Origin: Desulfarculus sp.
GTDB lineage: Bacteria > Desulfobacterota > Desulfarculia > Desulfarculales > Desulfarculaceae
Length of the DNA stretch: 64,000 bases
Direction: 5' to 3'
Assembly (NCBI GenBank): GCA_003605055.1
Contig: QZKP01000020.1
Coordinates: 124,001 to 188,000, forward strand
Shown: positions 1 to 64,000 of the stretch, one piece after another
Position numbering within the stretch: position 1 is the first letter of the stretch
How the letters are laid out: each line of letters opens with the position of its first letter
Notes under the pieces: generated by a model
Told to the model about the DNA's origin: nothing
The model's database searches: none
Seen by the model: the letters and a program-made list of their open reading frames with translations, nothing else
Made by a program: the position numbers and the translations under genes

Positions 1-291
1 GCCGCCGAGTACGGCGTGGGCAGCACCCGCTTCGCGGTGCACAACCCCGAGGAGCAGTGCATCCTCTGCGGGCTGTGCTCCCGGGTCTGCGCCCAGGTGG
101 TGGGGGCCAACGCCATCAGCACCGTGGGCCGCGGCGTGCACAAGCAGATCGGCGCGCCCTATATGATCCCCACCGACAAATGCGTGGCCTGCGGCTGCTG
201 CGTCACCGTATGCCCCACCGGCGCCATGCGCAGCCGCTTCGACGCGGTGCGCGGCGTGCCCAAGGTGGTCCTGGCCCACGGGGCCCGTTAG
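1..291 (+). CDS. Iron-sulfur (ferredoxin-type) protein, 3' fragment
   Basis: The reading frame is open from the first base of the window, so the N-terminus is missing; a GTG at 16 is in frame but is probably internal. Two cysteine clusters are visible: C-I-L-C-G-L-C-S-R-V-C and, about 30 residues later, C-V-A-C-G-C-C-V-T-V-C-P, the pattern of a 2[4Fe-4S] ferredoxin domain as found at the end of the [2Fe-2S]/[4Fe-4S] subunits of NADH dehydrogenases, formate dehydrogenases and hydrogenases. It lies 19 bases before an HdrA-type gene on the same strand, so it probably passes electrons to or from the Hdr complex. The iron-sulfur role is clear; the exact subunit identity cannot be told from the fragment. 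Confidence 0.85.
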   Translation, partial: AAEYGVGSTRFAVHNPEEQCILCGLCSRVCAQVVGANAISTVGRGVHKQIGAPYMIPTDKCVACGCCVTVCPTGAMRSRFDAVRGVPKVVLAHGAR

Positions 292-296
292 CCAGC

Positions 297-303
297 AAGG
301 AGG
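297..303 (+). promoter_or_regulatory. Ribosome binding site fixing the HdrA-like start
   Basis: AAGGAGG lies 1 base before an ATG at 305 and 7 bases before an in-frame ATG at 311. The second spacing is normal and the first is too short, so 311 is the likelier start. Confidence 0.7.
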
Positions 304-310
304 CATGAAC

Positions 311-2746
311 ATGGACAACGGCAACGGTTGCAAGATAGGCGTCTTCCTCTGTGAGTGCGGCCGGCGCATCGCCCCTCTGGTGGACCTCAAGGGCCTAGAG
401 CAGAAGCTGGCCCAGGACCCGGCCGTGAGCTACGTGGCCACCCTGCCCTTCGCCTGCCTCACCCCCGGCCTGAGCAACCTGCGCCAGGCGGTGGCCGCCA
501 ACGGCCTGGACCGGCTGCTGGTGGCCGGCTGCGAGGCGCGCATCCTGCTCAAGAAGTTCGAGGGCGAACTCCTGTCCGCGGGCCTGGACGAGGGCCAGGT
601 GGACATGGTCAACCTGCGGGACCACGTGGCCCAGGTCAGCGACCTGAGCCCCGAGGACAAGGCGGCCAAGGGCTTCAAGCTGATCCAGGCCGCGGTGGCC
701 GGCCTGGCGGCCCTCACCCCCACGGTGCGCGAGAAGGTGGAGTTCAAGGGGCCGGTGATGGTCCTGGGCGGCGGCATCGCCACCTACTCCGCGGCCCAGG
801 AGCTCTCCCGCCGGGGCATAGAGTCGGTCCTGGCCGTGGCCACCGACGAGTGGGAAGACGAGATACGCATGCTGCACGAGCACTACCCCGGCGAGCGCCA
901 CTACTATGACCGCCTGAAGGAGATCATGAAGGAGGTGGACGCCAGCCCCTACATCCGGCGCATCACCGTGGGCGAGCTCACCGGCCTGACCGGCCGCACC
1001 GGCAGCTACCAGGCGACCTTCTCCGACCCCACCGGCGGCCCGCCCCGGGTGCACGAAGTCAGCGCGGTCATCGCCTGCCTGGACGGCCAGATGCTCAACC
1101 AGGGCTCCAACTTCGGACACGACGGCCGCAACGTGATCTGCCACACCGAGGCCGAGGAGATGATGTGGACCCTGGGGGTGCCCGAGGGCAAGGTGCTGTT
1201 CTGGATCAACGACTATGAGGCCGGCCACCCCGAGTACGCCTACCTCTCCTCGCGGGCGGCCTGGTCCATGGCCCGCTACATGCGCTCCCACTCCCCCCGG
1301 ACCCAGGTGACCATCTTCTACAACCACAATATGTCCATCCCCCTGTCCACCGGCGAGCGGGCGGCCAGCCGGCAGTTGGGCATCACCTGGGTTCCCTACG
1401 ACGGCTCCTTGCGGCCCACGGTGCAGACCGGCTACGTGACCTACTGCGACCCGGTCAGCCACCTGGAATGCGAGATGCCCTGGGACAAGCTGATCCTGAG
1501 CCCCCGCCGCTCGGTGGGCCACGAGGCGCTCAAGGTGGCCCAGGTGCTGGGGCTGGAGCACGTGGAGGGGCACTTCCTGGAGCAGCACAAGCAGCGGGTG
1601 CGGCCGGAGATGGTGGGCCGCGCCGAGACCATCCTGGCCGGCAGCGCCCGTTATCCCTGCGACCTGCACGAGTCCCTGCGCCAGGGCCGCCGGGCCGCGG
1701 CCGGGGTGGCGGAGATCGCGGCCACGGCCGCCCGCGGCGAGCTGTACGCCCCGCGCATGGTCTGCGTGGTGGACGCCAGCAAGTGCATCGGCTGCGGCCT
1801 GTGCAAGGAGATCTGCGACTGCGGCGGCATCGAGCCCGTGGAGGGCCCCGGCGGCAACATCCCCCGCCACGTGGACCCCATGGTCTGCACCGGCGGCGGC
1901 ACCTGCGCGGCGGCCTGCCCCTACCACGCCCTGACCCAGCAGAACAACACCACCGCCCAGCGCGAGGCGCGGGTGGCGGCCCTGGCCCGGGGGCTGGCCG
2001 CCGACGAGGTGCTGGCCTTCGGCTGCGCCTGGGGCGGACTGGCCGCGGCGGACAACGCCGGGGTCAAGGGCCTCAAGTACGACCCACGCCTGTACATGCT
2101 GCGGGTGAGCTGCATCGGCCAGTTGGACCCCTCGGTGATGGCCCGGGCCTTCCTGGAGGGCGCCGGCGGCCTGCTGTTGATCGGCTGTCCGCCCGAGGAC
2201 TGCCACCATTCCTACGGCCTGGACCACACCTGGAGCCGGGTGAACCTGCTCAAGAAGCTCCTGGCCCTGTGCGGCTTCGACCGGCGGCGCATTGCCCTGG
2301 CCCACGCGGACCTCAACGAGCCCGAGGAGTATATCCGCACCGCGGAGGCCTTCGTGAGTCAGGTGGCGGCCCTGGGGCCCATCGAGCGCACCCCGGACAA
2401 CCTGGAGAAGCTGCGGGGCCTGTACTCCACGGTGAACAACGCCCGCGTGCGCTGGGTGCTGGGCGCCAGCCTGCGCCGGCCCTGGGAGGACGTGTACCCG
2501 GGCAACCAGCGCAACGCCCTCATCTTCGACCGCGACTTCATGGGCGTGCTCAGCGAGGAGTTCATCCGGGCGCGGGTGGCCAACCTGCTCTCCAGTGAAC
2601 ACCGGCCTTTCCAGCTCAGCGAGTTGGCCGCGGCGCTCAAGGAGGACGAGGCCCCGGTCATGGAGAGCCTGCGCGAGATGGTGGGCGAGGGCCTCATCGG
2701 CCGCATGCACAAGGACGGCGTGGCCCACTACGTGCTGCGCAGCTAA
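311..2746 (+). CDS. hdrA: HdrA-like FAD/iron-sulfur protein fused to an MvhD domain
   Basis: Heterodisulfide-reductase A family flavoprotein, in the cytosol the electron-bifurcating or electron-confurcating core of Hdr complexes. Domains seen: an HdrA N-terminus with a C-E-C-G motif near residue 8-12; an FAD/NAD-binding glycine motif (V-L-G-G-G-I-A) near residue 150; a ferredoxin domain starting with C-I-G-C-G-L-C near residue 492; an MvhD (methyl-viologen hydrogenase delta) domain from about 565 to 700, with the G-C and C-P-P-E-D-C-H motifs; and a C-terminal winged-helix-like segment (about 730-810). In methanogens MvhD is a separate protein; HdrA-MvhD fusions are known from anaerobic bacteria. 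The protein is 811 residues from the start at 311 (813 from 305). The ferredoxin gene upstream and the Fe-S scaffold gene downstream fit one redox operon. Confidence 0.88.
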   Translation: MDNGNGCKIGVFLCECGRRIAPLVDLKGLEQKLAQDPAVSYVATLPFACLTPGLSNLRQAVAANGLDRLLVAGCEARILLKKFEGELLSAGLDEGQVDMVNLRDHVAQVSDLSPEDKAAKGFKLIQAAVAGLAALTPTVREKVEFKGPVMVLGGGIATYSAAQELSRRGIESVLAVATDEWEDEIRMLHEHYPGERHYYDRLKEIMKEVDASPYIRRITVGELTGLTGRTGSYQATFSDPTGGPPRVHEVSAVIACLDGQMLNQGSNFGHDGRNVICHTEAEEMMWTLGVPEGKVLFWINDYEAGHPEYAYLSSRAAWSMARYMRSHSPRTQVTIFYNHNMSIPLSTGERAASRQLGITWVPYDGSLRPTVQTGYVTYCDPVSHLECEMPWDKLILSPRRSVGHEALKVAQVLGLEHVEGHFLEQHKQRVRPEMVGRAETILAGSARYPCDLHESLRQGRRAAAGVAEIAATAARGELYAPRMVCVVDASKCIGCGLCKEICDCGGIEPVEGPGGNIPRHVDPMVCTGGGTCAAACPYHALTQQNNTTAQREARVAALARGLAADEVLAFGCAWGGLAAADNAGVKGLKYDPRLYMLRVSCIGQLDPSVMARAFLEGAGGLLLIGCPPEDCHHSYGLDHTWSRVNLLKKLLALCGFDRRRIALAHADLNEPEEYIRTAEAFVSQVAALGPIERTPDNLEKLRGLYSTVNNARVRWVLGASLRRPWEDVYPGNQRNALIFDRDFMGVLSEEFIRARVANLLSSEHRPFQLSELAAALKEDEAPVMESLREMVGEGLIGRMHKDGVAHYVLRS

Positions 2747-2815
2747 ACCAGCATAGCCGGCGGGGCGGGCGGGGCCGACCGGCCTCGCCCTTCCCGCTCC
2801 TGGCGGGAGTGCCAG

Positions 2816-3250
2816 ATGGACCGTCATGAGCCGCACCCCGGAGAGGAGGCCCCTGGCCTGAACGAGGCCTTCCTGACCCACGCCCTGACCCCGCAGAACC
2901 TGGGCGTCCTGCCCAACCCCGATGGCTTCGCCGCCCCCCAGGGCACCTGCGGCGACCACCTCGAGCTGTACCTGCGCATAAGCGATGGGAAGATCAATGA
3001 GGCCCGCTTTTTGACCGACGGCTGCCTGCACACCGTGGCCTGCGGCAGCGCCCTAACCTGCCTGATCAAGGGGCTGCCCCTGGAGCAGGCGGCCCAGGTG
3101 GGGGCCGCCCAGATAGAGAGCGAGCTGGGCGGGCTGCCCAAGGACCACCGCCACTGCGCGGCCCTGGCCGCGGCCACTCTCAAGGCCGCCCTGCGCGGCT
3201 ACTTCCGCAAGCGCCGGGACCCCTGGAAGGAGCTGTACCGCCGCGGCTGA
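2816..3250 (+). CDS. IscU/NifU-N-type iron-sulfur cluster scaffold
   Basis: A 144-residue protein with the three cysteine motifs of the IscU/NifU N-terminal scaffold: G-T-C-G-D (Cys plus the conserved Asp two residues on), T-D-G-C, and the final H-C-A-A-L-A of the L-P-x-H-C-x-x-L-A signature. These residues hold a transient [2Fe-2S] cluster for transfer to apo-proteins. The gene has GGGAG six bases before its ATG, and that SD sits in a small hairpin (TCCCGC/GCGGGA at 2793-2809), which might modulate translation. It follows the HdrA gene by 69 bases and is closed by a strong terminator, so it is probably the last gene of the Hdr operon and may help mature its many clusters. Confidence 0.85.
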   Translation: MDRHEPHPGEEAPGLNEAFLTHALTPQNLGVLPNPDGFAAPQGTCGDHLELYLRISDGKINEARFLTDGCLHTVACGSALTCLIKGLPLEQAAQVGAAQIESELGGLPKDHRHCAALAAATLKAALRGYFRKRRDPWKELYRRG

Positions 3251-3279
3251 GCCCGGCCCCAGGGCGCGAAGCGGCGCTG

Positions 3280-3309
3280 CCGGGACCCCCGCGGGGGTCC
3301 CGGTTTTTT
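3280..3309 (+). terminator. Rho-independent terminator of the Hdr operon
   Basis: A perfect GC-rich stem (CCGGGACCCC / GGGGTCCCGG, loop CGCG) is followed directly by six T. It is 29 bases past the stop of the scaffold gene and in the right orientation. Confidence 0.93.
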
Positions 3310-3339
3310 GCGGGACTGGCCGGAGGGCCGGCGGCGCGC

Positions 3340-4716
3340 CTAAACCGGGCGGCCGGGCCGACGCAGGCGGCGGTGCAGGAAATAAAAGACCAGGCCGGCC
3401 AGGATGGTCAGGCCGGCAGGCAGGCCGCGCAGGGGCTCCTCCCAGAGGGAGAAGCCCGCGATGCCCAGGTTCACGGCCACGAAGGCCAGGGGCGTGAAGG
3501 GATAGCCCGGCACCCGGAAGGGCGGGGCCTGCGGCTGCCGGCGGCGCAGGAGCAGCAGCCCGGCCACGGTCAGGGCCGCGAACAACGACAGGGTGAAGCC
3601 GATGTAGAACAACAGGGCCTGGAAGGAGGCGGTCAGCACCAGCACCGCGGCGATGAGCGACTGCAGCAGTACCGCGTTGATGGGCACCCGGGAGTGAGGC
3701 GGCACCCGGGCCAGGGCCCCGAAGAACACCCCGTCGCGGGCCATGGCGAAGTAGACCCGGGAGCCGGCCAGTATCATGGCCCCGATGTTGGACAGCAGGC
3801 AGAAGCTCACCGCCAGGCTGAACAGGCCGCCGGCCCGGGGTCCGAACAGGACCTTGGCCGCCAGGGCGCCGATCTCCTTGACCCCCAGCATGCCCGCCGG
3901 GCCCAGGGCGGCCAGGTAGGCCAGGTTGATCAACAGGTACAGGAGCACCACCAGCCCGGTGCCCAACAACAGGGCCAGGGGCAGGTTGCGCTGCGGCCGC
4001 TCTATCTCCTCGCCCAGGTAGGCGGCGGCGTTGAAGCCGCTGTAGGCGAAGAAAATGAAGATCAGGGACAGGGCCAGGCTGCCGGCCAGGTGGCCCGCGG
4101 GCGGGGAAGCCGCCTGGGCCTGCCAAACCCCCGCGGCCGGCCACAAAGCCAGGCCCGCCACCACCAGCACCACCAGCAGCAGTAGCTTGAGCGCGGTGAG
4201 CAGGTTCTGCACGCCCAGGCCCACGGCCAGGCGCCGGGTGTGCACCAGGGTCAGCGCCGCGATGAAGCCCAGGGCCAGCAGGCTCTCGGGCGAGATGGTC
4301 ACCAGCCCGCCCCGCCACCAGACCACCCCGGCCCCGCCGGGCCAGGCCTGCAGCAGATAGGCGGCCGCGGCCATGGCCGAGGCGGCGATGGGCGCCGAGA
4401 AGCCCACCACCAGCGAGATCCAGCCCGAGAGGAAGGCCCACAGCGGCCCGAAGCTCTCATTGAGGAAGGCGTAGTCGCCGCCGGCCCGGGGCAGGCGGGC
4501 CCCCAGCTCGGCGTAGGACAGGGCCCCGGCCAGGGCGATGACCCCGCCCAGCAGCCAGGCCCCCAGCATCAGCATCGGGTCGGCCAGCATCTGCATGATG
4601 TAGCCGCTGGTGGTGAAGATGCCGGTGCCCACCATGTTGGCCACGATCAAAAAACCAGCCGAAAGCAACCCTACCCGGCGGCTGAGGCCGCCGCTATTGG
4701 CTCCGCCACTGTCCAT
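3340..4716 (-). CDS. APC-superfamily amino acid/polyamine permease
   Basis: An integral inner-membrane protein of 458 residues with about twelve hydrophobic segments. The first segment holds the G-x-G-I-F motif (V-G-T-G-I-F) typical of amino acid-polyamine-organocation transporters, which couple amino acid uptake or exchange to ion gradients. The ORF can be extended upstream to 4875, but the extension crosses the divergent promoter region and is not conserved-looking; the ATG at 4716 has GGAG seven bases ahead, so I take that start. The substrate cannot be read from the sequence. It is transcribed away from the heme/tetrapyrrole methylase gene, and the shared intergenic palindrome suggests common control. 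Confidence 0.85.
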   Translation of the reverse strand: MDSGGANSGGLSRRVGLLSAGFLIVANMVGTGIFTTSGYIMQMLADPMLMLGAWLLGGVIALAGALSYAELGARLPRAGGDYAFLNESFGPLWAFLSGWISLVVGFSAPIAASAMAAAAYLLQAWPGGAGVVWWRGGLVTISPESLLALGFIAALTLVHTRRLAVGLGVQNLLTALKLLLLVVLVVAGLALWPAAGVWQAQAASPPAGHLAGSLALSLIFIFFAYSGFNAAAYLGEEIERPQRNLPLALLLGTGLVVLLYLLINLAYLAALGPAGMLGVKEIGALAAKVLFGPRAGGLFSLAVSFCLLSNIGAMILAGSRVYFAMARDGVFFGALARVPPHSRVPINAVLLQSLIAAVLVLTASFQALLFYIGFTLSLFAALTVAGLLLLRRRQPQAPPFRVPGYPFTPLAFVAVNLGIAGFSLWEEPLRGLPAGLTILAGLVFYFLHRRLRRPGRPV

Positions 4717-4767
4717 CTGGTTCTCCAGGCCCCGGTGATGGGTCTTTTTTGCTTGACAGCCGGGGCA

Positions 4768-4810
4768 TACTATGTCTTTTTTGGCATATATGTCAATCGT
4801 GACATATGCT
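4768..4810. promoter_or_regulatory. Divergent promoter pair with an operator-like palindrome
   Basis: A perfect dyad, ATATGTCA-ATCG-TGACATAT, spans 4788-4807 in a locally AT-rich stretch. On the minus strand its left arm supplies a TTGACA -35 (4796-4791) with TAGTAT 18 bases on (4772-4767) for the permease. On the plus strand, TTGGCA (4781-4786) and TATGCT (4805-4810) are 18 bases apart, placing the dyad in the spacer. TGTCA-N4-TGACA has the size and symmetry of a CRP/FNR-superfamily site, but the regulator is not in the window. Confidence 0.55.
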
Positions 4811-4893
4811 CTGCCGCATGCACTGACAACCCCTTTCCCGCAGGCCGGCCCTGCCCCTTTGCCCGGCCCCAGCAATCTACCCGAGGAAGCGTA

Positions 4894-6639
4894 ATGATGC
4901 GCAAGTTAGCCCTTTTGTTGGCTGGGCTGGCGCTCCTGGCCGCCGTCCCCGCTGCCGCCCAGGACAAACCCGTGCTGCTGACCGTCTCCGGGCTGGTCAA
5001 GCAGCCCCTGCGCCTGGACGCCGAGCAACTGGCCCGCCTGGCGCCGGCCACGGTGAAGCTCAATGATATCAACTCCGAGGGCGATTTCGGCGGCGTTTTT
5101 TGGCTGCGCGGCGTGCCGCTCAGGAGCCTGCTGGAGCTGGCCGTGGTGGACAAGGAGGCCGGCGGCTTTAACAAGCTGACCGACCTGGCCATCTTGGTGC
5201 ACAGCCGGGACGGCCGCCAGGTGGCCCTATCCTGGGGCGAGGTGTTCCACCGCAACCCGGCCGAGACCATCATCGCGCTCAGCTCTTCGCCGGTGATGCC
5301 CCACAAGAGCTGCCAGGCCTGCCACCAGCCGGATGTGTACCAGCCCTGGCTGAGCCAGCTCCAGCGCACGGTAGGCATCCCCAAGCTGGCGGTGGCCGGC
5401 GACTTCTACAGCGACCGCAGCCTGGAGGGGGTTGACCGCATCGAGGTGGTCTGGCCAATGCCGGCCCAGTGGGGCCCCAAGCAAGACAAGCTGTTTTCGC
5501 CCTCACTGGTGGTGCAGCTTCCCGGCGGCCGGCAGGAGTATAAGAGCCTGCCCGCCCTGCCCCAGCAACAGGTGCAGGCCCTGCAGGTGGGCGAGGGCAA
5601 GGGCTTCCACGGCCACTACCGGCTGCGGGGCGTGGCCCTGCGCGACCTCCTGGCCCATCAGAAGGTCAAGGCCGACCTCAACTCCGTGTTCGTGGTCAGC
5701 GCGCCGGACGGCTACCAGTCCCTGGCCTCCTACGGGGAGCTTTTCCTGCGCCCCGCCGGGGCCCGGATCATCCTGGCCGACCGCAAGGACAACAAGCCTA
5801 TCGAGGCGGGCGGGCGCTTTGAACTGGTCTTTCCCGACGATCTTTGGGCCGACCGTTGGGTAAAGGCGGTCTCCCGTGTGCAGGCGGTGTCCTTGGCGCC
5901 CAAGGCCCGCCTTTTCGTCATCGGCATGGGCTGCGGGGACACCAGCCTGCTCACCCTGGACGCCCTGAGCCGCCTGGCCCAGGCCGAGGTGCTGGTAGCG
6001 CCCAAGGACATAGAAAAGCGCTTCGCCTTCTATCTGCGCGGCAAGCAGGTCCTGTTCGACCCCATGGCCGTGGGCAAGAAGCCCTTCACGGCCCCGGGCA
6101 CCCATAAGAAGGTGGCGGACCGCCAACGTCTGCGCGCGGAGCAGGCGGCCGCCGCCGAGCGGATCAAAAAGGTCCTGGCCAGCGGCAAGAGCGTGGCGGT
6201 GCTGGACTGGGGCGACCCCATGGTCTACGGCTCCTGGCGCTGGCTGGCGGACTTCGTGCCCCAGGAGCAGTTGACCATCGTGCCCGGCCTGAGCGCCTTC
6301 AACGCCGGCTCGGCGGCGCTCAAGCGCGACATAACCTGCCGGGGCGCGGTGGCCATCAGCGACCCCTTCACCCTGCTCAAGGACCCGGGCCTGGCCAAGC
6401 AACTGGCCGCCAAGAACGCCACCCTGGTGGTGTTCATGGGCCTGCCCAAGCTGAAGCAGGTGCTGGGGGTGGTCGAGAGGGCCTACCCGCCCCAGACCCC
6501 GGCCGCGGTGGTCCTCCGGGCCGGCTACGCCCAGGCCCAGCGGGTGGTGAGAGCGCCGCTGCAGGACCTGGCCGCGGAGTTGGCCAAGATCAAGGAAGGC
6601 TGGCTGGGGGTGATCTTCGTGGGCCCCTGCCTGCGTTAA
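4894..6639 (+). CDS. Exported sulfite-oxidase-like/cytochrome c/tetrapyrrole methylase fusion
   Basis: A 581-residue protein with unusual architecture. Residues 1-23 form a Sec signal peptide (basic MMRK, hydrophobic core, A-A-A cleavage region). Two repeats resembling small molybdopterin-binding oxidoreductase domains (V-S-G-L-V-x-x-P-L ... D-G-R / D-G-Y) follow at about 26-190 and 200-335. A c-type heme site, C-Q-A-C-H, is at 140-144. From about 339 to the end is a tetrapyrrole (corrin/porphyrin) methylase domain with G-M-G-C-G-D-T-S-L-L-T-L, close to the SAM-binding G-x-G-P-G-D motif. The heme site and signal peptide imply a periplasmic location, which is odd for a SAM-dependent enzyme. 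The ATG at 4894 (or 4897) has GAGGAAG ahead; the longer ORF has no leader-like start. It is followed by a TonB receptor. The methylase half may bind rather than methylate a tetrapyrrole. Confidence 0.78.
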   Translation: MMRKLALLLAGLALLAAVPAAAQDKPVLLTVSGLVKQPLRLDAEQLARLAPATVKLNDINSEGDFGGVFWLRGVPLRSLLELAVVDKEAGGFNKLTDLAILVHSRDGRQVALSWGEVFHRNPAETIIALSSSPVMPHKSCQACHQPDVYQPWLSQLQRTVGIPKLAVAGDFYSDRSLEGVDRIEVVWPMPAQWGPKQDKLFSPSLVVQLPGGRQEYKSLPALPQQQVQALQVGEGKGFHGHYRLRGVALRDLLAHQKVKADLNSVFVVSAPDGYQSLASYGELFLRPAGARIILADRKDNKPIEAGGRFELVFPDDLWADRWVKAVSRVQAVSLAPKARLFVIGMGCGDTSLLTLDALSRLAQAEVLVAPKDIEKRFAFYLRGKQVLFDPMAVGKKPFTAPGTHKKVADRQRLRAEQAAAAERIKKVLASGKSVAVLDWGDPMVYGSWRWLADFVPQEQLTIVPGLSAFNAGSAALKRDITCRGAVAISDPFTLLKDPGLAKQLAAKNATLVVFMGLPKLKQVLGVVERAYPPQTPAAVVLRAGYAQAQRVVRAPLQDLAAELAKIKEGWLGVIFVGPCLR

Positions 6640-6694
6640 GGCTGGTTAAGCACAAGAGAATGAATCGGCTGAAGGAACTGGGAGGAGAGAGGTA

Positions 6695-8779
6695 ATGCAA
6701 GTCGTGAAAAGGACTTTATTGGCCTGGGTAATCATGGGCCTGGTCTGCGCGCCGGCCGCGCTGGCCGAGACCAAGCCCATCGCACCCAGCCCGGAGTTCC
6801 AAGTGTACCGGCTGGGCGAGGTGGTGGTCTCCGGCGACCACCCGGCGGTGGCCAACATCAGTATCGCCAGCGACGTCAGCGCCCAGGACATACAACAGAC
6901 CCACAGCCTGACCGTTCCCGAGGCCCTGAGCTACGCCCCGGGCGTGACCGTCACCAGCGGGCGCAAGAACGAACCCGATGTGCGCATCCACGGCTTCGAG
7001 CAGTTCGAGTCCCTGATCCTCATTGACGGCGTGCCCTACTACGAGACCAACTACGGCAAGCTCAACCTCAACCAACTGCCCACCGAGATGATCGCGCGCA
7101 TTGACGTGATCAAGGGCGCGCCCTCGGTGCTCTACGGGCCCAACGCCATGGCGGGCGTGATCAACATCATCACCAAGCAGGCCAGCGATAGGCCGACCTT
7201 CAGCGCCCTGGCCGAGGTGGGCGAGTACGGCGCCTATCGCCTGACCGCGGCCCACGGCAATACCCTGGGCAAGTTCAAGTACTGGCTCAACGCCAACCGC
7301 CTGGAGCGCAGCGGCTGGGGCCTGTCCGACGACTACACCCCCCAGGCCACCACCATCATCAACCGGCCGGGCAAGACCACCTCGGCCGTGGTCCAGGGCG
7401 GCGGCGAGCGGGTGAATGCCGACACGCGCCAGAGCAGCGTCTGGGCCAAGGTGGGCCTGGACCTGGCCCCGGAGTCGCAGTACTTCCTGAGCGCCTACTA
7501 CATGGACTCCTCCTGGGGCTTCCCGGTCAACACCGTGGAGGAGCGGGTCTTCACCAGCCGCCCGGCCTTCTCCACCTTCGCCCGCATGGACAAGTACGAG
7601 GACTGGGGCCTGGACCTGAGCGGCGAGCAGCGCCTGAGCAGCTCCTTCAAGCTGCGCGGCAAGCTGTTCTACCACTACCACCTGGACGACTACACCTCCT
7701 TCTCGGACCAGACCTACAGCAAGGTCATCGCCGTCAGCCGCTTCAAGGACTACTTCGCCGGCGGCGCCCTCTACGGCGACTGGCAGCTCCACCCGGCCGA
7801 CACCCTGCGCTTCGCGGCCCACTTCCGCCAGGACAGCCACCAGGAGCGGGCCGACACCTACCTGCCCTTCACCGAGGCCCTGTCCTACACCGGCTCCCTG
7901 GCCCTGGAGAACGAGTGGAAGCCCTTCGCCGGCTTCGCGCTGGTGGCCGGGGTGAGCTACGACTGGTTCGAGGTGGACAAGGCCCAGACCAACGTGACCA
8001 GCAGCTCGGGCGCCTGGGTGCGTACCGATGATCTGGACACCGGGGACAAGAAGGATTCCTTCAACCCCATGATCGGCGCCTCCTACATTTTCGCCGATTC
8101 CACCCGGCTGTTCGCCTCGGTGGCCAAGAAGACCCGCTTCCCCACCCTGCAGCAGTTGTTCGCCAGCAAATCCGGCAACCCCGCCTTGGAGCCCGAGGAG
8201 AGCGTCAACTACACCCTGGGCGTCTCCCGCCGCTTCCTGGACAACAAGGCCTGGGGCCAGGTGGCGCTGTTCTACCACGACGTCAGCGACCGCATCTCCC
8301 GCGACGGACCGCACCTGGACTCGGTGTACCGCAACTACGCCAGCATCATCCTCTACGGCGTGGAGATCGCCGGCGAGTACACCCCGTGCAAGAATCTCAC
8401 CCTGCGGGCGGACTACACCTATCTGGTGGCCCGGGACGAGAGCGACGGCCGGGTGACCGACGACGTGCTGGGCGCGCCCAAGCACAAGGTGGACCTGCGG
8501 GCGGTCTACACGGTGCCCCAGGTGCAGACCCGCCTGATCTTGCAGGGTTTGTACATGGGTTCGCAGTTCGACCAACTGCCCACCCCGGCCAGCCCCACCC
8601 TACAGACCCTGGAGACCGACGGCTACTTCCTGGCCAACTTCAAGCTGGTGCAGCCCCTGGGCAGCCACCTGGAGGCCTTCGGCTTCGTGCAAAACATCTT
8701 CGGCAAAGACTATGAGATGGAAAGCGGCTACCCCGGCATGGGGCGCACCTTCTGGATCGGCCTGCGCACCAAATTCTAA
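6695..8779 (+). CDS. TonB-dependent outer-membrane receptor
   Basis: A 694-residue outer-membrane receptor. It has a signal peptide (about residues 1-24, ending A-L-A), a plug domain (about 30-165, with V-P-E-A-L-S-Y-A-P-G-V and I-D-V-I-K-G-P/A-S-V-L-Y-G motifs) and a long beta-barrel ending in an aromatic residue (K-F), as expected for Bam-dependent insertion. Such receptors import siderophores, cobamides, hemes or metals with energy from TonB/ExbBD, which are not in the window. A strong GGAGGAGAGAGG SD precedes the ATG. It lies 55 bases after the exported tetrapyrrole-methylase-like gene, so the pair probably handles one ligand, perhaps a tetrapyrrole; no cobalamin riboswitch was found upstream. 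Confidence 0.9.
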   Translation: MQVVKRTLLAWVIMGLVCAPAALAETKPIAPSPEFQVYRLGEVVVSGDHPAVANISIASDVSAQDIQQTHSLTVPEALSYAPGVTVTSGRKNEPDVRIHGFEQFESLILIDGVPYYETNYGKLNLNQLPTEMIARIDVIKGAPSVLYGPNAMAGVINIITKQASDRPTFSALAEVGEYGAYRLTAAHGNTLGKFKYWLNANRLERSGWGLSDDYTPQATTIINRPGKTTSAVVQGGGERVNADTRQSSVWAKVGLDLAPESQYFLSAYYMDSSWGFPVNTVEERVFTSRPAFSTFARMDKYEDWGLDLSGEQRLSSSFKLRGKLFYHYHLDDYTSFSDQTYSKVIAVSRFKDYFAGGALYGDWQLHPADTLRFAAHFRQDSHQERADTYLPFTEALSYTGSLALENEWKPFAGFALVAGVSYDWFEVDKAQTNVTSSSGAWVRTDDLDTGDKKDSFNPMIGASYIFADSTRLFASVAKKTRFPTLQQLFASKSGNPALEPEESVNYTLGVSRRFLDNKAWGQVALFYHDVSDRISRDGPHLDSVYRNYASIILYGVEIAGEYTPCKNLTLRADYTYLVARDESDGRVTDDVLGAPKHKVDLRAVYTVPQVQTRLILQGLYMGSQFDQLPTPASPTLQTLETDGYFLANFKLVQPLGSHLEAFGFVQNIFGKDYEMESGYPGMGRTFWIGLRTKF

Positions 8780-8803
8780 GCGGCCGCAGGCCTCTTTCCC
8801 CCG

Positions 8804-8835
8804 GCTATCCCGCGGCTCGCCGCGGGATAGCTTTT
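8804..8835 (+). terminator. Rho-independent terminator after the TonB receptor
   Basis: A perfect 12-bp stem (GCTATCCCGCGG / CCGCGGGATAGC, loop CTCG) is followed by TTTT. It lies between the receptor and the convergent RND gene; the opposite strand lacks a T-run, so it looks one-directional. Confidence 0.88.
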
Positions 8836-8885
8836 GGGGGCCGCCGGTTCGGCGCCTCCAGGCCAGTCCCGCGGGCCGCGGCGCT

Positions 8886-11800
8886 CTAGCGGGCGGCCGG
8901 GCTGGGCTGCCGGCCGGGCAGCCGCAGGCGCGCGCCCAGCTCGCGCAGCCGCTCCATGTACAGGTAGAACACCGGGGTGATGAACAGGGTGAGCAACTGG
9001 GAGACCACCAGCCCGCCCACCACCGCCAGGCCCAGGGGGCGCCGGCTTTCGGCCCCGGCCCCCAGGCCCAGGGCGATGGGCAGGGTGCCCATCAGGGCGG
9101 CCATGGTGGTCATCATGATGGGCCGGAAGCGCACCAGGCAGCCTTGCATGATGGCCTCGCGTGGGGTCTTGCCCTGCTCCCGCTGGGCCTCCAGGGCGAA
9201 GTCGATCATCATGATGGCGTTCTTCTTCATGATGCCCACCAGCATGATGATGCCCACGAAGGCGTAGAGGTTCAGCTCCTGGCCGAAGAGCCACAGGGTG
9301 ATCAAGGCCCCGATGGCCGCCGTGGGCAGGCCCGAGAGGATGGTCAGGGGGTGCAGGAAGCTCTCGTAGAGGATGCCCAGCACCAGATACATCACCAGCA
9401 CCGCCATCAGCAGCAACAGCTGCATGCCCGCCAGGGAGCTCTGGAAGGCCTGGGCCACCCCCTGGAAGCTGGTGGCCACCGTGGCCGGCAGGGTCTGCCG
9501 GGCCACATCCTCCACGGCGCTGACCGCCTGGCTCAGGGAGTAGCCGGGGGTCAGGTCAAAGGAGATGGTCACCGCCGGCAGCTGGCCGGAGTGGTTGATG
9601 GCCAAAGGTCCCTCCTCCTGGCGGAAACGGGCCAGGGAGGAAAGCGGCACCAGCTTGCCGCTGCTGGAGCGCAGGTAGATCAGCGACAGGGCGGCCGGGT
9701 CGCGCTGGTACTGGGGCAGCAACTCCAGGATCACCTGATAGTCGTTGGTGGGGGCGTAGATGGTGGAGACCTGCCGGGAGCCGAAGGCGGCGTAGAGGGC
9801 GTCTTCCACCTGGTGGGCGGTGATGCCCAGGGCGGCGGCCTTGTCCCGCTCTATGTCCACCGTCACCTGGGGGTTGTTGAGCTGCATGTCGCTGGTCACG
9901 TCGGTGATGGCCCGGATGTGCCTGAGCCGCTCCTCCAGCAGCGGGGCCAGGCGGTACAGCTGAGCGGTGTTGGGACTCTGCAGAGTGAACTGGTACAGGC
10001 TCTTGGTGAGCTGGCCGCCGATGCGTATGGGCGGCAGCACCTGGGGGAAGGCCCGGATGCCGGGCACCTGGTTGAGCTTGTGCCGGAACTCCTGCACAAT
10101 TTTAAAGGCGTCATCCTTGCGCTGGTCCAGGGGCTTGAGATGCATGAACATGCGGCCGGTGTTGCCCACCAGGTTGGGGCCGCCGGCGCCCACCGCGGAC
10201 ATGAACGACTCCACCCGCGGGTCGGCCGCCAGGATATCAGCCAGCCTCTGCTGGTGGCGGGTCATGCTCTCAAAGGAGATGCCCTGGGCGGCCTCGGTGA
10301 ACACGAAGATGCTGCCGGTGTCGCCGCTGGGGATGAAGCCCTTGGGCATGACGATGAACAGCCAGGCCATCACCGCGGTCAGCGCGGCCAGGACCAGCAT
10401 GGTCAGACGGCGGCGGTCCAGCACCATGGTGAGCATGCGTTTGTACAGGGCCAGCCCCGCATCGAAGAGGCGCTCGGAGGCCTGGTACAGCCGGCCGTGG
10501 CGCTGGCGGTCCGGGTGGCGCAGGAAGCGGCTGCAGAGCATGGGGGTCAGGGTCAGGGAGACCACCCCCGAGACCAGGATGGCCGCGCTGATGGTGACCG
10601 CGAACTCGTTCAGGAGCCGGCCCAGGAGCCCGCCCATGAACAGCACCGGGATGAACACCGCCACCAGGGAGATGGTCATGGACACCACGGTGAAGGCGAT
10701 CTCCCGGGAGCCCTTGAGCGCCGCCTCCATGACCCCCTCGCCCATCTCCATGTGGCGCACGATGTTCTCCAGCATGACTATGGCGTCGTCCACCACGAAG
10801 CCCACCGCCAGAGTCAGGGCCAGCAGGGAGAGGTTGTCCAGGGAGAAGCCCATCAGGTGCATTACCGCGAAGGTGCCCACGATGGAGGTGGGCAGGGCCA
10901 GGCTGGTGATCAGGGTGGCCGAGAGGTTGCGCAGGAACAAAAACACCACCAGCACCACCAGGCTCACGGCCAGCACCAGGGTGAACTTGACCTCGTTGAC
11001 CGACTCGCGGATGGAGGCCGAGCGGTCGTAGAGCACGTGCAGTTGGATGTCGGCCGGCAAGAGCGCCCGGAAGCTGGGCAGCATCTTGCGGATGGCGTCC
11101 ACCACCTCGATGGTGTTGGTGCCCGGCTGGCGCTGGATGGCCAGCACCATGGACCGCTCCCGTTTGTACCAGGAGGCCAGGCGTTCGTTTTCCACGCTGT
11201 CGATCACCCGGCCCAGCTCCTTGAGGTAGATGGGCCGCCCTCCGCGGTAGGCCACGATGAGGGGCCGAAAGGCGTCGGCGTTGACCAGCTGGCCGGTGGC
11301 CTGCACGGAAAAGGCCCGGTGGGCGCCCTCCAGCACGCCGGTGGGCAGGTTCACGTTGGCCCGGCCCACGATGCCGGCCACCTCGTCCAGGCCCAGGCCC
11401 ATGCCGGCCAGCTTCCAGGGGTCCACCTGCACCCGCACCGCGTACTTCTGGCTGCCGTAGACCATCACCTGGGCCACGCCGCTGGTCATGGAGATGCGCT
11501 GGGCGATGAAGGTGTCGGCGTACTCGTTGACCACGTACAGGGGCACCCGCTGGGAGACCACCGCCAGGTACAGCACCGGCTGGTCGGCCGGGTTGACCTT
11601 GCGCAGATAGGGCGGGCTGGGCAGGTTGGGCGGCAGGTTGCCCGCCGCGGTGGCGATGGCCGCCTGCACGTCCTGGGCGGCGGCGTCCAGGTTGCGCTCG
11701 AGGCTGAACTGCAGGGTGACGCGGGTGTTGCCCTGGGCGCTGGTGGAGGACATGGAGTCCAGGCCGGAGATGGTGCTAAACTGGCGCTCCAGGGGGGTGG

Positions 11801-11990
11801 CCACCGAGGCGGCCATGGTCTCGGCGCTGGCCCCGGGCAGGTTGGCCGTGACCTGAATGGTGGGGAAGTCCACGTTGGGCAGCTCGGCCACCGGCAGGCT
11901 GTGGTAGGCCATGACGCCGAACAGGACCAGCCCGATCATCACCAGGCTGGTCATCACCGGCCGTCGGATGAATGGCTCGACGAAGTTCAT
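8886..11990 (-). CDS. RND efflux permease (AcrB/MdtB-like, HAE1 family)
   Basis: An inner-membrane proton-driven efflux pump subunit of 1034 residues, the normal length for the family. It begins M-N-F-V-E-P-F-I-R-R-P-V, the usual N-terminal helix, and carries the proton-relay aspartate pair in TM4 (G-F-V-V-D-D-A-I-V-M-L-E-N). Two halves of a transmembrane helix plus a large periplasmic loop and a five-helix bundle are evident. It would form a trimer and work with the adjacent membrane fusion protein and an outer-membrane channel, which is not encoded here. The start overlaps the stop of the fusion protein gene in an ATGA, implying translational coupling. Likely substrates are hydrophobic drugs, bile-salt-like compounds or solvents, but they cannot be predicted. 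Confidence 0.95.
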   Translation of the reverse strand: MNFVEPFIRRPVMTSLVMIGLVLFGVMAYHSLPVAELPNVDFPTIQVTANLPGASAETMAASVATPLERQFSTISGLDSMSSTSAQGNTRVTLQFSLERNLDAAAQDVQAAIATAAGNLPPNLPSPPYLRKVNPADQPVLYLAVVSQRVPLYVVNEYADTFIAQRISMTSGVAQVMVYGSQKYAVRVQVDPWKLAGMGLGLDEVAGIVGRANVNLPTGVLEGAHRAFSVQATGQLVNADAFRPLIVAYRGGRPIYLKELGRVIDSVENERLASWYKRERSMVLAIQRQPGTNTIEVVDAIRKMLPSFRALLPADIQLHVLYDRSASIRESVNEVKFTLVLAVSLVVLVVFLFLRNLSATLITSLALPTSIVGTFAVMHLMGFSLDNLSLLALTLAVGFVVDDAIVMLENIVRHMEMGEGVMEAALKGSREIAFTVVSMTISLVAVFIPVLFMGGLLGRLLNEFAVTISAAILVSGVVSLTLTPMLCSRFLRHPDRQRHGRLYQASERLFDAGLALYKRMLTMVLDRRRLTMLVLAALTAVMAWLFIVMPKGFIPSGDTGSIFVFTEAAQGISFESMTRHQQRLADILAADPRVESFMSAVGAGGPNLVGNTGRMFMHLKPLDQRKDDAFKIVQEFRHKLNQVPGIRAFPQVLPPIRIGGQLTKSLYQFTLQSPNTAQLYRLAPLLEERLRHIRAITDVTSDMQLNNPQVTVDIERDKAAALGITAHQVEDALYAAFGSRQVSTIYAPTNDYQVILELLPQYQRDPAALSLIYLRSSSGKLVPLSSLARFRQEEGPLAINHSGQLPAVTISFDLTPGYSLSQAVSAVEDVARQTLPATVATSFQGVAQAFQSSLAGMQLLLLMAVLVMYLVLGILYESFLHPLTILSGLPTAAIGALITLWLFGQELNLYAFVGIIMLVGIMKKNAIMMIDFALEAQREQGKTPREAIMQGCLVRFRPIMMTTMAALMGTLPIALGLGAGAESRRPLGLAVVGGLVVSQLLTLFITPVFYLYMERLRELGARLRLPGRQPSPAAR

Positions 11991-13159
11991 GAGCGTGAGC
12001 CCCGGGCGGCGGGGGGGGCCGCCTTGATCGTCACCGCGGCGCCGGGCGTCAGGCGCGACTGCCCGTCAACGACCACTTTCTCCCCTGGTTTGAGGCCGCT
12101 GGTGATCACCACCTCTCCGCCCACCCGCGGCCCGACGACCACCTCGCGGGCGCTGACCTTGGCCCCGGGCCCCAGCACGTACAGATAGGGTCCCTTCTGG
12201 CCGGTGAGCACCGCCTGGGCCGGCACCACCACCTGGTCCTTCAGCTCATCGAGCACCACCGCGGCGCGGGCGAACTGGCCCGGCCACAGAGCCAGGTCCT
12301 GGTTGGCGAAGGTGGCCTTGACCTGCACGGTGCCGGTGGCCGAGTCCACCGCGTTGTCCAGGAAGGTCAGATCCCCGGCCAGCGGCGGACCCTCGCGGCC
12401 GGGCACCTCCACCAGCACCCGCACCGCCTGGCGGCGGCGCAGCTCCATGATGCGGCCCAGGTACTGCTCGGGCACGGACATGCTCACGTAGATGGGACGC
12501 ACCTGGTGGATCACCACCAGGGGCTTGTCGTCGTTGGCCTTGACCAGGTTGCCCTCGTTGAGCAGCAGGTTGCCGGTGACGCCGTCCACCGGGGCCTTGA
12601 TGGAGCAGTAGCCCAGGTTGAGCCGGGCGTTGTCCACCTCGGCCTTGTCGGCCTCCACGGTGGCCCGGCGCACCAGGGCCTCGGTCTGGTACTGCTCGAA
12701 CTGGGAGGCGCTGACCGTCTTCTGCTTGGCCAGCTTCTGGTAGCGCTTGAGGTCTTCCTCGGCCTTGTGGGCCAGGGCGGTGTCCCGGGCCAGCTTGGCC
12801 TCGGCCTCCTTGAGGGCCACCTGATAGGGGCGGGGGTCGATGTCGAACAGGGGCTGCCCCTGGCGCACCATCTGCCCTTCCTTGAAGTGGACCTTGACCA
12901 ACTGGCCCATGACCCGGGACTTCACGGAGATGGTGACCAAGGCCTCCACCTTGCCCACCACCTTCAGGTCCTGGGGAACCGTTTTTTGGGCGGCCGCGGC
13001 CACGGCCACCGGCACCGGGCCGCTCTTGCGGGCGGCGCGGGAGGGATTGTCCTGGCCGCAGGAGGCCAGCAGGGCCAGGGCGGCCGGGGTCAGCAGCAGC
13101 CAGGAAAGCAGGCGCCGCCAAGGCAGACAGGATGAGGCGGCCGGGGTGGAAGCGGGCAT
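11987..13159 (-). CDS. RND membrane fusion (periplasmic adaptor) lipoprotein
   Basis: A 390-residue AcrA/MexA-type adaptor. It has an N-terminal hydrophobic segment ending in a lipobox (L-L-A-S-C), so it is probably anchored in the inner membrane by a lipid. It then shows the lipoyl/barrel-sandwich halves (V-x-x-I-S-V-K-S-R-V-M-G-Q-L and C-S-I-K-A-P-V-D-G-V-T-G), an alpha-hairpin rich in charged residues and a beta-barrel. An upstream in-frame ATG at 13171 is possible, but the GGAGG overlapping it serves the ATG at 13159 (five bases apart), so the shorter form is chosen. It is the first gene of the two-gene efflux operon. Confidence 0.92.
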   Translation of the reverse strand: MPASTPAASSCLPWRRLLSWLLLTPAALALLASCGQDNPSRAARKSGPVPVAVAAAAQKTVPQDLKVVGKVEALVTISVKSRVMGQLVKVHFKEGQMVRQGQPLFDIDPRPYQVALKEAEAKLARDTALAHKAEEDLKRYQKLAKQKTVSASQFEQYQTEALVRRATVEADKAEVDNARLNLGYCSIKAPVDGVTGNLLLNEGNLVKANDDKPLVVIHQVRPIYVSMSVPEQYLGRIMELRRRQAVRVLVEVPGREGPPLAGDLTFLDNAVDSATGTVQVKATFANQDLALWPGQFARAAVVLDELKDQVVVPAQAVLTGQKGPYLYVLGPGAKVSAREVVVGPRVGGEVVITSGLKPGEKVVVDGQSRLTPGAAVTIKAAPPAARGSRS

Positions 13160-13187
13160 ACCATCCTCCATGTTCTGATCGCGTTAT

Positions 13188-13193
13188 TTTATA
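13188..13193 (-). promoter_or_regulatory. Possible -10 box for the efflux operon
   Basis: TATAAA on the minus strand lies 29 bases upstream of the adaptor ATG in a short AT-rich patch. No convincing -35 box sits 16-18 bases further up, so this is a weak call. Confidence 0.3.
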
Positions 13194-13267
13194 CCAATCC
13201 AACGATTTGCGCTTTGCCCGCCGGCAGGGTCAGAGGCGCCGCCCCGGCCCGGGCCTAGGGACGATCT

Positions 13268-13296
13268 TTGACCTGGCGTGCGCTTCATTGTATTAG
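13268..13296 (+). promoter_or_regulatory. Sigma-70-type promoter of the glycosyltransferase operon
   Basis: TTGACC (13268-13273) and TATTAG (13291-13296) are 17 bases apart. The open frame of the next gene can be extended to 13278, between these boxes, so the real start must be further down. Confidence 0.55.
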
Positions 13297-13403
13297 TATT
13301 TGCAGCCTACGCCGCCTCGCGGACCCAGGGATGGTTCCCGCGGCCGGGGCCTAGGCACCTGAGATTCCGCCGGGAGGCTCCCGCCTCCGGTCAGGGCGCA
13401 GAG

Positions 13404-15497
13404 ATGGAGCCGCAGAAGGACCAATATCAGGACCGCCCCGGGGCCGCCGAAGCCGGCCCTGCCGCGGTTTCCAGCCCGGACCGGCGGCGCAGCCAGGCAC
13501 TCCTGCTGGGCCTGCTGCTGGCCGGGCTGGCCCTGCGCCTGGTGTTCGTGGACATAAGCCTGGAGCGCCTGCCGGTGACCAGCGACGAGGCCATCGTGGT
13601 GCTGCAATCCAAGCAGATCGCCCGGGGCGACCGCCCCCTGTTCCTCATGGCCCAGCCCTACCAGTTCCCCCTGGGGGCCTACCTCATGTCCCCGGTGGCG
13701 CAGCGGACGCCCCGCACGGCCCTGGGGGGCAGGGGCCTGTCCCTGGGCGTGGGCCTGGCCACCTTCCTGGGCCTCTGGCTGCTCATCCTGCGGCTGGCCC
13801 CGCCGGCCCAGGCCTGGCCGGCCCTGCTGCTGGTGGCCTTCCCCCCGGCCTACCTCCTGCTCTACCAGGCGGCCTACCCGGTACCGGCCTACGAGTACAT
13901 GATGGCCCTGTGGCTGCTGGCGGGCTGGCTCACCTGGCTCATAAAGGACAAGCGCCTGCTCCCGGCCCTGGGGCTGGCGGCCCTGGTGGGCCTGACCTGC
14001 GGCCTGGGCGTGAGCGTGCACATGCTGGGCCTGCCCCTGTGGGCCGCCCTGGCCCTGGCCGCGGTGCTGTTGGGGGGCCTGCGGCGGGCGCCGCTGCTGG
14101 CCCTGGCCTTGGCCCTGGGGCTGGCCGTGGGCCTGCTGCCCTACCTGCTGGCCCATTGGCAGCACCCCGGCGCCTCGGGCCTGGTGGCCGGCTACCGGCC
14201 GCTGGTGCAAGCCCTGAGCCTGGAAAGGCTCTCGGCGCTCATCTACGCCCTGGCCGGGGCCCTGGGGTTCTTCAGCCCCACGGTGCCGGACCTGCTGGGC
14301 AAGGTCTCCCTGGCCCCGTGGCCGCTGTTCGTCTTCCCGACGGGGTTCGGGCTGCTCCTGCTGGCCGCCGGGGCGCTCTGCCTGCGCGGCCTGCTCCGGG
14401 GGCCCGGCCGGGAGTCCTGGCCCCGGGCGGTCTATTTGGCCGCCTATGCGGCCGCGCCTTGGGTCGCCGCCTTCTTTTTCCTGCTCAACCAGCGCGCCGA
14501 CTTCAGGCAGTACCGTTATCTGCTGGCCCTGGCCTGGTGCCTGCCCTTTTTGCTGCTCCCCCTCTGCCTGGCGGCCCGCCGCCATCTGAAAGTGCTGTTG
14601 GGGGCCCTGGCCGCGGGCCTGGCCCTGTTCAACCTGCTCACCTCCATCCTCTTGATGAACGCCTGGACCGCGCCGGGCTTCGCCGAGCAAGACGGCCAGA
14701 TGCCCGACCTGGCCCCGGCCCTGGCCTTTCTGCGCCGGGAAAACATCGCCCACTGCTTCGCCGCCCACTGGAGCGCCTACCGCATCACCTTCCTCGCGGA
14801 CGAAAAAATTATCTGCAGCCAGCCGTGGAACGAGCGCTTCCGCGGCTGGCCCATTCCCTACAAGGACCAGGTGGCCCGCGACCCCCGGGCGGCCTACGTG
14901 CTGACCTCCCCGGATTCCTTTGACGCCGCCGCCTTCGCCCGGGACATGGCCAGCCAGCGCATTACCAGCCGCAAGACCGAGGCCGGCCGCTACACGGTGT
15001 TCGACCGCTTTGTAAAAGGCGCTAGCCCCTGGCAGAGGCGGGTTGCGCCCGAACAGATAACGCTGGCGGCCAGTCATAATCCGGCCCAGGCCGCCTGGCT
15101 CAATGACGGCCTACCCAGCACCATGTGGAAGAGCGGCCAGGTGCAGAAAAAGGGCATGTGGCTGGAGCTGCGCCTGCCGCGGCCTCTTCCCCTGACCCGC
15201 CTGTCCCTGCACTACCACGACTTCCCCCATGACCGGGCCCAGGTCCTGAGCCTGTCCTATCGCCGGGACGGGCAATGGCACGCCATCCAGGCCCACATTC
15301 CGGACCGGCTGCAGGTCTTCGAGTTCCACAACCATCTGCCCCTTTACGGAGAGATGATGCAAAATATACGCTTCGCGCCGGTCGTGACCGACGCCCTGCG
15401 CCTGGAGATCGTCTCCCCTCGCCCGGGGCGGTACTGGGGCTTGGCCGAGGTGGAGTTGTTCTGCGACTCGCGCCTGGGCTGCCCGGAAGGAAAATGA
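13404..15497 (+). CDS. GT39/ArnT-like membrane glycosyltransferase with discoidin-like tail
   Basis: A 697-residue polytopic membrane protein. The first periplasmic loop has the acidic pair of PMT/ArnT-type lipid-linked sugar transferases (T-S-D-E-A; Asp61-Glu62), followed by about ten hydrophobic segments. From about 552 to the end there is a soluble beta-rich domain (A-S-H-N-P ... W-x-S-G ... L-R-L-E-I-V ... L-A-E-V-E-L) resembling an F5/8 type C (discoidin) carbohydrate-binding module. The enzyme probably moves a sugar from a polyprenyl carrier to a periplasmic acceptor. The ATG at 13404 is downstream of the predicted promoter; its SD is weak. The next gene starts in its stop codon (ATGA). 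Confidence 0.75.
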   Translation: MEPQKDQYQDRPGAAEAGPAAVSSPDRRRSQALLLGLLLAGLALRLVFVDISLERLPVTSDEAIVVLQSKQIARGDRPLFLMAQPYQFPLGAYLMSPVAQRTPRTALGGRGLSLGVGLATFLGLWLLILRLAPPAQAWPALLLVAFPPAYLLLYQAAYPVPAYEYMMALWLLAGWLTWLIKDKRLLPALGLAALVGLTCGLGVSVHMLGLPLWAALALAAVLLGGLRRAPLLALALALGLAVGLLPYLLAHWQHPGASGLVAGYRPLVQALSLERLSALIYALAGALGFFSPTVPDLLGKVSLAPWPLFVFPTGFGLLLLAAGALCLRGLLRGPGRESWPRAVYLAAYAAAPWVAAFFFLLNQRADFRQYRYLLALAWCLPFLLLPLCLAARRHLKVLLGALAAGLALFNLLTSILLMNAWTAPGFAEQDGQMPDLAPALAFLRRENIAHCFAAHWSAYRITFLADEKIICSQPWNERFRGWPIPYKDQVARDPRAAYVLTSPDSFDAAAFARDMASQRITSRKTEAGRYTVFDRFVKGASPWQRRVAPEQITLAASHNPAQAAWLNDGLPSTMWKSGQVQKKGMWLELRLPRPLPLTRLSLHYHDFPHDRAQVLSLSYRRDGQWHAIQAHIPDRLQVFEFHNHLPLYGEMMQNIRFAPVVTDALRLEIVSPRPGRYWGLAEVELFCDSRLGCPEGK

Positions 15498-16237
15498 CTC
15501 CTCTGCACATCCAAGACGCTCCGGGTACACAAGGCGCGCTGCCGTCTCCGCGCCCAAATGAACCGGTCGTGGACGTGGTGGTGCCGGTGCTCAACGAGGT
15601 GGAGATGCTGCCCCGCTTCCTGGCGCGGGTCGCGGCCCTGGGCATGGACCTGCGCCTGATCTGCGTGGACAACGGCTCCACGGACGGCACCCTGGAGCTG
15701 CTGCGCTCCCGGCCGGAGATTACGCTGCTGGAGCACGGCCGCAACCTGGGCTACGGCCGCTCCCTGGCCGACGGCCTGCGGGCCTCCCGCGCCCCCCGGG
15801 TGGTGATCATAGACGCGGACTGCGAATATCCGCCCGAGGCCATCCCGGTCCTGCTGGCCGGGCTGGAGAGCGCGCCGGTGGTGTACGCCAGCCGCTTCCT
15901 GGGCGGCGGGCCCCTGGACATGTCGCCCCTGCGCCGGGCCGGCAACCGGCTGCTCACGGACATCTTCAATCTGCTCTACGGCCAGCGCCTGACCGACCTG
16001 TACACGGGCATGAAGGCCCTGCGCCGGGAGGCCTTCCAGGGCCTGGCCTTGCGCTACAACGGCTTCGAGCACGTGGTGGAGCTGGCCGCCGGGCTGGCCG
16101 GGCGGGGGCTGGCGCTGGCCGAGGCGCCGGTGGCCTACACCCCCCGGCAGACCGGCCGCTCCAAGATGCGCCATTTGCCCGAGGTGCTCAAGGCCCTGTG
16201 GGTGCTGCTCAAGCTGCGGGTGGCCGGCCGTGCCTGA
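15494..16237 (+). CDS. Family 2 glycosyltransferase (DPM1/polyprenyl-P-sugar synthase-like)
   Basis: A 247-residue GT-A fold enzyme. It shows the N-terminal V-V-V-P-V-L-N-E motif, the nucleotide-sugar-binding D-N-G-S-T-D-G-T and the metal-binding D-A-D at 107-109. The later G-M-K-A-L-R-R and Q-T-G-R-S-K-M-R motifs match dolichyl/polyprenyl-phosphate mannose synthases. It lacks transmembrane segments, so it is probably peripheral. It would make the lipid-linked sugar donor used by the GT39-like protein encoded just upstream. The ATG at 15494 overlaps the stop codon before it, and GGAAGG lies ahead. Its own end overlaps the next gene by 8 bases. Confidence 0.85.
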   Translation: MTPLHIQDAPGTQGALPSPRPNEPVVDVVVPVLNEVEMLPRFLARVAALGMDLRLICVDNGSTDGTLELLRSRPEITLLEHGRNLGYGRSLADGLRASRAPRVVIIDADCEYPPEAIPVLLAGLESAPVVYASRFLGGGPLDMSPLRRAGNRLLTDIFNLLYGQRLTDLYTGMKALRREAFQGLALRYNGFEHVVELAAGLAGRGLALAEAPVAYTPRQTGRSKMRHLPEVLKALWVLLKLRVAGRA

Positions 16238-17669
16238 GCTGGTGGGGCTCATACCCGCGGCCGGCCGGGGCACCCGGGCCTACCCCTACACCCGCACCAT
16301 CCCCAAGGGCATGCTCTGGGTCTCGGGCACCCCCTTGCTGGAGCACACCCTGGCCATCATGCGCGATCAGGCGCGGGTGAGCCGGGTGTTCATCGTGGCG
16401 GGCAGCCACGGCCAGATCATCCGGGAGCACTTCGGCGACGGCAGCCGCTTCGGCGTGCCCATCAGCTACGTGCAAAACGACCGGGTGGAGCTGGGCCTGG
16501 CCCACTCCGTGCGCCTGGCCGGGGCCCACATCAGCGGGTCCTTTTTGATGATGCTCTCCGACGAGTACTATCAGGACACCAACCACGCCGCCCTGGCCCG
16601 CCTGACCCCGGGGGAGACGCTGGGCTACTGCGGCCTGCTGCCCGGGCAGGAGCCCGAGGTCATCAGCCAGAACTACACGGTGACCATTGACCAGGGCCGG
16701 GTGACCAGCTTGGTGGAGAAGCCCGCGGCGCCCGCGGGCGGCCTGCTGGGCACCGGCACCCTGCTGCTCTCGCCCCAGGTCTTCGATCTGCTGGAGGCGG
16801 CCTTCGCCCGGCCCGGCCCGCCGCCGGACTTCATGGGCCTGCTGGGCCGCGCCGTGCAACAGGGGCAGGTGCTCAAGCCCTTTTTGCTGGAGGGGCTTTA
16901 CGTCAACGTCAACAACGTGGACAGTCTGAACTGGGCCAACTTCCTGGGCCACACCAAGCGCTTCGCCGACGCCTCCCTCAGCCTGATCGTGCAGTCCCAG
17001 GGCTACCAGAGCGGCCTGCCGCGGGTGGTCAGTGAGTTCCACGCCCTGGAGCGGGTGGACGAGGTGTTGGTGGTGGCGCCGCCGGGGCTGCCGGCCCCGG
17101 ACTGGCTGTCCGGGCTGCCCAAGGCCCGTTGGCTGCCCTGCCCGCCGGGCCGCGAGGGTTTCGGCAGCATGATCGCCTACGGCATAGAGCAGTCCCGGGG
17201 AGAGCTGCTGGCCATCGTGGAGGGCGACTACTGCTTCCGGCCCGCGGACCTGGCCAAGCTGCTGGCCTACATCACCGACGCGGACATGGTGCTGGGCACC
17301 CGCACCACCCGCCAGCTCATCCAGCAGGGCAGCCGCATGCGCGGCCTGGTGCGCCTGGCCCATATCCTGCTGGCCAAACTGGTGGAGCTGCTGTGGATAG
17401 ACCACCACGTGCGGCTGACCGACGTGGGCTGCACCTACCGCCTGCTCTGGCGGCACTGCTATCAGGAGATAAAGGAGCGGGTGCGCAGCGCGGGGCCGGA
17501 GTTCGTGCTGGAGATGACCATCGAGACCATGCGCAGCCGCCAGCGCCTGATCGAGGTGCCGGTGAGCTTCCTGCACACCAACCCGGCCCTGGCCGCGCTG
17601 TACCAGCACCCGCGCACCTTCCTGCGCATGCTGGCCCTGGTGCTGCGCCGCCGCCTGGGCCTGATGTAA
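16230..17669 (+). CDS. Sugar nucleotidyltransferase fused to a GT2-like domain
   Basis: A 479-residue two-domain protein. Residues 1 to about 250 are a nucleotidyltransferase with the G-x-G-T-R signature (P-A-A-G-R-G-T-R) and a following P-K-G-M, as in glucose-1-phosphate thymidylyltransferases. From about 265 to 470 is a second Rossmann-like domain resembling family 2 glycosyltransferases, with E-G-D-Y and G-T-R-T-T-R. It could activate a sugar-1-phosphate and pass it on, supplying the two transferases upstream. It starts at GTG and overlaps the previous gene by 8 bases, so the three genes are translationally coupled. The order of catalysis is inference. Confidence 0.72.
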   Translation: MPELVGLIPAAGRGTRAYPYTRTIPKGMLWVSGTPLLEHTLAIMRDQARVSRVFIVAGSHGQIIREHFGDGSRFGVPISYVQNDRVELGLAHSVRLAGAHISGSFLMMLSDEYYQDTNHAALARLTPGETLGYCGLLPGQEPEVISQNYTVTIDQGRVTSLVEKPAAPAGGLLGTGTLLLSPQVFDLLEAAFARPGPPPDFMGLLGRAVQQGQVLKPFLLEGLYVNVNNVDSLNWANFLGHTKRFADASLSLIVQSQGYQSGLPRVVSEFHALERVDEVLVVAPPGLPAPDWLSGLPKARWLPCPPGREGFGSMIAYGIEQSRGELLAIVEGDYCFRPADLAKLLAYITDADMVLGTRTTRQLIQQGSRMRGLVRLAHILLAKLVELLWIDHHVRLTDVGCTYRLLWRHCYQEIKERVRSAGPEFVLEMTIETMRSRQRLIEVPVSFLHTNPALAALYQHPRTFLRMLALVLRRRLGLM

Positions 17670-18103
17670 TCCCGGCTGGCGAGCCCGGATATTTCGTGAG
17701 AGTTGGGCGGTATTGTTATTTAGGCTTTATTTGCGCAGCGGCTAGGGAAAATCATTGCCATCGGCCGGGTCCGGTTTGCACCCTGGCCCGGCACAGCCAG
17801 CCGCCGGCAGACAAGGCGGCCCAAGGCTTGGGCGGCCAAGGCCCTTCGGCGGGAGCATTGATGGCCGGCGAGGGCAGATGGCCCCCCGACCCGCTTTGCC
17901 ACCGGTGGCCCGCCGGCGGCGAGCGAGCGCCGCAGGTGTAGCCCAAGCTACATCGAGGCGCGAGCGAAGCCGGCAACGCAGTATGCCGGGCCCAAGGCTT
18001 GGGCTCCCAGATGTTTTCAACGGGAGCATAAGGGGTCGGATGGCATCTCGACCCGCTTTGCCCACAGCGGCCCGCTGGCTGGCGAAGCCGGGCACCCGGC
18101 CGC
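17670..18103. repeat. Non-coding gap with a two-copy intergenic repeat
   Basis: This gap of about 430 bases holds no convincing gene. It contains two copies of an imperfect direct repeat of roughly 80-100 bases. Each copy opens with the palindrome GCCCAAG-G-CTTGGGC (17819-17833 and 17990-18004, 171 bases apart), continues with CGGGAGCAT (17850 and 18021, also 171 apart) and then GACCCGCTTTGCC (17888 and 18050). Between them is another dyad-like stretch (TGTAGC-CCAA-GCTACA at about 17936-17951). A small hairpin (GCCGG/CCGGC) at 18087-18100 lies just after the minus-strand MaoC gene but lacks a T-run. It may be a dispersed genomic repeat. Confidence 0.6.
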
Positions 18104-18526
18104 CTAGGTCTTGGGCGGCATCACCACGGCCTCGCCCTTCAGCACCTCCTGGCCCCTTTGGTTGCGGCAGGTGGTGGCCAGGCGCAGGCGGTTCTTCTCG
18201 GTCATTATCTCCGTCACCTCCAGGCGCACGGTGATGACATCGCCCAGGAACACCGGCTTGAGGAACTTCACCGCCTGGGAGAGGTAGATGGTGCCCGAGC
18301 CCGGGAACTGGGTGCCCAGCACGCCGGAGATGAAACCGGCGCTGAGCATGCCCTGGGCCACCCGCTGGCCGAAGATGCTCTTGGCTCCAGCCTCCGGGTC
18401 CATGTGGATGGGGTTGTTGTCGCCGGTGGCCTGGGCATAGTCCCGGATGCGCTCCTCGGTCATGGTGAAGCTCTTCTCAAAGGTCTGGCCCGGCGTTATC
18501 TCCGCGATGGTCTTGCCTCGGTCCAT
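18104..18526 (-). CDS. MaoC-type (R)-enoyl-CoA hydratase/dehydratase
   Basis: A 140-residue hot-dog-fold protein with the hydratase-2 motif A-T-G-D-N-N-P-I-H-M-D (catalytic Asp and His) and the following G-x-x-V-A-Q-G-M-L, so it probably adds water to an enoyl-CoA to give the (R)-3-hydroxyacyl-CoA, or the reverse. The ATG at 18526 has GAGGAG five bases upstream and follows the stop of the KAS III-like gene by two bases; the longer ORF to 18556 has no SD. It is the last gene of the 13-gene operon. Its stereochemistry would complement the (S)-type hydratase encoded at 29234-30040. Confidence 0.88.
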   Translation of the reverse strand: MDRGKTIAEITPGQTFEKSFTMTEERIRDYAQATGDNNPIHMDPEAGAKSIFGQRVAQGMLSAGFISGVLGTQFPGSGTIYLSQAVKFLKPVFLGDVITVRLEVTEIMTEKNRLRLATTCRNQRGQEVLKGEAVVMPPKT

Positions 18527-18528
18527 GC

Positions 18529-19548
18529 TCACTCCTCGCTGCGAATAGGCCCCCACTGCACGGCGGCGGCCGCGTAGGTGAAGCCTATGCCCCCGGAGGC
18601 CAGCACCACCCGCGCGCCCTCCTTGACGGCCCCGCGGGCCAGGCCCAGCTCCAGGGAGATGAGGGCGTCGTTCCCCCCGTGGTGGCCCAACTTATATAGC
18701 GGCTGGGACTGCGCCTCGTCCAGCCCCAGCTCGGCCAGCACCCGCTGGCGCGCGGCCGGCGGCAGGTGGCGCAGGGCCAGGTAGTCCAGGGGCCGGCCGT
18801 TCAGGTTGCGCCGCACCTCCTGCGCCAGGCGCTGCGGGAATTGCTGGGCCAGGTAGGCCTGCACCACCGGCGGGTGCTGCACCTGGAAGAACCTGAGCGG
18901 GCCGTCAAGGTTGTCCGGGGTAAAGGGAATCTCGGTGCCCCCGCCGGGCACGTACACCTCGTCGGCCAGGCCGGGTTCGCTGCTCAGGGTGGCCGAGAGC
19001 AGCCAATTGGCCGAATGCCCCCGTTGCAGCAGGGCCGCGGCGCCCGAGGCACCGTAGGCCAAGAGAAAGCGGGTGTCCGGGTTGGCCGGGTCCACCAGGT
19101 CCTGGTTGCGGGTGCCCCCGGCCAGGAGCACGGTGTTGATGCTCTGGTCGCCCAGCATCAGGTCCCGGGCCACGCGCAGGCCCAGGATGGGCGTGGTCCC
19201 CTGCCCCACCAGGTCAAAGGCCCAGGCCCGGCCGCAGCCGATCTCCTCCTGCAGGCGGATGGAGGCGGTCTGGGCGATGTAGTCCTTGTACTCCTCGCCG
19301 GTCCAGATGACCACGTCCACCGCCTCGGGCGCGGTCTGGCCGCGCTCCAGGGCCTGGCGGGCGGCCGCGGCGGCCATGCCCACCGGCTGGTCCCCGGGCG
19401 CGGGCCGGCAGCGGGCCTCTATGCCCAGATCCCCCAACTCCGCCAGGCTCAGGCCGGTCCGGGGGGCCAGCGCGGCCGCCCCCTCGCGCCCGGCCGGCAG
19501 GTACAGCCCCAAGCTGACCAGGCCTATGTGCTCCGTAGCCTGCGTCAT
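18529..19548 (-). CDS. KAS III/HMG-CoA synthase-like protein lacking the catalytic Cys
   Basis: A 339-residue thiolase-fold protein of the FabH (KAS III)-like group. Aligned without gaps to the neighbouring paralogue (21078-22133) around W-x-F-D, its residue 117 is Gly where the paralogue has the nucleophilic Cys. It keeps a His at position 261 (in L-R-H-L-P-P, the FabH His region) and the G-H-H-G-G-N-D motif with Asn293. Without the Cys it cannot form the usual acyl-enzyme, so it may be a partner subunit, as in ketosynthase/chain-length-factor pairs, or act by another mechanism. It sits between an acyl-CoA ligase and the MaoC gene. Confidence 0.75.
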   Translation of the reverse strand: MTQATEHIGLVSLGLYLPAGREGAAALAPRTGLSLAELGDLGIEARCRPAPGDQPVGMAAAAARQALERGQTAPEAVDVVIWTGEEYKDYIAQTASIRLQEEIGCGRAWAFDLVGQGTTPILGLRVARDLMLGDQSINTVLLAGGTRNQDLVDPANPDTRFLLAYGASGAAALLQRGHSANWLLSATLSSEPGLADEVYVPGGGTEIPFTPDNLDGPLRFFQVQHPPVVQAYLAQQFPQRLAQEVRRNLNGRPLDYLALRHLPPAARQRVLAELGLDEAQSQPLYKLGHHGGNDALISLELGLARGAVKEGARVVLASGGIGFTYAAAAVQWGPIRSEE

Positions 19549-19557
19549 GCCACGCCT

Positions 19558-21081
19558 CTAGGCATTGTCCGCGTTGCCGTGCTCCTGCTTGAGGATGAAC
19601 TTCTGCACCTTGCCCGAGGCCGGGGTGCGCGGGAGCGCCGGCACCACCGCCAAATACTTGGGCTGCTTGAAGCGCCCCAGCTTGTCGGCCAGGAAGGCGT
19701 TGAGCGCCTCCAGGGTCAGGCCCTGGCCCGGCCGCAGCTCCACCACCGCTTTGCCCACCTCGCCCCACTTGGGGTCCGGCACCCCGATCACGGCCACGCC
19801 GGCCACCGCCGGGTGGGCCTCCACCAGCCGCTCGATCTCCGCCGGGTAGATGTTGGCCCCGCCGGAGATGATCATGTCCTTCTTGCGCCCCACGATGGCG
19901 TAGTGGCCCTCCGCGTCCACCTTGCCCAGGTCGCCGGTGTGGAACCAGCCGTCCACGATGGCCTCGGCCGTGGCCTGTGGCTTGCGCCAGTAGCCGGCGC
20001 ACATGCCCGGGCCGCGCAGCAGTATCTCGCCCTCCTGCCCCGGCGCAGTTGCGGCGCCCTGGTCGTCCACCAGGCGCACTTCGGTCAGGGGCATGGGCAG
20101 GCCGAAGGTGCCCGGCTTGCCGTTGCCCATGAAGTTGTTGGGCCCCATCTCGGTGAGTCCGTAGCCCTCCCAGATGCGCAGGCCCTTCTGCTCCTGAAAG
20201 GCCCGCAGCAGTTCAGCGCCCAGGGCCGCCCCGCCGGAGATTACGAAGCGCAGGCTGGAGAGGTCGGTGCGGGCGAAGCAGGGGGAGTCCAGGAGCATCT
20301 GGAACATGGTGGGCACCCCGAAGAACACGCTGATGCGCTCGCGCTGGATCAGCTCCAGGATCAGCTCCGGCGCGAAGCTCTGCACCAGCACGTTGCGGCC
20401 CCGGCAGAGGAACAGGGGCAGGGTGAAGACGTTCCAGCCGGCGGTATAGAACATGGCCGCGTGCAGGATGGTGCTGTCGGCCGGGCCCAGGTCCCAGCCC
20501 AGCACCGTGTTCATGGCGTTGGCCAGGATCATGCCGTGGGTGAGCACCACGCCCTTGGGCAGGCCGGTGGTGCCCGAGGTGTAGATGATGAGCTGCGGGT
20601 CCTGGGGGGCGATCTCCACCTCCGGCGGCGGCTCTGGGGACAGCGAGCCCCAGACCCGGGGCAGGGCCGCGCCCAGGGAGGCGTCGTCGTCAAAGCAGAC
20701 CAGGTGCGTGAGCCCCGGCCGGCCCGCGAAGCCGGCTGCCTGGGCCGCGTGCTGGCGGTCGAAGAACAGGGCCTTGGGCCCGGCGTCCTCCAGGAAGTAG
20801 AGAAATTCGCCCGGGGCCAGGCGGAAATTAAGAGGCACCAGGATGGCCCCCAGGCGGCTGAGGGCCAGGAACAGGGTGATGTACTCGGCCCGATTGAAGG
20901 ACAGGCAGGCCACCCGGTCGCCCGGGACCACGCCCAGCCCCTCGCGCAGGTAGTTGGCCAGGCGATGCACCTCCGCGGCCATCTGGCCGTAGGTGTAGCG
21001 CCGGCCGGCGATGGCGTCGCTCAGAGCCTCCTGCTCCGGCCGGGCCCGGCCCCAGCGTCCGATCCAGTCGCCGTAGATCAC
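19558..21081 (-). CDS. Acyl-CoA synthetase (AMP-forming)
   Basis: A 507-residue ANL-superfamily ligase that would activate a carboxylic acid with ATP and CoA. Motifs: I-I-Y-T-S-G-T-T-G-L-P-K-G (P-loop-like AMP binding), Y-G-L-T-E, H-T-G-D-L-G and the C-terminal lysine in A-S-G-K-V-Q-K. The open frame extends far upstream, but the GTG at 21081 overlaps the previous stop in GTGA and has GGGAGG eight bases before it; from there the protein begins like other members (I-Y-G-D-W-I-G-R). The substrate cannot be told from sequence. It lies between the two KAS III-like genes, so it may supply their acyl-CoA. Confidence 0.9.
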   Translation of the reverse strand: MIYGDWIGRWGRARPEQEALSDAIAGRRYTYGQMAAEVHRLANYLREGLGVVPGDRVACLSFNRAEYITLFLALSRLGAILVPLNFRLAPGEFLYFLEDAGPKALFFDRQHAAQAAGFAGRPGLTHLVCFDDDASLGAALPRVWGSLSPEPPPEVEIAPQDPQLIIYTSGTTGLPKGVVLTHGMILANAMNTVLGWDLGPADSTILHAAMFYTAGWNVFTLPLFLCRGRNVLVQSFAPELILELIQRERISVFFGVPTMFQMLLDSPCFARTDLSSLRFVISGGAALGAELLRAFQEQKGLRIWEGYGLTEMGPNNFMGNGKPGTFGLPMPLTEVRLVDDQGAATAPGQEGEILLRGPGMCAGYWRKPQATAEAIVDGWFHTGDLGKVDAEGHYAIVGRKKDMIISGGANIYPAEIERLVEAHPAVAGVAVIGVPDPKWGEVGKAVVELRPGQGLTLEALNAFLADKLGRFKQPKYLAVVPALPRTPASGKVQKFILKQEHGNADNA

Positions 21082-22133
21082 GCCGCCCGCCTCCCTTTGC
21101 CGGCCGCCCGCCGCGGTCCCCAGCGCATGACCAGGGCGTCCCAGGCGTAACCGATGCCGGCGGAGATCATCAGCACGATGTCGCCCTCCTTGAGCCGGCC
21201 CTCCTCCACCGCCAGCTCCAGGGAAAGTATCTGGTCGTTCTGGCCGTGGTGGCCGAACTCGGCCAGATAGCGGGTCTGCTCCGGCTCCAGGCCCAGTTGG
21301 GCCATCAGGTAGTCGTGGGCGCTGCGCTTGACCAGCAGGGTGGCCAGGTAGTCCACGTCGGCCCGGGTGCAGCCGGCCTTGGCCAGGGCCTGGTCTATGC
21401 ACAAGAGCCAGTTGCTCAGGCTGAGCCGCTCCAGGCGCTGTTTCATGCCCTCGGGGTCAGCCACGTCCAGGTAGTTCTGCTGGCGAGCCAGGCCCTCGGC
21501 GGTGAGCGGCGAGGCCGAGCCGCCCTGGGGCACGTACACGTCCCAGGCGAAGGAGCCGTCGCTCAGGAAGTGGCCGGAGAGTATCTCGTTGGTCGGGCAG
21601 CCGCGCTGCACCACGCAGGCCGCCCCGCCCGCGGCCAGGTAGTACATCCAGCGCACCCGCGGGTTGGGGTAGTGGATCAGGTCCGCGTTGCGGTAGCCCG
21701 AGGCGATGAGCACGTTGTGGATGCCGTCGTCGGCCCGGATCATGTCCCGGGCCAGCTTCAGGGCCACCAGGGTGGTGCCGCAGCGCTGCTGCATGTCAAA
21801 GGACCAGGCCCGCCTCAGGCCCAGCTCTTTTTGCAGCTTGGGCCCCACCGGCCAGTTGCGGAATTCCTTGATCTCCTCCCCGGACCAGATCACCAGGTCT
21901 ATGTCCTGGGGCTCCAGGCGCGAGTAGTACAGGGCCTTGCGCGCCGCCTTGAGCCCCATGGCCACGGTGCCGTCGCCCGGGCCGGGCACGTTCTTCTGGT
22001 ACCAGCCCAGCTTGCTGCGGATGATATCGGCCGGGGTGTCGCACTGGGAGGCGATGTAGTCGGCGTCGTGGGCCGCGCGGGGGATGTAGGCCGCGAAGCT
22101 CAGGATGCCGGCGCTGGCGCGTACGTCGGGCAT
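21078..22133 (-). CDS. KAS III/HMG-CoA synthase-like enzyme with catalytic Cys
   Basis: A 351-residue thiolase-fold condensing enzyme of the FabH-like group. Cys118 (in Q-Q-R-C-G-T-T) is the likely nucleophile and Asn299 (in G-H-H-G-Q-N-D) is conserved. In the D-Y-L-A motif region, however, the position where FabH and the neighbouring paralogue have His (261 there) is Leu267. It may condense or thiolytically cleave acyl-CoAs, perhaps as a heteromer with the Cys-less paralogue two genes away. It follows LivM by three bases and overlaps the next ligase gene by four. Polyketide- or fatty-acid-type roles are also possible. Confidence 0.8.
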   Translation of the reverse strand: MPDVRASAGILSFAAYIPRAAHDADYIASQCDTPADIIRSKLGWYQKNVPGPGDGTVAMGLKAARKALYYSRLEPQDIDLVIWSGEEIKEFRNWPVGPKLQKELGLRRAWSFDMQQRCGTTLVALKLARDMIRADDGIHNVLIASGYRNADLIHYPNPRVRWMYYLAAGGAACVVQRGCPTNEILSGHFLSDGSFAWDVYVPQGGSASPLTAEGLARQQNYLDVADPEGMKQRLERLSLSNWLLCIDQALAKAGCTRADVDYLATLLVKRSAHDYLMAQLGLEPEQTRYLAEFGHHGQNDQILSLELAVEEGRLKEGDIVLMISAGIGYAWDALVMRWGPRRAAGKGRRAA

Positions 22134-22136
22134 GCC

Positions 22137-23246
22137 TCACTCCCGGACCCGGGCCCGCCGGCGGGCGGCGATCTCCCGCGCCGATCCCACCAGGCCCTTG
22201 GGGAAGAAGATCACCACCAGCACGAACAGCACCCCGAAGTAGAGTATCCAGCGGTCGGCCAGACGCTGCAGGACCATCAGGTCCGGCAGGAAGACCTTGA
22301 CCGCGCGCAGGCCGTCGGCCAGCCAGGACTCGGCGACGAGGATGAAGGCCGCGCCCACGATGGAGCCGTAGAGGGTGCCCATGCCGCCGATGATGAGCAT
22401 TAAAAGGATGTTGAGCATGATGGCCGTGGACATCACCGACTCCGGCCCCACGAAGCGCACCCACAGGGCGTAGAGCACGCCGCAGAGGCTGGCCACCACC
22501 GCGCCGAAGACGTTGGCCAGGATCTGGTAGTTGAAGGTCTTGTAGCCCAGGGCCGTGGCCCGCTGTTCGTTGTCGCGGATGGACTTGAGCACCCGGCCGG
22601 CCGGGGAGCGCACGAAGCGCACCAGGCCCACGAACAAAAGCGCCGCCGCGGCCAGCACGATGTAGTAGGTGAGCAAGCGGCCGTTGACGGTCAGCCCCCA
22701 GAGCTTGCCGCCGGACCAGCCCACGTCCAACAGCCCCGGCAGCTTGAAGGACACGCCGTCCTCGCCGCGGGTGAGGCTGTGCCACTGGATGCTCAGGATG
22801 TCGGCGAACTGGGCCAGGGCCAGGGTCATGACCACGAAGAACAGGGCCTTCAGGCGCAGGGAGAAGAAGGCCACCACCAGCGAGACCAGCACCGCCAGGC
22901 CCGTGGCCAACAGCGCCGCCAGGGGCAGATGGTACCAGAGGGGAGCGCCGGCGTGATGGATGATCAAGGCCAGGGAATAGGCTCCCAGGCCGAAGAACAT
23001 GGCGTGGGCCAGGGAAAAAATGCCGGTGTAGCCCAGCAGGAGGTCGTAGGAGGCCACCAGCACCGCGAAGATCATCACCTTGGCCGCCACGTCCATCACC
23101 CGGAAGGAGGAGACCAGCCAGGGCTCCAGGGCCAAGAGGACCAACAGGATCACTTGCAGCCACAGGCCGGCGCGGGTGTAGCGGCCGGCGGCCTCCTGGG
23201 CGCGCTGGGCCTGCACCGGGGTCTGGGGCGGGTGCTGGTCAGCCAT
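22137..23246 (-). CDS. livM: Branched-chain amino acid-type ABC permease LivM
   Basis: A 369-residue inner-membrane permease with about nine hydrophobic segments and the LivM signature (L-L-G-Y-T-G-I-F-S-L-A-H-A near residue 70). It pairs with LivH encoded upstream and the two ATPases LivG and LivF. Liv-type transporters of anaerobic degraders often carry aromatic or dicarboxylic acids rather than amino acids; the surrounding acyl-CoA ligases point that way, which is inference. Spacing to LivH is four bases. The N-terminal 25 residues are hydrophilic. Confidence 0.93.
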   Translation of the reverse strand: MADQHPPQTPVQAQRAQEAAGRYTRAGLWLQVILLVLLALEPWLVSSFRVMDVAAKVMIFAVLVASYDLLLGYTGIFSLAHAMFFGLGAYSLALIIHHAGAPLWYHLPLAALLATGLAVLVSLVVAFFSLRLKALFFVVMTLALAQFADILSIQWHSLTRGEDGVSFKLPGLLDVGWSGGKLWGLTVNGRLLTYYIVLAAAALLFVGLVRFVRSPAGRVLKSIRDNEQRATALGYKTFNYQILANVFGAVVASLCGVLYALWVRFVGPESVMSTAIMLNILLMLIIGGMGTLYGSIVGAAFILVAESWLADGLRAVKVFLPDLMVLQRLADRWILYFGVLFVLVVIFFPKGLVGSAREIAARRRARVRE

Positions 23247-23250
23247 GGCC

Positions 23251-24270
23251 CTAGCTCCGGCCCATCAGGCCGCTGGGCCTGAGCAAGAGGATCACCGCCA
23301 TGATCATGATGTTCACCCCCAGGGCCAGAGTGGGCACCGAGTAGGCCACGTAGTTGAAGGCCAGGCCCACCATCAGCGAGGCCAGGAAGCAGCCGGTCAC
23401 CGAGCCCATGCCGCCGATCACCACCACGATCAGGGCGAAGATGAGGTTGCTCTCGCCCATGTCCGGGCGTATCTCGCGGGTGTAGATGGACCACATGGTG
23501 CCGCCCATGGCCGCCAGGGCCGCGCCGGCCGCGAAGACGTAGGTGAAGATGCGGCGGATGTTGTGGCCCAGGGCCTGCACCATCTCGCGGTTCTCCACCC
23601 CGCCGCGCACGATGATGCCCAGCTTGGTGCGCTGCAGCACGTAGTGCATGGCCAGGAACACCGCCCCGCCCACCAGGATGGCCAGCAGGCGGAACTTCTC
23701 GATGACCACGTCCCAGAGGTCCAGGCTGCCGGTGAAGGCCGCCGGCGTGAGCACCACCTCGTCGTTGGGCCCCCAGAGGATGGCGATTACCTCGGCCATG
23801 ACCAGGGCCGCGCCCATGGTGATCAGAATCTGCTTGAGGTGGCTGCCGTAGGTGCGCCGGATGACCAGCCACTCCAACAGCACCCCCAGCACCCAGCCCA
23901 CGGCCAGGGCCAGCAGCAGGCAGATGAGGACGCTGACCAGGCTCTGGCCCAGGGTGCCGGTCTCCACCCAGCCCAGCTTGTTCAGGGCCCCCAGCACCGT
24001 GAAGCCGGTGTAGGCCCCCCAGGCGAAGAAGGCGCCGTGGGCCAGGTTGATCACGTCCATCAGCCCCAGGATGATGGTGAAGCCCGAGGCGGTGAGGAAC
24101 AGGAGCATGCCCATGGTCACCCCGGCCACGGTCAGCACCAGGTAGGTGGTCAGGTTGATCCACAACAGGGGCAGCAGCCAGATGCCCACGCCCACCACCC
24201 AGCCGGCCCACCTCTTGAGGTCGGCGGCGGATTGGGTGGACGCGGCGGCGCTTTGCGCGGTGGAGTTCAT
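23251..24270 (-). CDS. livH: Branched-chain amino acid-type ABC permease LivH
   Basis: A 339-residue membrane permease with about eight to nine hydrophobic segments and the LivH core motif (L-G-L-M-D-V-I-N-L-A-H-G-A-F). The N-terminus has an extra Ser/Ala-rich soluble stretch of about 20 residues. It forms the heterodimeric channel with LivM. It lies nine bases after the LivF stop and four bases before LivM, firmly inside the operon. Confidence 0.93.
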   Translation of the reverse strand: MNSTAQSAAASTQSAADLKRWAGWVVGVGIWLLPLLWINLTTYLVLTVAGVTMGMLLFLTASGFTIILGLMDVINLAHGAFFAWGAYTGFTVLGALNKLGWVETGTLGQSLVSVLICLLLALAVGWVLGVLLEWLVIRRTYGSHLKQILITMGAALVMAEVIAILWGPNDEVVLTPAAFTGSLDLWDVVIEKFRLLAILVGGAVFLAMHYVLQRTKLGIIVRGGVENREMVQALGHNIRRIFTYVFAAGAALAAMGGTMWSIYTREIRPDMGESNLIFALIVVVIGGMGSVTGCFLASLMVGLAFNYVAYSVPTLALGVNIMIMAVILLLRPSGLMGRS

Positions 24271-24279
24271 CTCACCCCC

Positions 24280-24990
24280 TCAGGCGATGCCCAGGTATTT
24301 CTGTTTGAGTTGGTGGTCCCGGGCCAGCTCCTCCATCCTCCCCTGGTGGGCCACCACCCCGTCGTCCAGGATGTAGTAGTCGCCGCCCACCCGGCTGGCC
24401 ATGCGGAAGTTCTGCTCCACCAGCACGATGGTGGTGCGGCTCTTGATCTGGTTCAGCGACTCGGCCAGCTGGTCCACCAGGATGGGGGCCAGGCCCTTGG
24501 AGGGCTCGTCTATCAACAGCAGCCGGTGGTCGTTGACCATGGTGCGGCCGATGGCCAGCATCTGCTTCTGGCCGCCGGAGAGCACCCCGGCCTTGGACTT
24601 CCAGAATTTTTTGAGGTCCGGGAACAAGGCGAACACCGCCTCCTGGCGGTCATGGCTGGCCTGGTCCTCCTCGAGCATGGCCAGACGGAAGTTCTCCTCC
24701 ACGGTCAGGGTGTAGAGCACCGCCTGATCCTCGGGCACGAAGCCGATGCCGGCCCGGGCGATCTCAAAGGGCCGCGCCCGGCTGATGTCGCCTCCGTTGA
24801 AGACGATGTGCCCGGAGCGGGCCGGGGTCAGGCCCATCACGGTGCGCAGGGTGGTGGACTTGCCGGCGCCGTTGCGGCCCAGCAGGACCAGGGCCTGGCC
24901 CTCGGGCACCTGCAGGCTGACCCCCTGCAGGATGTGGTGCTGGCCGAGGAAGGTGTGCACCTGGTGCAGGGAGAGGATGAACTCAGGCAT
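24280..24990 (-). CDS. livF: ABC transporter ATPase LivF
   Basis: A 236-residue nucleotide-binding subunit with Walker A (G-R-N-G-A-G-K-S-T-T), the signature L-S-G-G-Q-K-Q, Walker B (L-L-L-I-D-E-P-S-K-G-L-A-P) and the switch His region. The short length and A-P after Walker B fit LivF rather than LivG. It overlaps LivG by eight bases. Confidence 0.94.
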   Translation of the reverse strand: MPEFILSLHQVHTFLGQHHILQGVSLQVPEGQALVLLGRNGAGKSTTLRTVMGLTPARSGHIVFNGGDISRARPFEIARAGIGFVPEDQAVLYTLTVEENFRLAMLEEDQASHDRQEAVFALFPDLKKFWKSKAGVLSGGQKQMLAIGRTMVNDHRLLLIDEPSKGLAPILVDQLAESLNQIKSRTTIVLVEQNFRMASRVGGDYYILDDGVVAHQGRMEELARDHQLKQKYLGIA

Positions 24991-25753
24991 CTTTGGCCCC
25001 CCCGCCCAGATAGGCCTCCAGCACCTCCGGGTTGCAACTGACCACCTCCGGCGCGTCGTCGCAGATCAGGCGGCCCTCCTTGAGCACCGCGATGGAGTCC
25101 GACAGGCTCATGATCATGTCGAACTTGTGCTCCACCAAGAGAATGGTGCGCTGGCCCGCGTCCTTGATGTCCCGGATCAGCTCCAGGATGGCCGGCACCT
25201 CCTCCAGGCTCATGCCCGCGGTGGGCTCGTCCAACAAGAGCAGCTCCGGGTCCAGGGCCAGCAGGATGGCGATCTCCAGCTTGCGCTGCTCGCCGTGGGT
25301 CAGGGTGGAGGCCACAGCGTCCCAGCGGCCCTCCAGGAGCACCCTCTGCAGCAGCTCGTAGGCGCGGTCCTCCAGCTCCGGGTAGGCGCGGAAATTGCGC
25401 CAGAAGATGTAGCTGATGCCGGCCCGGGACTGCAAGGCCAGGCGCACGTTCTCCAGCACCGTGAGGTTGGGGAAGATGTTGGTGAGCTGGAAGGAGCGGC
25501 CGATGCCCAGGTGGGTGCGCGCGGCCGCGTTCAGGCCGGTGATGTCGCGGCCCTTGAAGAAGATGCGTCCGCCGGTGGGGCGGTACTGGCCGCTGAGCAG
25601 GTTGAACAGGGTGGTCTTGCCCGCCCCGTTGGGTCCGATGATGGACTTGAGGGTGTAGGGCTCCACCGCCAGGCTCACCCGGTTCACGGCCACGTTGCCG
25701 CCGAAGCGGACGGTCAGCTCCTGGCTGCGGATCAGGGGTTCGGCTGCGGCCAA
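24983..25753 (-). CDS. livG: ABC transporter ATPase LivG
   Basis: A 256-residue ATPase with Walker A (G-P-N-G-A-G-K-T-T), a Q-loop region, the L-T-H-G-E-Q-R-K-L-E signature variant, Walker B (L-L-L-L-D-E-P-T-A-G-M-S) and V-E-H-K-F-D-M-I downstream. These are LivG-like features. It follows the substrate-binding gene after a 66-base gap that carries a perfect hairpin (25778-25806). Confidence 0.94.
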   Translation of the reverse strand: MAAAEPLIRSQELTVRFGGNVAVNRVSLAVEPYTLKSIIGPNGAGKTTLFNLLSGQYRPTGGRIFFKGRDITGLNAAARTHLGIGRSFQLTNIFPNLTVLENVRLALQSRAGISYIFWRNFRAYPELEDRAYELLQRVLLEGRWDAVASTLTHGEQRKLEIAILLALDPELLLLDEPTAGMSLEEVPAILELIRDIKDAGQRTILLVEHKFDMIMSLSDSIAVLKEGRLICDDAPEVVSCNPEVLEAYLGGGAKDA

Positions 25754-25777
25754 GTGGCTCCTCCCGGCCTGGGGAAG

Positions 25778-25806
25778 GCGGCGGGCGCCGGTCGGGCGCC
25801 CGCCGC
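25778..25806 (-). promoter_or_regulatory. Intercistronic hairpin between binding-protein gene and livG
   Basis: GCGGCGGGCGCC and GGCGCCCGCCGC form a perfect 12-bp stem with a 5-base loop. On the minus strand it sits directly after the stop of the binding-protein gene and has no T-run, so it probably stabilises the upstream mRNA or attenuates rather than terminating fully. Confidence 0.6.
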
Positions 25807-25819
25807 GGGGTGGTTTAGG

Positions 25820-27028
25820 TTAGCGCTTGTTGCGGACCGGGATCTTCATGTCCTTCCAGGTGATCTCCCGGGTCAGTTGCGGAATGGCCCAGGCCACCTT
25901 GGGGTCCACCACGATCTTGAAGGCGAACATGGATTGCAGGGCCTGGTGATCCTCGGCGCGGAAGACCATCTCGCCCTTGGGGGTCATGAAGTGCAGGCCC
26001 TCCATGGCCTTGATCAGCTTCTCGGTGTCGGTGCCGCCGGCCTTGTTGATGGCCGTGGCCACGGCCATGGCCGCCGCGAAGCCGCCGCAGGTGAAGAAGT
26101 CCGGCGGCATGCCCTTGAAGCGCTTCTGGTGCTCCTTGACCAACCAGTCGTTGATCTCGTTCTTGGGGTTTTCGTAGTAGTAGTAGCCGGCGCCCTCCAT
26201 GCCCACCAGGGGCTTGTAGAGCTTCAGGGCGTCCAGGATGTTGCCGCCGGAGGTCAGCTTGATGCCGTACTTCTGGGTGATCTTCATGTCCGTCAGCTTG
26301 CCCAGGGGATTGCCCTTGCCGGCCCAGATCACGAACAGGTACTTCTGGGCCTTGGGGAACTTGTTCATGGCCGCGATGATGCGCTGGGCCGGGGCCGTGA
26401 AGTCGGTGGTGTTCATGGGCACGTATTCCTCGGCCACGATCTTGGCGCCCAGGCCCAGGGCGGCCTCCTTGTAGGCGGTCACGCCGTCGCGGCCGAAGGC
26501 ATAGTCCTGGGCCAGGGTGGCGATGACCACGCCGGGCTTGGCCACGGCCGCGGCGTTAGAGATGGCGTCCTGGGACGAGTTGCGCCCGGTGCGAAAGATG
26601 TAGCGGTTCCAGGCGCTGCCGGTGATGGAGTCGGCCACCGCCGGCTCCACGATCAGGATCTTCTTGAACTCCCGGGCCACCGGCAGCATGGCCAGGGCCA
26701 CCGCCGAAGACACCCCGCCCACGGCCAGGTCCACCTTGTCGTCCTTGTAGGCCTCGGTGAGAAGCTGCTTGCCCAGGTCCGGCTTCAGGTGCGTGTCCTT
26801 GACGATGACCACGATGGGCCGGCCCAGCAGCTTCATGGTGCCCTTGGTGGCGTACTCCAGGCCCATCTTGAAGCCGGTGATGGACTGGCGGGTGTAGGCC
26901 TCGTAGGGGCCGGTGACGCCCACCACCTGGGCGATCTTGATGGGCTGGGCGGCCAGGGCGGCGGGCGCGGCCAATACCAGGGTCATGGCGACCAGGATCA
27001 GGATTTTCCCCGTTTTCCTGAAACTCAT
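25820..27028 (-). CDS. Periplasmic Liv-type (Leu/Ile/Val-binding-like) substrate-binding protein
   Basis: A 402-residue type I periplasmic binding protein. It has a signal peptide (K-T-G-K-I-L-I-L-V-A-M ... A-A-L-A-A-Q) and then K-I-A-Q-V-V-G-V-T-G-P-Y, as in the LivK/urea/amide family. The ATG at 27028 has AAAGGAG seven bases before it; the longer ORF to 27160 runs back into the upstream gene and is rejected. It should present a substrate to the LivGFHM transporter encoded downstream. It is flanked on both sides by RNA hairpins, a common way to raise binding-protein mRNA levels over those of membrane subunits. Confidence 0.92.
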   Translation of the reverse strand: MSFRKTGKILILVAMTLVLAAPAALAAQPIKIAQVVGVTGPYEAYTRQSITGFKMGLEYATKGTMKLLGRPIVVIVKDTHLKPDLGKQLLTEAYKDDKVDLAVGGVSSAVALAMLPVAREFKKILIVEPAVADSITGSAWNRYIFRTGRNSSQDAISNAAAVAKPGVVIATLAQDYAFGRDGVTAYKEAALGLGAKIVAEEYVPMNTTDFTAPAQRIIAAMNKFPKAQKYLFVIWAGKGNPLGKLTDMKITQKYGIKLTSGGNILDALKLYKPLVGMEGAGYYYYENPKNEINDWLVKEHQKRFKGMPPDFFTCGGFAAAMAVATAINKAGGTDTEKLIKAMEGLHFMTPKGEMVFRAEDHQALQSMFAFKIVVDPKVAWAIPQLTREITWKDMKIPVRNKR

Positions 27029-27072
27029 GGTCTGTCTCCTTTCCTCCTCCAGGCGCTCGCCTGGTTGTTTTT

Positions 27073-27098
27073 GCCGCCGGCCCTTTTTGCCGGGCGGC
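27073..27098 (-). promoter_or_regulatory. Intercistronic hairpin before the binding-protein gene
   Basis: GCCGCCGGC (27073-27081) and GCCGGGCGGC (27089-27098) pair with one bulged base across a T-rich loop. Lies in the 82-base gap between the ligase stop and the binding-protein start. Confidence 0.5.
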
Positions 27099-27110
27099 GG
27101 TTTGTATTTA

Positions 27111-28628
27111 CTAGGAGTACTGCTCCCGTAGCGCGTTCTTGAGCACCTTGCCCGCCGCATTGCGCGGCAGGGCCGGCACGAACACCACCTTCTTGGGAAT
27201 CTTGTATTTGGCCAGCCGGCCTTGCAGGTGGGCCCTGACCGCCGCGGCCTCCAGGGCCTGGCCCGGCTTCAGGGCCACCACCGCGCAGCCCACCTCGCCC
27301 CACTTTTCGTCCGGCACCCCGACCACCGCGGCCTCGGCCACCGGGGGCATCTCGAAGATGGCGTTCTCCACCTCGGCCGGGTACACGTTCTCCCCGCCGG
27401 AGATGAACATGTCCTTCTTGCGGTCCACGATGTACAGGAAGCCCTCCTCATCCAGGCGGGCCAGGTCGCCGGTGTGGAACCAGCCGCCGGCAAAGGCCTC
27501 GGCGTTGGCCTGGGGCCGGTTCCAGTAGCCCTGCATGAGGTTGGGGCCCTGGAGCAAGAGCTCGCCCACCTGGCCCGTAGGCAGCTCGCGGCCCTCGGGA
27601 TCGGCCACGCGCACCTGGGTGTGGAACATGGGTCGCCCCACCGAGCCGCGCTTGGCCCAGGCCCACTCCGGGGCCAGGGTGGAGACCGAGGGCGCCGCCT
27701 CGCTCATGCCGAAGCCCTGCTGCAGCACGATGCCCTGGGCGTGGTACTGCTCCACCAGGCTCACCGGCAGGGGCGCGCCGCCGCTCATCCACACCCGCAG
27801 CTTGGCGAAGGCGGATGCGTCGAAGGCCGGCGACTGGATCAGGAACAGATGGATGGCCGGCACCACCAGGCTCAGGGTGATGCCCTCCTCCTTGAGCAGG
27901 CGGATGGTCTCGGCCGGATCAAAGACGCGCTGGATGACCACCGTGCCCCCCACGTAGAGCATGGGCAGGGTGAACAGGCCGATGCCGCCGATGTGGAACA
28001 TGGGCAGCGCCACCAGGTTGCGGTCGGCCGAGGTGAACTCCAGGTCCACCTGCAGGCTCAGGGCGTTCCACAGGCAGTTGGCCTGGCTGAGCACCGCGCC
28101 CTTGGGCTTGCCGGTGGTGCCGGCGGTGTACATGATGATGAAGGGCGCCTCGTCCTCCACCGGCTGGGCCAGCTCCGGCTCCCGGTCGGACTCCCGGGCC
28201 AGCAGCGCCTCGTAGGGCTCGGCCCCCAGCCGCCCCTCCCGGCCCAGCACCAGCAGGTTGGCGAACGGAACCGACTCCAGGAGCCCCTGGGCCAGCTCCG
28301 CCAGCTCAGGGTCGAAGACCAGAGAGGTGGTGCCGCTGTCCTGGAGCTGGAAGGTCAGCTCCGGGGCGGTGAGCCGCCAGTTCAGGGGCACCAGGATCAG
28401 GCCCAGCTTGGCGCAGGCCATGATCACCTCCACGCACTCCAGGCCGTTGTAGAGCAGCATGGCCAGGCGGGCGCCCTGGTCCAGGCCCTTGGCTTGCAGC
28501 ACCCGGGCCAGGCGGTTCACGCGGTGGTTGAGCTGCCGGTAGCTCAGCCGGCGGCGGCCGTCCACCACCGCCTCCTTGTCCGGGTGGGTCATCTCCCGCC
28601 TGGTCAGCCAGTAGCCGATACCCTGCAA
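27111..28628 (-). CDS. Acyl-CoA synthetase (AMP-forming)
   Basis: A 505-residue ANL ligase with I-M-Y-T-A-G-T-T-G-K-P-K-G, a G-M-S-E motif, H-T-G-D-L-A and the catalytic C-terminal lysine (N-A-A-G-K-V-L-K). The frame stays open far upstream, across the flavoprotein and hydratase genes, but that part is antisense-like noise. I place the start at the TTG at 28628, which has GGGAGGGG just ahead and is 20 bases past the flavoprotein stop; the protein then begins Q-G-I-G-Y-W-L-T-R-R. An ATG 12 codons on is the alternative. It likely activates the acid taken up by the Liv system encoded downstream. Confidence 0.88.
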   Translation of the reverse strand: MQGIGYWLTRREMTHPDKEAVVDGRRRLSYRQLNHRVNRLARVLQAKGLDQGARLAMLLYNGLECVEVIMACAKLGLILVPLNWRLTAPELTFQLQDSGTTSLVFDPELAELAQGLLESVPFANLLVLGREGRLGAEPYEALLARESDREPELAQPVEDEAPFIIMYTAGTTGKPKGAVLSQANCLWNALSLQVDLEFTSADRNLVALPMFHIGGIGLFTLPMLYVGGTVVIQRVFDPAETIRLLKEEGITLSLVVPAIHLFLIQSPAFDASAFAKLRVWMSGGAPLPVSLVEQYHAQGIVLQQGFGMSEAAPSVSTLAPEWAWAKRGSVGRPMFHTQVRVADPEGRELPTGQVGELLLQGPNLMQGYWNRPQANAEAFAGGWFHTGDLARLDEEGFLYIVDRKKDMFISGGENVYPAEVENAIFEMPPVAEAAVVGVPDEKWGEVGCAVVALKPGQALEAAAVRAHLQGRLAKYKIPKKVVFVPALPRNAAGKVLKNALREQYS

Positions 28629-28648
28629 AACCGTCCCCTCCCCGCCGC

Positions 28649-29224
28649 TCAGGCGAAAAGCTTTTTCATCACCCCGGCCATGTTGTGGGCGAAGTTGGTC
28701 ACGTGCAGCATGCCCTCCTGATCTCGGTCCGCGTCGCGGGCCCCGCCGGCGCCGGCGGTGCCCACGGTCCAGTAGCTGGAGCCGGGCACGGTGATGCCGT
28801 TGATGAAGAACCAGAGCAGGAGCTGGGAGAAGGCCAAGTTGTGGCCAGCGCGGCGGGCCACGGTGATGGGCCCGCCCACCTTGTCCTTGAGGAACTTGCC
28901 GTTCCAGTGGGCCACGAAGGTGGCCCGGGCCAGCAGGGCCATCATCTGGGGCACCACCGAGGACAGGTAAACCGGCGAGCCCAGGATGATGCCCTGGGCG
29001 TCCTTCATCTTCTCCAGAATCTCGGCGAAATCGTCCTCCTGCTGGGCGCAGGAGGGCTGCTCCTGGCACTTGTAGCAGCCCAGGCAGGGGTTGATCTGCT
29101 TGCCGCGCAGGGAGATGAGCTCCGTGCTCAGCCCCTGGCCGGCCAGCGCCTCCAAGGCGGTCTGCAGGTAGCGCAGGGTGTTGGAGTCCGGGCGCAGGCT
29201 GCCGGCGATGCCGATCACCTTCAC
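28649..29224 (-). CDS. Iron-sulfur flavoprotein (Isf-like, NADPH-dependent FMN reductase fold)
   Basis: A 191-residue flavodoxin-like protein. It begins K-V-I-G-I-A-G-S-L-R, the FMN phosphate loop, and carries the compact cysteine motif Cys47-x2-Cys50-x2-Cys53-x5-Cys59 of Isf proteins, which holds a [4Fe-4S] cluster. G-S-P-V-Y-L-S-S-V-V-P follows as the FMN ring-binding segment. It should shuttle electrons between ferredoxin and an acceptor. In this beta-oxidation-like operon it may take electrons from an acyl-CoA or enone reduction step, since no acyl-CoA dehydrogenase is encoded here. The role is inferred. Confidence 0.87.
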   Translation of the reverse strand: MKVIGIAGSLRPDSNTLRYLQTALEALAGQGLSTELISLRGKQINPCLGCYKCQEQPSCAQQEDDFAEILEKMKDAQGIILGSPVYLSSVVPQMMALLARATFVAHWNGKFLKDKVGGPITVARRAGHNLAFSQLLLWFFINGITVPGSSYWTVGTAGAGGARDADRDQEGMLHVTNFAHNMAGVMKKLFA

Positions 29225-29233
29225 GGCGCTCTC

Positions 29234-30040
29234 CTAGTCCAAAAAGCCCTTGGGCAGCTTGGCGGTGGTTTTCAATTTCCCCTCTTTGAGCTGGCGGCGC
29301 ATCAGCTCCACGAAAAAGCCCTGCTCGAAGCAGCGGCCGAACTCGGCGCTCTCGGCCATCTGCCCCTGCTCCAGGCCGCCGCGCTGGCTGGCGCGCAGGG
29401 CGGCCTTGGCGTGGGCCAAGGCGTGCCGGGGCTGGCGCAGCACCTCGGCCAGCAGCTCCCGGGCCGCCTCCTTGAGCCGGTCGCCCGGCGCCCAGCGGTT
29501 GACCAGGCCCAGGGCCGCGGCCTGGGGCCCCTTGTACAGCCGGCCGCTGAGGATCATCTCCGTGGCCAGGCCCAGGCCCACCAGCCGGGGCAGGCGCTGG
29601 GTGCCGCCGCCGCCGGGGATGATGCCCACCTTGGTCTCGGGCAGGCCGATGCGCGCCTCCTCGGCGGCGATGCGCAGGTCGCAGGCCAGGGCGAACTCGT
29701 AGCCGCCGCCGAAGCACAGGCCGTTGATGGCCGCCAAGAGGATCAGGGGGCTCATCTCCAGGCGCTCGCACAGGGCCTGCACCCGGCGGGAGAAGGCCCG
29801 GGCCTCTTCCGGGCTGCACTGCATCATCTCGATGCCGTCGGCCCCGCCGATGAAGTACTCCGGACCCGCGCCGCTGAAGACCAGCGCCCGCGGGCCGGCG
29901 GCCTCCATCTGCTCCAGGGCCTGGTGCAGCTCGGCCATCAGGGGCGTGTTCAGGGAGTTGCGGTCGCCGGGGCGGTTGATGGTCACCCAGCCGATCTCCC
30001 CCTCTTGCTCCAGGATCAGGTGCTTGAACTCCGGGGCCAT
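29234..30040 (-). CDS. Enoyl-CoA hydratase/isomerase (crotonase family)
   Basis: A 268-residue crotonase-fold enzyme. Both catalytic glutamates of true hydratases are visible, in G-G-G-Y-E-F-A-L and G-L-P-E-T-K-V-G-I-I-P, together with the oxyanion-hole glycine (G-G-A-D-G) and G-G-G-G-T-Q-R-L. It probably hydrates a trans-2-enoyl-CoA to the (S)-3-hydroxyacyl-CoA. The ATG at 30040, with GAGG ahead, is preferred to the ORF start at 30202, which lies inside the upstream SDR gene. Spacing to the neighbours is 16 and 9 bases. Confidence 0.92.
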   Translation of the reverse strand: MAPEFKHLILEQEGEIGWVTINRPGDRNSLNTPLMAELHQALEQMEAAGPRALVFSGAGPEYFIGGADGIEMMQCSPEEARAFSRRVQALCERLEMSPLILLAAINGLCFGGGYEFALACDLRIAAEEARIGLPETKVGIIPGGGGTQRLPRLVGLGLATEMILSGRLYKGPQAAALGLVNRWAPGDRLKEAARELLAEVLRQPRHALAHAKAALRASQRGGLEQGQMAESAEFGRCFEQGFFVELMRRQLKEGKLKTTAKLPKGFLD

Positions 30041-30056
30041 GCCCGCCTCGCCTTGT

Positions 30057-30788
30057 CTAGACCACCAGCCCGCCGTTGGGGCTGAGTACCTGTCCGGTGA
30101 TGAAGTCGGCCTCGACCGAGGCCAGGAAGGCCACCAGGCCCGCCACCTCCTGGGGCTGGCCCAGCCGGCGCAGGGGCGTCTTTTGCACGATGCGCTTGGC
30201 AAAGCCCGCGGGCAGGCCGGCCAGCATGGGGGTCTCCACGTAGCCCGGAGCCACCACGTTGACCCGGATGTTGTGCCGGGCCGCCTCCACGGCCAGGCTG
30301 CGGGCCAGCATGTTCACCCCTCCCTTGGCCGCGGAGTAGGCCAGGGCCCCTGGGGTGGGGGTGAGCGCGGCCACCGAGGAGAACAGCACGATGCGCCCGC
30401 CGCCGCCCGCGGCCATGAGCCGCACCGCCGCCCGCGCGCAGTAAAAGGCGCCGTCCAGGTTCACGGCCATCAGGCGTCGCCACTGCTGGTCGCTGATGTC
30501 CTCGATGAAGGCGGTGTCTCCCAGTATGGCCGCGGCGTGCACCAGCATGTCAAGGCCGCCCAGGGCCTCTTGCGCCCCCTTAAACAGGGCGGCCACCGAC
30601 TCCGGGTCGGCCACGTCCACGGCCCGGGCCTGGGCTTGGCCGCCGTGGCGGCCTATCTGGTCGGCCGCGGCAGCGGCCGCGGCCGGGTCCAGGTCCGCCA
30701 CCAGCAGGCGCGCTCCATCGGCGGCCAGGCGCAGGGCCGCGGCCCGGCCCATGCCCGAGCCGCCGCCAATGACCAGCACCCGCTGCAT
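30057..30788 (-). CDS. Short-chain dehydrogenase/reductase (3-hydroxyacyl-CoA/FabG-like)
   Basis: A classical SDR of 243 residues. It has the cofactor motif G-G-G-S-G-M-G, a D-V-A-D-P segment, the catalytic S-S-V-A (Ser) and Y-S-A-A-K (Tyr/Lys), and V-A-P-G-Y-V-E-T-P. It would oxidise a 3-hydroxyacyl-CoA or similar secondary alcohol with NAD(P). Two starts are possible, ATG at 30788 or GTG at 30803; neither has a strong SD, and I take the ATG because the Rossmann fold begins right after it. It is the first gene of the operon, downstream of a promoter with a regulator-type motif. Confidence 0.88.
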   Translation of the reverse strand: MQRVLVIGGGSGMGRAAALRLAADGARLLVADLDPAAAAAAADQIGRHGGQAQARAVDVADPESVAALFKGAQEALGGLDMLVHAAAILGDTAFIEDISDQQWRRLMAVNLDGAFYCARAAVRLMAAGGGGRIVLFSSVAALTPTPGALAYSAAKGGVNMLARSLAVEAARHNIRVNVVAPGYVETPMLAGLPAGFAKRIVQKTPLRRLGQPQEVAGLVAFLASVEADFITGQVLSPNGGLVV

Positions 30789-30945
30789 GGCCTGGGTGCG
30801 CACCTAGGGCCTCCCCGCCGGTTTCCGGCCGGGGCCGGCGATCAACGCCTGTAGTCGTGCCTGCGCCAAAAGCGAGCCTTGCCAAGTGAGGTTGGGCCAA
30901 GGGCGGCTCTCGAGCGGGCCGCCCCGCGCCACGGCAATTCTGATA

Positions 30946-30964
30946 TATGAACCACCTGTCAGAA
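30946..30964. promoter_or_regulatory. Putative TetR operator A (TATGAA-N7-TCAGAA)
   Basis: The motif TATGAA-N7-TCAGAA occurs here at the expected transcription start of the 13-gene operon and again at 32361-32379 on the regulator's own promoter. It is not palindromic, reading more like two related direct half-sites. Confidence 0.5.
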
Positions 30965-30965
30965 A

Positions 30966-30995
30966 ATCATGCCCCGGCCGGAGCTTCTCTGTCAA
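30966..30995 (-). promoter_or_regulatory. Possible promoter of the 13-gene acid-degradation operon
   Basis: On the minus strand TTGACA (30995-30990) and CATGAT (30971-30966) are 18 bases apart, giving a start near 30960, inside operator A. Confidence 0.5.
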
Positions 30996-30999
30996 GGGC

Positions 31000-31023
31000 A
31001 AAAGTGGGCCCCGGCCCTTTTTT
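31000..31023 (-). terminator. Weak terminator-like hairpin after the TetR gene
   Basis: A-rich and T-rich arms flank a short GGGC/GCCC stem (AAAAAAGGGC...GCCCACTTTT on the minus strand), 36 bases past the regulator stop. The stem is short. Confidence 0.3.
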
Positions 31024-31058
31024 AGGTTCCCGCGGGCGCTTATGGCTGATTTGGTTGG

Positions 31059-32342
31059 TTATTCAGGAAAGTTCCCGGCCGGGTCCAGGCCGTGGAGCAC
31101 GAACTCCACCGCCTCGGCCAGCAGCGGCGGGGGCACCTCGGCATAGGGCGAGGAGTTCCAGATCAGCCACTTGAGGCCGATCATGTGGTTGAAGCCCATG
31201 AGCGAGCGCACCACGAAAGAGGCGGGCAGGTCCCGCAACTGCCCCTGGGCCGCGCCCTGGCGCACATAGTCCAGATAGTTGTTGGCCATGCGGCTGTAGT
31301 ACATCTTGGCCGCCCGGGGGCTGATGGCCTCGCACTCGGCCACCACCCGGTACAGCTCCCGGTGGTGGCGGATGAAGCGGTAGAAGGCCAGCATGCCCTC
31401 GCGCTCGGCGTCGCGGCGGTCGCTCAAGCCCTGGGTGGCCCGGCGCAGCTCCCGGCGCAGGGACTGGCTCTGGAAGGCGATGACCCCCTCTAAGAGCTCC
31501 AGCTTACTCTTGAAGTGCACGTAGAAGGTGCCCTGGGCCACGCCGGCCTCGCGGGTGATGTCGGCGATGGAGGCCCGGTTGTAGCCCAACTGTCCGAAGA
31601 TGCGCTCGGCCGCCTGAAAGATGGCCTGGCGGGTCTTCTGCCCCTGGCTCAGCTCGGCGGCGGCCTGGTCCTGCCCGGCGGCGCCCGGGGGCGGGGAGGC
31701 GGCGGACCCGTCGGCTGGCCGCGGCCAGGGGCTGGGGCCCATGATGCCCCTGCGGATCAGGTCCACGGTCAGGGCCACGCCCTGCTCCAGGCGAAAGGAC
31801 TTGATCTTGGCCCCCCAGTCCGGAAAGAAGAAGTGGGCCATGCCCATGAGCCCGTAGGCGAAGAGGTTGGGGTCTATGGGCCGGATGCTGCCGGCGGCGG
31901 CCTGGTCGCGGATGAAGCCGCGGAAGAAGCGGGCCATGGAGTCGTAGTAGGCGATGGTGACCGGGTCTATCAGCTCCAGTTCGCCCAGGATGCGGTGGAA
32001 GGCGTAGTGGTCCCGGGTGTGGCTGAACAACAGCTCCACCGCCCGCCCCAGCCGGCCGGCCAGGTCCTGGCTCTCCAGCTCCAGGCCGCGGGCCCGCTCC
32101 CAGAAGCTGGTGATGGCCCGGTCGGCCAGCTCTAAGAGCACCTGCTCCTTGTTGTGGAAGTACTGGTAGAAGGTGCCCTGGGCCAGGCCGCAGCGGCGGC
32201 TGATCTCCGAGACGCTGGCCGCGAACACCCCCTGCCGGTTGAACACCTCCAGGGCCGCGTCCAGCAGGGCGGCCCGGGTGCCGCGGCCCTTGGCGGTCAG
32301 GGCCCGGGCGGAGCGGGGTCCGTTTTCGTTCTGAACGGCCAT
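31059..32342 (-). CDS. Tandem (fused) double TetR-family regulator
   Basis: A 427-residue protein made of two complete TetR regulators. The first domain has its helix-turn-helix at about 41-64 (S-V-S-E-I-S-R-R-C-G-L-A-Q-G-T-F-Y-Q-Y-F); the second starts at about 235 with S-I-A-D-I-T-R-E-A-G-V-A-Q-G-T-F-Y-V-H-F. Each is followed by its own all-helical ligand-binding part, and a Gly/Pro/Ala-rich linker joins them. TetR proteins normally act as homodimers, so this is probably a single-chain dimer with two different heads. The ATG at 32342 lacks an SD and lies about 10 bases from the predicted start of transcription. It lies upstream of and parallel to the 13-gene operon and probably represses it, sensing an acyl-CoA or acid. 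Confidence 0.9.
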   Translation of the reverse strand: MAVQNENGPRSARALTAKGRGTRAALLDAALEVFNRQGVFAASVSEISRRCGLAQGTFYQYFHNKEQVLLELADRAITSFWERARGLELESQDLAGRLGRAVELLFSHTRDHYAFHRILGELELIDPVTIAYYDSMARFFRGFIRDQAAAGSIRPIDPNLFAYGLMGMAHFFFPDWGAKIKSFRLEQGVALTVDLIRRGIMGPSPWPRPADGSAASPPPGAAGQDQAAAELSQGQKTRQAIFQAAERIFGQLGYNRASIADITREAGVAQGTFYVHFKSKLELLEGVIAFQSQSLRRELRRATQGLSDRRDAEREGMLAFYRFIRHHRELYRVVAECEAISPRAAKMYYSRMANNYLDYVRQGAAQGQLRDLPASFVVRSLMGFNHMIGLKWLIWNSSPYAEVPPPLLAEAVEFVLHGLDPAGNFPE

Positions 32343-32358
32343 CAGGTCACTGTCTGCA

Positions 32359-32388
32359 ATTATGAATACACTCTCAGAACTTCCCCAA
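32359..32388 (-). promoter_or_regulatory. Promoter of the tandem TetR gene
   Basis: Minus-strand CATAAT (32364-32359) is a good -10, with TTGGGG 18 bases upstream as a poor -35. The start near 32352 leaves almost no leader, in keeping with the missing SD. Confidence 0.45.
32361..32379. promoter_or_regulatory. Putative TetR operator B (TATGAA-N7-TCAGAA)
   Basis: Second copy of the motif at 30946, identical in both six-base blocks and in spacing. It overlaps the regulator promoter, as for autorepression. Confidence 0.5.
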
Positions 32389-32587
32389 GAATATACACGA
32401 AGCCCCTGGCCGGGTCCAGGCCCCGGCCGGCCCCGGCCGGCCCCGGGCCAGCAATAGTCTCGACGGACGGGCCCGGCCCTGGCATCCTGGAGAAGGCGGC
32501 GGCCGCGGGCCTTCCTCTGCAAGGGGACGGCCGGCGCCCGGCCGCAGCAGGTTGGCCCGCGCAGCATAACGCCCCGACGGAAGAGCC

Positions 32588-35287
32588 ATGCCGGAAATTA
32601 TTGACGCCAGTTGGGCCCGCCCTTGGCCGGAGGTGCTGCGGGGGCTGAACGTCTCCCCTGAGCAGGGCCTGAGCCCGGCGGAGGCGGCCGCGCGCCTGTC
32701 GCGCCACGGCCCCAACCGCCTGCGCGAGATCCAGACCAAAAGCGCCTGGACCATCCTGTTCAACCAGATCAAAAACCTGATCGTGGCCTTTCTCCTGGCC
32801 GCCGTGGCGCTGTCGTTTTTCTTCGGCGACTACACCGAGGCCCTGGCCATCCTGGCGGTGATCCTGCTCAACACCGCCATCGGCTTCGTCACCGAGCTCA
32901 AGGGCGCGCGCGCGGTGGAGTCCCTGCGCAAGCTGGGCGACGTACTCACCCGGGTGCGCCGCGGCGGTGCGGTGCAGGAGGTGCCGGCCACGGAGATGGT
33001 GCCCGGCGACGTAGTGATCCTGGAGGCGGGCGACGTGATAACCGCCGACCTGCGCCTGCTGCGGGCCTCCAACCTGCAATCCGACGAGTCGGTCCTGACC
33101 GGGGAGTCGCTGCCCGTGGACAAGGACCCAGGTCCCCTGGCCGCCCGTACCCCCCTGGCCGAGCGCCGCAACATGCTCTTCAAGGGCACCATCGTCACCC
33201 GCGGCTCCGGGGAGGCGGCGGCCGTCTCCACGGGCATGAACACCGAGCTGGGCCAGATATCGGCCCTGGTGCAAAAGACCGGGGACGAGACCACCCCCCT
33301 GGAAAAGCGCCTGAACCAGCTCGGCCAGCGCCTGATCTGGTTGTGCCTGGCCGTCGCCGCCCTGGTGGCGGCGGCCGGCATAGCCTTTGGCCGGTCCACG
33401 TTCCTGATGATCGAGAGCGCCATCGCCCTGGCCGTGGCCGCCATTCCCGAGGGCCTGCCCATCGTGGCCACCATCGCCCTGGCGCGGGGGGTGTGGCGCA
33501 TGGCCCGCCGCCACGCCCTGATCAAGCGCCTGGCGGCCGTGGAGACCCTGGGCGCCACCAGCGTCATCTTCACCGACAAGACCGGCACCCTCACCGAGAA
33601 CCGCCTGACCGTCACCCAGCTCTCCCTGACGGCGGGGGAGGTGCAGATCGCGCCCTTGGCCGCGGGCGCCGAACCAGCCTTCTCCTCCGCCGGCCAACCC
33701 CCGGACCCGGCCCTGGGCCGGGCCCTGCGCCAGGCCCTGGAAATAGCGGCCTTGTGCAACAACGCCGCCCTGGGGGCCGCCGGGCCCCACGGGCCGGCCC
33801 AGAGAGCCGGCGACCCCCTGGAGGTGGCCCTGCTGGCGGCCGCGGACCAGGCCGGCCTGGACCGCGGGGAGCTGCGGCGGCGCTGGCCCAAGCTCAAGGA
33901 GGAGGCGTTTGATTCCGAGACCAGGATGATGGCCAGCTTCCACGGCCAGGACGGGCGCCATCTGGTGGCGGTCAAGGGCGCGCCGGAGTCGGTCTTGGCG
34001 GCCTGCACCACCCTGCTGGAGGAACAGGGACCCCGGCCAATGACCCCCGAGGACCGCCGGCGCTGGCTGGCCCGCAACGTTGAGCTGGCCGCCGGGGGCC
34101 TGCGGGTGCTGGCCCTGGCCAGCAAGACCGTGGCCGAGGCCGGCGGCGCTCCCTACCAAGACCTCCAGTTCCTGGGCCTGGTGGGCCTGAGCGACCCGCC
34201 CCGCGGCGAGGTCAAGGGCGCGGTGGCCCTCTGCCGCCGGGCGGGCATCCGGGTGGTCATGGTCACCGGCGACCAGGCGGCCACCGCCCGTAGCGTGGCC
34301 CTGGCCGTGGGGCTGGTGGAGGCGGGCGAGGCCGAGGTGGTGCAGGGCCGGGACCTGGCCGGCCCCCAGGGACGCTCGCCAGAGGAGCGGCGGGCCCTGT
34401 TGGGGGCCTCCATCTTCGCCCGGGTGAGCCCCAAGCAGAAGCTGGACCTGATCGACCTGCACCAGGAGCAAGGCTCCATCGTGGCCATGACCGGCGACGG
34501 GGTCAACGACGCGCCGGCCTTGAAAAAGGCCGATATCGGCATCGCCATGGGCCTGCGCGGCACCCAGGTGGCCCGGGAGGCGGCGGACATGGTACTCACC
34601 GACGACGCCTTCCTCTCCATCGTCCACGCCGTGGAGCAGGGCCGCATCATCTTCGCCAACATCAGGAAGTTCGTGCTCTACCTGCTCTCCTGCAACGTCA
34701 GCGAGGTGCTGTCCGTGGCCCTGGCCGCCCTGGTGGACGCCCCCCTGCCCATCCTGCCCCTGCAGATTCTCTTTCTCAACCTGGTCACGGACGTGTTCCC
34801 GGCCCTGGCCCTGGCCGCCGGCGAAGGCAGCCCGGGCCTGATGCAGCGGCCGCCCCGGGACAGCCGGGAGCCCATCCTGACCCGCTCCCACTGGCTGGCC
34901 GTGGGCGGCTACGGCCTAGTGATCACCGGCAGCGTGCTGGGAGCCCTGGCCCTGGCCCTGCACTGGCTCCGCCTGCCGCCGGAACAGGCGGTCAGCGTGT
35001 CCTTCCTGACCCTGGCCTGCGCCCAGCTCTGGCACGTGTTCAACATGCGCCACTCCCAGGCCGGGATGCTCAAGAACGACATCACCCAGAACCTCTTCGT
35101 GTGGGCGGCGCTGATTATTTGCCTGGGCCTGCTCTTGCTGGCGGTGTATCTGCCCGGCCTGTCCTCGGTGCTCAAGGTCACTGACCCCGGCGCCCACGGC
35201 TGGCTGGTGGTGCTGGTCATGAGCCTGCTGCCGGTTTGCCTGGGCGAGGTGGGCCGGAAGGTCCTGCGGAGGAGGCCGGGCGCCTGA
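32588..35287 (+). CDS. P2A-type (calcium) cation-transporting P-ATPase
   Basis: An 899-residue inner-membrane pump. It shows the actuator T-G-E-S (near 171), the phosphorylated D-K-T-G-T (Asp330), the hinge T-G-D-G-V-N-D (near 635) and ten hydrophobic segments. The cation-site residues of SERCA-type pumps are kept: P-E-G-L-P in M4, N-x-x-E in M5 (C-N-V-S-E-V) and N-L-V-T-D in M6. This points to Ca2+ export, with Mn2+ as an alternative. The ATG has GGAAGAG ahead. It is divergent from the tandem TetR gene but separated by a GC-rich region with no obvious promoter, so its regulation is unclear. Confidence 0.9.
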   Translation: MPEIIDASWARPWPEVLRGLNVSPEQGLSPAEAAARLSRHGPNRLREIQTKSAWTILFNQIKNLIVAFLLAAVALSFFFGDYTEALAILAVILLNTAIGFVTELKGARAVESLRKLGDVLTRVRRGGAVQEVPATEMVPGDVVILEAGDVITADLRLLRASNLQSDESVLTGESLPVDKDPGPLAARTPLAERRNMLFKGTIVTRGSGEAAAVSTGMNTELGQISALVQKTGDETTPLEKRLNQLGQRLIWLCLAVAALVAAAGIAFGRSTFLMIESAIALAVAAIPEGLPIVATIALARGVWRMARRHALIKRLAAVETLGATSVIFTDKTGTLTENRLTVTQLSLTAGEVQIAPLAAGAEPAFSSAGQPPDPALGRALRQALEIAALCNNAALGAAGPHGPAQRAGDPLEVALLAAADQAGLDRGELRRRWPKLKEEAFDSETRMMASFHGQDGRHLVAVKGAPESVLAACTTLLEEQGPRPMTPEDRRRWLARNVELAAGGLRVLALASKTVAEAGGAPYQDLQFLGLVGLSDPPRGEVKGAVALCRRAGIRVVMVTGDQAATARSVALAVGLVEAGEAEVVQGRDLAGPQGRSPEERRALLGASIFARVSPKQKLDLIDLHQEQGSIVAMTGDGVNDAPALKKADIGIAMGLRGTQVAREAADMVLTDDAFLSIVHAVEQGRIIFANIRKFVLYLLSCNVSEVLSVALAALVDAPLPILPLQILFLNLVTDVFPALALAAGEGSPGLMQRPPRDSREPILTRSHWLAVGGYGLVITGSVLGALALALHWLRLPPEQAVSVSFLTLACAQLWHVFNMRHSQAGMLKNDITQNLFVWAALIICLGLLLLAVYLPGLSSVLKVTDPGAHGWLVVLVMSLLPVCLGEVGRKVLRRRPGA

Positions 35288-35382
35288 GGGGCGCGGGCAA
35301 AGGCGGGGCCTGGGATCAAGTAGGCGGGCCGGAATCGGCCGGGTGGGGACGGCCGGGGGCTTTGTATCAATTTTGCTACAGA

Positions 35383-36849
<1,467 letters not shown>

Positions 36850-36872
36850 GCCCTGACCTCCGTATCAGTTCG

Positions 36873-36895
36873 GCTACATGTAGCAGTCTGGCTAC
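36873..36895. promoter_or_regulatory. Candidate activator binding site (GCTACATGTAGC)
   Basis: A perfect 12-bp palindrome at 36873-36884 with a further half-site, GGCTAC, at 36890-36895. It is about 160-170 bases upstream of the sigma-54 promoter and 24 bases from the activator start, so it could serve as upstream activating sequence and as autoregulatory site. Confidence 0.5.
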
Positions 36896-37041
36896 GTTCG
36901 TGGGGAGTAGAGACTCCGCCACCCTCGAGGTTCCTCCTGGGTGTTTGGCGCAGGCTGATTAAATTTATGGAGGCGATTTAACTTGCGTTTTCGCCGGGAG
37001 CTGTCCGTGGAGGCGGGCCCGGCGCTCAAAATCTCCCAGCT

Positions 37042-37057
37042 TGGCCCGGTAGTTGCT
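37042..37057 (+). promoter_or_regulatory. Sigma-54 promoter of the SDR/Liv operon
   Basis: TGGCCC-GGTAG-TTGCT matches the sigma-54 consensus (TGGCAC-N5-TTGCW), with the GG and GC pairs exactly ten bases apart. Transcription would start near 37068, about 60 bases before the SDR start codon, and a sigma-54 activator is encoded divergently. Confidence 0.78.
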
Positions 37058-37127
37058 TGATCCATATAACCACAATCCAGACCGGGGTGCGCAACAAAAA
37101 AATAATCCATTTTGCCCGAGGGAGGCC

Positions 37128-37982
37128 GTGGATATCCGCGAACCCGCCATCGCCCGCGACGAAATACTCTTCCTCTCCGACCCAGACTTCCACCCCGGAC
37201 ACGTATGCATCGTCACCGGCGCGGCCGGCGGCATCGGCCGGGCCACGGCCGTGGCCGCGGCGGCCAACAAGATCATGACCGTGGGCCTGGACGTCAACCA
37301 GGAGGGCGGCAAGGAGACCCAGCGCCTGGCCCGCCAGATGGGCGGCCAGATGATCTTCATCCAGACCGACCTCACCAAGGACCCGGATATGGACCACGCC
37401 GTGGCCGAGGCGGCCAAGCTGGGCCAGATCCGCTACCTGATCAACATCGCCGGCATGCAGCACATAGACTTCATCGAGGACTTCCCCATGGACCGCTACG
37501 ACTACATGCAGCGGCTCAACCTGCGCTCGGCGGTCTATCTGTCCAAGCTGTGCATCCCCCATTTCAAGAAGAGCCCGGACGGCAAAGGCGTGGTGGGCAA
37601 CATGGCCTCGGTGCACGGCCACATCGCCACCTTGGCCAAGGTTTCCTACAACATCAGCAAGTTCGGCATGCGGGCCCTGACCCAATCCATCGCCGCCGAG
37701 GGGGCCGGCCAGATACGCGCCTTCTCGGTGAGCACCGCCTTTGTCAAGACCGCCCTGACCCTGGGCCAGATACCGGCCCAGGCCCAGAAGCGCGGCATCA
37801 GCCCCGAGGAGGTGGTCACCGGGGTGATGTGCGGCGAGACCCGCGTCAAGGAGTTGATGAACCCCGTCGAGGTGGGCAACCTGTTCCTCTTCGGCATCTC
37901 CCGCTTCGCTCGCTTCCTGGTGGGCGGCGACCTCTTGTTCGACGGAGGCATGGTGCTCACCTACGCGGAGAAGAAAAAGTGA
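37128..37982 (+). CDS. Short-chain dehydrogenase (3-hydroxybutyrate dehydrogenase-like)
   Basis: A 284-residue SDR. It has the NAD-binding T-G-A-A-G-G-I-G, an acidic residue after strand 2 (G-L-D-V-N, indicating NAD), N-I-A-G, the catalytic Ser in M-A-S-V-H and Tyr/Lys in Y-N-I-S-K. The C-terminal half resembles BdhA-type 3-hydroxybutyrate dehydrogenases. A GTG at 37128 with GAGG six bases before it is the start; the ORF can be read back to 37053 but that lies in the sigma-54 promoter. It is the first gene of the operon, suggesting that the transported substrate is a hydroxy or keto acid. Confidence 0.82.
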   Translation: MDIREPAIARDEILFLSDPDFHPGHVCIVTGAAGGIGRATAVAAAANKIMTVGLDVNQEGGKETQRLARQMGGQMIFIQTDLTKDPDMDHAVAEAAKLGQIRYLINIAGMQHIDFIEDFPMDRYDYMQRLNLRSAVYLSKLCIPHFKKSPDGKGVVGNMASVHGHIATLAKVSYNISKFGMRALTQSIAAEGAGQIRAFSVSTAFVKTALTLGQIPAQAQKRGISPEEVVTGVMCGETRVKELMNPVEVGNLFLFGISRFARFLVGGDLLFDGGMVLTYAEKKK

Positions 37983-38029
37983 TCCGCCGCCTTCATACCC
38001 CGCGGGCTCGCGCCGCGCCGGATAGGCAG

Positions 38030-38118
38030 GGCCGGGGCGCCGCCTCCTTGGGGGAGAGGCCTGTCCCGCCGCCCGCTTGGGTCCGCACGCACCGGACGGC
38101 GGAGGCGGCGCCCCGGCC
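38030..38118 (+). promoter_or_regulatory. Long-range 18-bp inverted repeat before the binding-protein gene
   Basis: GGCCGGGGCGCCGCCTCC (38030-38047) is repeated perfectly inverted at 38101-38118, with 53 bases between that are themselves GC-rich and foldable. It is followed by TCAATTTTC, so it may act as attenuator or 5' stabiliser of the downstream mRNA. Confidence 0.55.
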
Positions 38119-38170
38119 GCGGCTCAATTTTCGGTCAAACCATTGGGAGACCATATAAGGGAGGGTGAGG

Positions 38171-39424
38171 ATGAGAACCAAGAGTCTTTTGTGCATAGTG
38201 GCGGCCCTGGCCCTGTGCCTGCTGGTAAGCTCCGGCAGCGCGACCCAGGCCCGGGCGGCCGAGCCTTACAACCTGGGGGTGGCCCTGGCCATCACCGGCA
38301 CCGGCGCGCTCTACTGCCAGGACGGCGTGGACGCCATCAAGCTGGCCGTGGAAGAAATCAACGCCAAGGGCGGCTTCCTGGGCAAGCACCCCATCAAGCT
38401 GTTCGTGCGCGACACGCACACCAAGCCCGACGCGGCCGTGCGCGCCACGCGGGACCTGATCCTGCGCGACAAGGTGCGCACCGTGCTGGGCACCTACTCC
38501 AGCGCCACCGCCGTGGCCATCAAGCCGGTCTGCCAGGAGTACAAGGTCCTGCACATCCCGGCCATCAGCAACTCCGAGGGCATAACCCTGACCAACTTCA
38601 GCCCCTACACCTATCAGGTGGTGCCCAACAGCTACATGCAGGCCAAGGCCGTGGTGCTGGGCGTGGCCGCTCTGGCCAAGAAAAAGGGCTGGAAAACCTT
38701 CGTGACCATCGCCTCGGACTACGAGTGGGGCCGCTCCACCCAGCAGAACACCGTGGCCCTGCTCAAGCAGATGGCCCCGAATCTGAAGCTGGTCAAGGAG
38801 TTCTGGCCTCCCCTGGGCGAGACCCAGTTCACCTCCTACATCACCGCCATCATGGCCCAGAAGCCTGACTTCGTCATCGGCTCCATCGCCTCCAAGGACA
38901 ACGTGGCCTGGATGAAGCAGGCCAAGGCCTACGGCTTCTTCAAGAAGATCCCCTACCCCGGCTCGCTGATCAGCGTCACCGAGCTGATCCTGCAGGCCAA
39001 GACCCTGGACCGGGGCCTGGTGGGGCTGTGCCGGGCGCCCTTCTTCGCCCATCTGGACATCCCCATGATGGCCAACTTCGTGGCGGCCTTTAAGAAGAAG
39101 TACAACCGCTACCCCAGCGACTGGGCGGTGATGGAGTACGACGCGGTGTACGTCCTGAAGCAGGGCATCGAGAAGGCCAAGAGCATAGACACCGAGAAGG
39201 TCAAGGCCGCCCTTAAGGGCGCCACCGTGGCCACCAGCCGCGGCAATCTCTACTTCCGCAACATAGACAACCAGTTGAGCTGCTCGTCCTACCTGGGCGT
39301 GGTGGCCGACGATCCCAAGTACCCCTTCCCCATCTACCACGACCTGGTCGAGGTCAAGGGGCCCGACTCCTGGCGGCCGGAGAAGGAGATCCTGGCGGCG
39401 CGGGCCGCGGAAAAGAAGAAGTAG
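38171..39424 (+). CDS. Periplasmic Liv-type substrate-binding protein (second system)
   Basis: A 417-residue type I binding protein with a signal peptide (M-R-T-K-S-L-L-C-I-V-A-A-L-A-L-C ... A-R-A) followed by Y-N-L-G-V-A-L-A-I-T-G-T-G-A. It delivers ligand to the Liv permeases encoded downstream. ATG 38171 has AGGGAGG six bases ahead, better than the GTG at 38165. Its sequence differs clearly from the binding protein at 25820, so the two Liv systems probably take different substrates. Confidence 0.92.
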   Translation: MRTKSLLCIVAALALCLLVSSGSATQARAAEPYNLGVALAITGTGALYCQDGVDAIKLAVEEINAKGGFLGKHPIKLFVRDTHTKPDAAVRATRDLILRDKVRTVLGTYSSATAVAIKPVCQEYKVLHIPAISNSEGITLTNFSPYTYQVVPNSYMQAKAVVLGVAALAKKKGWKTFVTIASDYEWGRSTQQNTVALLKQMAPNLKLVKEFWPPLGETQFTSYITAIMAQKPDFVIGSIASKDNVAWMKQAKAYGFFKKIPYPGSLISVTELILQAKTLDRGLVGLCRAPFFAHLDIPMMANFVAAFKKKYNRYPSDWAVMEYDAVYVLKQGIEKAKSIDTEKVKAALKGATVATSRGNLYFRNIDNQLSCSSYLGVVADDPKYPFPIYHDLVEVKGPDSWRPEKEILAARAAEKKK

Positions 39425-39434
39425 GCCCGCGATT

Positions 39435-40319
39435 ATGGACCTTTCCCTGCTCTTATCGCAGGCCATGAGTGGACTGTCCCGGGGCATGATGCTGTTCCTG
39501 ATTGCCTCGGGACTGTCCCTCATCTTCGGGGTGATGAACATCCTCAACTTCGCCCACGCCACCCTGTGGCTGGTGGGCGCCTACGCCTGCTATACGTTCT
39601 GGTTCCTGCTGCAGGCGCACGGTTTCGCCATCTGGGTGGCCATCCCCCTGGCCGCCCTGTGCGTGGCCCTGGTGGGCTGGATCATCGAGGTGGTGCTGAT
39701 CCGGCGGGTTTACGCCCGCGAGCTGCCCGAACAGCTCCTGCTCACTTACGCCCTGGTCCTGATCCTGGGCGACCTGATCAAGATCACCTGGGGCGTGGAG
39801 GACAAGCTCATCGCCCGGCCGGCCATGCTGGCCGATCCGGTTATCATCGCCGGGGTGCCCATCGACTCCTACTTCATCTTCGTGATTGCGGTGGGCTTCG
39901 CGGTGTATTTCGCCCTATGGTGGTTTTTGCAGAAGACCCGCTACGGCCACATCGTGCGGGCGGCGGTGTTCAGCCGGGAGATGGTCAGCGCCCTGGGCAT
40001 ACCCATCCCGATCATATACACCGGCGTGTTCGTGATGGGCATCTTCATCGCCGGCCTGGCCGGGGCCATCCAGGGCCCGGTGGGCTCGGTGACCCTGGGC
40101 ATGGACATGGCTATCGTGATCCAGGCCTTTTGCGTGGTGATCATCGGCGGCTTCGGCAGCCTGCCCGGCACCCTGGTCAGCTCCATCATCGTGGGCGAGG
40201 TGTACGCATTCGCCATCCTTTTCTGGCCCGGCGGCGCCCTGGCCCTGATCTTCATCCTGACCGCCATCGTGTTGATCGTGCGGCCCTGGGGCCTTTTCGG
40301 CACCCCGATGCGGGCCTAG
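39435..40319 (+). CDS. livH: Liv-type ABC permease LivH (second system)
   Basis: A 294-residue membrane permease with about eight hydrophobic segments and the LivH signature F-G-V-M-N-I-L-N-F-A-H-A. Begins at ATG 11 bases after the binding-protein stop, and a GGGAGG SD for the following LivM gene overlaps its own stop region. Confidence 0.93.
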   Translation: MDLSLLLSQAMSGLSRGMMLFLIASGLSLIFGVMNILNFAHATLWLVGAYACYTFWFLLQAHGFAIWVAIPLAALCVALVGWIIEVVLIRRVYARELPEQLLLTYALVLILGDLIKITWGVEDKLIARPAMLADPVIIAGVPIDSYFIFVIAVGFAVYFALWWFLQKTRYGHIVRAAVFSREMVSALGIPIPIIYTGVFVMGIFIAGLAGAIQGPVGSVTLGMDMAIVIQAFCVVIIGGFGSLPGTLVSSIIVGEVYAFAILFWPGGALALIFILTAIVLIVRPWGLFGTPMRA

Positions 40320-40331
40320 GGAGGACTGGGG

Positions 40332-41294
40332 GTGTCTGTGAAAAAACTGGCCTGGGTGGGGTTGGCCTTCGCCGCCGCGCTGGTCTTGCCCATGTTCGTG
40401 GGCGAGTTCTGGGTGCTGGTGCTCACCGAAATCCTGATCCTGGGGCTGTTCGCGGTCAGCTTCAACATGATCTTCGGCTACATGGGGCAGTTGTCCTTCG
40501 GCCACGCCGCCTTTTACGGCGTGGGCGCCTACACCACCGGCCTGCTGATGGTCAAGGCGGGGGTGCCCCTGGGCCTGAGCCTGCCCGCATCCATGATCAC
40601 CGCCGGGGCGGTGGCCCTGGTGCTGGGCTATTTCTGCATCCGCCTGACCGGCATCTACTTCGCCATCCTGACCATGGCCTTCGGTCAGCTCATCTTCTAC
40701 ATCATCTTCCAGTGGTACAGCTTCACCGGCGGCGACAACGGCCTGCAGGGCATAAAGCCGCCGGCGATGCTGGACGGGGCCTGGTCCTACTATTACTTCG
40801 CGCTGCTGGTGGTCACCGCCGCGGTGATAATGATGTGGATCATCAGCGAGTCCCCCTTCGGCTACACCATGCGGGCCATCCGCGACAACACCCAGCGCAC
40901 CCGCTTCGTGGGCATCAACACCAAGAAGTACATGCTAATCAACTTCGTGGTGGCGGCCATGTTCGCGGGCCTGGCCGGCGGTCTCTGGGGGCCCTTCAAC
41001 CGCAGCATCGCCCCGGACCTTTGCAACTGGCACCAGTCCGGGGTGCCGGTGTTCATGACCATCATCGGCGGGCCCACCGGCTTCATGGGGCCCCTGATCG
41101 GCTCGGTGATCTACACCTTCCTGATGGCCTTCGTCACCGGCTTCACCGAGTACTGGCCCCTGACCATCGGCATAGTCATCACCCTGGTGGTGCTGTTCAT
41201 GCCCGGCGGGGTCTGGGGGCTGGTGGAGCGCTACACCGCGGCCCTGCCGGCCCGGGGAGAGCCGCCGGCGGATTCTGGGGGAGAGGCGTCCTGA
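40332..41294 (+). CDS. livM: Liv-type ABC permease LivM (second system)
   Basis: A 320-residue membrane permease with the LivM signature F-G-Y-M-G-Q-L-S-F-G-H-A-A-F. It starts at GTG 40332, with AGGGAGG seven bases ahead. The C-terminal 25 residues are a soluble, Pro/Gly-rich tail. The next gene starts one base after the stop. Confidence 0.93.
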   Translation: MSVKKLAWVGLAFAAALVLPMFVGEFWVLVLTEILILGLFAVSFNMIFGYMGQLSFGHAAFYGVGAYTTGLLMVKAGVPLGLSLPASMITAGAVALVLGYFCIRLTGIYFAILTMAFGQLIFYIIFQWYSFTGGDNGLQGIKPPAMLDGAWSYYYFALLVVTAAVIMMWIISESPFGYTMRAIRDNTQRTRFVGINTKKYMLINFVVAAMFAGLAGGLWGPFNRSIAPDLCNWHQSGVPVFMTIIGGPTGFMGPLIGSVIYTFLMAFVTGFTEYWPLTIGIVITLVVLFMPGGVWGLVERYTAALPARGEPPADSGGEAS

Positions 41295-41295
41295 G

Positions 41296-42048
41296 ATGAA
41301 CGGCGAGTACATCCTCGACGTCCGGAGCCTGTGCAAGGCCTTCGGCGGCCTGCAGGCCACCACCGAGGTCAACTACAAGATGGGCCCGGGCGAGCTGTCG
41401 GCCATCATCGGCCCCAACGGCGCGGGCAAGAGCACCTTCTTCAACCTCATCAGCGGCTTTCACCGCCCGGACAAGGGCCAGGTGTTTTTCAAGGGGGTGA
41501 ACATCACCTCCTGGTCGTCGCACCGCATCGCCCGCTTCGGCATGAGCCGCGCCTTCCAGGTGAGCAACATCTATCTCAAGCTGACCACCTACCAGAACGT
41601 GCGCCAGGCCATCCTGGTGCAGCAGAAGCGCACCCTGGACCTGTTCCGGCGGGCCGAGCACATGGCGCGCCAGGAGACCAGCCAGTTGCTGGAGGTCACC
41701 GGCCTGCAGGAGCACCGCCAGGAGATGGCCGGCACCCTGTCCCAGGGCGACAAGAAGCGCCTGGAGCTGGCCCTGGCCCTGGCCATTAAGCCGGACCTGC
41801 TCCTGCTGGACGAGCCCACCGCGGGCATGTCCGTGGAGGAGACCCACGCCACCATGGATCTGGTGGCCCGCCTGAACCGGGAGATGGGGGTGACCATCCT
41901 TTTCACCGAGCACGACATGCCCGTGGTCTTCGGCTACGCGCGGCGCCTGACCGTCCTGCACCAGGGCATGCTCATCGCCGACGGGGCGCCGCAGGAGGTG
42001 CGGGCCGATGAGGAAGTGCAACGGGTATATCTGGGAGAAGAGGTGTGA
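41296..42048 (+). CDS. livG: ABC transporter ATPase LivG (second system)
   Basis: A 250-residue ATPase with Walker A (G-P-N-G-A-G-K-S-T), an L-S-Q-G-D-K-K signature variant (the usual G-G is altered) and Walker B (L-L-L-L-D-E-P-T-A-G-M-S). It overlaps LivF by four bases (GTGA). Confidence 0.93.
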   Translation: MNGEYILDVRSLCKAFGGLQATTEVNYKMGPGELSAIIGPNGAGKSTFFNLISGFHRPDKGQVFFKGVNITSWSSHRIARFGMSRAFQVSNIYLKLTTYQNVRQAILVQQKRTLDLFRRAEHMARQETSQLLEVTGLQEHRQEMAGTLSQGDKKRLELALALAIKPDLLLLDEPTAGMSVEETHATMDLVARLNREMGVTILFTEHDMPVVFGYARRLTVLHQGMLIADGAPQEVRADEEVQRVYLGEEV

Positions 42049-42752
42049 TACTGGAAGTTGAAAAGGTTCACACCTACTACGGCACCAGCCACATCCTGTT
42101 CGATGTGAGCCTGGCCGTGGACGGGGGCGAGATCGTCTGCCTGCTGGGCCGCAACGGGGCCGGCAAGACCACCACCCTGCGCACCATCATGGGGCTCACC
42201 CCCTGCAAGAGCGGCAGCATCAAGTTCCACGACCAGGAGATCAAGGGCCGCCCGCCCTACTACATCGCCCGCCAGGGCATGGGCTACGTGCCCGACAACC
42301 GCCTGGTGTTCCCGGACCTGACCGTGCGCGAGAACCTGGAGCTGGCCATCAAGGTGCCCAAGGACTTCCGCGGCGAGCCCTGGAGCGTGGAGCGGGTGTA
42401 CGAGCTGTTCCCCTCGCTCAAGAAGCTGGACCACAACCTGGGCGGCTACCTGAGCGGCGGCGAGCAGCAGATGCTCACCGTGGGCCGCACCCTGATGGGC
42501 AACCCGGAGCTGATACTCCTGGACGAACCGGTGGAGGGGCTGGCCCCGCTGGTGGTCAGGGAGTTCGCCTCCCGCATCCGCTCGCTCAGGAGCCTGGGGC
42601 AGACCATCCTGTTCTCCGAGCAAAACCTGGCCTTTGCCCTGGCCGTGGCCCAGCGGGCCTACGTCATAGACCGGGGCCGCATCCGCTTCCAAGGCAGCAT
42701 GGAGGAGCTGGGCGCCAACGAGGAGGTAAAGCGCAAGTACCTGATGGTCTAG
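42045..42752 (+). CDS. livF: ABC transporter ATPase LivF (second system)
   Basis: A 235-residue ATPase with Walker A (G-R-N-G-A-G-K-T-T), L-S-G-G-E-Q-Q and Walker B (I-L-L-D-E-P-V-E-G-L-A-P). GTG start overlapping the LivG stop. It is the last gene of this operon; the convergent ligase gene ends only 19 bases on, with no clear terminator between. Confidence 0.93.
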   Translation: MILEVEKVHTYYGTSHILFDVSLAVDGGEIVCLLGRNGAGKTTTLRTIMGLTPCKSGSIKFHDQEIKGRPPYYIARQGMGYVPDNRLVFPDLTVRENLELAIKVPKDFRGEPWSVERVYELFPSLKKLDHNLGGYLSGGEQQMLTVGRTLMGNPELILLDEPVEGLAPLVVREFASRIRSLRSLGQTILFSEQNLAFALAVAQRAYVIDRGRIRFQGSMEELGANEEVKRKYLMV

Positions 42753-42771
42753 GGGCCGGCCCCGGGGGGCC

Positions 42772-44406
42772 TCACCTGCCCTGCCGGGCCAGCTCCCTCT
42801 GACGCAGCTCGTTGCGCTTGATCTTGCCGGTGGCGGTCATGGGCAGCTCGCCGACGAACTCCAATTGGCGCGGGTACTCGTGCGCGGCCAGGCGGGTCTT
42901 GACGAACTGCTGGATGTCCCGCTCCAGGGCCTGGTCCGGGGCCACCCCGGGCTTGGGCACGATGAAGGCCTTGACCACCTCGCCGCGCACCGCATCCGGG
43001 GCGCCGATGACCGCGGCCAGGGCCACGCTGGGGTGCTTGATCAGGCAGTCCTCGATCTCCGAGGGGCCGATGCGGTAGCCGGCGCTGGTGATCAGGTCGT
43101 CCTTGCGGCCCACGAACCAGAAGTAGCCCTGGGCGTCCTTTTTGGCCAGGTCGCCGAACAGGCACCAGTCGTCAATGAACTTTTCCGCGGTGGCCTGAGG
43201 GTTTTGCCAGTACTGCAGGAACATCACCGGGTCCGGCCGCAGGCAGGCCACCTCGCCCACCTCGCCGATCGCCGCCGGCCGGCCCTTCTCGTCCACCACC
43301 TCCACCCGGTGGCCGGGCACCGGCCGGCCCATGGAGCCCGGCCGCACCTCCATCAACTCCGCGCAGTTGCTCAGCACCAGGTTGCACTCGGTCATGCCGT
43401 AGAACTCGTTGATGGTCAGCTTCATCGCCTCCCGGCCCCAGTCCAGAAGCTCCGCGCCCAGGGTCTCGCCGCCGCTGGCGATGGAGCGCATGGCGTAGTC
43501 GTGGCGCTCCCAGGGCCGGGGCACCTGGCGCATCATCTTCAGGGCGGTGGGGGGCATGAAAGAGTTGCGCACCCCGTACTGGGCCAGCAGGCGGAAGGCC
43601 TGCTCCGGGTCGAACTTGCGCGCCCGGTGGGCCAGCACCGGGATGCCGAAGTGCCAGGAGGGCAAGAGGACGTCCAACAGGCCGCCGGCCCAGGCCCAGT
43701 CGGCCGGGGTCCAGAACAGGTCGTCCTCCAGGGGGAAGAAGTTGTGGGGCATCTGCACCCCGGGCAAATGGCCCAGCAGGGTGCGGTGGGCGTGCAGGGC
43801 CCCTTTGGGCGGCCCGGTGGTGCCCGAGGTGTAGATCAAGATCGCCGGGTCCTCGGCGGCGGTGTCCGCCGGCGTGAAGCGGGCCGAGGCCTGGCCCAGG
43901 GCCTCCCAGAGCTCCGTCACCCCGGCCGGGGCCTGGCCCCGGGCTTGGATGACGGCGGCCAGCTCGGGCAGGGCGCTTTTGATCTCCAGGACCTTGGGCA
44001 GGTTGGCCGCGTCGGTTATGATCCCCCGGGCCCCGCTGTTGCCCAGGCGGTATTCCAGGGCCTCGGGCCCGAAGAGGGTGAACAGGGGCACGGCGATGGC
44101 CCCCAGCTTGTAGATGGCCACGTGGGCCAGGCCGGCCTCCACGCACTGGGGCAGCAGGATGCCCACCCGGTCGCCCCGCTTGATGCCCTGGGCGGCCAGC
44201 AGGTTGGCCAGGCGGTTGGACAGCCGCATCAGGTCCCAGAAGGTGTATTTCTCCACCTGCCCGGACTCGTCCTCGCAGATCAGGGCCAGGCGGTAGCGCT
44301 GGCCGGCCCACTTGTCGCAGACGTCCACCCCTATGTTGAAGGAGGCGGGTATCTGCCACTGGAACGATCCGTAAACCTCCTCGTAGGTCTGGCCCCTGGT
44401 CAGCAT
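42772..44406 (-). CDS. Acyl-CoA synthetase (acetyl/propionyl-CoA synthetase-like)
   Basis: A 544-residue ANL ligase. It has I-L-I-Y-T-S-G-T-T-G-P-P-K-G, a Y-G-M-T-E motif, F-G-D-L-A and the catalytic lysine in A-T-G-K-I-K-R. The long N-terminal region with W-D-L-M-R-L-S-N-R-L resembles medium-chain/short-chain acyl-CoA synthetases. ATG 44406 with AGGAGGAG ahead is preferred to 44424. It faces an SDR gene in the other direction, 140 bases away. The acid activated is not predictable. Confidence 0.9.
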   Translation of the reverse strand: MLTRGQTYEEVYGSFQWQIPASFNIGVDVCDKWAGQRYRLALICEDESGQVEKYTFWDLMRLSNRLANLLAAQGIKRGDRVGILLPQCVEAGLAHVAIYKLGAIAVPLFTLFGPEALEYRLGNSGARGIITDAANLPKVLEIKSALPELAAVIQARGQAPAGVTELWEALGQASARFTPADTAAEDPAILIYTSGTTGPPKGALHAHRTLLGHLPGVQMPHNFFPLEDDLFWTPADWAWAGGLLDVLLPSWHFGIPVLAHRARKFDPEQAFRLLAQYGVRNSFMPPTALKMMRQVPRPWERHDYAMRSIASGGETLGAELLDWGREAMKLTINEFYGMTECNLVLSNCAELMEVRPGSMGRPVPGHRVEVVDEKGRPAAIGEVGEVACLRPDPVMFLQYWQNPQATAEKFIDDWCLFGDLAKKDAQGYFWFVGRKDDLITSAGYRIGPSEIEDCLIKHPSVALAAVIGAPDAVRGEVVKAFIVPKPGVAPDQALERDIQQFVKTRLAAHEYPRQLEFVGELPMTATGKIKRNELRQRELARQGR

Positions 44407-44546
44407 GGCTCCTCCTGGCGGCAAAAGGCACGGGACCCGAACGGGCCGGGTATGGCAAGATTATGCCCCAAGGGCCGGGGCCAGCGGAAGGGGCAGGCGC
44501 GGCCCCTGGCCTGCACGGCCGCCGCGCCGGAAGGGAGGGCCTGAGC

Positions 44547-45464
44547 ATGGAATCCATCCGCTTCGACGGCCGGGCGGCCATCGTCACCGGGGCCGGGGCC
44601 GGCCTGGGTAAGAGCTACGCCAAGTTCCTGGCCGCGCGGGGGGCCCGGGTGCTGGTCAACGACCTGGGCAGCGGCTACGCGGACCAGGAGCGCTCGGCCG
44701 GCCCGGCCGCGCAGGTGGCCCGGGAGATCGTGGACAGCGGCGGCCGGGCCCTGGCCAACAGCGACAGCGTGGCCGACTGGGAGGGGGCCCGGCGCATGGT
44801 GCAAGAGTGCCGGCAGGCCTTCGGCCGGGTGGACATCCTGATCAACAACGCCGGCATCCTGCGCGACCGCTCCCTGCTCAAGATGCCGCCCGAGGACTTC
44901 CAGATGGTGCTGAGCGTGCACCTCTTGGGCGCCTTTTACATGACCCGGGCCGCCTTTCCCATCATGAAGGAGCAGGCCTACGGCCGCATCGTGCTGACCA
45001 CCTCCACCAGCGGGCTGTTCGGGGTCTTCGGCCAGACCAACTACTCGGCGGCCAAGCTGGGGCTGGTGGGCTTCATGAACGCGCTCAAGCAGGAGGGGGC
45101 CCGCTACGACATCCTGGTCAACGCGGTGGCGCCCCTGGCCGCCACCCGCCTGAGCCAGCCCACCGGCTTCTTCCCGCCGGAGATGGAGGCGCTGCTGCGG
45201 CCGGAGCTGGTCACGCCCCTGGTGGCCTGGTTCTGCAGCGAGCAGTGCAGCGTCAGCGGGGACATCGTGCAGGCCGGCGGCGGCTACTTCGCCAAGGTGC
45301 AGATCCTGGAGGGCCGGGGGGTGCGCTGGGACCCCCGGCAGGAGCTGACTCCGGAGATGATCGCCGAAGGCTACGGCCGCATCAGCGACATGCGCGGGGC
45401 GCGGCCCTTTGCCTCGGCCAATGAGCAGATGCAGGCGGCCCTGGCGCCGCTCAAGGAAAAATAG
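44547..45464 (+). CDS. SDR, multifunctional-enzyme-2-type 3-hydroxyacyl-CoA dehydrogenase-like
   Basis: A 305-residue SDR with T-G-A-G-A-G-L-G, N-D-L-G, N-N-A-G-I-L-R-D, the Ser in T-T-S-T-S and Y-S-A-A-K. It resembles the dehydrogenase domain of peroxisomal MFE-2 (17-beta-HSD4), which oxidises (R)-3-hydroxyacyl-CoA. The ATG at 44547 has GGGAGG ahead; the ORF extension to 44463 is rejected. It is followed by an acyl-CoA ligase gene ten bases on with a strong AGGAGGT SD, so the pair probably forms one activation-oxidation operon. Confidence 0.87.
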   Translation: MESIRFDGRAAIVTGAGAGLGKSYAKFLAARGARVLVNDLGSGYADQERSAGPAAQVAREIVDSGGRALANSDSVADWEGARRMVQECRQAFGRVDILINNAGILRDRSLLKMPPEDFQMVLSVHLLGAFYMTRAAFPIMKEQAYGRIVLTTSTSGLFGVFGQTNYSAAKLGLVGFMNALKQEGARYDILVNAVAPLAATRLSQPTGFFPPEMEALLRPELVTPLVAWFCSEQCSVSGDIVQAGGGYFAKVQILEGRGVRWDPRQELTPEMIAEGYGRISDMRGARPFASANEQMQAALAPLKEK

Positions 45465-45474
45465 GAGGTATCCC

Positions 45475-47034
45475 ATGCAGCGTTTCCAGGTGCCCGACGT
45501 AATCATCACCGACGTCATCGCCAGCCACGGCAAGTGGCGGGCCAGCAAGCCGGCCGTGATCTGCGAGGACGACTCCATCACCTGGGGGGACTTCAACCGC
45601 CGGGTGAACCAGGCGGCCAACCGGCTCAGGGCCCTGGGCCTGGCCAAGGGCGACAAGGCCAGCTTGTTGTGCGGCAACTGCATCGAGATGCTCATCAGCC
45701 TGTTCGGCATCATCAAGGCCGGCGGCGTGGCCGTGCCCCTGAGCGTGATGGTGCAGGGCGAGTCCCTGGCGCGCATGGTGGTGGACTCGGACAGCAAGTT
45801 CCTCCTGGCCCAGGCGCCCATGGCCCCGGTGATGAACGCCTTTCGGGACCAGTTCACGGCCATCGCCCCCGAGGGCTACGTGGTCATCGGCGGCCAAGCC
45901 CCCGGCTGGACGCCCTTCTACGACTTCCTGCTCCCGGCCGCGGACACGGAGCCCGGGGTCAGGCTGGTCTATGAGGACCCCATCAACATCATGTACACCT
46001 CGGGCACCACCGGCGTGCCCAAGGGCATCCTGCACAACCACCACAACCGCACCCACTTCGCCCTGTCCTTCGGCATGGACTTCCGCTGCGACTCCAGCGC
46101 GGTGAGCATCGTCACCACCGCCCTGTACGCCAACGGCACCTGGCTGACCATGCTGCCCACCATCTTCGGCGGCGGCACCCTGGTGGTGATGACCAAGTTC
46201 GAGCCCCAGGAGTTCCTGGCCCTGGCCGCCCGGCACCGCTGCACGCACACCTTCATGGTGCCCACCCAGTTCACGGTGCTCTTGGAGCAGGAGAACTTCG
46301 GCCAGTACGACCTCAGCTCCATGCGGGTGTGGCTCTCGGCCGGCAGCCCCTTCCGGCCCCAGACCAAGCGCGAGGTGCTGGAGCGCTTCCCGGGCGAGCT
46401 GATGGAGCTGTGGGGGCTCACCGAGGGCGTGGCCACCACGCTGAAGCCCGAGCACATGCGCGCCAAGACCGAGTCCGTGGGCCTGCCCCTGGTGGGCTGG
46501 GACGTGGCCATCATAGACGAGCAGGGCCAGCGCCTGCCGCCCAACCAGTCCGGCGAGATCGTGGCCTTCAGCGTCTTCCTGATGCCCGAGTACTACAAGC
46601 TGCCCGACAAGACCCAGGAGGCCATCTGGCTGGACGAACAGGGCCGCACCTTCCTGCGCACCGGGGACATGGGCAAGCTGGACGAGGACGGCTTCCTCTA
46701 CGTCCTGGACCGCAAAAAGGATATGATCATCAGCGGGGGCATAAACATCTTCGCCAGCGACATCGAGGAGGTGGCCGCCAAGCACCCGGCGGTGGCCGAC
46801 GTGGCGGTGATCGGCCTGCCCCACCCCAAATGGGGCGAGACGCCGGTGGCCCTGGTCATCCCCAAGCCCGAGGCCGCGGCCGGGGCCGGGGAGATAAAGG
46901 ACTGGCTCAACCCCCGCCTGGCCAAGTACCAGCGGGTGAGCCAGGTCATCATCCGCCAGGACTTCCCGCGCAACGTGCTGGGCAAGGTGCTCAAGCGCGA
47001 GCTGCGCGACGAATACCAGAACCTGGCCGGTTAG
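45475..47034 (+). CDS. Acyl-CoA synthetase (AMP-forming, fatty-acid type)
   Basis: A 519-residue ANL ligase with I-M-Y-T-S-G-T-T-G-V-P-K-G, a W-G-L-T-E motif, R-T-G-D-M-G and the lysine in V-L-G-K-V-L-K. The ATG at 45475 with AGGAGGT ahead is chosen over the upstream frame, which overlaps the SDR gene. Its stop codon overlaps the stop of the convergent gene of the peptide locus by four bases (TTAG shared by both strands). Confidence 0.9.
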   Translation: MQRFQVPDVIITDVIASHGKWRASKPAVICEDDSITWGDFNRRVNQAANRLRALGLAKGDKASLLCGNCIEMLISLFGIIKAGGVAVPLSVMVQGESLARMVVDSDSKFLLAQAPMAPVMNAFRDQFTAIAPEGYVVIGGQAPGWTPFYDFLLPAADTEPGVRLVYEDPINIMYTSGTTGVPKGILHNHHNRTHFALSFGMDFRCDSSAVSIVTTALYANGTWLTMLPTIFGGGTLVVMTKFEPQEFLALAARHRCTHTFMVPTQFTVLLEQENFGQYDLSSMRVWLSAGSPFRPQTKREVLERFPGELMELWGLTEGVATTLKPEHMRAKTESVGLPLVGWDVAIIDEQGQRLPPNQSGEIVAFSVFLMPEYYKLPDKTQEAIWLDEQGRTFLRTGDMGKLDEDGFLYVLDRKKDMIISGGINIFASDIEEVAAKHPAVADVAVIGLPHPKWGETPVALVIPKPEAAAGAGEIKDWLNPRLAKYQRVSQVIIRQDFPRNVLGKVLKRELRDEYQNLAG

Positions 47035-47900
47035 GAGGGCTCCCCGCCGGCCCCCTGGTCCCGGCCGGCCAGGGCCCGCCACTGCTCCCGGGCCTGGGCG
47101 ATCTCGCCCAAGGCCTGGGACAGCAGGGCAAAGGCCTCCTGCCAGGCCTGGCAGGAGGCGGCCTGATAGCGCAGGAACCCCCGGCAGAAAAAGAAGAACT
47201 GGCAGGCCAGGCACTCGGGCTGCAGCCGGGGCAGGCCCTCCTGATACTCCCGCAGCCCGCGGCCGGGGCCGCTCTGTTGCCAGGCCCCGGGCGGGTCCCA
47301 AACGCTGCCCAGGCAGCGCCCGGCGGCCAGGTCATCGTAGCTGGCGGCCAGGTTGCCCTCCTGGTCGGCGAAGAGGTAGCGCTCGGGGTTGCAGCGGGCC
47401 AGTTCCCACAGGTCCAGGTTGCGGCTGTCCAGCAGGCAGGCCAGGATGGTGTGAAAGGGCTCCAGGGGCGCCTGCAGGGCGTGGTGGTGCAGATAGTGCT
47501 CCAGCAGCCCCCCGGCCTGCTCCTGGCTGATGGCGCTGCGGTTGTAGAGCAGGTCCACCGGCAGGCCCAGGGAGGCGGCCAGGCGGGCCTGCTCCAGCAG
47601 CCCCGGGCCGGAGGCCAGGCGCACCAGCACCCCGCCCCGGGCCAGGCGGTGGATGTTGTCCACCAGCTCCTCCACGCCTGAGGGATAGACCACCATGCCC
47701 CGCTCCCCCAGCTTCTGTTGCCGGGGGGCGCCGGACAGGGGGCCGAAGTAATCCACGCCCACCGCCTGCGGGCCCAGTTGCGCCAGGCCTTCCTCGATCA
47801 GGGCCCCGTCGCGGCCGTAGAGCACCACCTGCAAGGGCAGGCGCTCAGACCAGGCAACCAGCGGGGGACAGTGCATACTCAGCGGCGCGTCCGCGGCCAT
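47031..47900 (-). CDS. Cysteine-rich SPASM-like partner protein of the peptide locus
   Basis: A 289-residue protein I do not recognise. It has no CxxxCxxC radical SAM motif, but its C-terminal half carries Cys170, Cys196, Cys230, Cys233, Cys239 and Cys250; C230-x2-C233-x5-C239 matches the core of a SPASM auxiliary-cluster domain, with the rest degenerate. The N-terminal part has alternating beta/alpha character, so it may be a radical SAM protein that has lost its catalytic cluster and acts as partner or recognition subunit. It starts at ATG 47900 with GGAG seven bases before, and overlaps the second radical SAM gene by 56 bases, which implies tight coupling. It is the last gene of the locus. 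Confidence 0.65.
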   Translation of the reverse strand: MAADAPLSMHCPPLVAWSERLPLQVVLYGRDGALIEEGLAQLGPQAVGVDYFGPLSGAPRQQKLGERGMVVYPSGVEELVDNIHRLARGGVLVRLASGPGLLEQARLAASLGLPVDLLYNRSAISQEQAGGLLEHYLHHHALQAPLEPFHTILACLLDSRNLDLWELARCNPERYLFADQEGNLAASYDDLAAGRCLGSVWDPPGAWQQSGPGRGLREYQEGLPRLQPECLACQFFFFCRGFLRYQAASCQAWQEAFALLSQALGEIAQAREQWRALAGRDQGAGGEPS

Positions 47901-49038
47901 AGCATATCTCCGGCAGGGGTTCCGGCTCCTGGTCCGCCCGGGGGGCGCCGAACACCTGCTCGAAAAAGTATTTGCGGGCCTGGCACCAGGTGGTGGGGCG
48001 GAAGGGGTCGCCGTAGGTTATCTCCGGGTCCACGTAGCAGCCGCCGTGGCAATAGCGCCACCAGCCGCAGCCCCGGCAGGCGCTGAGCTGCAGGTAGATG
48101 ATGCGGTTGGCGCAGCGCAGCCGCACCGGCGAGTCCAGGATGGCGGCCAGGTCCTGCTGAAGGATGTTGCCCAGGGGCTGGGTGCCCCGGTCCACGCCGC
48201 GGCCGCAGGTGTAGATGGTGCCGTCGGCGTCCACCCCCAGGTGGGAGCTGGCGCAGTTGCCCGACTCCTCGCAGCACAGGTTGTTGGTGATGCCCTGGTG
48301 GTGGTACTCGTGCAGGGCGCTAAAGGGGTCCCAGCGCTGCTGGGTGCCGCTGTCCAGCCACAGGCCGTACATCTCCACCATGAAGCGGCCCCACTGCTCA
48401 GGGGTGAGGTGGTAGTGCTCGGAGCCCGGTCGGCCGGCTCGGCCCTCGGGGTACATGGGGTTCATGCGCACTGGGATGTCGACGAACTCACCGGCGAGGC
48501 ACGCGAACACCTCCGCCGCCCGGTCCAGGGAGTAGCGGTGCACGGTATAGACCAGGCCCAGGGGCTGGCCCTCCTGGCGGGCCAGGCCCACCGAGGCCCG
48601 GAAGCGCCGGTCGTAATCGCCCTGCTTCATCAGGCGGATGCCGCCGATGGGGTCGAAGCTGGTGCCGATGGGCCCCGGGGTTCCGTCGTCCAGGCGCAGC
48701 AGGCGCTTGAGCAGCCCGGCAATGTCCGGGTTGTAGGCCAGCAGGTTGGACTGCATGATGTTGTTCACCTCCAGCCCGGCCGGCCGCAGCAGCTCCTCCT
48801 GCAGCTCCAGAACCAGCTCGTAGAAGGAGGCGGGCATCAACAGGGGCTCCCCGCCGTGCCAGGTGAACATCACCCCGCGCAGGCCCCGCTCGGCCTGCGC
48901 GGCCAGGCGCTGGTGCAGCAGCCGCAGCGTCTGGCGGCTCATGGTCAGGCGAGGATAGTGCTCCTTCCAGGCCGAGCAGTACACGCAGGCCGCGTTGCAG
49001 GCGTTGGTGGGCTTCATGATCAGGGTGGCGTATTCCAT
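47845..49038 (-). CDS. Radical SAM/SPASM enzyme 2 of the peptide locus
   Basis: A 397-residue radical SAM protein with the catalytic Cys14-x3-Cys18-x2-Cys21 motif for the [4Fe-4S]/SAM site (A-C-N-A-A-C-V-Y-C) and a G-G-E-P-L stretch. The C-terminal half is a SPASM-type domain with two more clusters' worth of cysteines (C-C-E-E-S-G-N-C, I-Y-T-C-G-R-G, C-R-G-C-x5-C-H-G-G-C). This build resembles anaerobic sulfatase-maturating and peptide-crosslinking enzymes. It should modify the repeat peptide encoded upstream, for example by C-C bond formation. It follows enzyme 1 by three bases. Confidence 0.88.
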   Translation of the reverse strand: MEYATLIMKPTNACNAACVYCSAWKEHYPRLTMSRQTLRLLHQRLAAQAERGLRGVMFTWHGGEPLLMPASFYELVLELQEELLRPAGLEVNNIMQSNLLAYNPDIAGLLKRLLRLDDGTPGPIGTSFDPIGGIRLMKQGDYDRRFRASVGLARQEGQPLGLVYTVHRYSLDRAAEVFACLAGEFVDIPVRMNPMYPEGRAGRPGSEHYHLTPEQWGRFMVEMYGLWLDSGTQQRWDPFSALHEYHHQGITNNLCCEESGNCASSHLGVDADGTIYTCGRGVDRGTQPLGNILQQDLAAILDSPVRLRCANRIIYLQLSACRGCGWWRYCHGGCYVDPEITYGDPFRPTTWCQARKYFFEQVFGAPRADQEPEPLPEICYGRGRAAEYALSPAGCLV

Positions 49039-49041
49039 GGC

Positions 49042-50022
49042 CTAGCCTATCTGGGCGATGTCCCGCTCCAGGTAGTGGGAGATGCAGCCGCCCGAGCACT
49101 GCCGGCGCTCAAGGAACTTGCAGGAGGCGCATTTGTCGTACAGGCCCTTTTGCTCCAGCTCCGGCTGGAACATGCCGGTCAGGTGCTTGACCAGGGCCTC
49201 CAGGTCGCTGAACTGGGTGAGCAGCACGCTCTTGGTGGCCGACAGGGGGAAGCAGAACCAGACCTTGAGGTCCGGGCCGATGTCAATGGGCGGGCCGCAG
49301 GTGAAGTTTAGCTGCGCGTCGCAGCGGAACAGGGCCCCGATCTGGGCGTCGCTGAACAGGCACAGGGGGAAGCCGCAGTCCATGATGATCTTGATCCCCT
49401 GCTTATCGCACTCCGCGGCCAGGGCCAGCACCTGCTCCACCACCCGTGGGTAGTCGGCCACGGGCAGGCCCAGGTTCTGCCGGCCCACGATGGGCTGGGC
49501 CAGGCCCAGGCGCAAATGGGAAGTCAGCTCGTAGCGGGCGATGGTCTCCAGCAGAAAGGAGAAGTCGTGGTCGGCCCGGAATATGTTGAAGCTCAGGGAG
49601 GCGTTCTGCTTCAGGCTGGCCATGACCCGGCGCTGGCTGGCGTCCTCTTCGGCGCTGCGCAGGTGCCCTTCGTTGAGGTTGATCACCAGGCACAGCTCCT
49701 GGCTGCTGGGGGCGAAGTCGGCCAGCACCGCGCCTATCTCCGCCAGCACCGGCGGGGCCATGACGCCGTTGGTGAACACGTTGACCAGGAAGTGGCGGCC
49801 TAGCACGTAGCGCAGGAAGTGGGCGAAGCGGGGGTGCAGGGTGGGCTCGCCGCCCAGGATGTTCAGGTGCTTGGCGCCGGAGCCGTCCAGGAAGTCCAGC
49901 ACCGTCACCAGGTTGGCAAAGGAAAGCTGGTGCTGGGCCGTGGGATCCTGGCTGAGCTTCTCCTTGGCGAAGCAGTAAGGGCAGTTGCGATTGCAATAGT
50001 CTGTGAATAGCAGGTTGGGCAA
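49042..50022 (-). CDS. Radical SAM enzyme 1 of the peptide locus
   Basis: A 326-residue radical SAM protein with Cys10-x3-Cys14-x2-Cys17 (Y-C-N-R-N-C-P-Y-C) and G-G-E-P-T. The C-terminal part has C-G-P-P, F-C-F and a C-x2-C-x6-C-x3-C run (K-C-A-S-C, Q-C-S-G-G-C), so an auxiliary cluster is likely. It is the first enzyme gene after the precursor, 112 bases away. Two different radical SAM enzymes in one locus recall the paired maturases of the His-Xaa-Ser (Hxs) systems, although the precursor differs. Confidence 0.87.
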   Translation of the reverse strand: MPNLLFTDYCNRNCPYCFAKEKLSQDPTAQHQLSFANLVTVLDFLDGSGAKHLNILGGEPTLHPRFAHFLRYVLGRHFLVNVFTNGVMAPPVLAEIGAVLADFAPSSQELCLVINLNEGHLRSAEEDASQRRVMASLKQNASLSFNIFRADHDFSFLLETIARYELTSHLRLGLAQPIVGRQNLGLPVADYPRVVEQVLALAAECDKQGIKIIMDCGFPLCLFSDAQIGALFRCDAQLNFTCGPPIDIGPDLKVWFCFPLSATKSVLLTQFSDLEALVKHLTGMFQPELEQKGLYDKCASCKFLERRQCSGGCISHYLERDIAQIG

Positions 50023-50134
50023 GTGGATTCCTCAGCGGGAGCGAAGCGACCTTGCGCCAAGACGCGCCGGACGCCGCCCGGGCAGAACCCCGGCCGCCGG
50101 CCGGCGGATAGACACCGGAGGCTTCACCAGTGAT

Positions 50135-50521
50135 TCAGGACCGGCTGTACTTGCCGTAGTTCACGTATTTGCCGTAGTTAACGTACTTGCCGTAGTTGAT
50201 GTACTTGGAATAAACGATGGAACTGGTGGAGTACTGCCGGCTGTAGGCGCCGTAGTTGGTGTAGGCGCCGTAGTTGGTGTAGGCCCCGTAGTTGGTGTAG
50301 CTGCCCGAGCTGCTGGAGGAGTCGCTGTAGACCGAATAGCCGCTGCTGTCGCTGCTGCCGCCGCCTCCTCCGCAGCTCCCCCCCTGCGGCCGCAGGGCGC
50401 CGTTTTCACCCACGCCTATGCCGCCCACACCCACGATCAGGCCGCAGACGGCCAGGGACCATTTTCTGAGATTCTTGAGGAAATCACGCCTGGTGCCGCC
50501 ATTAGTGCTGGACGCACCCAT
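50135..50521 (-). CDS. Putative RiPP precursor: Tat leader plus Tyr-x-x repeat core
   Basis: A 128-residue protein. Residues 8-38 look like a Tat signal: T-R-R-D-F-L-K followed by a hydrophobic stretch. A Gly/Ser-rich linker (about 45-70, with G-G-S-C-G-G-G-G-G) leads to two repeat blocks. In block 1 (75-93) Tyr-Thr-Asn and Tyr-Gly-Ala alternate three times; in block 2 (104-125) Tyr-Ser-Lys, then Tyr-Ile/Val-Asn and Tyr-Gly-Lys alternate three times. Tyr thus recurs every third residue, and the third position is mostly Asn, Lys or Ala. The ATG at 50521 has GGAGG five bases ahead; the ORF start at 50536 does not. It directly precedes two radical SAM genes on the same strand. Known triceptide RiPPs carry aromatic-x-Asn/Asp/Lys/Arg cyclophanes, which fits, but homology is not shown. 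Confidence 0.72.
   Translation of the reverse strand: MGASSTNGGTRRDFLKNLRKWSLAVCGLIVGVGGIGVGENGALRPQGGSCGGGGGSSDSSGYSVYSDSSSSSGSYTNYGAYTNYGAYTNYGAYSRQYSTSSIVYSKYINYGKYVNYGKYVNYGKYSRS
50147..50212 (-). repeat. 18-bp tandem repeats encoding the Y-x-N-Y-G-K block
   Basis: About three copies of an 18-base unit (plus-strand form CCGTAGTT-A/C-ACGTA-TTTG-type), each coding Tyr-Ile/Val-Asn-Tyr-Gly-Lys. The reading frame is kept and synonymous changes are few. Confidence 0.75.
50243..50299 (-). repeat. 18-bp tandem repeats encoding the Y-T-N-Y-G-A block
   Basis: Three copies of an 18-base unit (plus-strand GCGCCGTAGTTGGTGTAG), nearly identical, coding Tyr-Thr-Asn-Tyr-Gly-Ala. Confidence 0.8.
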
Positions 50522-50665
50522 GGTACCCTCCGTCATGGCAGATTTAGAGGTATTCGCGGACCCGGCTGGTTAAATTAGGCAGCTAGACCGCAGTCGCCTC
50601 ATCTTCAATACAAAGGCCAAGATGTATAAAACGAGCTGATGGTCTTTTCGCTGCTGTAGCTATCT

Positions 50666-50693
50666 TTTATCCCAATCCCGCCCTTCATGTCAA
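50666..50693 (-). promoter_or_regulatory. Promoter of the RiPP-like locus
   Basis: Minus-strand TTGACA (50693-50688) and GATAAA (50671-50666) are 16 bases apart in an AT-rich gap, leaving a 5' leader of about 140 bases before the precursor ATG. This makes the locus a separate unit from the upstream transporter gene. Confidence 0.6.
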
Positions 50694-50779
50694 GGCACAA
50701 TCTGACAGAATTTCAATGGCCTAGACAATGAATCTCAAGTGGGGCCCAGGGCCTGCTCTTAGCGTTGGCCGGGCCGGGG

Positions 50780-52585
50780 TCAATAAACCAGATAGACCAC
50801 CGACACCAGCACCAGCAGCACCAGCACGCTCAATGGGGTGCCGGCCTTGATGAAGTCCAGGCTGCGGTAGCCGCCGGCGCCCATGTACAGGGCGTTGACC
50901 TGGTGCGTGGGCAGCATGAAGGAGTTGGAGGCGGCCAGCCCCACCACCAGGGCGGCCAGGCGCGGGTCCAGCCCCGCATCCTGGGCCAAGTTCACCACCA
51001 GGGGCACCAGCAGCACCGTGGCCCCCACATTGGACACCACCAGGGTGAAAGCCGAGGACAGGGCCGCGATCAGCAGCAGCAGCAGGAAGGCCGGCGGCTG
51101 ATCCAGCCAGGCCATGAGCTTGCCGGCCAGCCAGGCCGCGGCCCCGGTCTGCTGGGCGGCCAGGCCCAGGGGTATGAGCCCGGCCAACAGGAACACGGTG
51201 CGCCAGTCCACGCCCCGGTAGGCCTCGTCAAGGGACAGCACCCCGCTGAGCACCATGCCGAAGGCGCCGGCCATGAGGCAGACCGGCAGGCTGAGGCTGG
51301 TGAAGATCACCAGGGCGGTGGACAGGGCGAAGCAGGCCACGGCCGCGCCGGCCTTTTGCGGGTGCAGCACCTCATGATCCAGGGAGTGGGTGAAGATCAG
51401 GTCGCGCGTCTGGCGAAAACGCTGAAACTGCTCCCAGGCCCCGTGCATGAGGATGGCGTCGCCCACCTGGAGCCGCCGCTGGCCCAGGTGGGTGTAGTAC
51501 ACGTGCTCCTGGCGGTAAAGGGCCAGGGGCGCGACCAGATAATTGTGGCGGAAGCGTATCTCCTGCAGGCTGCGGCCGATGAACTTGGAGCGCGGCGGCA
51601 CCACCGCCTCGGCGACGCCGCTCAGGGCGCTGGAGAGCTCCCGGGCGAAGGTGTGCAGCTCGCGGCTCACGGTGAATCCGTAGGCCTGGGCCGCCTGGGC
51701 CACCTGCTCGGCAATGCCGTAGACCGCCACCACGCTGCCCGGGGACACGGTGGCGTCGCGGTCCGGCGGCAGCACCTTGACCCGCTCGTCCTGGGTCTTC
51801 AAAGCCACCACGTGCACCAGATAGGCGTCGCATATCTCGTCCACTTTGGGCGCCCGGCGGGCGTCGGCCGGCAGGGTCAGCTCGAACAGCACCCCCAGGC
51901 GGCTGTAATACTTCAGAGTGTCCACGGACCTGTGCGCGGAGCGGGCGTCATCGCTTTTGTCGCGGGGCAGCAGCCAGCCCCCCAGCAGGACAAAGTAGCA
52001 GATGCCCACCGCCACCAGGGCCAGCCCCACCGGCGTGACGCTGAACAGGTTGAAGGGGGCCAGGTTAAAAGGGGCCAAGAGGTCGTTGAGCATGATCAGG
52101 GGGCTGGAGCCCACCAGGGAGAGGGTGCCGCCCAGGATGGCCGCCGCGCCCATGGGCATCAAAAGCTGGGGCAGGGGCAGGCCGGTCTGGCGGCTGATGC
52201 GCCGCAGGGTGGGCAGGAACAGGACCGCGGCGCCGATAGCGTGCATCACGCTGGCCAGGAAGCCTATGGTCAAAGACAACAGGGCCACGATGCGCCAGCG
52301 GCTGTTGCCGGCCAGCAGCACCAGGGGCCGCATCACCTGGCCGATCACGCCGGTGTGGTCCAGCCCCCGGCCCAGGATTATCACCGCGATGATGGAGATC
52401 ACCGCCGTGGAGCTGAAGCCGGCGAAGGCGGTGCGGCCGTCCACCAGCCCCAGCATGGGCAGGGAAATCATGGTCAGGATGGCCACCATGTCCACCCGCA
52501 GCCACTCGGTGACGAACAGGAAGATCACCGCGGCTATCACCGCGAAGACCAGGAGCATATCGGTGGTCAATGCTTGGGGGGGCAC
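50780..52585 (-). CDS. SLC13/DASS-type anion transporter with TrkA-C domains
   Basis: An integral membrane protein of about 600 residues with two hydrophobic halves flanking a cytosolic region (about 215-380) that has two TrkA-C/RCK-C-like units. S-S-T-A-V-I-S-I and S-N-V-G-A-T are the paired substrate-loop motifs of the divalent anion:Na+ symporter family (sulfate, dicarboxylates). The ORF start (TTG 52612) lies inside the T-tract of the preceding terminator, so it is rejected; I take the GTG at 52585, with an AGGTG-like SD, although an ATG at 52558 is possible. Sulfate uptake would suit a sulfate reducer but is not proved. Confidence 0.85.
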   Translation of the reverse strand: MPPQALTTDMLLVFAVIAAVIFLFVTEWLRVDMVAILTMISLPMLGLVDGRTAFAGFSSTAVISIIAVIILGRGLDHTGVIGQVMRPLVLLAGNSRWRIVALLSLTIGFLASVMHAIGAAVLFLPTLRRISRQTGLPLPQLLMPMGAAAILGGTLSLVGSSPLIMLNDLLAPFNLAPFNLFSVTPVGLALVAVGICYFVLLGGWLLPRDKSDDARSAHRSVDTLKYYSRLGVLFELTLPADARRAPKVDEICDAYLVHVVALKTQDERVKVLPPDRDATVSPGSVVAVYGIAEQVAQAAQAYGFTVSRELHTFARELSSALSGVAEAVVPPRSKFIGRSLQEIRFRHNYLVAPLALYRQEHVYYTHLGQRRLQVGDAILMHGAWEQFQRFRQTRDLIFTHSLDHEVLHPQKAGAAVACFALSTALVIFTSLSLPVCLMAGAFGMVLSGVLSLDEAYRGVDWRTVFLLAGLIPLGLAAQQTGAAAWLAGKLMAWLDQPPAFLLLLLIAALSSAFTLVVSNVGATVLLVPLVVNLAQDAGLDPRLAALVVGLAASNSFMLPTHQVNALYMGAGGYRSLDFIKAGTPLSVLVLLVLVSVVYLVY

Positions 52586-52603
52586 GGCAAGCACCTGCTG
52601 GCG

Positions 52604-52631
52604 GAAAAACAAAGACCGGCCCTTGGGCCGG
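52604..52631 (-). terminator. Terminator after the LarA-like gene
   Basis: On the minus strand a CCGGCC/GGCCGG stem (loop CAAG) is followed by TCTTTGTTTTT. It closes the UxaC-LarA operon before the transporter gene. Confidence 0.8.
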
Positions 52632-52696
52632 CCCCTCGCAGCCTGTTTAAAATTTATCCCCTGGAGCCTTGGCCTGCAAGCCCCGCCCCGCCGCCC

Positions 52697-53950
52697 CTAG
52701 CCGGCCAGGCGGTAGAGCACCTCGCCGGCCCGGTCCACGAACAGCACCCCCTGGTCCTCGCGGCCCTGAAAGTCGCCCAGGCGCAGCGCGGCCGGGTCCA
52801 GGTAGCCCAGGTTGATGCGCTGGCACTCCTGGGGCGAGATGCCCGTGGCCAGCACCACCTCTATGCGCGGCCTCTCCTGGCCGCGGCTGAAGCTGCCCAG
52901 GCCCTTGACGTGGGTGGAGTGGGCCAGCACCCCGCGGGGGATGTCGGCGAAGCGGGCCATCTCGGCCAGGAAGTAGTCGCGCACGTGGTAGCCGATGCGC
53001 TGGATGGGCTCGCCCCAGGTGCGCGAGACCCGCTTGATGTGCGGGCCGTAGATGATCAGGGTGCCGTTGTCGGCCACCACCTGCTCCAGCTTGTACATCA
53101 CCTTGCCCGCGGTCCACAGCTCGTCGTACATCTCCGGCGCCCGGCCCAGCACGACCTTATAGGGCCGGGGCTTGGTGACGACGTGCACCCGGGCCGAGAG
53201 GTCCGCGGCCGCGGACCAGGCCGGCTGCAGGGGCCCCGCGTACAGGCCGCAGAGCTGGCCCTGGGGGCTGACCACCGGGCAGCAGCCGTGCACGGGCACG
53301 GGCACCATCTCCAAGGCCCGGTTGAGCATGCGCCGCACCGGCGTGTCCTTGCGCCCGATTATCGCCGCGCAGGTGATCACCGCGCCCAGCCAGTGGGAGA
53401 AGTGCAGGAACTCGCCGGTGGAGACGCCGGGGAAGAGATACTTGGCCCCGCCGGAGAAGCCCACCACCTCGTGGGGGAACACCGGGCCCAGGATCATGAT
53501 CTGGTCGTAGTTGAACACGGCCCGGTTGATGTCCACCGGCACCCGTTCGCGCAGGCGGCCCTCGGACAGGGCGAAGACCTCCTCCTCTTCCAGCCAGCCC
53601 AGGCGGCGGGAGGTGTCGGCCAGGTCCCAGCGGTGGTTGAGCAGCTCCACCCCGGCCCAGGGGCCGCGCCGGGCCCCGGCGTCCAGGCCGTAGAGGGCCT
53701 GTATCTTCTCCTGGGGCAGGGGCGGGTGGGTGCCCAGGGCCACCATGAAGTCCAGTTTGGCCGCCTGGGGGCCCACCACCTCGCGCAGGGCCTGCACCAG
53801 CAGGGGCAGGGGGCAGGTGCGGGTGCCGTCGGGCGTGAGCACCAGCACCCGCCGGCCGGCGTAGAGCTCCCTGGGGGTGCCCTGGGCCATGATCTGCCTG
53901 ACCTGGGCGGCGCTCAGGGCCGCGCCCGGGCTGCCTTGACCGGCGATCAT
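52697..53950 (-). CDS. larA: LarA-family nickel-pincer racemase/epimerase
   Basis: A 417-residue member of the LarA (lactate racemase) family. It has D-G-T-R, a G-T-H motif, and the His/Lys/His set that holds the nickel-pincer nucleotide cofactor in LarA: His (in F-P-H-E-V-V), Lys ten residues later (G-G-A-K) and His sixteen after that (H-F-S-H-W), the same spacing as H174/K184/H200 in the Lactiplantibacillus enzyme. Other LarA homologues racemise malate or phenyllactate or epimerise D-gluconate at C2. Next to UxaC, a sugar-acid epimerase is likely. The cofactor synthesis genes larB, larC and larE are not in the window. ATG 53950 with TAGGAG ahead is preferred to the GTG at 53965. Confidence 0.9.
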   Translation of the reverse strand: MIAGQGSPGAALSAAQVRQIMAQGTPRELYAGRRVLVLTPDGTRTCPLPLLVQALREVVGPQAAKLDFMVALGTHPPLPQEKIQALYGLDAGARRGPWAGVELLNHRWDLADTSRRLGWLEEEEVFALSEGRLRERVPVDINRAVFNYDQIMILGPVFPHEVVGFSGGAKYLFPGVSTGEFLHFSHWLGAVITCAAIIGRKDTPVRRMLNRALEMVPVPVHGCCPVVSPQGQLCGLYAGPLQPAWSAAADLSARVHVVTKPRPYKVVLGRAPEMYDELWTAGKVMYKLEQVVADNGTLIIYGPHIKRVSRTWGEPIQRIGYHVRDYFLAEMARFADIPRGVLAHSTHVKGLGSFSRGQERPRIEVVLATGISPQECQRINLGYLDPAALRLGDFQGREDQGVLFVDRAGEVLYRLAG

Positions 53951-53961
53951 CTCGGCTCCTA

Positions 53962-55377
53962 TCACAAGCGGTAGGCCCGCTTGGCCAGGTTGTAGGCCAG
54001 ATCCACGGCCAGCTCGGCCGCCTCGTCCTCGGCCAGGCGATGGTCGCAGACCAGCTCGGACAGGTAGGCGCAGTCCAGGCGGCGGGACAGGTCGTGGCGG
54101 GCCGGGATGGAGGCGAAGGCCCGCGTGTCGTCGTTGAAGCCCACCGTGTTATAGAAGCCGGCCGTCTCGATCATAGAGCGCCTATGGCGCAGCATGCCCT
54201 GAGGGCTGTCAAAGAACCACCAGGCCGGCCCCAGGCGCAGGATGGGGTAGTGACCGGCCAGGGGGGCCAGCTCCCGGCTGTAGGCGCTCTCGTCCAGGGT
54301 GAAGAGGATCAGGGTCAGCCGAGGCTCGTTGCCCAGGCGGTCCAGGAGCGGCTTAAGGTCTTGCACGTAGTTGGTGGGCGTGGGGATGTCGGCGCCCATG
54401 TCCGGCCCGAAGCGCTGGTACAAGAGCAGGTTGTGGTTGCGCCAGGAGCCGGGGTGCAGTTGCATCACCAGCCCGTCCTCCAGGCTCATCTTGGCCATCT
54501 CCATGAGCATCTGGCCCCGGAAGGCCTCGGCCTCCTCTGGGTGCAGGCCGCCGGCCAGAGCCCCATCCAGCAGGCGCTGGCAGTCCGCCGCGGCCAGGTC
54601 GCAGGTCCGGGCGCTGGGGTGGCCGTGGTCCGTGGCCGTGGCCCCCATCCGCACGAAAAACTGCCGGCGCTCGGCCAGGGCCTTTAGATACCCCGGCCAG
54701 CGGCCGGTGTCCTGGCCGGTGAGCCGGCCCAGGCGGGCCAGGTTTTCTGGGAACCCCGGCGCCTCGGGGTCCACCACCGGGTCCGGCCGGAAGGTGGGCA
54801 GCACCCGGCCCGGCCAGTCGCCGGCCGCGATGCGGCGGTGGGCCTCCAGGTCCGACAGGGGCGGGTCGGTGGTGGCGAGCACCTCGATGTTGAAGCGCCG
54901 GAACAGCTCCCGCACCCGGAACTCGGGCCGGGCCAGGCAGTCGCTGATCTGGTCGTAGATGGCCTCGGCCGTGTCCGGGGCCAGGCGCTGGCGCACGCCG
55001 AAGAGGTGGTAGAGCGCGTAGTCCAGCCACAGGCGCGAGGGCGTGCCCCGGAACAGGTGGTAGTGCTCGGCGAACAGCCGCCAGATGCGCCGGGGGTCCT
55101 CTTCCGCCGGGCCGTGGTCGCGGCGGGGCACGCCCAGGCGCTCCAGGGCCACCCCCTGGCTGTAGAGCATGCGCAGCAGGTAGTGGTCCGGGATGATCAG
55201 CAGCCGGCTGGGGTCGGCGAAGGCGATGTTGTCCGCGTACCAGGCCGGGTCGCTGTGGCCGTGCGGGCTGATGATGGGCAGGTCCTTGACTTGGGCGTAG
55301 AGCGCCCGGGCCACGGCCCGTCGGCCGGGCTCGCTGGGCAGCAGACGGTCCTCGTGCATCTCCAGGGGCTGAGCCAT
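53962..55377 (-). CDS. uxaC: Glucuronate isomerase (uronate isomerase)
   Basis: A 471-residue amidohydrolase-like isomerase that turns D-glucuronate into D-fructuronate (and galacturonate into tagaturonate). It shows the N-terminal metal motif I-S-P-H-G-H, R-G-T-P-S-R-L-W, a T-D-P-P segment, M-Q-L-H-P-G, and G-F-N-D-D-T-R. The length matches UxaC. The ATG has GAGGG ahead. It is divergent from the RpiR regulator and overlaps the LarA-like gene. Confidence 0.95.
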   Translation of the reverse strand: MAQPLEMHEDRLLPSEPGRRAVARALYAQVKDLPIISPHGHSDPAWYADNIAFADPSRLLIIPDHYLLRMLYSQGVALERLGVPRRDHGPAEEDPRRIWRLFAEHYHLFRGTPSRLWLDYALYHLFGVRQRLAPDTAEAIYDQISDCLARPEFRVRELFRRFNIEVLATTDPPLSDLEAHRRIAAGDWPGRVLPTFRPDPVVDPEAPGFPENLARLGRLTGQDTGRWPGYLKALAERRQFFVRMGATATDHGHPSARTCDLAAADCQRLLDGALAGGLHPEEAEAFRGQMLMEMAKMSLEDGLVMQLHPGSWRNHNLLLYQRFGPDMGADIPTPTNYVQDLKPLLDRLGNEPRLTLILFTLDESAYSRELAPLAGHYPILRLGPAWWFFDSPQGMLRHRRSMIETAGFYNTVGFNDDTRAFASIPARHDLSRRLDCAYLSELVCDHRLAEDEAAELAVDLAYNLAKRAYRL

Positions 55378-55419
55378 GTGTCCCTCGCTTGTGAATGGGG
55401 CCCCGGCGGGCCGGGCCTA

Positions 55420-55560
55420 TATCATTATGTATTTAAAAGATAAAAATTATTTTAACCCACCAAGGGCCGCCCCGTATTTGGTAAAAATATTTCCTAAAAT
55501 ATCTTTTTCCTTGACTTGGGGCATCATGTTTGGAAAATTACAACATATAGCTCGCAGCCC
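55420..55560. promoter_or_regulatory. AT-rich divergent control region of the sugar-acid island
   Basis: This is the longest AT-rich stretch in the window and lies between uxaC and the rpiR-type gene. A TTGACT at 55511-55516 with AT-rich sequence 17-18 bases on is a candidate plus-strand promoter. TTAAAA (55433-55438) and TTTTAA (55450-55455) form a weak dyad. No operator is certain. Confidence 0.5.
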
Positions 55561-55594
55561 CGCAATAGCCAATTTATTGAAAAAAGGTTTCCGG

Positions 55595-56434
55595 ATGCCC
55601 GACACCCTGACTACCATCAGGAATGCGCTGGATTCCCTGCGCAACTCCGAGAAAAAGGTGGCCAAATGCGTGCTGGCCGACCCCAGCGCGGCTATCAACT
55701 ACTCCATCACCGAGCTGGCCGAGAAGGCCGGCACCAGCGAGGCCACGGTGGTGCGCTTCTGCCGCAGCCTGGGCCTGGCCGGCTATCTGGAGCTGCGCCT
55801 GAACCTGGCCCGGGAGATGCCCAGCGCCCAGCCCATCTTCGAAAACGTCTCGGCCGCGGACTCGGTGGCCGAGATCACCGGCAAGATACTGAGCGCCCAC
55901 AAGGAGGCCCTGAGCAACGCCCTGCACAAGCTGAACCTGGACGACCTGGAACAGGCGGTCAAGCTCCTGGCCGCGGCCCGGAGCATAGATTTTTACGGGG
56001 TGGGGGGGTCGGCCATCGTGGCCAAGGACGCCCATCACAAGTTCTTCCGCCTGGGCATTCCCTGCGCGGCCTACGACGACCCACACATGCAGGTCATGTC
56101 CGCGGCCCAGCTCTCGGCCGGCTGCGTGGTGGTGGCCATATCCCACACCGGCTCCACCAAGGACATCATCGAGAGCGCGCGCATCGCCCGGGGCGCCGGA
56201 GCCAAGATCATCGGCGTGGTGGGCAAAAACAACTCCCCGCTGGCCAGGGTCTGCGACCTGGTGCTGTCGGTGCACTCCCAGGAGGCGGCCCTGCTCCTGG
56301 CGCCCATGACCTCGCGCCTGGTGCAGTTGGCCATCATCGACGTGCTGTTCGTGGCCGTGGCCATGCAGGACTTCGAGGGCATCAAGGACCGCCTGGACCG
56401 GGTGAAGCGCTCCCTGGTGGAGAAGCGCTACTAG
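55595..56434 (+). CDS. RpiR-family transcriptional regulator
   Basis: A 279-residue regulator with an N-terminal helix-turn-helix (about 20-70; A-G-T-S-E-A-T-V-V-R-F-C-R) and a C-terminal SIS (sugar isomerase) domain (about 120-250; G-V-G-G-S-A-I-V-A and S-H-T-G-S-T-K-D) that binds phosphosugars or sugar acids such as KDPG. The ATG at 55595, with AAGG ahead, is taken; the ORF extends back to 55376 through the promoter region. It divides uxaC from the tct genes and probably controls both sides. Confidence 0.9.
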   Translation: MPDTLTTIRNALDSLRNSEKKVAKCVLADPSAAINYSITELAEKAGTSEATVVRFCRSLGLAGYLELRLNLAREMPSAQPIFENVSAADSVAEITGKILSAHKEALSNALHKLNLDDLEQAVKLLAAARSIDFYGVGGSAIVAKDAHHKFFRLGIPCAAYDDPHMQVMSAAQLSAGCVVVAISHTGSTKDIIESARIARGAGAKIIGVVGKNNSPLARVCDLVLSVHSQEAALLLAPMTSRLVQLAIIDVLFVAVAMQDFEGIKDRLDRVKRSLVEKRY

Positions 56435-56477
56435 GCCCGAGGCCGGCCCTGCCAGCGGGGAAAAGGGGGAGGGGGGA

Positions 56478-56972
56478 TTGCAAAAGGGCGAGCTGAGCCT
56501 GGCGGCCATCTTCTTCGGGGTGGGGCTGGTGATCAGCCTGCTTTCGCTGACCATGTCCCTGGGCACCCTGCGCATGGCCGGCTCGGGGTTCTTCCCCTTC
56601 TGGCTGGGCGTGGTGCTGATGCTGCTCTCGGCCCTGCTCTTGGCTCAGGTGTGGCTGCGGGGCCGGGCCGCCCGCCAGGCCGCCCGGACGCAGCCGCCCC
56701 TGGCCCCGGAAAAGCCGGCCGCGCCCGCGGAGCCCCTGGCTTCGGGCCAGATGCTCTGGTTTCTGGGCGTGCTGGTGGCCTCGGCCCTGCTGCTGAATAT
56801 CTTGGGCTACTTCCTGACCACCTTCCTGGTGATGCTCAGCCTGCTCTACGTGCTGGGCTCCCGGCGCTGGATATTGAACCTCGGCCTGTCCCTGGCCACG
56901 GCGGCGGTCACCTACCTGATGTTCATCACCTGGCTGAAGATCCCCCTGCCGGCCGGCTTTTTGGTGAGGTGA
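56478..56972 (+). CDS. tctB: TTT transporter small membrane subunit TctB
   Basis: A 164-residue protein with about four to five hydrophobic segments and a charged, Pro/Ala-rich loop in the middle, the build of TctB. Starts at TTG 56478, five bases after GGAGG; no ATG is better placed. It precedes the large subunit by nine bases and would form the TctAB symporter. Confidence 0.85.
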   Translation: MQKGELSLAAIFFGVGLVISLLSLTMSLGTLRMAGSGFFPFWLGVVLMLLSALLLAQVWLRGRAARQAARTQPPLAPEKPAAPAEPLASGQMLWFLGVLVASALLLNILGYFLTTFLVMLSLLYVLGSRRWILNLGLSLATAAVTYLMFITWLKIPLPAGFLVR

Positions 56973-56980
56973 GCTGAGAG

Positions 56981-58492
56981 ATGCTCGAGTCCCTGCAAGC
57001 CCTGGCCGTCGGCTTCTCCGTAGCCACCACCCTGCACAACCTGTTCTACTGCCTGATGGGCGCGGTGGTGGGCACCCTGGTGGGGGTGCTGCCCGGCGTG
57101 GGGCCCATCGCCGGCATCGCTCTGCTCATCCCGGCCACCTACGGCCTGGAGCCCACCTCGGCCATCATCATGCTGGCCGGCATCTACTACGGCGCCATGT
57201 ACGGCGGCTCCACCACCTCCATTCTGCTCAACGTGCCCGGCGAGACCGCCTCGGTGATCACCTGCCTGGACGGCTACCAGATGGCCCAGCGCGGCCGGGC
57301 CGGCGCGGCCCTGGCCATCTGCGCCATCGGCTCCTTCGTGGCCGGCACCCTGGGCATCGTGGGGCTGTCGCTCTTGGCCCCGCCCCTGGCCCAGGCCGCC
57401 CTGGCCTTCGGCCCGCCGGAGTACTTCTCCCTGATGGCCTTCGGCTTCATCGCCCTGAGCAACGTCACCGGCACCAGCCTGCTCAAGTCCCTGATGATGG
57501 CCGTGGCCGGCCTGGCCATCGGCACCATCGGCCTGGACCCGGTGACCGGCGAGGCCCGCTTCGCCTACGGTTCTGACTACCTGCTGGGCGGCATCGAGTT
57601 CGTGGCCGTGGCCATCGGCCTGTTCGGCATCGGCGAGGTGCTCTCCAACGTGAACCGGCCGGCGGCCGCCCTGGAGCAGGCCGTGAAGATTCCCCGCCTG
57701 CGCGAGCTCTACCCCAGCGGTCAGGACCTGAAGCGGTCGGCCTGGCCCATCCTGCGCGGCTCGGGGGTGGGCTTCGGCGTGGGCCTGGTGCCCGGCCCGG
57801 CGCCGGTGATCGCCACCTACTCCTCCTACATGATCGAGCGCAAGATATCCAAGCACCCGGAGCGGTTCGGCCAGGGGGCCATTGAGGGGGTGGCCGGGCC
57901 GGAGTCGGCCAACAACGCCGCCTGCCAGTCGGCCTTCATACCCCTGTTCGTGCTGGGCATCCCCTTCGCTCCGCCCACGGCCATCCTGTTGGGCGCCTTC
58001 CTGATCCACGGCGTCACCCCCGGCCCCCTGCTCATCAGCGAGCACCCCAACCTGTTCTGGGGCGTCATCGCCAGCATGTACATCGGCAACTTCGTGCTGC
58101 TGGTGCTCAACCTGCCCTTCGTGCCCCTGTTCGCCAACATCCTGCGCATACCCAAGAAGGTCCTGCTGCCGCTGGTGATCGTCTTCTGCCTCACGGGCAT
58201 GTACACGGTGAACAACTCGGTGTTCGACATCTGGATGATGATCCTCTTCGGCGTGGTCGGGTTCCTGCTGCGCCGCTGGGCCTATGAGGGCGCGCCGCTG
58301 TTGTTGGCCCTGGTGCTGGGGCCCAAGCTGGAGGTGGCCTTCCGCCAGTCGCTGATGATCTCCCACGGGGACTTCGGCGTGTTCGTGAACCGGCCGGTCT
58401 CTCTGGTCTTCCTGCTGGCCGCCGTGGCGTTTTTGCTGCTGCCCATCTGCAAGACCTGTTACCGGCAGATCCGGCGGGCCGCGGCGGGATAA
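56981..58492 (+). CDS. tctA: TTT transporter large membrane subunit TctA
   Basis: A 503-residue membrane protein with about twelve hydrophobic segments. It has the TctA signatures G-V-L-P-G-V-G-P and Y-Y-G-A-M-Y-G-G-S-T-T-S-I-L-L-N near the start, repeated in weaker form (G-L-V-P-G-P-A-P, E-S-A-N-N-A) in the second half. It is the proton- or sodium-driven transport channel for di/tricarboxylates or sugar acids brought by TctC. Confidence 0.95.
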   Translation: MLESLQALAVGFSVATTLHNLFYCLMGAVVGTLVGVLPGVGPIAGIALLIPATYGLEPTSAIIMLAGIYYGAMYGGSTTSILLNVPGETASVITCLDGYQMAQRGRAGAALAICAIGSFVAGTLGIVGLSLLAPPLAQAALAFGPPEYFSLMAFGFIALSNVTGTSLLKSLMMAVAGLAIGTIGLDPVTGEARFAYGSDYLLGGIEFVAVAIGLFGIGEVLSNVNRPAAALEQAVKIPRLRELYPSGQDLKRSAWPILRGSGVGFGVGLVPGPAPVIATYSSYMIERKISKHPERFGQGAIEGVAGPESANNAACQSAFIPLFVLGIPFAPPTAILLGAFLIHGVTPGPLLISEHPNLFWGVIASMYIGNFVLLVLNLPFVPLFANILRIPKKVLLPLVIVFCLTGMYTVNNSVFDIWMMILFGVVGFLLRRWAYEGAPLLLALVLGPKLEVAFRQSLMISHGDFGVFVNRPVSLVFLLAAVAFLLLPICKTCYRQIRRAAAG

Positions 58493-58547
58493 ACAAGGAG
58501 CCTGTGCGCGATAGACGTTTGTAGGCCTTAGCAAAGGAGGTGTTCAA

Positions 58548-59498
58548 ATGCTGAGGAAAATGGCGTTTATCTGTATGGCCCTGGCCCTGTTGGCCTGCCC
58601 TCTGGCCATGGCCGCGGATTTCCCGGCCAAGGAGGTGCAGATCATCGTGCCCTGGTCGGCCGGGGGGGCCACGGACCTGATCTTCCGGGCCCTGGCCAAC
58701 ACCACCGAGAAATACCTGAAAAAGCCGGTGGTGGTGGTTAACCGTCCCGGCGGCGGCGGCGCGGTGGGCTACACCGAGGGGTCCAAGGCCAAGCCCGACG
58801 GCTACACCCTGACCGCGGCGGTGACCCCCCTGACCATCCTGCCGCACAACGTCAAGACCGCCTTCACCTACCGGAGCTTCGTGCCCATCATCAACGTGGT
58901 CAGCGACCCCTCCATGTTCCTGGTCCAGGCCAAGGCCCCCTGGAAGGACCTCAAGGAGTTCCTGACCTACGCCAAGCAGAACCCGGGCATGATCACGGTG
59001 GGCAACTCCGGCGCCGGCGGCGGCGTGCACCTGGTGGCCCTGGCCTTTCAGAACGCGGCCGGCGTGAAGCTGAACCACATCCCCTTCGCCGGCGGCGGCC
59101 CCTCGGTGACGGCGCTGTTGGGCGGGCACATCAACGCGGTGGTGGTCTCGCCGCCCGAGGGCATAGCGCACATCAAGGCCGGCAAGCTGCGCATCATCGC
59201 CCTGTTCGCCGACAAGAGGCTGTCCATGTTCCCCAACGTGCCCACCGTGAGCGAGCAGGGCGTGCCCTTCGTCATGGGCATGTGGCGCGGGCTGGTGGCC
59301 CCCAAGGGCACCCCGCCGGCGGTGATAAAAAAACTGCACGACGCCTTCCAGAAAGGCATGAACGACCCGGCCTTCAAGAAGAACGCCCGTGACATGAGCA
59401 TCAACCTGAACTACCTAGGCGGCGCGGACTTCGGCAAGCTCATCGCCGACTCGGACGCCAAGTTCGGCGCCTTGATCAAGCAGATGAAAAAGAAGTGA
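58548..59498 (+). CDS. tctC: TTT transporter periplasmic binding protein TctC
   Basis: A 316-residue Bug-type binding protein. Signal peptide (M-L-R-K-M-A-F-I-C-M-A ... A-M-A), then I-I-V-P-W-S-A-G-G-A-T-D and N-R-P-G-G-G-G-A, the ligand loops of the family. AAAGGAGG lies ahead of its ATG. It works with TctA and TctB encoded just upstream; the neighbours suggest a uronate or aldonate as ligand. Confidence 0.93.
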   Translation: MLRKMAFICMALALLACPLAMAADFPAKEVQIIVPWSAGGATDLIFRALANTTEKYLKKPVVVVNRPGGGGAVGYTEGSKAKPDGYTLTAAVTPLTILPHNVKTAFTYRSFVPIINVVSDPSMFLVQAKAPWKDLKEFLTYAKQNPGMITVGNSGAGGGVHLVALAFQNAAGVKLNHIPFAGGGPSVTALLGGHINAVVVSPPEGIAHIKAGKLRIIALFADKRLSMFPNVPTVSEQGVPFVMGMWRGLVAPKGTPPAVIKKLHDAFQKGMNDPAFKKNARDMSINLNYLGGADFGKLIADSDAKFGALIKQMKKK

Positions 59499-59529
59499 TC
59501 TTTGGGGAAACGGGGAGGGAGAGAGAGCC

Positions 59530-60540
59530 ATGAAAACCCTTAAGATCGGATTATTGGCGGTGGGTCTGTGCCTGCTGGCCCTGCTCTGGGGCTGCGAGGC
59601 GGGCAAGGCCCCCATGGGCGCGTCCTCGGCCGCGGGCGGAGCGCAGAAGACGATCCGCCTGGCCAGCCCCTTCAAGGCCGGCCACATCCTGGTGGACGCC
59701 AGCCAGAAGTTCAAGGAGCTGCTGGCCAAGACCAGCGGCGGCCGCCTGCAGGTGCAGGTGCAGCCCGGCGTGGGCTCCGAGGAGGCCATCAACGACTGGA
59801 CCAGCCAGGGCAAGGTGGAGATGCAGGCCACCGGCGGCCGCCCCCTGGAGGTGGCCGCGCCGCAGTACTTCTTCTTCAACGCGCCCTACGTGATGAAGGA
59901 CTTCGAGCACTTCATGCGCGTGTGGAACGGGCCCTTGGGCGACAAGGCCCGGGCCCAGGTGGAGGCCAAGGGCAACCAGAAGTACCTGGGCATCGTCTAT
60001 CGCGGCCTGCGCCAGACCACGGCCAACAAGCCCATCTACACCCCCAGCGACGTGTACAAGCTCAAGCTGCGCCTGCCCACGGTCAAGACCTGGATCGCGG
60101 TGTGGAAGGAGATCGGCGCCTCGCCGGTGCCGGTGCCGCTGCCCGGGCTGTTCAAGGCCCTCAAGAGCGGCCAGGCCGAGGCCTCCGAGGGCGATCTGAC
60201 CCAGATATCCTCCTTCAAGCTGTTCAAGGTGCAGGGCTATCTGATCATCACCAACCACCTGGTGCAGACCGGCGGCATCCTGATCAACAAGGCCTTCTTC
60301 GACGGCCTGTCGCCCGAGGACCAGGCCCTGATCGTGGCCGCGGCCAAGCAGGCCACCGAGTGGGCCAACGACAAGATCAAGAAGGGCGAGAGCGGTCTCT
60401 TGGTGAGCCTGCAGCGCAACGGCATGAAGGTGGTGATACCCGACGCCGATTCCCTGCGCGTCAAGGCCAGGCCGGCGGTGGAGAAGCTGTTCAAGACCGA
60501 GTGGCCGGTGACTACCTGGAGCGAGGTGTTGGCCCAGTAG
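59530..60540 (+). CDS. dctP: TRAP transporter DctP-like solute-binding lipoprotein
   Basis: A 336-residue TRAP (DctP) family binding protein. The leader (M-K-T-L-K-I-G-L-L-A-V-G-L) ends in L-L-W-G-C, a lipobox, so it is a membrane-anchored lipoprotein. It has A-S-P-F-K-A-G-H near the start and the conserved arginine/carboxylate-binding region (Y-R-G-L-R-Q and R-L-P-T). The DctQ/DctM membrane subunits are not encoded here; it may feed the TctAB channel, work with a distant TRAP permease or act as sensor. A GGGAGGGAGAGAG SD precedes its ATG. Confidence 0.85.
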   Translation: MKTLKIGLLAVGLCLLALLWGCEAGKAPMGASSAAGGAQKTIRLASPFKAGHILVDASQKFKELLAKTSGGRLQVQVQPGVGSEEAINDWTSQGKVEMQATGGRPLEVAAPQYFFFNAPYVMKDFEHFMRVWNGPLGDKARAQVEAKGNQKYLGIVYRGLRQTTANKPIYTPSDVYKLKLRLPTVKTWIAVWKEIGASPVPVPLPGLFKALKSGQAEASEGDLTQISSFKLFKVQGYLIITNHLVQTGGILINKAFFDGLSPEDQALIVAAAKQATEWANDKIKKGESGLLVSLQRNGMKVVIPDADSLRVKARPAVEKLFKTEWPVTTWSEVLAQ

Positions 60541-60552
60541 GCGGACAACGCG

Positions 60553-61659
60553 ATGAGCATCACGGCGGAGATACGACAAAAAGAGGCCAGGGTCAGGCGC
60601 TTGCTGGAGGAAAAGGGTCTGGAGGCCCTGCTCCTGAAGCGCCAGGCCAACTTTTCCTGGCTGACCGGCGGTGGCCTCAACCTGGTGGGCATCACCACTG
60701 AGGTGGGGGCCACCGCCCTGCTGATCACCAACCAGGCCAAGTTCCTGGTGAGCAACAACATCGAGGCCCCGCGCATGGTGCAGGAAGAGAGGCTCCTCCA
60801 GCAGGGCTTCCAGGTGTTGGAATACCCCTGGTACGAGGAACGGGAGGCGGCCATCGTCCAGGAGCGGGTGGGCGCCGGCCGCCTGGGGGCGGATGTGGCC
60901 TTCCCCGGCGCACTGGTGCTGGCCGAGGACATCGCCCGCCTGCGCTACTGTCTCACCCCGGCGGAGGTGGAGCGCTACCAGTGGCTGGGGGAGCGGGTCT
61001 CGCGGGTGCTGGAGGAGACCGTGCTGGCCACCCGCCCGGGGGACAAGGAGTCGGAGGTGGTGGGCCGCCTGGCCCAGGGCCTGTGGGCCGACCGCATAGA
61101 CGCGGTGACGCTCATGGCCGCCGCCGATGAGCGGGTGGCCGCCTTCCGCCACCCCATCCCCACGGAAAAGCCCGTGGAGCGTTACCTGATGGTCTCGGTG
61201 AACGCGCGCAAGTGGGGGCTGATCGTATCGCTCACCCGCTTCCTGCACTTCGGGCCCCTGCCCGCGGAGCTGCGCCGGCGCTACCTGGCCAACGTGCGCA
61301 TAGACTGCGCCTTCATGGCCGCCACCCGGCCGGGCGTGCCGGCGCGGGAGGTGCTCAAAAAGGGCGTAGAGGCCTACGTGGAGCAGGGATACGCCGAGGA
61401 GTGGAAGCGGCACCACCAGGGCGGGGCCATCGGCTACACCGGCCGGGACTACCGCGCCAACTTCCGGACCCCGGACCTGGTGGCCGAGAACCAGGCCTTC
61501 ACCTGGAACCCCTCGCTCAGCGGCACCAAGTCCGAGGACACCATCCTGGCCACAAACAGCGGCCCCCAGATGATAACTCGGCCTATAATTTATCCCACCC
61601 TCACCCTGGAGACGGCGGGCCTGAGCTTCACCCGCCCCGACGTTTTGGAGAAGTACTGA
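60553..61659 (+). CDS. M24 (creatinase/prolidase-like) protein without the metal site
   Basis: A 368-residue pita-bread-fold protein like Xaa-Pro peptidases. Against the aminopeptidase P motif, both Asp metal ligands are replaced by Ser (Ser215, Ser226) and the Glu of the E-P-G motif by Asn (N-P-S-L-S-G); only His (H-H-Q-G-G) and the last Glu (K-S-E-D-T) remain. Creatinases and some lyase-like M24 members also lack metals, so it is more likely a hydrolase or lyase acting on a small C-N or C-O substrate than a peptidase. Its place between the transporter and oxidoreductase genes favours a role in the sugar-acid pathway. Confidence 0.8.
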   Translation: MSITAEIRQKEARVRRLLEEKGLEALLLKRQANFSWLTGGGLNLVGITTEVGATALLITNQAKFLVSNNIEAPRMVQEERLLQQGFQVLEYPWYEEREAAIVQERVGAGRLGADVAFPGALVLAEDIARLRYCLTPAEVERYQWLGERVSRVLEETVLATRPGDKESEVVGRLAQGLWADRIDAVTLMAAADERVAAFRHPIPTEKPVERYLMVSVNARKWGLIVSLTRFLHFGPLPAELRRRYLANVRIDCAFMAATRPGVPAREVLKKGVEAYVEQGYAEEWKRHHQGGAIGYTGRDYRANFRTPDLVAENQAFTWNPSLSGTKSEDTILATNSGPQMITRPIIYPTLTLETAGLSFTRPDVLEKY

Positions 61660-61694
61660 CGGTCCGGCCCGGACGGCCAAGGACGAGCGAAGAC

Positions 61695-62888
61695 ATGGAC
61701 AAAGTGCGCATAGGGCTGGTGGGGGCCCAGTTCGCGGCCCGGCTGCACCTGAACAGCCTGGCCAAGCTGACCAGCGTGCGGGCGCAGGTGGTGGCGGTGG
61801 CGGCCCGCAGCCAGAAGAGCGCCGCCCGCCTGGCCGCGCAGTACCGCATCCCGGACGCCTACGACGACTACCGGCGACTGCTGGAAAGGCCGGACGTGGA
61901 GGTGGTGGACCTGTGCCTGCCCACGGACCTGCACGAGGAACTCTGCATCGCCGCGGCCCAGGCCGGCAAGCACGTGATCTGCGAGAAGCCGCTCACCGGC
62001 TACTTCGGCCAGGACCGGCCCGAGGAGCTGGTGGGCCGGGCGGTGGCCAAGGAGCTGATGCTGCGCGAGGCCCTGGCCGGCTGCGCCCGGGTGCAAAAGG
62101 CGCTGGCGGAAAACAACGTCCGGCTGATGTACGCCGAGAACTGGGTCTATGCGCCGGCGGTGGCCAAGCTCAAGAGCCTGGTCCAGGCCAGCGGCGGCAC
62201 GGTGCTGGACATCCGGGCCGAGCAGAGCCATTCCGGCTCGGCGGCGGTCTACTCCCGGCGCTGGAAGACCAGCGGCGGCGGGGCCCTGCTGCGCCTGGGC
62301 TCCCACCCGGTGGGCGCGGTGCTGCACCTGAAGGCCTTTGAGGGCCTCACCCGCGAGGGCCGGCCCATCCGGCCCCGCTTCGTCACCGCCGAGACCGGCC
62401 AGCACAGCAAGATAGCCTCTTACGCGCGGGAGAAAAAGAAGTACCTGGTCTCCGACTGGGAGGACGTGGAGGACTGGGGGGCGATGCTCATCGGCTTCGC
62501 CGACGGCTCCAGCGCCACGGTGATCGCCTCGGACGGGGTGCTGGGGGGCGTGCGCAACACCATGGCCGCGTACCTGTCCAACGCCGTGGTGCAGGTGAAC
62601 ATGAACCCCAGCGACGGCATGCTGGTCTACGCCCCAGAGGCGCACGTATTCGGCGACGAGTACCTGGTGGAGAAGCTGGAGACCAAGGCGGGCTGGAACT
62701 TCCCCAGCCCGGACGAGGACTGGGCCCGGGGCTACCCCCAGGAGCTGGAGGACTTCCTGCGGGCCCTGCGCGAGGACCGGGAGCCGGTCTCGGGCTTCGC
62801 CCTGGCCCAGGACGTGGTGCAGGTCATCTACGCCGCCTACCAGTCCGCGGAGGAGGGCCGGCGGGTGGAGCTGCCGCCCCTGTTGTGA
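61695..62888 (+). CDS. Gfo/Idh/MocA-type NAD(P) oxidoreductase
   Basis: A 397-residue sugar or polyol dehydrogenase. N-terminal Rossmann fold with G-L-V-G-A-Q-F-A-A, followed by C-E-K-P-L-T-G, whose Lys is catalytic in the family. The second half is the alpha/beta GFO_IDH_MocA C-terminal domain with G-S-H-P-V-G. A longer open frame to 61212 overlaps the M24 gene and is rejected; ATG 61695 has only a weak SD. It probably oxidises or reduces the imported sugar acid. Confidence 0.9.
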   Translation: MDKVRIGLVGAQFAARLHLNSLAKLTSVRAQVVAVAARSQKSAARLAAQYRIPDAYDDYRRLLERPDVEVVDLCLPTDLHEELCIAAAQAGKHVICEKPLTGYFGQDRPEELVGRAVAKELMLREALAGCARVQKALAENNVRLMYAENWVYAPAVAKLKSLVQASGGTVLDIRAEQSHSGSAAVYSRRWKTSGGGALLRLGSHPVGAVLHLKAFEGLTREGRPIRPRFVTAETGQHSKIASYAREKKKYLVSDWEDVEDWGAMLIGFADGSSATVIASDGVLGGVRNTMAAYLSNAVVQVNMNPSDGMLVYAPEAHVFGDEYLVEKLETKAGWNFPSPDEDWARGYPQELEDFLRALREDREPVSGFALAQDVVQVIYAAYQSAEEGRRVELPPLL

Positions 62889-62941
62889 TATGACCGTTGG
62901 GCCGAAGGCTAGCGCAGCCGCCGGCCGGGCGAGGAAAGGCC

Positions 62942-63598
62942 ATGGCCTTGGAAAAACGTGAAGTCGTTGACCGCATAATTACCGAGGGGCTCATCACCCT
63001 GATCCGCACGGCCTCGGCCGAGGAGGCCCTGGCCGCGGCCGCGGCCCTCAGCGAGGGCGGGGCCAGCCTCATCGAGGTCACCATGACCGTGCCCGGGGCC
63101 ATCGAGGTGGTGCGGGAGCTGGCCCGGCGGCGCTCCAACTCCTTCATCATCGGCGCGGGCACCGTGCTGGACAGCGAGACCGGCCGCCTGGCCCTGTTGG
63201 CCGGGGCCCAGTTCCTGGTCAGCCCCTCGCTGAACTTCGAGCTGATCCAACTGGCCCACCGCTACAGCGTGGTGGTGATCCCCGGGGCCCTGACCCCCAC
63301 CGAGGTGCTGGCGGCCTGGAACGCGGGCGCGGACTTCGTCAAGGTCTTCCCGGTGGGGCAGTTGGGCGGCCCGGCCTACGTGCGGGCCCTCAAGGGCCCC
63401 TTCCCGCAGATATTGCTGCTGCCCTCGGGCGGCGTGAACCTGAATAACGTCGGCGAGTTCATCCGGGCCGGGGCCACCGCCGTGGCCGTGGGCAGCGAGA
63501 TCGTGGACAAGGCGGCGCTCAGGGAGAAGAACTTCCAGGTGATCCGGGACAAGACCCGCGCCGCCCTGCGGGCCATCCAGGAGGCCCGCCCCCGCTAA
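62942..63598 (+). CDS. eda: 2-keto-3-deoxy-6-phosphogluconate (KDPG) aldolase
   Basis: A 218-residue class I aldolase. It shows the catalytic E (in I-E-V-T-M-T), G-A-G-T-V, and the Schiff-base lysine in F-V-K-V-F-P, plus P-S-G-G-V at the phosphate-binding end. It splits KDPG (or KHG) into pyruvate and glyceraldehyde-3-phosphate, the last step of the Entner-Doudoroff and uronate pathways. With UxaC and a LarA-like epimerase nearby, uronate breakdown is a coherent reading. ATG 62942 with GAGGAAAGG ahead. Confidence 0.93.
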   Translation: MALEKREVVDRIITEGLITLIRTASAEEALAAAAALSEGGASLIEVTMTVPGAIEVVRELARRRSNSFIIGAGTVLDSETGRLALLAGAQFLVSPSLNFELIQLAHRYSVVVIPGALTPTEVLAAWNAGADFVKVFPVGQLGGPAYVRALKGPFPQILLLPSGGVNLNNVGEFIRAGATAVAVGSEIVDKAALREKNFQVIRDKTRAALRAIQEARPR

Positions 63599-63628
63599 GG
63601 TTTGTCTCCGGCCGCCTCAGGAGTAGTC

Positions 63629-64000
63629 ATGCAAGCCCTGGTCAAGTACGGCAAAGGCAAGAGGCTGATGGAGCTGCGCGAGGTGGAGCGCCCCGCGCCC
63701 CAAGAGGGCGAGGTGCTCATCGAGGTCAAGGCGGTCTCCATCTGCGGCAGCGACCTGCACATCTTTCACGACGCCCACCCCTACTGGCCGCCGGTGGTGC
63801 TTGGCCACGAGTTCGCCGGGGTCATCGCCGAGCTGGGGCCGGGGGTGGCGGGCTGGCAGGCGGGGGACAGGGTGGTCAGCGAGACCCGCACCGGCGCCTG
63901 CGGCCAGTGCTTCGTCTGCCAGACCGGCTATCCCCAGGTCTGCGAGCACAAGCGGGCCTACGGCATCGGGGTCAACGGCGCCTTCGCGCGCTACGTGGCC
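63629..64000 (+). CDS. Zinc-dependent alcohol/sugar dehydrogenase, 5' part
   Basis: A medium-chain zinc dehydrogenase whose 3' end is beyond the window (124 codons seen). Catalytic-zinc residues are visible (I-C-G-S-D-L-H and G-H-E-F-A-G), as are the structural-zinc cysteines (C-G-Q-C-F-V-C then C-E-H-K). AGGAG lies ahead of the ATG. It is like sorbitol/threonine-type dehydrogenases and probably acts on a polyol or sugar acid in the same operon as the aldolase. Confidence 0.9.
   Translation, partial: MQALVKYGKGKRLMELREVERPAPQEGEVLIEVKAVSICGSDLHIFHDAHPYWPPVVLGHEFAGVIAELGPGVAGWQAGDRVVSETRTGACGQCFVCQTGYPQVCEHKRAYGIGVNGAFARYVA

Follow-up and report, generated by a model that had tools for sequence, protein, structure and literature searches.

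An exported sulfite-oxidase-like/tetrapyrrole-methylase fusion and its neighbouring TonB receptor in a predicted molybdenum/tungsten regulon of Desulfarculus sp.

Introduction

The CbiF/CobM, CbiL/CobI and CysG/CobA methylases (PF00590) have their fold and cofactor-loop motifs in common with the tetrapyrrole-methylase (TPM) domain described here, but the TPM proteins of this study are exported, occur fused or in tandem and are situated beside TonB receptors. A description of exported tetrapyrrole methylases with TonB receptors was not found in the literature, as judged by titles and the openings of abstracts. For the exported half of the fusion, the closest described protein is PruR, a periplasmic pterin-binding protein which, as far as the cited account goes, is likewise exported and has a sulfite-oxidase fold without the Moco cysteine (PMC13259868). 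In contrast to PruR, the fusion comprises two repeats, mostly carries a heme c motif, often has the TPM domain fused and lies in a TonB locus; membership of its N-terminal part in the PruR sequence family was not detected by profile search (E 0.62 only). From the sulfite oxidase family (PF00174), whose Pfam model is matched above cut-off, the fusion differs in the absence of a conserved cysteine outside CxxCH and in a leader that is Sec-like, not Tat-like.

TonB-dependent metal uptake loci resemble the present one in the TonB receptor and, according to sequence reading of relatives' loci, in ExbB/ExbD/TonB-like genes (L089, L092) and FecCD/ABC-like genes (L085). Here, however, the soluble partner has a methylase fold instead of being the usual binding protein, and the regulon appears to be that of molybdenum and tungsten (Mo/W). 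The ModE regulons of delta-proteobacteria, as outlined in the cited paper, involve a short ModE that consists of the DNA-binding domain alone (PMC545781), and a ModE of this short type is also encountered here.

Results and Discussion

Domain Structure of the Fusion Protein

The window, i.e., the whole analysed stretch of 64,000 nucleotides from Desulfarculus sp., contains at 4894..6639 of the plus strand an ORF of 581 aa (ORF list and translation; start ATGATG), followed on the same strand by a TonB-dependent receptor of 694 aa (6695..8779; Plug E 1.9e-24, barrel E 1.8e-36). The original prediction of a Sec signal, two sulfite-oxidase-like repeats, one CxxCH and a TPM domain in one chain, with a TonB receptor gene behind it, is borne out by the ORFs and by Pfam. 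The N-terminus MMRKLALLLAGLALLAAVPAAAQD reads as a Sec-like signal peptide of about residues 1-23 (4894..4962, plus strand), with a scored hydrophobic stretch and without twin arginine.

Two repeats resembling the sulfite-oxidase fold follow at about residues 27-334 (4972..5895, plus strand). Two stretches are matched by Pfam Oxidored_molyb, the better one at residues 231-332 (E 5e-6, 26.6 bits vs. a cut-off of 24), and the alignment columns of the N-terminal part contain no conserved cysteine beyond C140/C143 that could serve as ligand to molybdenum. By the Pfam match the repeats are real, though weak by profile. The single heme c attachment motif CxxCH of the fusion (C140, C143, H144) is located at 5311..5325 of the plus strand. 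Leaving aside a weak match in G146 and a fragment in G087, CxxCH is kept in 15 of 19 N-terminal proteins and missing from four, two of which, including that of L092, are fusions; heme is therefore not essential to the fusion. Export and CxxCH, by which a c-type cytochrome is recognised, occur together in the protein of the window, which probably carries a covalent heme at this motif. The AlphaFold2 model of the full-length fusion, built from seven rows, was too poor for use (pLDDT 57, pTM 0.34).

The TPM domain, with a class III methyltransferase fold, occupies residues 339-581 (5908..6636, plus strand) and matches Pfam TP_methylase (PF00590) over residues 340-560 with E 1.3e-37 (130.3 bits vs. 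a curated cut-off of 27.8). Modelled alone it gave a usable, two-lobed class III methyltransferase fold (pLDDT 76.7), for which structure comparison returned CbiF/CobM matches at E about 1e-14 with a query-normalised TM of only 0.52-0.61 among the matches listed. Both the best Foldseek match (E 2.8e-14, TM 0.57) and the best PDB profile match (E 1.4e-34) were 4e16, and the fold is closest to CbiF/CobM and CbiL. The domain is nevertheless far under the NCBIfam cut-offs of every named methylase among the matches listed, the best score for the cobalamin/siroheme methylase equivalogs (CbiF, CbiL, CobA) being 72.6 bits vs. 163.25.

Most exported TPM domains retain GxGxGD-like, GDP and PG motifs that align with those of CbiF. 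In case of the window protein, the GDP and PG-type loops are retained and GxGPGD reads GMGCGD, the proline being replaced by cysteine in the Desulfarculaceae relatives as well. We take the GDP, PG-type and GxGPGD loops to be SAM-site motifs, and the exported domain may bind SAM. Since free SAM is, to our knowledge, not known from the periplasm, the domain is more likely a binding domain derived from a CbiF/CbiL-like methylase than an active methylase.

Distribution and Gene Neighbourhood

Full-length fusions recur in relatives at 54-63% identity, and the layout is therefore not due to chance. In the tree, the fused TPM domains form a single clade across several Desulfobacterota families, the FmdE-linked cytosolic TPM domains having been treated as a group apart. 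Domains encoded separately in close relatives had been named as evidence against the original prediction, and this is partly the case: the N-terminal part is encoded alone in G019 of the same family as well as in G027, G051, G123, G197, and G064, but the fused TPM domains still constitute one clade.

The suspected export of the TPM protein and its functional link to the receptor agree with the wider neighbourhood, where a TonB receptor lies within 5 kb of an exported TPM gene in 34 of 40 loci. This count excludes the cytosolic TPM ORFs of L137 and L138, and the short contigs L084 and L177 are scored as lacking the receptor. Divergently to the fusion gene, and with a promoter region common to both, the minus strand encodes an APC-superfamily permease of the L-type (LAT/SLC7-like) amino-acid exchanger family (3340..4716; NCBIfam TIGR00911 E 1.4e-67, below its cut-off; PDB LAT2 E 5e-51). 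Its ORF extends to 4875, and the start near 4716 was chosen by us. L-type permeases occur within 5 kb in 21 of the 40 loci, compared to none in 425 kb of control loci.

Except for three of 29, exported-TPM loci lacking the N-terminal domain are devoid of the operator described below. Most exported TPM proteins are without it; DUF4198 genes adjoin them and, in one case, genes that are CbiMQO-like by likeness. Because of these features, other metals are suggested for the wider exported-TPM family. A single exported TPM gene directly follows hgcAB (G011). In a sample without G011, 30 loci (about 1.5 kb on each side) out of 56 listed hgcA places contained no TPM gene near hgcA, and a general hgcAB-TPM link was discarded as a single case.

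The Operator and Its Candidate Regulator

An exact inverted repeat, TATGTCA-N4-TGACATA, constitutes the operator core at 4789..4806, approximately 90 bp upstream of the fusion gene. It is preceded by a second copy with 2 mismatches (4771..4788) and by a TTGACA -35-like box (4753..4758, plus strand) that all eight upstream regions inspected, from close relatives and the window, have in common. The motif scan of the own genome at up to 3 mismatches yielded 25 forward sites with 4789-4806 as the sole exact one, for a chance expectation of 0.0005 exact matches per 3.6 Mb. The next-best sites, with 1 and 2 mismatches, belong to tupA - tupC-tupB-modE / moeA with fdhD nearby, and a further 2-mismatch copy is situated 105 bp before a molybdenum hydroxylase gene.

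Similar associations were observed in other genomes. With as many as 3 mismatches allowed, seven of them contained 22 forward sites vs. 2 for the reversed-pattern control, including sites at genes for AOR (aldehyde-ferredoxin oxidoreductase; four genomes), at fdhD-moeA beside tup genes, at Porin_O_P and at two further TonB receptors; L128 (AOR) and L135 (porin, MoaA-like) are named by sequence likeness only. Allowing at most 1 mismatch, a further 23 genomes gave 50 forward sites, compared to 4 in the control; of the 16 exact ones, 12 lie in front of fdhD or of genes for a molybdopterin oxidoreductase or AOR. In relatives the operator is tied to genes for AOR and formate-dehydrogenase-like proteins and to fdhD and tupA. 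Among the 19 loci with the N-terminal domain, 11 possess the operator at up to 2 mismatches (15 sites vs. a shuffled mean of 0.2); the remaining eight, among which L005 and L007 belong to the same genus as the window, have no site at this threshold. Since the operator is common to Mo/W genes in the own and in other genomes, we place the fusion gene and the TonB receptor in a predicted Mo/W regulon. ModE-ModABC genes adjoin the fusion in three loci, identified by profile in L005 and by sequence likeness in L006 and L007; a TupA-like gene is found in L088 and L089, and WtpA in L087.

A short ModE gene adjoins an operator site in L155. All ModE profile matches fall below the curated cut-off. The distribution of ModE across genomes fits that of the sites in part: ModE also occurs in G001, G002 and G008, which have no sites, and G027 has a 1-mismatch site and no ModE match. 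The known ModE motifs were rejected as the operator because neither the E. coli nor the Desulfovibrio consensus printed in the cited paper agrees with it (PMC545781). Due to this difference and to the scores below cut-off, a short ModE as regulator is a guess.

Proposed Function and Alternative Readings

We give about an even chance to the reading that the fusion works together with the TonB receptor as a module for TonB-dependent uptake within the Mo/W regulon, and that the TPM domain is its ligand-binding part. The cargo of the receptor would presumably be a Mo/W chelate. Under scarcity of Mo/W the promoter would be derepressed, perhaps via the short ModE protein, and molybdate or tungstate, chelated by an organic ligand, would enter the periplasm through the receptor. 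There the exported fusion would take over the chelate, which both its TPM domain and its sulfite-oxidase-like repeats would bind. PruR, as the cited account presents it, is a precedent for ligand binding by an exported protein of sulfite-oxidase fold that lacks the cysteine (PMC13259868). Where present, the c-type heme might move electrons and so loosen the metal from its ligand, and the freed metal would pass to a binding protein of the Tup/Mod/Wtp type.

The original prediction favoured a corrinoid or heme, imported by the receptor and held by the TPM domain in its old precorrin pocket. Such an assignment is in line with the fold, closest to tetrapyrrole methylases such as CbiF/CobM and CbiL, with the exported relative just after hgcAB, HgcA being a corrinoid protein, and with receptor matches to B12 and hemin models. 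The latter matches are, however, far below cut-offs and are outscored by a siderophore-receptor model, and the operator is that of Mo/W genes. At the gathering threshold, Rfam gave no match, and hence no cobalamin riboswitch, in the window or in nine N-terminal-domain loci, and ten exported-TPM loci yielded two tRNAs and nothing else; riboswitch control was rejected for all of these. The cargo is thus probably neither corrinoid nor heme, and we consider tetrapyrrole uptake unlikely. The Mo/W regulon would also suit a salvage of pterin or Moco, with the sulfite-oxidase-like repeats binding a pterin or pterin dithiolene imported via the receptor. Their fold is that of Moco-binding proteins, PruR provides a precedent, and weak profile matches include 7rkb, a protein that binds pterin (E 0.62), and 6y0k, a sulfite oxidase (E 0.75). 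These two matches are at chance level, though, and are surpassed by two entries for unrelated RNA helicases, and PruR itself is described, in the source at hand, as unlikely to fit Moco (PMC13259868). Salvage moreover leaves the TPM domain without a role, and we consider it likewise unlikely.

The retained cofactor-loop motifs and the frequent L-type permeases would fit an active periplasmic methylase, with the exchanger moving SAM outward across the inner membrane in return for SAH, and with exported TPM proteins (single, tandem or fused to the heme module) methylating a TonB-imported ligand, for Mo/W acquisition here and elsewhere perhaps for Ni or Co. Both this methylation and the broader exchange scheme appear very unlikely to us: a SAM-exporting member of the L-type permease family is not known to us, 19 of the 40 loci have no permease within 5 kb, and both the window protein and its relatives in the Desulfarculaceae have cysteine instead of the GPGD proline. 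CcsA-like genes (Pfam Cytochrom_C_asm), which immediately precede the N-terminal domain in L084 and L092, could be accounted for if the protein were a heme c sensor that left the cargo alone and signalled to the TonB system that ligand had arrived. Yet no signalling partner was seen, and CxxCH is absent from the very L092 fusion that CcsA adjoins as well as from the three other proteins lacking it, which makes a redox or signalling role highly improbable.

Conclusions

As far as we know, the route by which Mo/W passes the outer membrane in anaerobes dependent on W/Mo enzymes is open, and no paper on a TonB receptor for tungstate or tungsten was found in the literature. The locus offers a candidate outer-membrane Mo/W receptor together with a periplasmic partner, and comes with a clear regulatory test. 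Furthermore, the repeated association of exported methylase-fold proteins with TonB receptors challenges the view of this fold as exclusively cytosolic and biosynthetic.

Architecture and distribution of the fusion

In the product of the fusion ORF (4894-6639, 581 aa), a Sec-like leader is combined with two sulfite-oxidase-type repeats, both weak, a single CxxCH (C140/C143/H144) and a tetrapyrrole-methylase (TPM) domain, which is clearly recognisable. A TonB receptor gene follows (6695-8779), which agrees with the original prediction of an exported heme-c/TPM fusion beside such a receptor. The divergent gene upstream encodes an APC permease assigned to the L-type amino-acid exchanger family. 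Signal peptides of the fusion and its relatives were judged by eye and by a hydrophobicity score. The top NCBIfam match of the fusion, cobI_cbiL, scores 72.6 bits (cut-off 163.25), and the remaining named methylases listed likewise score under their own cut-offs. In a structure model of the TPM domain (pLDDT 76.7), CbiF/CobM is the best match with TM-scores of approximately 0.57, and a profile built from 15 exported TPM domains finds CbiF/CobM at an E-value of 1e-34. The GDP motif is invariant in all 15 profile rows and the glycine-rich first loop is also retained, but where CbiF has GPGD, the sequence is GCGD in the window protein and in its Desulfarculaceae relatives. Elsewhere in the window (47031-50536, minus strand), a 133 aa ORF that combines a repeated YTNYGA tract with a twin-arginine-like leader precedes two radical-SAM-like ORFs and one more ORF on that strand; this region looks like a modified repeat-peptide cluster.

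The fusion is conserved. Of the seven other searched genomes of the genus, five (G004, G005, G006, G009, and G010) hold complete copies at 54-63% identity, so that the same fusion, whose presence elsewhere the original prediction had proposed to check, is indeed found; no full-length fusion was found in G007 and G008, and the copy in G003 of the same family contains an internal stop. The N-terminal part was matched in 14 of 198 sampled genomes of the phylum, own genome (G000) included: joined to a TPM domain in G000, G129, G157, G205, G147, and G145 and, in broken frames, in G207, on its own in G027, G051, G123, G197, and G064, as a fragment in G087, and weakly in G146. Many of the relatives' genomes are in pieces, metagenome-derived ones included. 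Separate encoding in close relatives, which the original prediction had named as refuting it, does occur, since G019 of the window's own family has a lone N-terminal part with an adjoining TonB receptor, but a tree built on 76 TPM domains unites the 12 fused ones in one clade (100/94), nested within other exported and FmdE-linked ones.

Apart from those of CxxCH, no cysteine is conserved among seven aligned N-terminal proteins, so they lack a cysteine ligand for molybdenum. In PDB profile searches, the matches of this part are at chance level: two RNA helicase entries on top, then a pterin-binding protein (E 0.62) and a sulfite oxidase (E 0.75). A precedent for an exported, cysteine-less fold of this type is PruR, which according to the review PMC13259868 has a sulfite-oxidase-type fold that no longer contains the cysteine and acts in binding small pterins. 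Except for those of loci L007, L090, L092, and L094, all N-terminal proteins (15 of 19) contain CxxCH. CcsA-like genes are located immediately upstream of the N-terminal-part gene in L084 and L092; as the L092 fusion lacks CxxCH, the CcsA-like protein there cannot simply be taken as its heme loader.

TPM domains with signal-like leaders occur in many families as single, tandem, and fused forms. Within 5 kb of exported TPM genes, a TonB receptor was observed at 34 of 40 loci, an L-type permease at 21, and a DUF4198 protein at 14 (permease and DUF4198 names by Pfam on one representative apiece), compared to two TonB receptors and neither an L-type permease nor a DUF4198 protein at other loci, which span 425 kb. 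Three genes lie in a row in L097 (7355-9881), and their products are an exported FmdE-domain protein that carries a CxxCH, a TPM protein that is likewise exported, and a TupA-like protein. In L166 (8443-10696), hgcA and hgcB, both over their NCBIfam cut-offs, are followed by an exported TPM protein, which is sister to the fused clade, and an operator copy with two mismatches is situated at 9783. None of the 30 other hgcA loci inspected has a TPM gene in this arrangement, and no adjoining TPM gene was read at the hgcA gene of the own genome (L211:7710-8786).

Operator and candidate regulator

The inverted repeat TATGTCA-N4-TGACATA (4789-4806) lies in the promoter region of the fusion gene and is the sole exact match in the genome; a second copy with two mismatches adjoins it (4771-4788). 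A TTGACA box is situated 5' of the operator in all eight upstream regions read. By base composition, 0.0005 exact, 0.03 one-mismatch, and 0.83 two-mismatch sites are expected per 3.6 Mb. The one-mismatch site of the genome and one two-mismatch site are located in L155, a locus with tupA, tupC/tupB, short modE, moeA genes, and fdhD. Another two-mismatch site lies 105 bp upstream of a molybdenum hydroxylase operon, and one further has no evident target. The TupA, TupB, ModE, MoeA, and hydroxylase names are supported by Pfam and NCBIfam, with TupA, TupB, and ModE under curated cut-offs; TupC and FdhD are sequence readings.

In seven genomes, 22 forward sites with up to three mismatches were found versus two for the reversed-pattern control. 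Several of these sites lack an evident target. The targets of the others include AOR genes (G005, G010, and G019 by Pfam, G009 by likeness), fdhD-moeA next to tup genes, a gene matching Porin_O_P, and two further TonB receptor genes. A test on sites outside the motif definition (23 genomes, up to one mismatch) gave 50 forward versus four control sites. All 16 exact sites and a few of the 34 one-mismatch sites were inspected. Twelve exact sites precede genes for formate-dehydrogenase-like molybdopterin oxidoreductases (seven), AOR-family proteins (four), or fdhD (one); of the remaining four, two lie before genes of small proteins (one of them DUF2080) and the other two lack a clear target. Small proteins similar in sequence to one another are encoded behind the operator in three genomes (L241:1582-2021, L237:3470-3781, and L127:5018-5496); one matches DUF2080 and two lack any Pfam match.

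At up to two mismatches, the operator occurs at 11 of 19 loci with the N-terminal domain versus three of 29 exported-TPM loci without it, and therefore tracks the N-terminal module and its clade rather than exported TPM proteins generally. The further TonB receptors under the operator in G004 and G010 (L120:6643-8749 and L129:1455-3056) may indicate a regulon with more than one receptor type. Phosphate-selective-porin-like genes are also preceded by it (L131:3539-5026, Porin_O_P, and L177:3738-5174), and these possibly provide a second outer-membrane path for oxyanions.

The strongest candidate for the regulator is a short ModE that consists of the DNA-binding domain alone, since modE adjoins an operator site in L155 and a ModE match in G019 lies approximately 200 bp from an operator site. 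ModE matches occur in 25 of 30 genomes, none at the curated cut-off; G001, G002, and G008 are among these and have no operator sites, and G027 has a one-mismatch site, yet no ModE match. The operator differs from the ModE motifs given in PMC545781, and its identity with these was rejected.

Proposed role

Mo/W transport genes near the relatives provide supporting context for a role in Mo/W chelate uptake: ModE-ModABC in L005 (by profile) and in L006 and L007 (by likeness), TupA-like genes in L088, L089, L097, and L177, and WtpA in L087. A bolder, low-probability reading, for which the adjoining L-type permease leaves room, is that methylation takes place in the periplasm and that an exchanger provides the SAM. 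Most likely, judging from sequence and gene context, the fusion would serve in the periplasm as partner to a TonB receptor whose substrate is a chelate of molybdate or tungstate, and it would be produced under Mo/W limitation. As such a partner, its TPM domain would bind the ligand, the heme may give redox help, and the cargo would be handed over to a Tup, Mod, or Wtp protein.

Follow-up and report, generated by a model that had tools for sequence, protein, structure and literature searches.

What is made of a short, tyrosine-rich protein with a Tat-type leader that is encoded beside two radical SAM enzymes? The question is raised by the window analyzed here, a 64,000-nucleotide stretch of contig 1 in a genome assembly of 3.6 Mb, in which the first-pass annotation had described four same-strand genes with their own promoter as a possible new RiPP class. 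All four genes were found on the minus strand at 47031-50521, adjacent to one another and in the order PRE, RS1, RS2, and P4 in the ORF list (Table 1). RS1, which has a TTG start codon, stops 3 bases before RS2, and P4 and the end of RS2 overlap. A CitMHS/TrkA-C transporter gene lies on the same strand ~260 bases upstream of PRE, and a convergent AMP-binding ligase gene follows P4. The tight spacing, together with the gene order kept in relatives, supports a single unit of four genes. The claim of a separate promoter is unproven, as the minus strand ahead of PRE showed no sigma70-like site. The GC-rich hairpin of the PRE-RS1 spacer (MFE -60 kcal/mol, z -1.9) could conceivably set the precursor-to-enzyme ratio. 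Because the neighborhood is not kept around the flanking transporter's relatives in the genus, a clean empty site was not demonstrable.

Table 1. Features of the PRE/RS1/RS2/P4 locus (window coordinates) and the sister loci (coordinates within each locus)
Feature	Coordinates	Strand	Description and basis
PRE	50135..50521	-	ORF; 128-aa precursor in which a Tat-like leader and a Cys-Gly5 linker precede the Tyr triplet repeats
Leader of PRE, TRRDFLKNLRKWS	50420..50521	-	Twin-arginine motif and hydrophobic stretch; TIGR01409, 15 bits
PRE repeat block 1	50237..50299	-	(YTN)(YGA) x3, then (YSR); translation and triplet parse
PRE repeat block 2	50141..50212	-	(YSK)(YIN)(YGK)(YVN)(YGK)(YVN)(YGK)(YSR); translation and triplet parse
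PRE-RS1 spacer	50015..50140	-	Strong hairpin predicted
RS1	49042..50022	-	PF04055; radical SAM protein whose C-terminal Cys set is SPASM-like
RS2	47845..49038	-	PF13186 SPASM; NF041298, 140 bits; radical SAM/SPASM protein
P4	47031..47900	-	SPASM-like partner lacking the radical SAM motif; four Cys are invariant
Sister loci	L053:5346-7929, L054:2333-4933, L055:5192-7764, L052:3926-8718	-	

The start of PRE is most likely the ATG at 50521, which gives the 128-aa product and has a GGAGG ribosome-binding site, whereas the ATG at 50536 has none. PRE matched no curated family in NCBIfam, Pfam, or PHROGs, and its Tat-signal score (TIGR01409, 15.0 bits) fell just short of the 16.7-bit cut-off. The Tat leader described for this short repeat protein was nevertheless confirmed by its motif, TRRDFLK. 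The two arginines are invariant across all precursors, a hydrophobic region is present, and a TatC gene was found in 8/8 genomes, the window genome among them, so PRE has the sequence features and the genomic background expected of a Tat substrate. No dedicated protease gene was seen at the locus, and the leader would be processed via the Tat pathway and signal peptidase. A Cys close to the presumed mature start of several precursors hints that some of them may be lipoproteins; an Lgt gene follows the set in G112 and G075.

The Tyr repeat of PRE is not a chance pattern: 14 of the 17 Tyr-Tyr gaps in the window peptide equal 3, a lag-3 count reached by 0 of 5000 shuffles. The first-pass annotation had expected conserved Y-x-x repeats, and this expectation stood only in part. 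A Tyr at every third residue is not a family rule, since the period is 6 in the window (YTNYGA), 3 in G189 and G460 (xNY), 4 in G117 (YTSG-type), 7 in G112 (YYYNYGD), and 10 in G075 (YYNYFRYSRS). What is constant is a Y-x-[N/D/R/K/S/A] triplet, with Lys (four window triplets) being our addition to the acceptor set. Every Tyr core parses into such triplets, most of them set apart by at most one spacer residue, as in s(YYN)(YFR)(YSR)s, y(YYN)(YGD)y, and g(YTS)g. The spacing from Tyr to Tyr varies (1, 2, 3, or 4 residues), whereas that from Tyr to the polar third residue is constant at +2.

In the window, 16/18 Tyr residues parse as Y-x-[NDRKSA] (shuffle mean 7.0, maximum 13). With Tyr positions fixed, the acceptor residues were enriched at +2 in 6/9 peptides (p < 0.001) and not at +1 in those peptides; in strict period-3 arrays, where the third residue of one triplet directly precedes the following Tyr, the signal is confounded with spacing, so that the period-4, 7, and 10 members alone separate the two. 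The repeats are under purifying selection (dN 0.09 and dS 1.9 between the G189 and G460 cores). The non-synonymous changes between these two cores fell on 6/23 middle residues and on 2/50 Tyr and third positions (Fisher p 0.010), and drift confined to the middle residue is the pattern expected from an enzyme that touches residues 1 and 3. The proposal that the enzymes modify the repeated Tyr residues or their third-position neighbors can thus be sharpened, in that Tyr with its third residue forms the conserved unit.

Both enzymes are radical SAM proteins, as first described: RS1 and RS2 each carry CxxxCxxC and pass the Pfam Radical_SAM model (47.2 and 35.4 bits, respectively; cut-off 29.5), and RS2 passes the SPASM model in addition. 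RS1 scored far under every curated NCBIfam cut-off. Its best model matches (viperin, MoaA, and HxsC) cover the N-terminal radical SAM core only, and its identification as viperin, the antiviral radical SAM enzyme, was rejected on this ground (45 of 180 bits). An alignment of 10 relatives showed that CxxxCxxC and seven further Cys residues of RS1 are invariant. For RS2, the best full-length models are DynA, the sulfatase maturase, and Dar-type enzymes; neither the top model, DynA (NF041298, 140 of 450 bits), nor the second, the sulfatase maturase TIGR03942 (108 of 349 bits), admits RS2 as a member.

P4 has no CxxxCxxC, and its C-terminal CxxCx5C-x10-C (four Cys) is invariant in 11/11 relatives, in agreement with the cysteine-rich SPASM-like partner that had been annotated. 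It belongs to no curated family in NCBIfam, Pfam, or PHROGs, and the SPASM model TIGR04085 was matched only below threshold (E 0.17). Comparison by hhalign showed that the C-terminal Cys region resembles the SPASM region of RS2 and that the resemblance is limited to that region. P4 is not a degenerate RS1 paralogue, since the two profiles show no similarity (hhalign probability 0.4%). A single-sequence fold model of P4 had a pLDDT of 44.6, and its Foldseek matches were not meaningful.

In a sample of 395 genomes of the phylum, RS1 had 13 further matches at E 1e-20. Six of these belong to the PRE/RS1/RS2/P4 set (G112, G117, G175, G075, G154, and G189), and a class search added a seventh locus, G460; PRE and P4 were absent from all other searched genomes of the class to which the window genome belongs. 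The set recurs patchily across the phylum, in distant bacteria. The order PRE-RS1-P4-RS2 is found in G112, G117, G189, G460, and G075, the last of which has two precursors; the G175 contig ends after RS1. A GT9 glycosyltransferase domain is present in six loci and absent from the window locus: it is fused to RS2 in G112, G189, G460, and G075, is encoded by the next gene in G117, and occurs as two genes along with RS1-RS2-P4 in G154. No precursor was detectable in G154, the closest relative. No RRE/PqqD gene was recognized in the Tyr loci, which number fewer than ten and lie mostly in draft genomes.

Strong matches to the P4 profile occurred only in genomes with the set. PRE homologues were found in six other genomes and as one truncated copy in G147, whose contig ends inside PRE; the PRE profile marks the same genomes as the P4 profile except G154, plus G147. 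Two weak PRE-profile matches (E about 2e-4) inside 500- and 780-residue frames were taken as chance. PRE lies just upstream of RS1 wherever the contig allows. The neighborhood comparison accordingly bore out a conserved system, with synteny and co-occurrence kept, and the search of the 395 genomes for precursor homologues without radical SAM neighbors, which had been named in advance as evidence against the proposal, did not refute it. The locus has a short precursor beside modifying enzymes that are conserved with it, as RiPP loci do, and we are highly confident that it encodes a RiPP-type system of some kind.

Outside the set, RS1 homologues adjoin PqqD or YcaO/TfuA genes. On plasmid pTs417 of Candidatus Thiodictyon syntrophicum (L080:2573-8650), an RS1 relative lies by a PqqD-family protein and YcaO/TfuA-like genes. 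A Spirochaetes MAG (L017:7720-9852) encodes a PqqD protein, an RS1 relative, and an RS1-resembling protein without CxxxCxxC. At L025:4379-8277 and L026:510-3429, RS1 relatives stand beside a B12-binding-type radical SAM protein; both loci also encode a small protein like lasso-peptide B2 proteases and show no Tyr repeats, a RiPP-like context in which the families were assigned by eye. A Chlorohelix plasmid (L079:3339-9898) carries an RS1 relative (33% identity) amid three radical SAM genes, with a 98-aa protein and a WD40 protein around it. In the plasmid collection as a whole, RS1 relatives occurred in other contexts only, and P4 was not found.

Four weaker P4 matches (G432, G067, G347, and G418) led to a sister family. 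At each sister locus, P4 is encoded together with one or two RS2-like radical SAM/SPASM proteins and a Tat-leader peptide that carries W-x-N repeats, and the leader motif RRxFLxxLxKWS is common to the window PRE and the sister peptides. All core Trp residues (29/29) have an acceptor residue at +2, mostly Asn, and are separated by Gly runs. The sister precursor and the P4-like protein belong to no NCBIfam or Pfam family, and TIGR03942 is the top-scoring model for the sister enzymes. The four sister loci, with P4 and RS2-like proteins, showed neither RS1 nor GT9; P4 with an RS2-type enzyme is therefore what the two branches share, and RS1 and GT9 accompany the Tyr branch. A SnoaL-like gene lies just upstream in 3/4 sister loci. 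The G432 locus encodes a 689-aa protein (L052:3926-5995) with two radical SAM parts in one chain, the N-terminal half SPASM maturase-like and the C-terminal half NirJ/PqqE-like.

In triceptides, the maturase links an aromatic ring with the beta-carbon of the residue at +2, and the published pairs are Tyr-Asp (YxdB), Tyr-Arg (YhhB), Trp-Asn/Asp/Arg, Phe-Asn/Ser, and His-Ala (PMC11002830). On the basis of these pairs and of the third residues observed here (Asn, Asp, Arg, Ser, and Ala, also Lys), we propose RS2-catalyzed three-residue cyclophanes. The system would then be a triceptide-like RiPP family, exported by Tat, whose Tyr rings are each cross-linked by RS2, with P4, to the beta-carbon two residues on, a reading that we hold with reasonable though far from full confidence. 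In its favor are the kept synteny and co-occurrence, the triplet conservation, the W-x-N sister family, the best full-length models of RS2, the PqqD and YcaO/TfuA neighbors of RS1 homologues elsewhere, and TatC in all eight genomes. Weighing against it are the low triceptide-maturase scores of RS2, the failure to recognize an RRE/PqqD gene in the Tyr loci, the confounding in period-3 arrays, our addition of Lys, G154 with enzymes but no detectable precursor, the lack of GT9 in the window locus, and the small number of loci. PRE would be synthesized in the cytoplasm, where RS2, probably the cross-linking enzyme and of a type kept in both the Tyr and W-x-N families, would abstract a beta-hydrogen at the third position of every Y-x-[N/D/R/K/S/A] triplet and bond that beta-carbon to the Tyr ring, giving a chain of such cyclophanes. 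P4 may serve RS2 as an iron-sulfur and/or substrate-docking partner, and RS1 may be an additional maturase found only with the Tyr family. The GT9 domain of most relatives may glycosylate the product afterwards. A cross-linked chain would be unfit for Sec threading and would leave via Tat, some members perhaps as lipoproteins; Tat moves folded proteins (PMC10924467), which suits a stiff chain of this kind. No description of a radical SAM RiPP exported folded via Tat was found in the papers searched.

The conserved Tyr residues also admit a different chemistry, in which the enzymes would act on Tyr residues one by one (through oxidation, ring addition, or tyramine-type excision) or join the side chains of neighboring ones, yielding a redox-active or metal-binding polymer with the third residue as a solubility spacer. 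Tyr is the one residue common to all Tyr-family members, GT9 could glycosylate the phenol, and the PqqE and mycofactocin radical SAM enzymes act on Tyr. The spliceotide radical SAM enzyme likewise acts on Tyr (PMC11002830). However, it is the Tyr-Tyr spacing that varies and the +2 polar residue that is constant, with drift in the middle residue alone, and Tyr-Tyr joining does not predict a sister family whose Trp residues are set apart by Gly; we regard this explanation as unlikely. That RS2 is instead a sulfatase-maturase-like oxidase, making formylglycine or another aldehyde in the repeats while RS1 acts elsewhere, draws on its TIGR03942 score, on matches to solved anSME structures, and on the preference of the sister enzymes for the same model. 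But the window RS2 is below that cut-off and scores higher with DynA, PRE lacks a sulfatase-type motif, and among the conserved third residues are Arg, Asp, and Lys, from which formylglycine is not made, so we give this option very little credence.

PRE might also be an ordinary exported Tyr-rich structural protein whose neighboring enzymes serve some other substrate, for repeats of low complexity readily arise and G154 has the enzymes without a visible precursor. Against this, PRE matches coincide with RS1/P4 loci in 395 genomes, their position upstream of RS1 is kept, and the repeats bear the mark of selection, which leaves this idea quite improbable. Returning to the triceptide-like reading, the product may, as a guess, be a surface or periplasmic structural polymer. 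A bolder version, which we put forward tentatively and consider rather doubtful as a whole, is that Tyr and Trp branches would both yield Tat-exported poly-cyclophanes, matured by a heteromeric complex that unites radical SAM enzymes with the SPASM-only P4 and glycosylated in the Tyr branch, that act as rigid cell-surface polymers and not as diffusible small peptides.

The locus ties an unnamed gene set to a testable prediction at residue level, about 16 cross-links of -2 Da each, and indicates two unnamed protein families, PRE and P4. A rigid, cross-linked chain could plausibly leave the cell in the folded state through Tat. The pair of Tyr and Trp branches is a natural experiment on the choice of aromatic partner and on the contributions of GT9 and RS1. 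Triceptide bioactivities still await elucidation (PMC12257519), and a large, apparently exported member would be a useful handle on them.

The gene set was not recognized as a named family at the outset, and the database results agree, with PRE and P4 matching no NCBIfam or Pfam family and RS1 and RS2 far below the curated NCBIfam cut-offs; no published description of the set was found in a literature search that left most subscription journals outside its scope. The His-Xaa-Ser system (HxsA/B/C/D) shares a repeat precursor and two radical SAM enzymes, one with SPASM, but its repeats are H-x-S and those of PRE are Tyr repeats, and membership was rejected (RS2-HxsB, 38.6 of 370 bits; RS1-HxsC, 24.6 of 267.9 bits). 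GeoRSP (TIGR04303 radical SAM, TIGR04304 SPASM-only, and PqqD) likewise pairs a radical SAM/SPASM enzyme with a separate SPASM-only protein; P4, however, does not match TIGR04304, its one match being the weak one to TIGR04085, and no PqqD protein was recognized in the Tyr loci, so this assignment was also rejected. The dynobactin and darobactin maturases (DynA, DarE, and DarW) include the best full-length model of RS2 but differ in the unreached 450-bit cut-off, in their short non-repetitive antibiotic precursors, and in having a single radical SAM enzyme.

The triceptides (XyeB/XncB, GrrM/OscB, FxsB/MscB, YxdB, YhhB, and HaaB) share with this locus a radical SAM/SPASM enzyme that adjoins a precursor of aromatic-x-polar repeats, as well as the residue identities Tyr-Asp, Tyr-Arg, and Trp-Asn. 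The core of PRE fits this pattern, with aromatic-x-x repeats whose third residue is polar or Ala (Lys added to the set). RS2 falls outside the named three-residue-cyclophane families, with 26 bits for XyeB, 44 for YhhB, 46 for FxsB, and 39 for GrrM (26-49 bits when AmcB is included; cut-offs 310-450). The "new RiPP class" first suggested is therefore probably too strong for what is an unnamed, conserved, RiPP-like system: because the predicted chemistry is that of triceptides, it is probably better described as a new family with a new gene set and a reaction type already known, set apart from the triceptides by its Tat-type leader, P4, RS1, and, in relatives, the GT9 domain.

Follow-up and report, generated by a model that had tools for sequence, protein, structure and literature searches.

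Among the products of radical SAM enzymes of the SPASM family are PQQ and mycofactocin, which derive from Tyr-containing peptides, and Lys at the second position after an aromatic residue (+2) is known as a ring partner in cyclophanes. In triceptides (XncB, OscB/GrrM, MscB, YxdB and YhhB) a SPASM radical SAM maturase acts on an aromatic-x-Asn/Asp/Ser/Arg motif. The accessible part of a study of three-residue cyclophanes describes rings from Trp or Phe to Asn, from Phe to Ser and from Tyr to Asp or Arg, and a Tyr to Ala ring at i,i+2 was reported there for a mutated substrate (PMC11002830). For RiPP clusters of Bacteroidales, the accessible part of another study (PMC10352776) mentions pseudo-radical SAM partners (IPR026418). 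The open literature searched contained neither a Tat-exported radical SAM RiPP nor a system with Tyr-repeat cores.

The locus described here lies in a window of 64,000 nucleotides from Desulfarculus sp. (contig QZKP01000020.1, positions 124,001 to 188,000). On the minus strand of the window, a precursor gene is followed by rs1, rs2 and sp, with a gap of 3 nt between rs1 and rs2 and an overlap of 56 nt between rs2 and sp (Table 1). The precursor ORF very probably encodes a Tat-type RiPP precursor that is matured by radical SAM enzymes. The precursors, rs1 and sp have no curated model in the NCBIfam and Pfam copies scanned. The locus probably represents a family of Tat-exported RiPPs with multiple cyclophanes, whose cross-link chemistry we infer and whose novelty is judged against NCBIfam, Pfam and the open literature searched. 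A citrate-type transporter gene precedes the cassette and a plus-strand acyl-CoA ligase gene faces it. Elsewhere in the window, a gene for a protein related to nickel-dependent LarA-type racemases/epimerases (top NCBIfam match NPN_18_hexonate, 154 bits, below the cut-off of 500) adjoins a glucuronate isomerase gene.

Table 1. Positions of the features of the locus in the window.
Feature	Position	Strand	Description
Precursor gene	50135–50536	minus	133-aa ORF; 128 aa from the likely start at 50521
Leader motif R-R-x-F-L-x-x-L-x-K-W-S	50457–50491	minus	Tat-type twin arginine
Core block 1	50237–50299	minus	(YTN YGA)x3 YSR; 18-bp tandem array at 50242–50300, 97% matching
Core block 2	50141–50212	minus	YSK YIN YGK YVN YGK YVN YGK YSR; 18-bp tandem array at 50147–50207, 88% matching
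rs1	49042–50022	minus	Radical SAM protein, 326 aa; Pfam Radical_SAM, 47.2 bits
rs2	47845–49038	minus	Radical SAM/SPASM protein, 397 aa; Pfam Radical_SAM and SPASM over cut-off
sp	47031–47900	minus	Putative pseudo-radical SAM partner (AF2 model), 289 aa; overlaps rs2
Citrate-type transporter gene	50780–52612		Precedes the cassette
LarA-type gene	52697–53965		Related to racemases/epimerases
Glucuronate isomerase gene	53962–55377		Adjoins the LarA-type gene

The likely start of the precursor is the second ATG, which, as read from the sequence, has GGAGGG (50526–50531) 4 nt before it; the repeat is unaffected by this choice. The leader contains RRDFLKNLRKWS and a hydrophobic stretch and is followed by a Gly/Ser linker and the Tyr repeat. 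In the numbering of the 133-aa ORF, Tyr is found at positions 67, 70, 80, 83, 86, 89, 92, 95, 98, 102, 109, 112, 115, 118, 121, 124, 127 and 130. The core consists of the units of block 1, Q, YST, SSIV, the units of block 2 and a final S, with Tyr102 between the two blocks and Tyr 67 and 70 upstream of them. The first-pass annotation had described Tyr at every third residue in two blocks, with Asn in every second unit and Ala (block 1) or Lys (block 2) between, and the unit order agrees with this. The exact three-residue register was also correct, and the number of Tyr in it is 15, seven (80–98) and eight (109–130), instead of the fourteen counted before; left unmentioned were the closing YSR unit of each block and the YSK unit at the start of block 2. 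Tyr pairs at a distance of three residues numbered 14 against 3.4 expected (p = 0.0005, the smallest value possible with 2,000 shuffles of the same core). The DNA copies of block 2 differ at third codon positions (GTT/GTG, AAA/AAG). The residue at +2 was N, D, S, K or R in 12 of 16 units, the others being the three YGA units and YST. Since a Tyr to Ala ring was reported in a mutant substrate in the accessible part of PMC11002830, the YGA units are plausible targets as well. The first-pass annotation had offered, as one of two readings of the change from Ala to Lys, that the mature product may have a neutral and a cationic segment; Y-G-K/R units are not peculiar to this genome and were also present at loci L034, L045, L054 and L061 of the survey described below.

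In rs1, the CX3CX2C motif (C10, C14, C17) and seven further, SPASM-like cysteines were invariant in 38 rows, and Foldseek comparison showed that its AF2 model (pLDDT 87) resembles SuiB, anSME and CteB. The cysteines C14, C18, C21, C256, C262, C278, C321, C324, C330 and C334 of rs2 were invariant in 37 rows. The top NCBIfam match of rs2 was DynA, at 140.1 bits and under the cut-off of 450, followed here by the sulfatase maturase model (108 bits, cut-off 349); the scores against the 3-CyFE maturases AmcB (49 of 425), FxsB (46 of 370), YhhB (44 of 445), GrrM (39 of 310) and XyeB (26 of 450) were also below their cut-offs, and rs1 reached none of these cut-offs either. The closest solved relatives of rs2 were anSME and ChlB, with anSME the closest solved sequence. 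PHROGs returned general radical SAM families only. The third protein, sp, matched no Pfam or NCBIfam model. The CX3CX2C motif was absent from the sp ORFs checked, and the only invariant cysteines in 38 rows formed a CX2CX5C motif (C230, C233, C239). The AF2 model of sp (pLDDT 81) aligned with anSME (4k36) at Z 15.8 over 257 residues and with precursor-bound ChlB (9gmc) at Z 15.6 over 257-258 residues, and every row above Z 10 was a radical SAM protein. On the basis of this model, sp was read as a pseudo-radical SAM partner, which would have the radical SAM/SPASM fold without the cysteines of the SAM cluster.

A direct homologue search with the precursor among 98 relatives (E 0.01) matched the window itself only and homologues were therefore reached through the enzymes. 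A similarity scan with rs1 yielded 59 loci, 37 of which, from ten phyla, contained rs1, sp and rs2 together: by NCBI record names Bacteroidota (17), Myxococcota (5), Nitrospirota, Elusimicrobiota and Thermodesulfobacteriota (3 each), Ignavibacteriota (2) and Armatimonadota, Spirochaetota, Gemmatimonadota and Nitrospinota (1 each). The proposed RiPP family is widespread among mostly uncultured bacteria. Within the phylum of the window rs1 was rare (14 of 395 sampled genomes at E 1e-25), and the genome of the window was the only carrier of its genus and family among them. A precursor whose leader is basic and Tat-like and whose core is rich in Tyr is encoded in all 37 genomes with the full cassette, and in 34 of them it adjoins the cassette; among these, L038 is cut by the contig end and L061 and L072 have weak repeats. 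In the remaining three, L060, L078 and L081, the precursors are located elsewhere in the genome, one each for L060 and L078. The L081 cassette is the closest to that of the window (45-46% identity), and its genome encodes two precursors with the KWS leader on another contig. The candidates L134, L135 and L136 were ordinary Tat-type proteins and were not counted.

The other 22 of the 59 loci lacked the full set. Locus L073 is cut off after sp, the sp of L074 is truncated although rs1 and rs2 are kept, no sp was scored at L062 beside its rs1 and two copies of rs2, and rs1-like genes without sp were found at L031, L033, L047, L051, L068-L070, L075 and L080. At L076, L077 and L079, rs1 is followed by an ORF of 517-529 aa matching sp, perhaps a different arrangement; at these three loci rs2 was absent and no precursor was seen, and the ORF of L076 had no Pfam match. 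In an archaeal MAG (L083), an ORF (4469-4966) with 28 His in a three-residue register of the His-x-Ser type lies ~3 kb from a weak rs1 relative.

The sequence rule of the cores was analyzed in 44 precursors, a set that omits L038 (cut by the contig end), L019 (Trp-type), L111, L124-L126, L129-L131 and L138. These precursors contain 1,193 Tyr with a +2 residue, of which 282 have Tyr at +2 and were excluded. In 803 of the other 911 cases (88%) the +2 residue was N, D, S, K or R (Ser 317, Asn 302, Asp 112, Arg 54, Lys 18), against a mean of 65% and a maximum of 69% after shuffling. The share of Asn/Asp was 45% at +2 and 21% at +1. Tyr pairs three residues apart were enriched (p<0.01) in 26 of the 44 precursors, and the other 18 showed no significant three-residue register at that level; period 4 was seen in L032, L044, L053 and L058, mixed spacings of 3-5 in L041 and L057, and period 7 in L092. 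In L057, Ser occupied +2 in 50 of 52 non-Tyr cases and both +1 and -1 were variable, and in L073, a counter-case, just 3 of 10 Tyr had N, D, S, K or R at +2. The spacing thus varies and the +2 residue is fixed, which indicates on the level of sequence that the conserved unit is Tyr-x-[N/S/D/R/K] and not the three-residue register. A strict register as the family rule was consequently discarded on account of the relatives with periods 4, 5 and 7; the -1 residue was likewise discarded as a partner, for in L032, L044, L053, L057 and L058 it varies and +2 is nearly always Ser. The first-pass annotation had named homologues without the three-residue register as what would refute it, and several homologues indeed depart from that register; it had also asked whether the Y-x-N positions are fixed, and Tyr-x-Asn/Ser/Asp is kept. 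Its placing of a RiPP precursor beside SPASM radical SAM enzymes, with the aromatic-x-Asn/Asp/Lys/Arg motif, is supported by the motif conserved at +2. The sp gene and the Tat-type leader had escaped it. The repeat cores offer dozens of potential ring-forming sites per peptide.

A row of Tyr cyclophanes is, by motif and enzyme type, the probable product. An alternative that we consider unlikely, with appreciable weight nonetheless, is that each Tyr undergoes some other modification by the enzymes, such as oxidation or hydroxylation, epimerisation, decarboxylation or Tyr-Tyr coupling, with the +2 residue serving for recognition and not as a ring partner; the product could then be redox-active or metal-binding, similar to the cofactors that SPASM enzymes derive from Tyr. 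The precedent of PQQ and mycofactocin, together with the Tyr chemistry of MftC in the accessible part of PMC9062424, is consistent with such a modification, as are the 282 of 1,193 Tyr that have Tyr at +2 and the presence of two enzymes and a partner, which exceeds the single maturase of triceptides in the accessible part of PMC11002830. Against it, the +2 residues N, D, S, R and K are documented cyclophane partners and stay fixed despite the varied spacing.

The type of core was found to follow the enzymes. For 33 systems, scored as Ser-type or Asn/Asp-type by majority (some cores were mixed, with the two types at 4 against 5 in L042, 17 against 19 in L050 and 2 against 2 in L061), the rs2 tree required 4 changes between the types, compared with a mean of 10.5 after shuffling and none of 1,000 shuffles as low. 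The rs1 tree required 5 changes (1 of 1,000 shuffles) and the sp tree 7 (14 of 1,000). As core type fits the rs2 tree best, these sequence data suggest that rs2 reads the +2 residue. The first-pass annotation had seen in the change from Ala to Lys a possible sign of two enzyme specificities, so that one of rs1 and rs2 would act on Y-x-N and the other on Y-G-A/K. Two enzymes and two alternating unit types do coincide in the window, and Y-x-N/D is mixed with Y-G-K/R in L034, L045 and L054 as well. The same two enzymes, however, accompany cores with a single unit type (L037, with Y-x-N/D in 26 of 26 counted units; L055; L058, with 25 Y-x-S and no Y-x-N/D/K/R), which makes such a split very improbable, and the change from Ala to Lys was rejected as an explanation for the enzyme pair.

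The role of rs1 was approached by a search with the sp profile, without selection for rs1, which gave 15 genomes (matches in 8/395, 4/296, 5/42 and 1/3 genomes, overlaps included). The 11 genomes with rs1 all had Tyr cores, and the four without rs1 beside sp all had Trp or Cys cores (Fisher p 0.0007 for the 15 genomes), namely Trp-x-Asn in G067 and G432 and Cys-Arg-Arg and Cys-Arg repeats in G782 and G362. The leaders of these rs1-less systems carry the RRxFLxxLxKWS motif common to the window and to L131, the precursors of the nearest relative. Since the rs2 tree places all four rs1-less systems together on a single side, descent is an alternative explanation of the link between rs1 and Tyr. 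In this tree, whose root was drawn at the midpoint, where long branches meet, the window and L081 branch deeply, between the Trp/Cys systems and the main group with Tyr. Elsewhere in G432 and G782 the rs1 profile matched weakly (46 bits, covering 90 and 136 of its 333 positions), which was taken to reflect other radical SAM proteins. With its pseudo-radical SAM partner and the link of rs1 to Tyr, the system allows direct tests of how paired radical SAM enzymes divide their work.

Relatives without rs1 were also encountered in the loci. Trp-x-Asn precursor relatives lie beside sp and rs2 at L019 (8483-8929; Gly-rich) and L111 (9224-9718), and L111 encodes a second rs2-like protein, of 689 aa, whose C-terminal half contains a further radical SAM domain. 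At L124 (5661-5960) and L125 (3435-3710 and 4007-4333), the same kind of Tat-type leader precedes ten Cys-Arg-Arg units or a Cys-Arg run beside sp and rs2; these may be Cys-based sister systems.

Twin arginines were present in 42 of 45 listed precursors. The RRxFLxxLxKWS motif of the window had a single match in its genome, in the precursor, gave none when 19 further genomes of the family were searched, and recurred in the precursors of L019, L111, L124, L125 (two) and L131 (two). Besides its Tat role it may possibly also serve in enzyme recognition. The precursor in the window combines a twin-Arg signal and a hydrophobic stretch with TatC in the genome (E 1.6e-77), and its leader scored 15.0 against TIGR01409, below the curated cut-off of 16.7; 8 of 47 precursors matched this model at E up to 0.05. 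Weak matches of precursors to Iro, FliH and FDH-region models look like leader or low-complexity matches. TatC was found in 28 of 34 cassette genomes, including that of the window, and not in the other six, of which four have RR leaders (L045, L052, L054 and L065, draft genomes) and two, L041 and L043, have neither TatC nor twin arginine; L034 has TatC and no RR. Genes for TatA and TatC directly follow the precursors in L037, L049 and L055 and suggest an export route for RiPPs without an example in the literature searched.

Several precursors have features of surface proteins. Some leaders resemble lipoprotein signals, and a lipobox-like Cys was present in 9 of 45 listed precursors, the match of the window, inside the Gly-rich linker, being excluded. 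In L074 (6603-7586, of the Chlorobi type) and L138 (4251-5144), both with a truncated sp, the Y-x-S core runs on into an Lcl_C adhesin-type domain, as in collagen-like adhesin. Tyr/Ser/Asn-rich repeats occur in surface proteins, and together with Lcl_C and the lipobox-like Cys this would fit an ordinary Tyr-rich exported surface protein, with the radical SAM genes acting on something else. We regard this as highly improbable, since a precursor of this kind is encoded in every one of the 37 genomes with a full cassette, the +2 residue changes in step with the rs2 tree, and pattern and leader accompany the enzymes across ten phyla.

A family-9 glycosyltransferase (GT9) was fused to rs2 or located close by in 21 of the 37 loci. 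C-terminal fusions to rs2 were seen at L018 (6695-8791), L042, L059, L064-L066, L072 and L112. Pfam confirmed GT9 in two fusion proteins, of which one comes from outside the 37 loci, and two separate GT9 genes by L081 that the GT9 profile had missed; the profile found none in the window. When the neighbours of the 37 loci were clustered, GT9 was the sole frequent family (13 loci); the representative of the next family (5 loci) overlaps rs1 on the other strand, and no recurrent dedicated ABC exporter or peptidase was present. This absence, the Lcl_C domains and the lipoprotein-like leaders favour a role at the surface over that of a secreted antibiotic.

In the cyclophane reading, the RRxFLxxLxKWS leader would dock the precursor to rs1, rs2 and sp, and rs2, with sp as substrate-binding partner, would work along the repeat and join the ring of each Tyr (i) to the beta-carbon of residue i+2, which would be Asn, Lys, Arg and probably Ala. 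A row of three-residue cyclophanes would result, and rs1 would be an additional enzyme required for Tyr as the aromatic residue. Once stiffened, the peptide would exit by Tat, which takes folded cargo, and would probably stay on the cell surface, where it would form a rigid repeat. Glycosylation by the family-9 transferase, which is absent from the window, may also occur in many relatives. More tentatively, and with less confidence than in the cyclophanes themselves, these systems may form a RiPP class of at least ten phyla, in which a radical SAM/pseudo-radical SAM pair builds Tyr-cyclophane rods that are exported by Tat, anchored at the surface, often glycosylated and not antibiotics. The use of Tat would then be explained by a core that its cross-links have made rigid before it leaves the cytoplasm. 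Equally tentative is the combined proposal that cores of Tyr, Trp and Cys all draw on a single Tat-leader scaffold, to which rs1 is added to admit Tyr. If they exist, such rods could act as adhesive stalks or Tyr-based redox conduits and, if the chemistry holds, the family would supply rigid, cross-linked peptide rods that can be programmed genetically.

Among known systems, the Bacteroidales clusters likewise combine a radical SAM-like protein, a radical SAM maturase and a precursor according to the accessible part of PMC10352776; those clusters carry LanC, whereas sp has no NCBIfam match. The DynA/DarE maturases and the anaerobic sulfatase maturase are the closest named relatives of rs2 by profile, but rs2 remains below their cut-offs and the precursors are unrelated. 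The His-Xaa-Ser system (HxsA, HxsB/HxsC) likewise has a pair of radical SAM proteins and an aromatic residue that recurs every three positions, and the L030 precursor had a weak HxsA4 match (22 bits, cut-off 55). Here, in contrast, the repeat is built on Tyr instead of His and the enzymes score far below the Hxs cut-offs (HxsB 38.6 of 370; HxsC, a weak NCBIfam match of rs1, 24.6 of 267.9); the literature searched contained no Hxs chemistry. The triceptides share the aromatic-x-Asn/Asp/Ser/Arg motif and the SPASM radical SAM maturase; the Trp-x-Asn, Gly-rich precursor of L019 is a further likeness, and one of 47 precursors weakly matched the triceptide precursor GrrA/OscA1 (TIGR04260, E 0.011). 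The present systems differ from them in an rs2 far below every curated maturase cut-off, a second radical SAM protein and a pseudo-radical SAM partner, a Tat-type leader, up to dozens of units and a frequent GT9 gene. By motif and enzyme type, the system would work like a triceptide, a class in which membership is decided by the bond itself.
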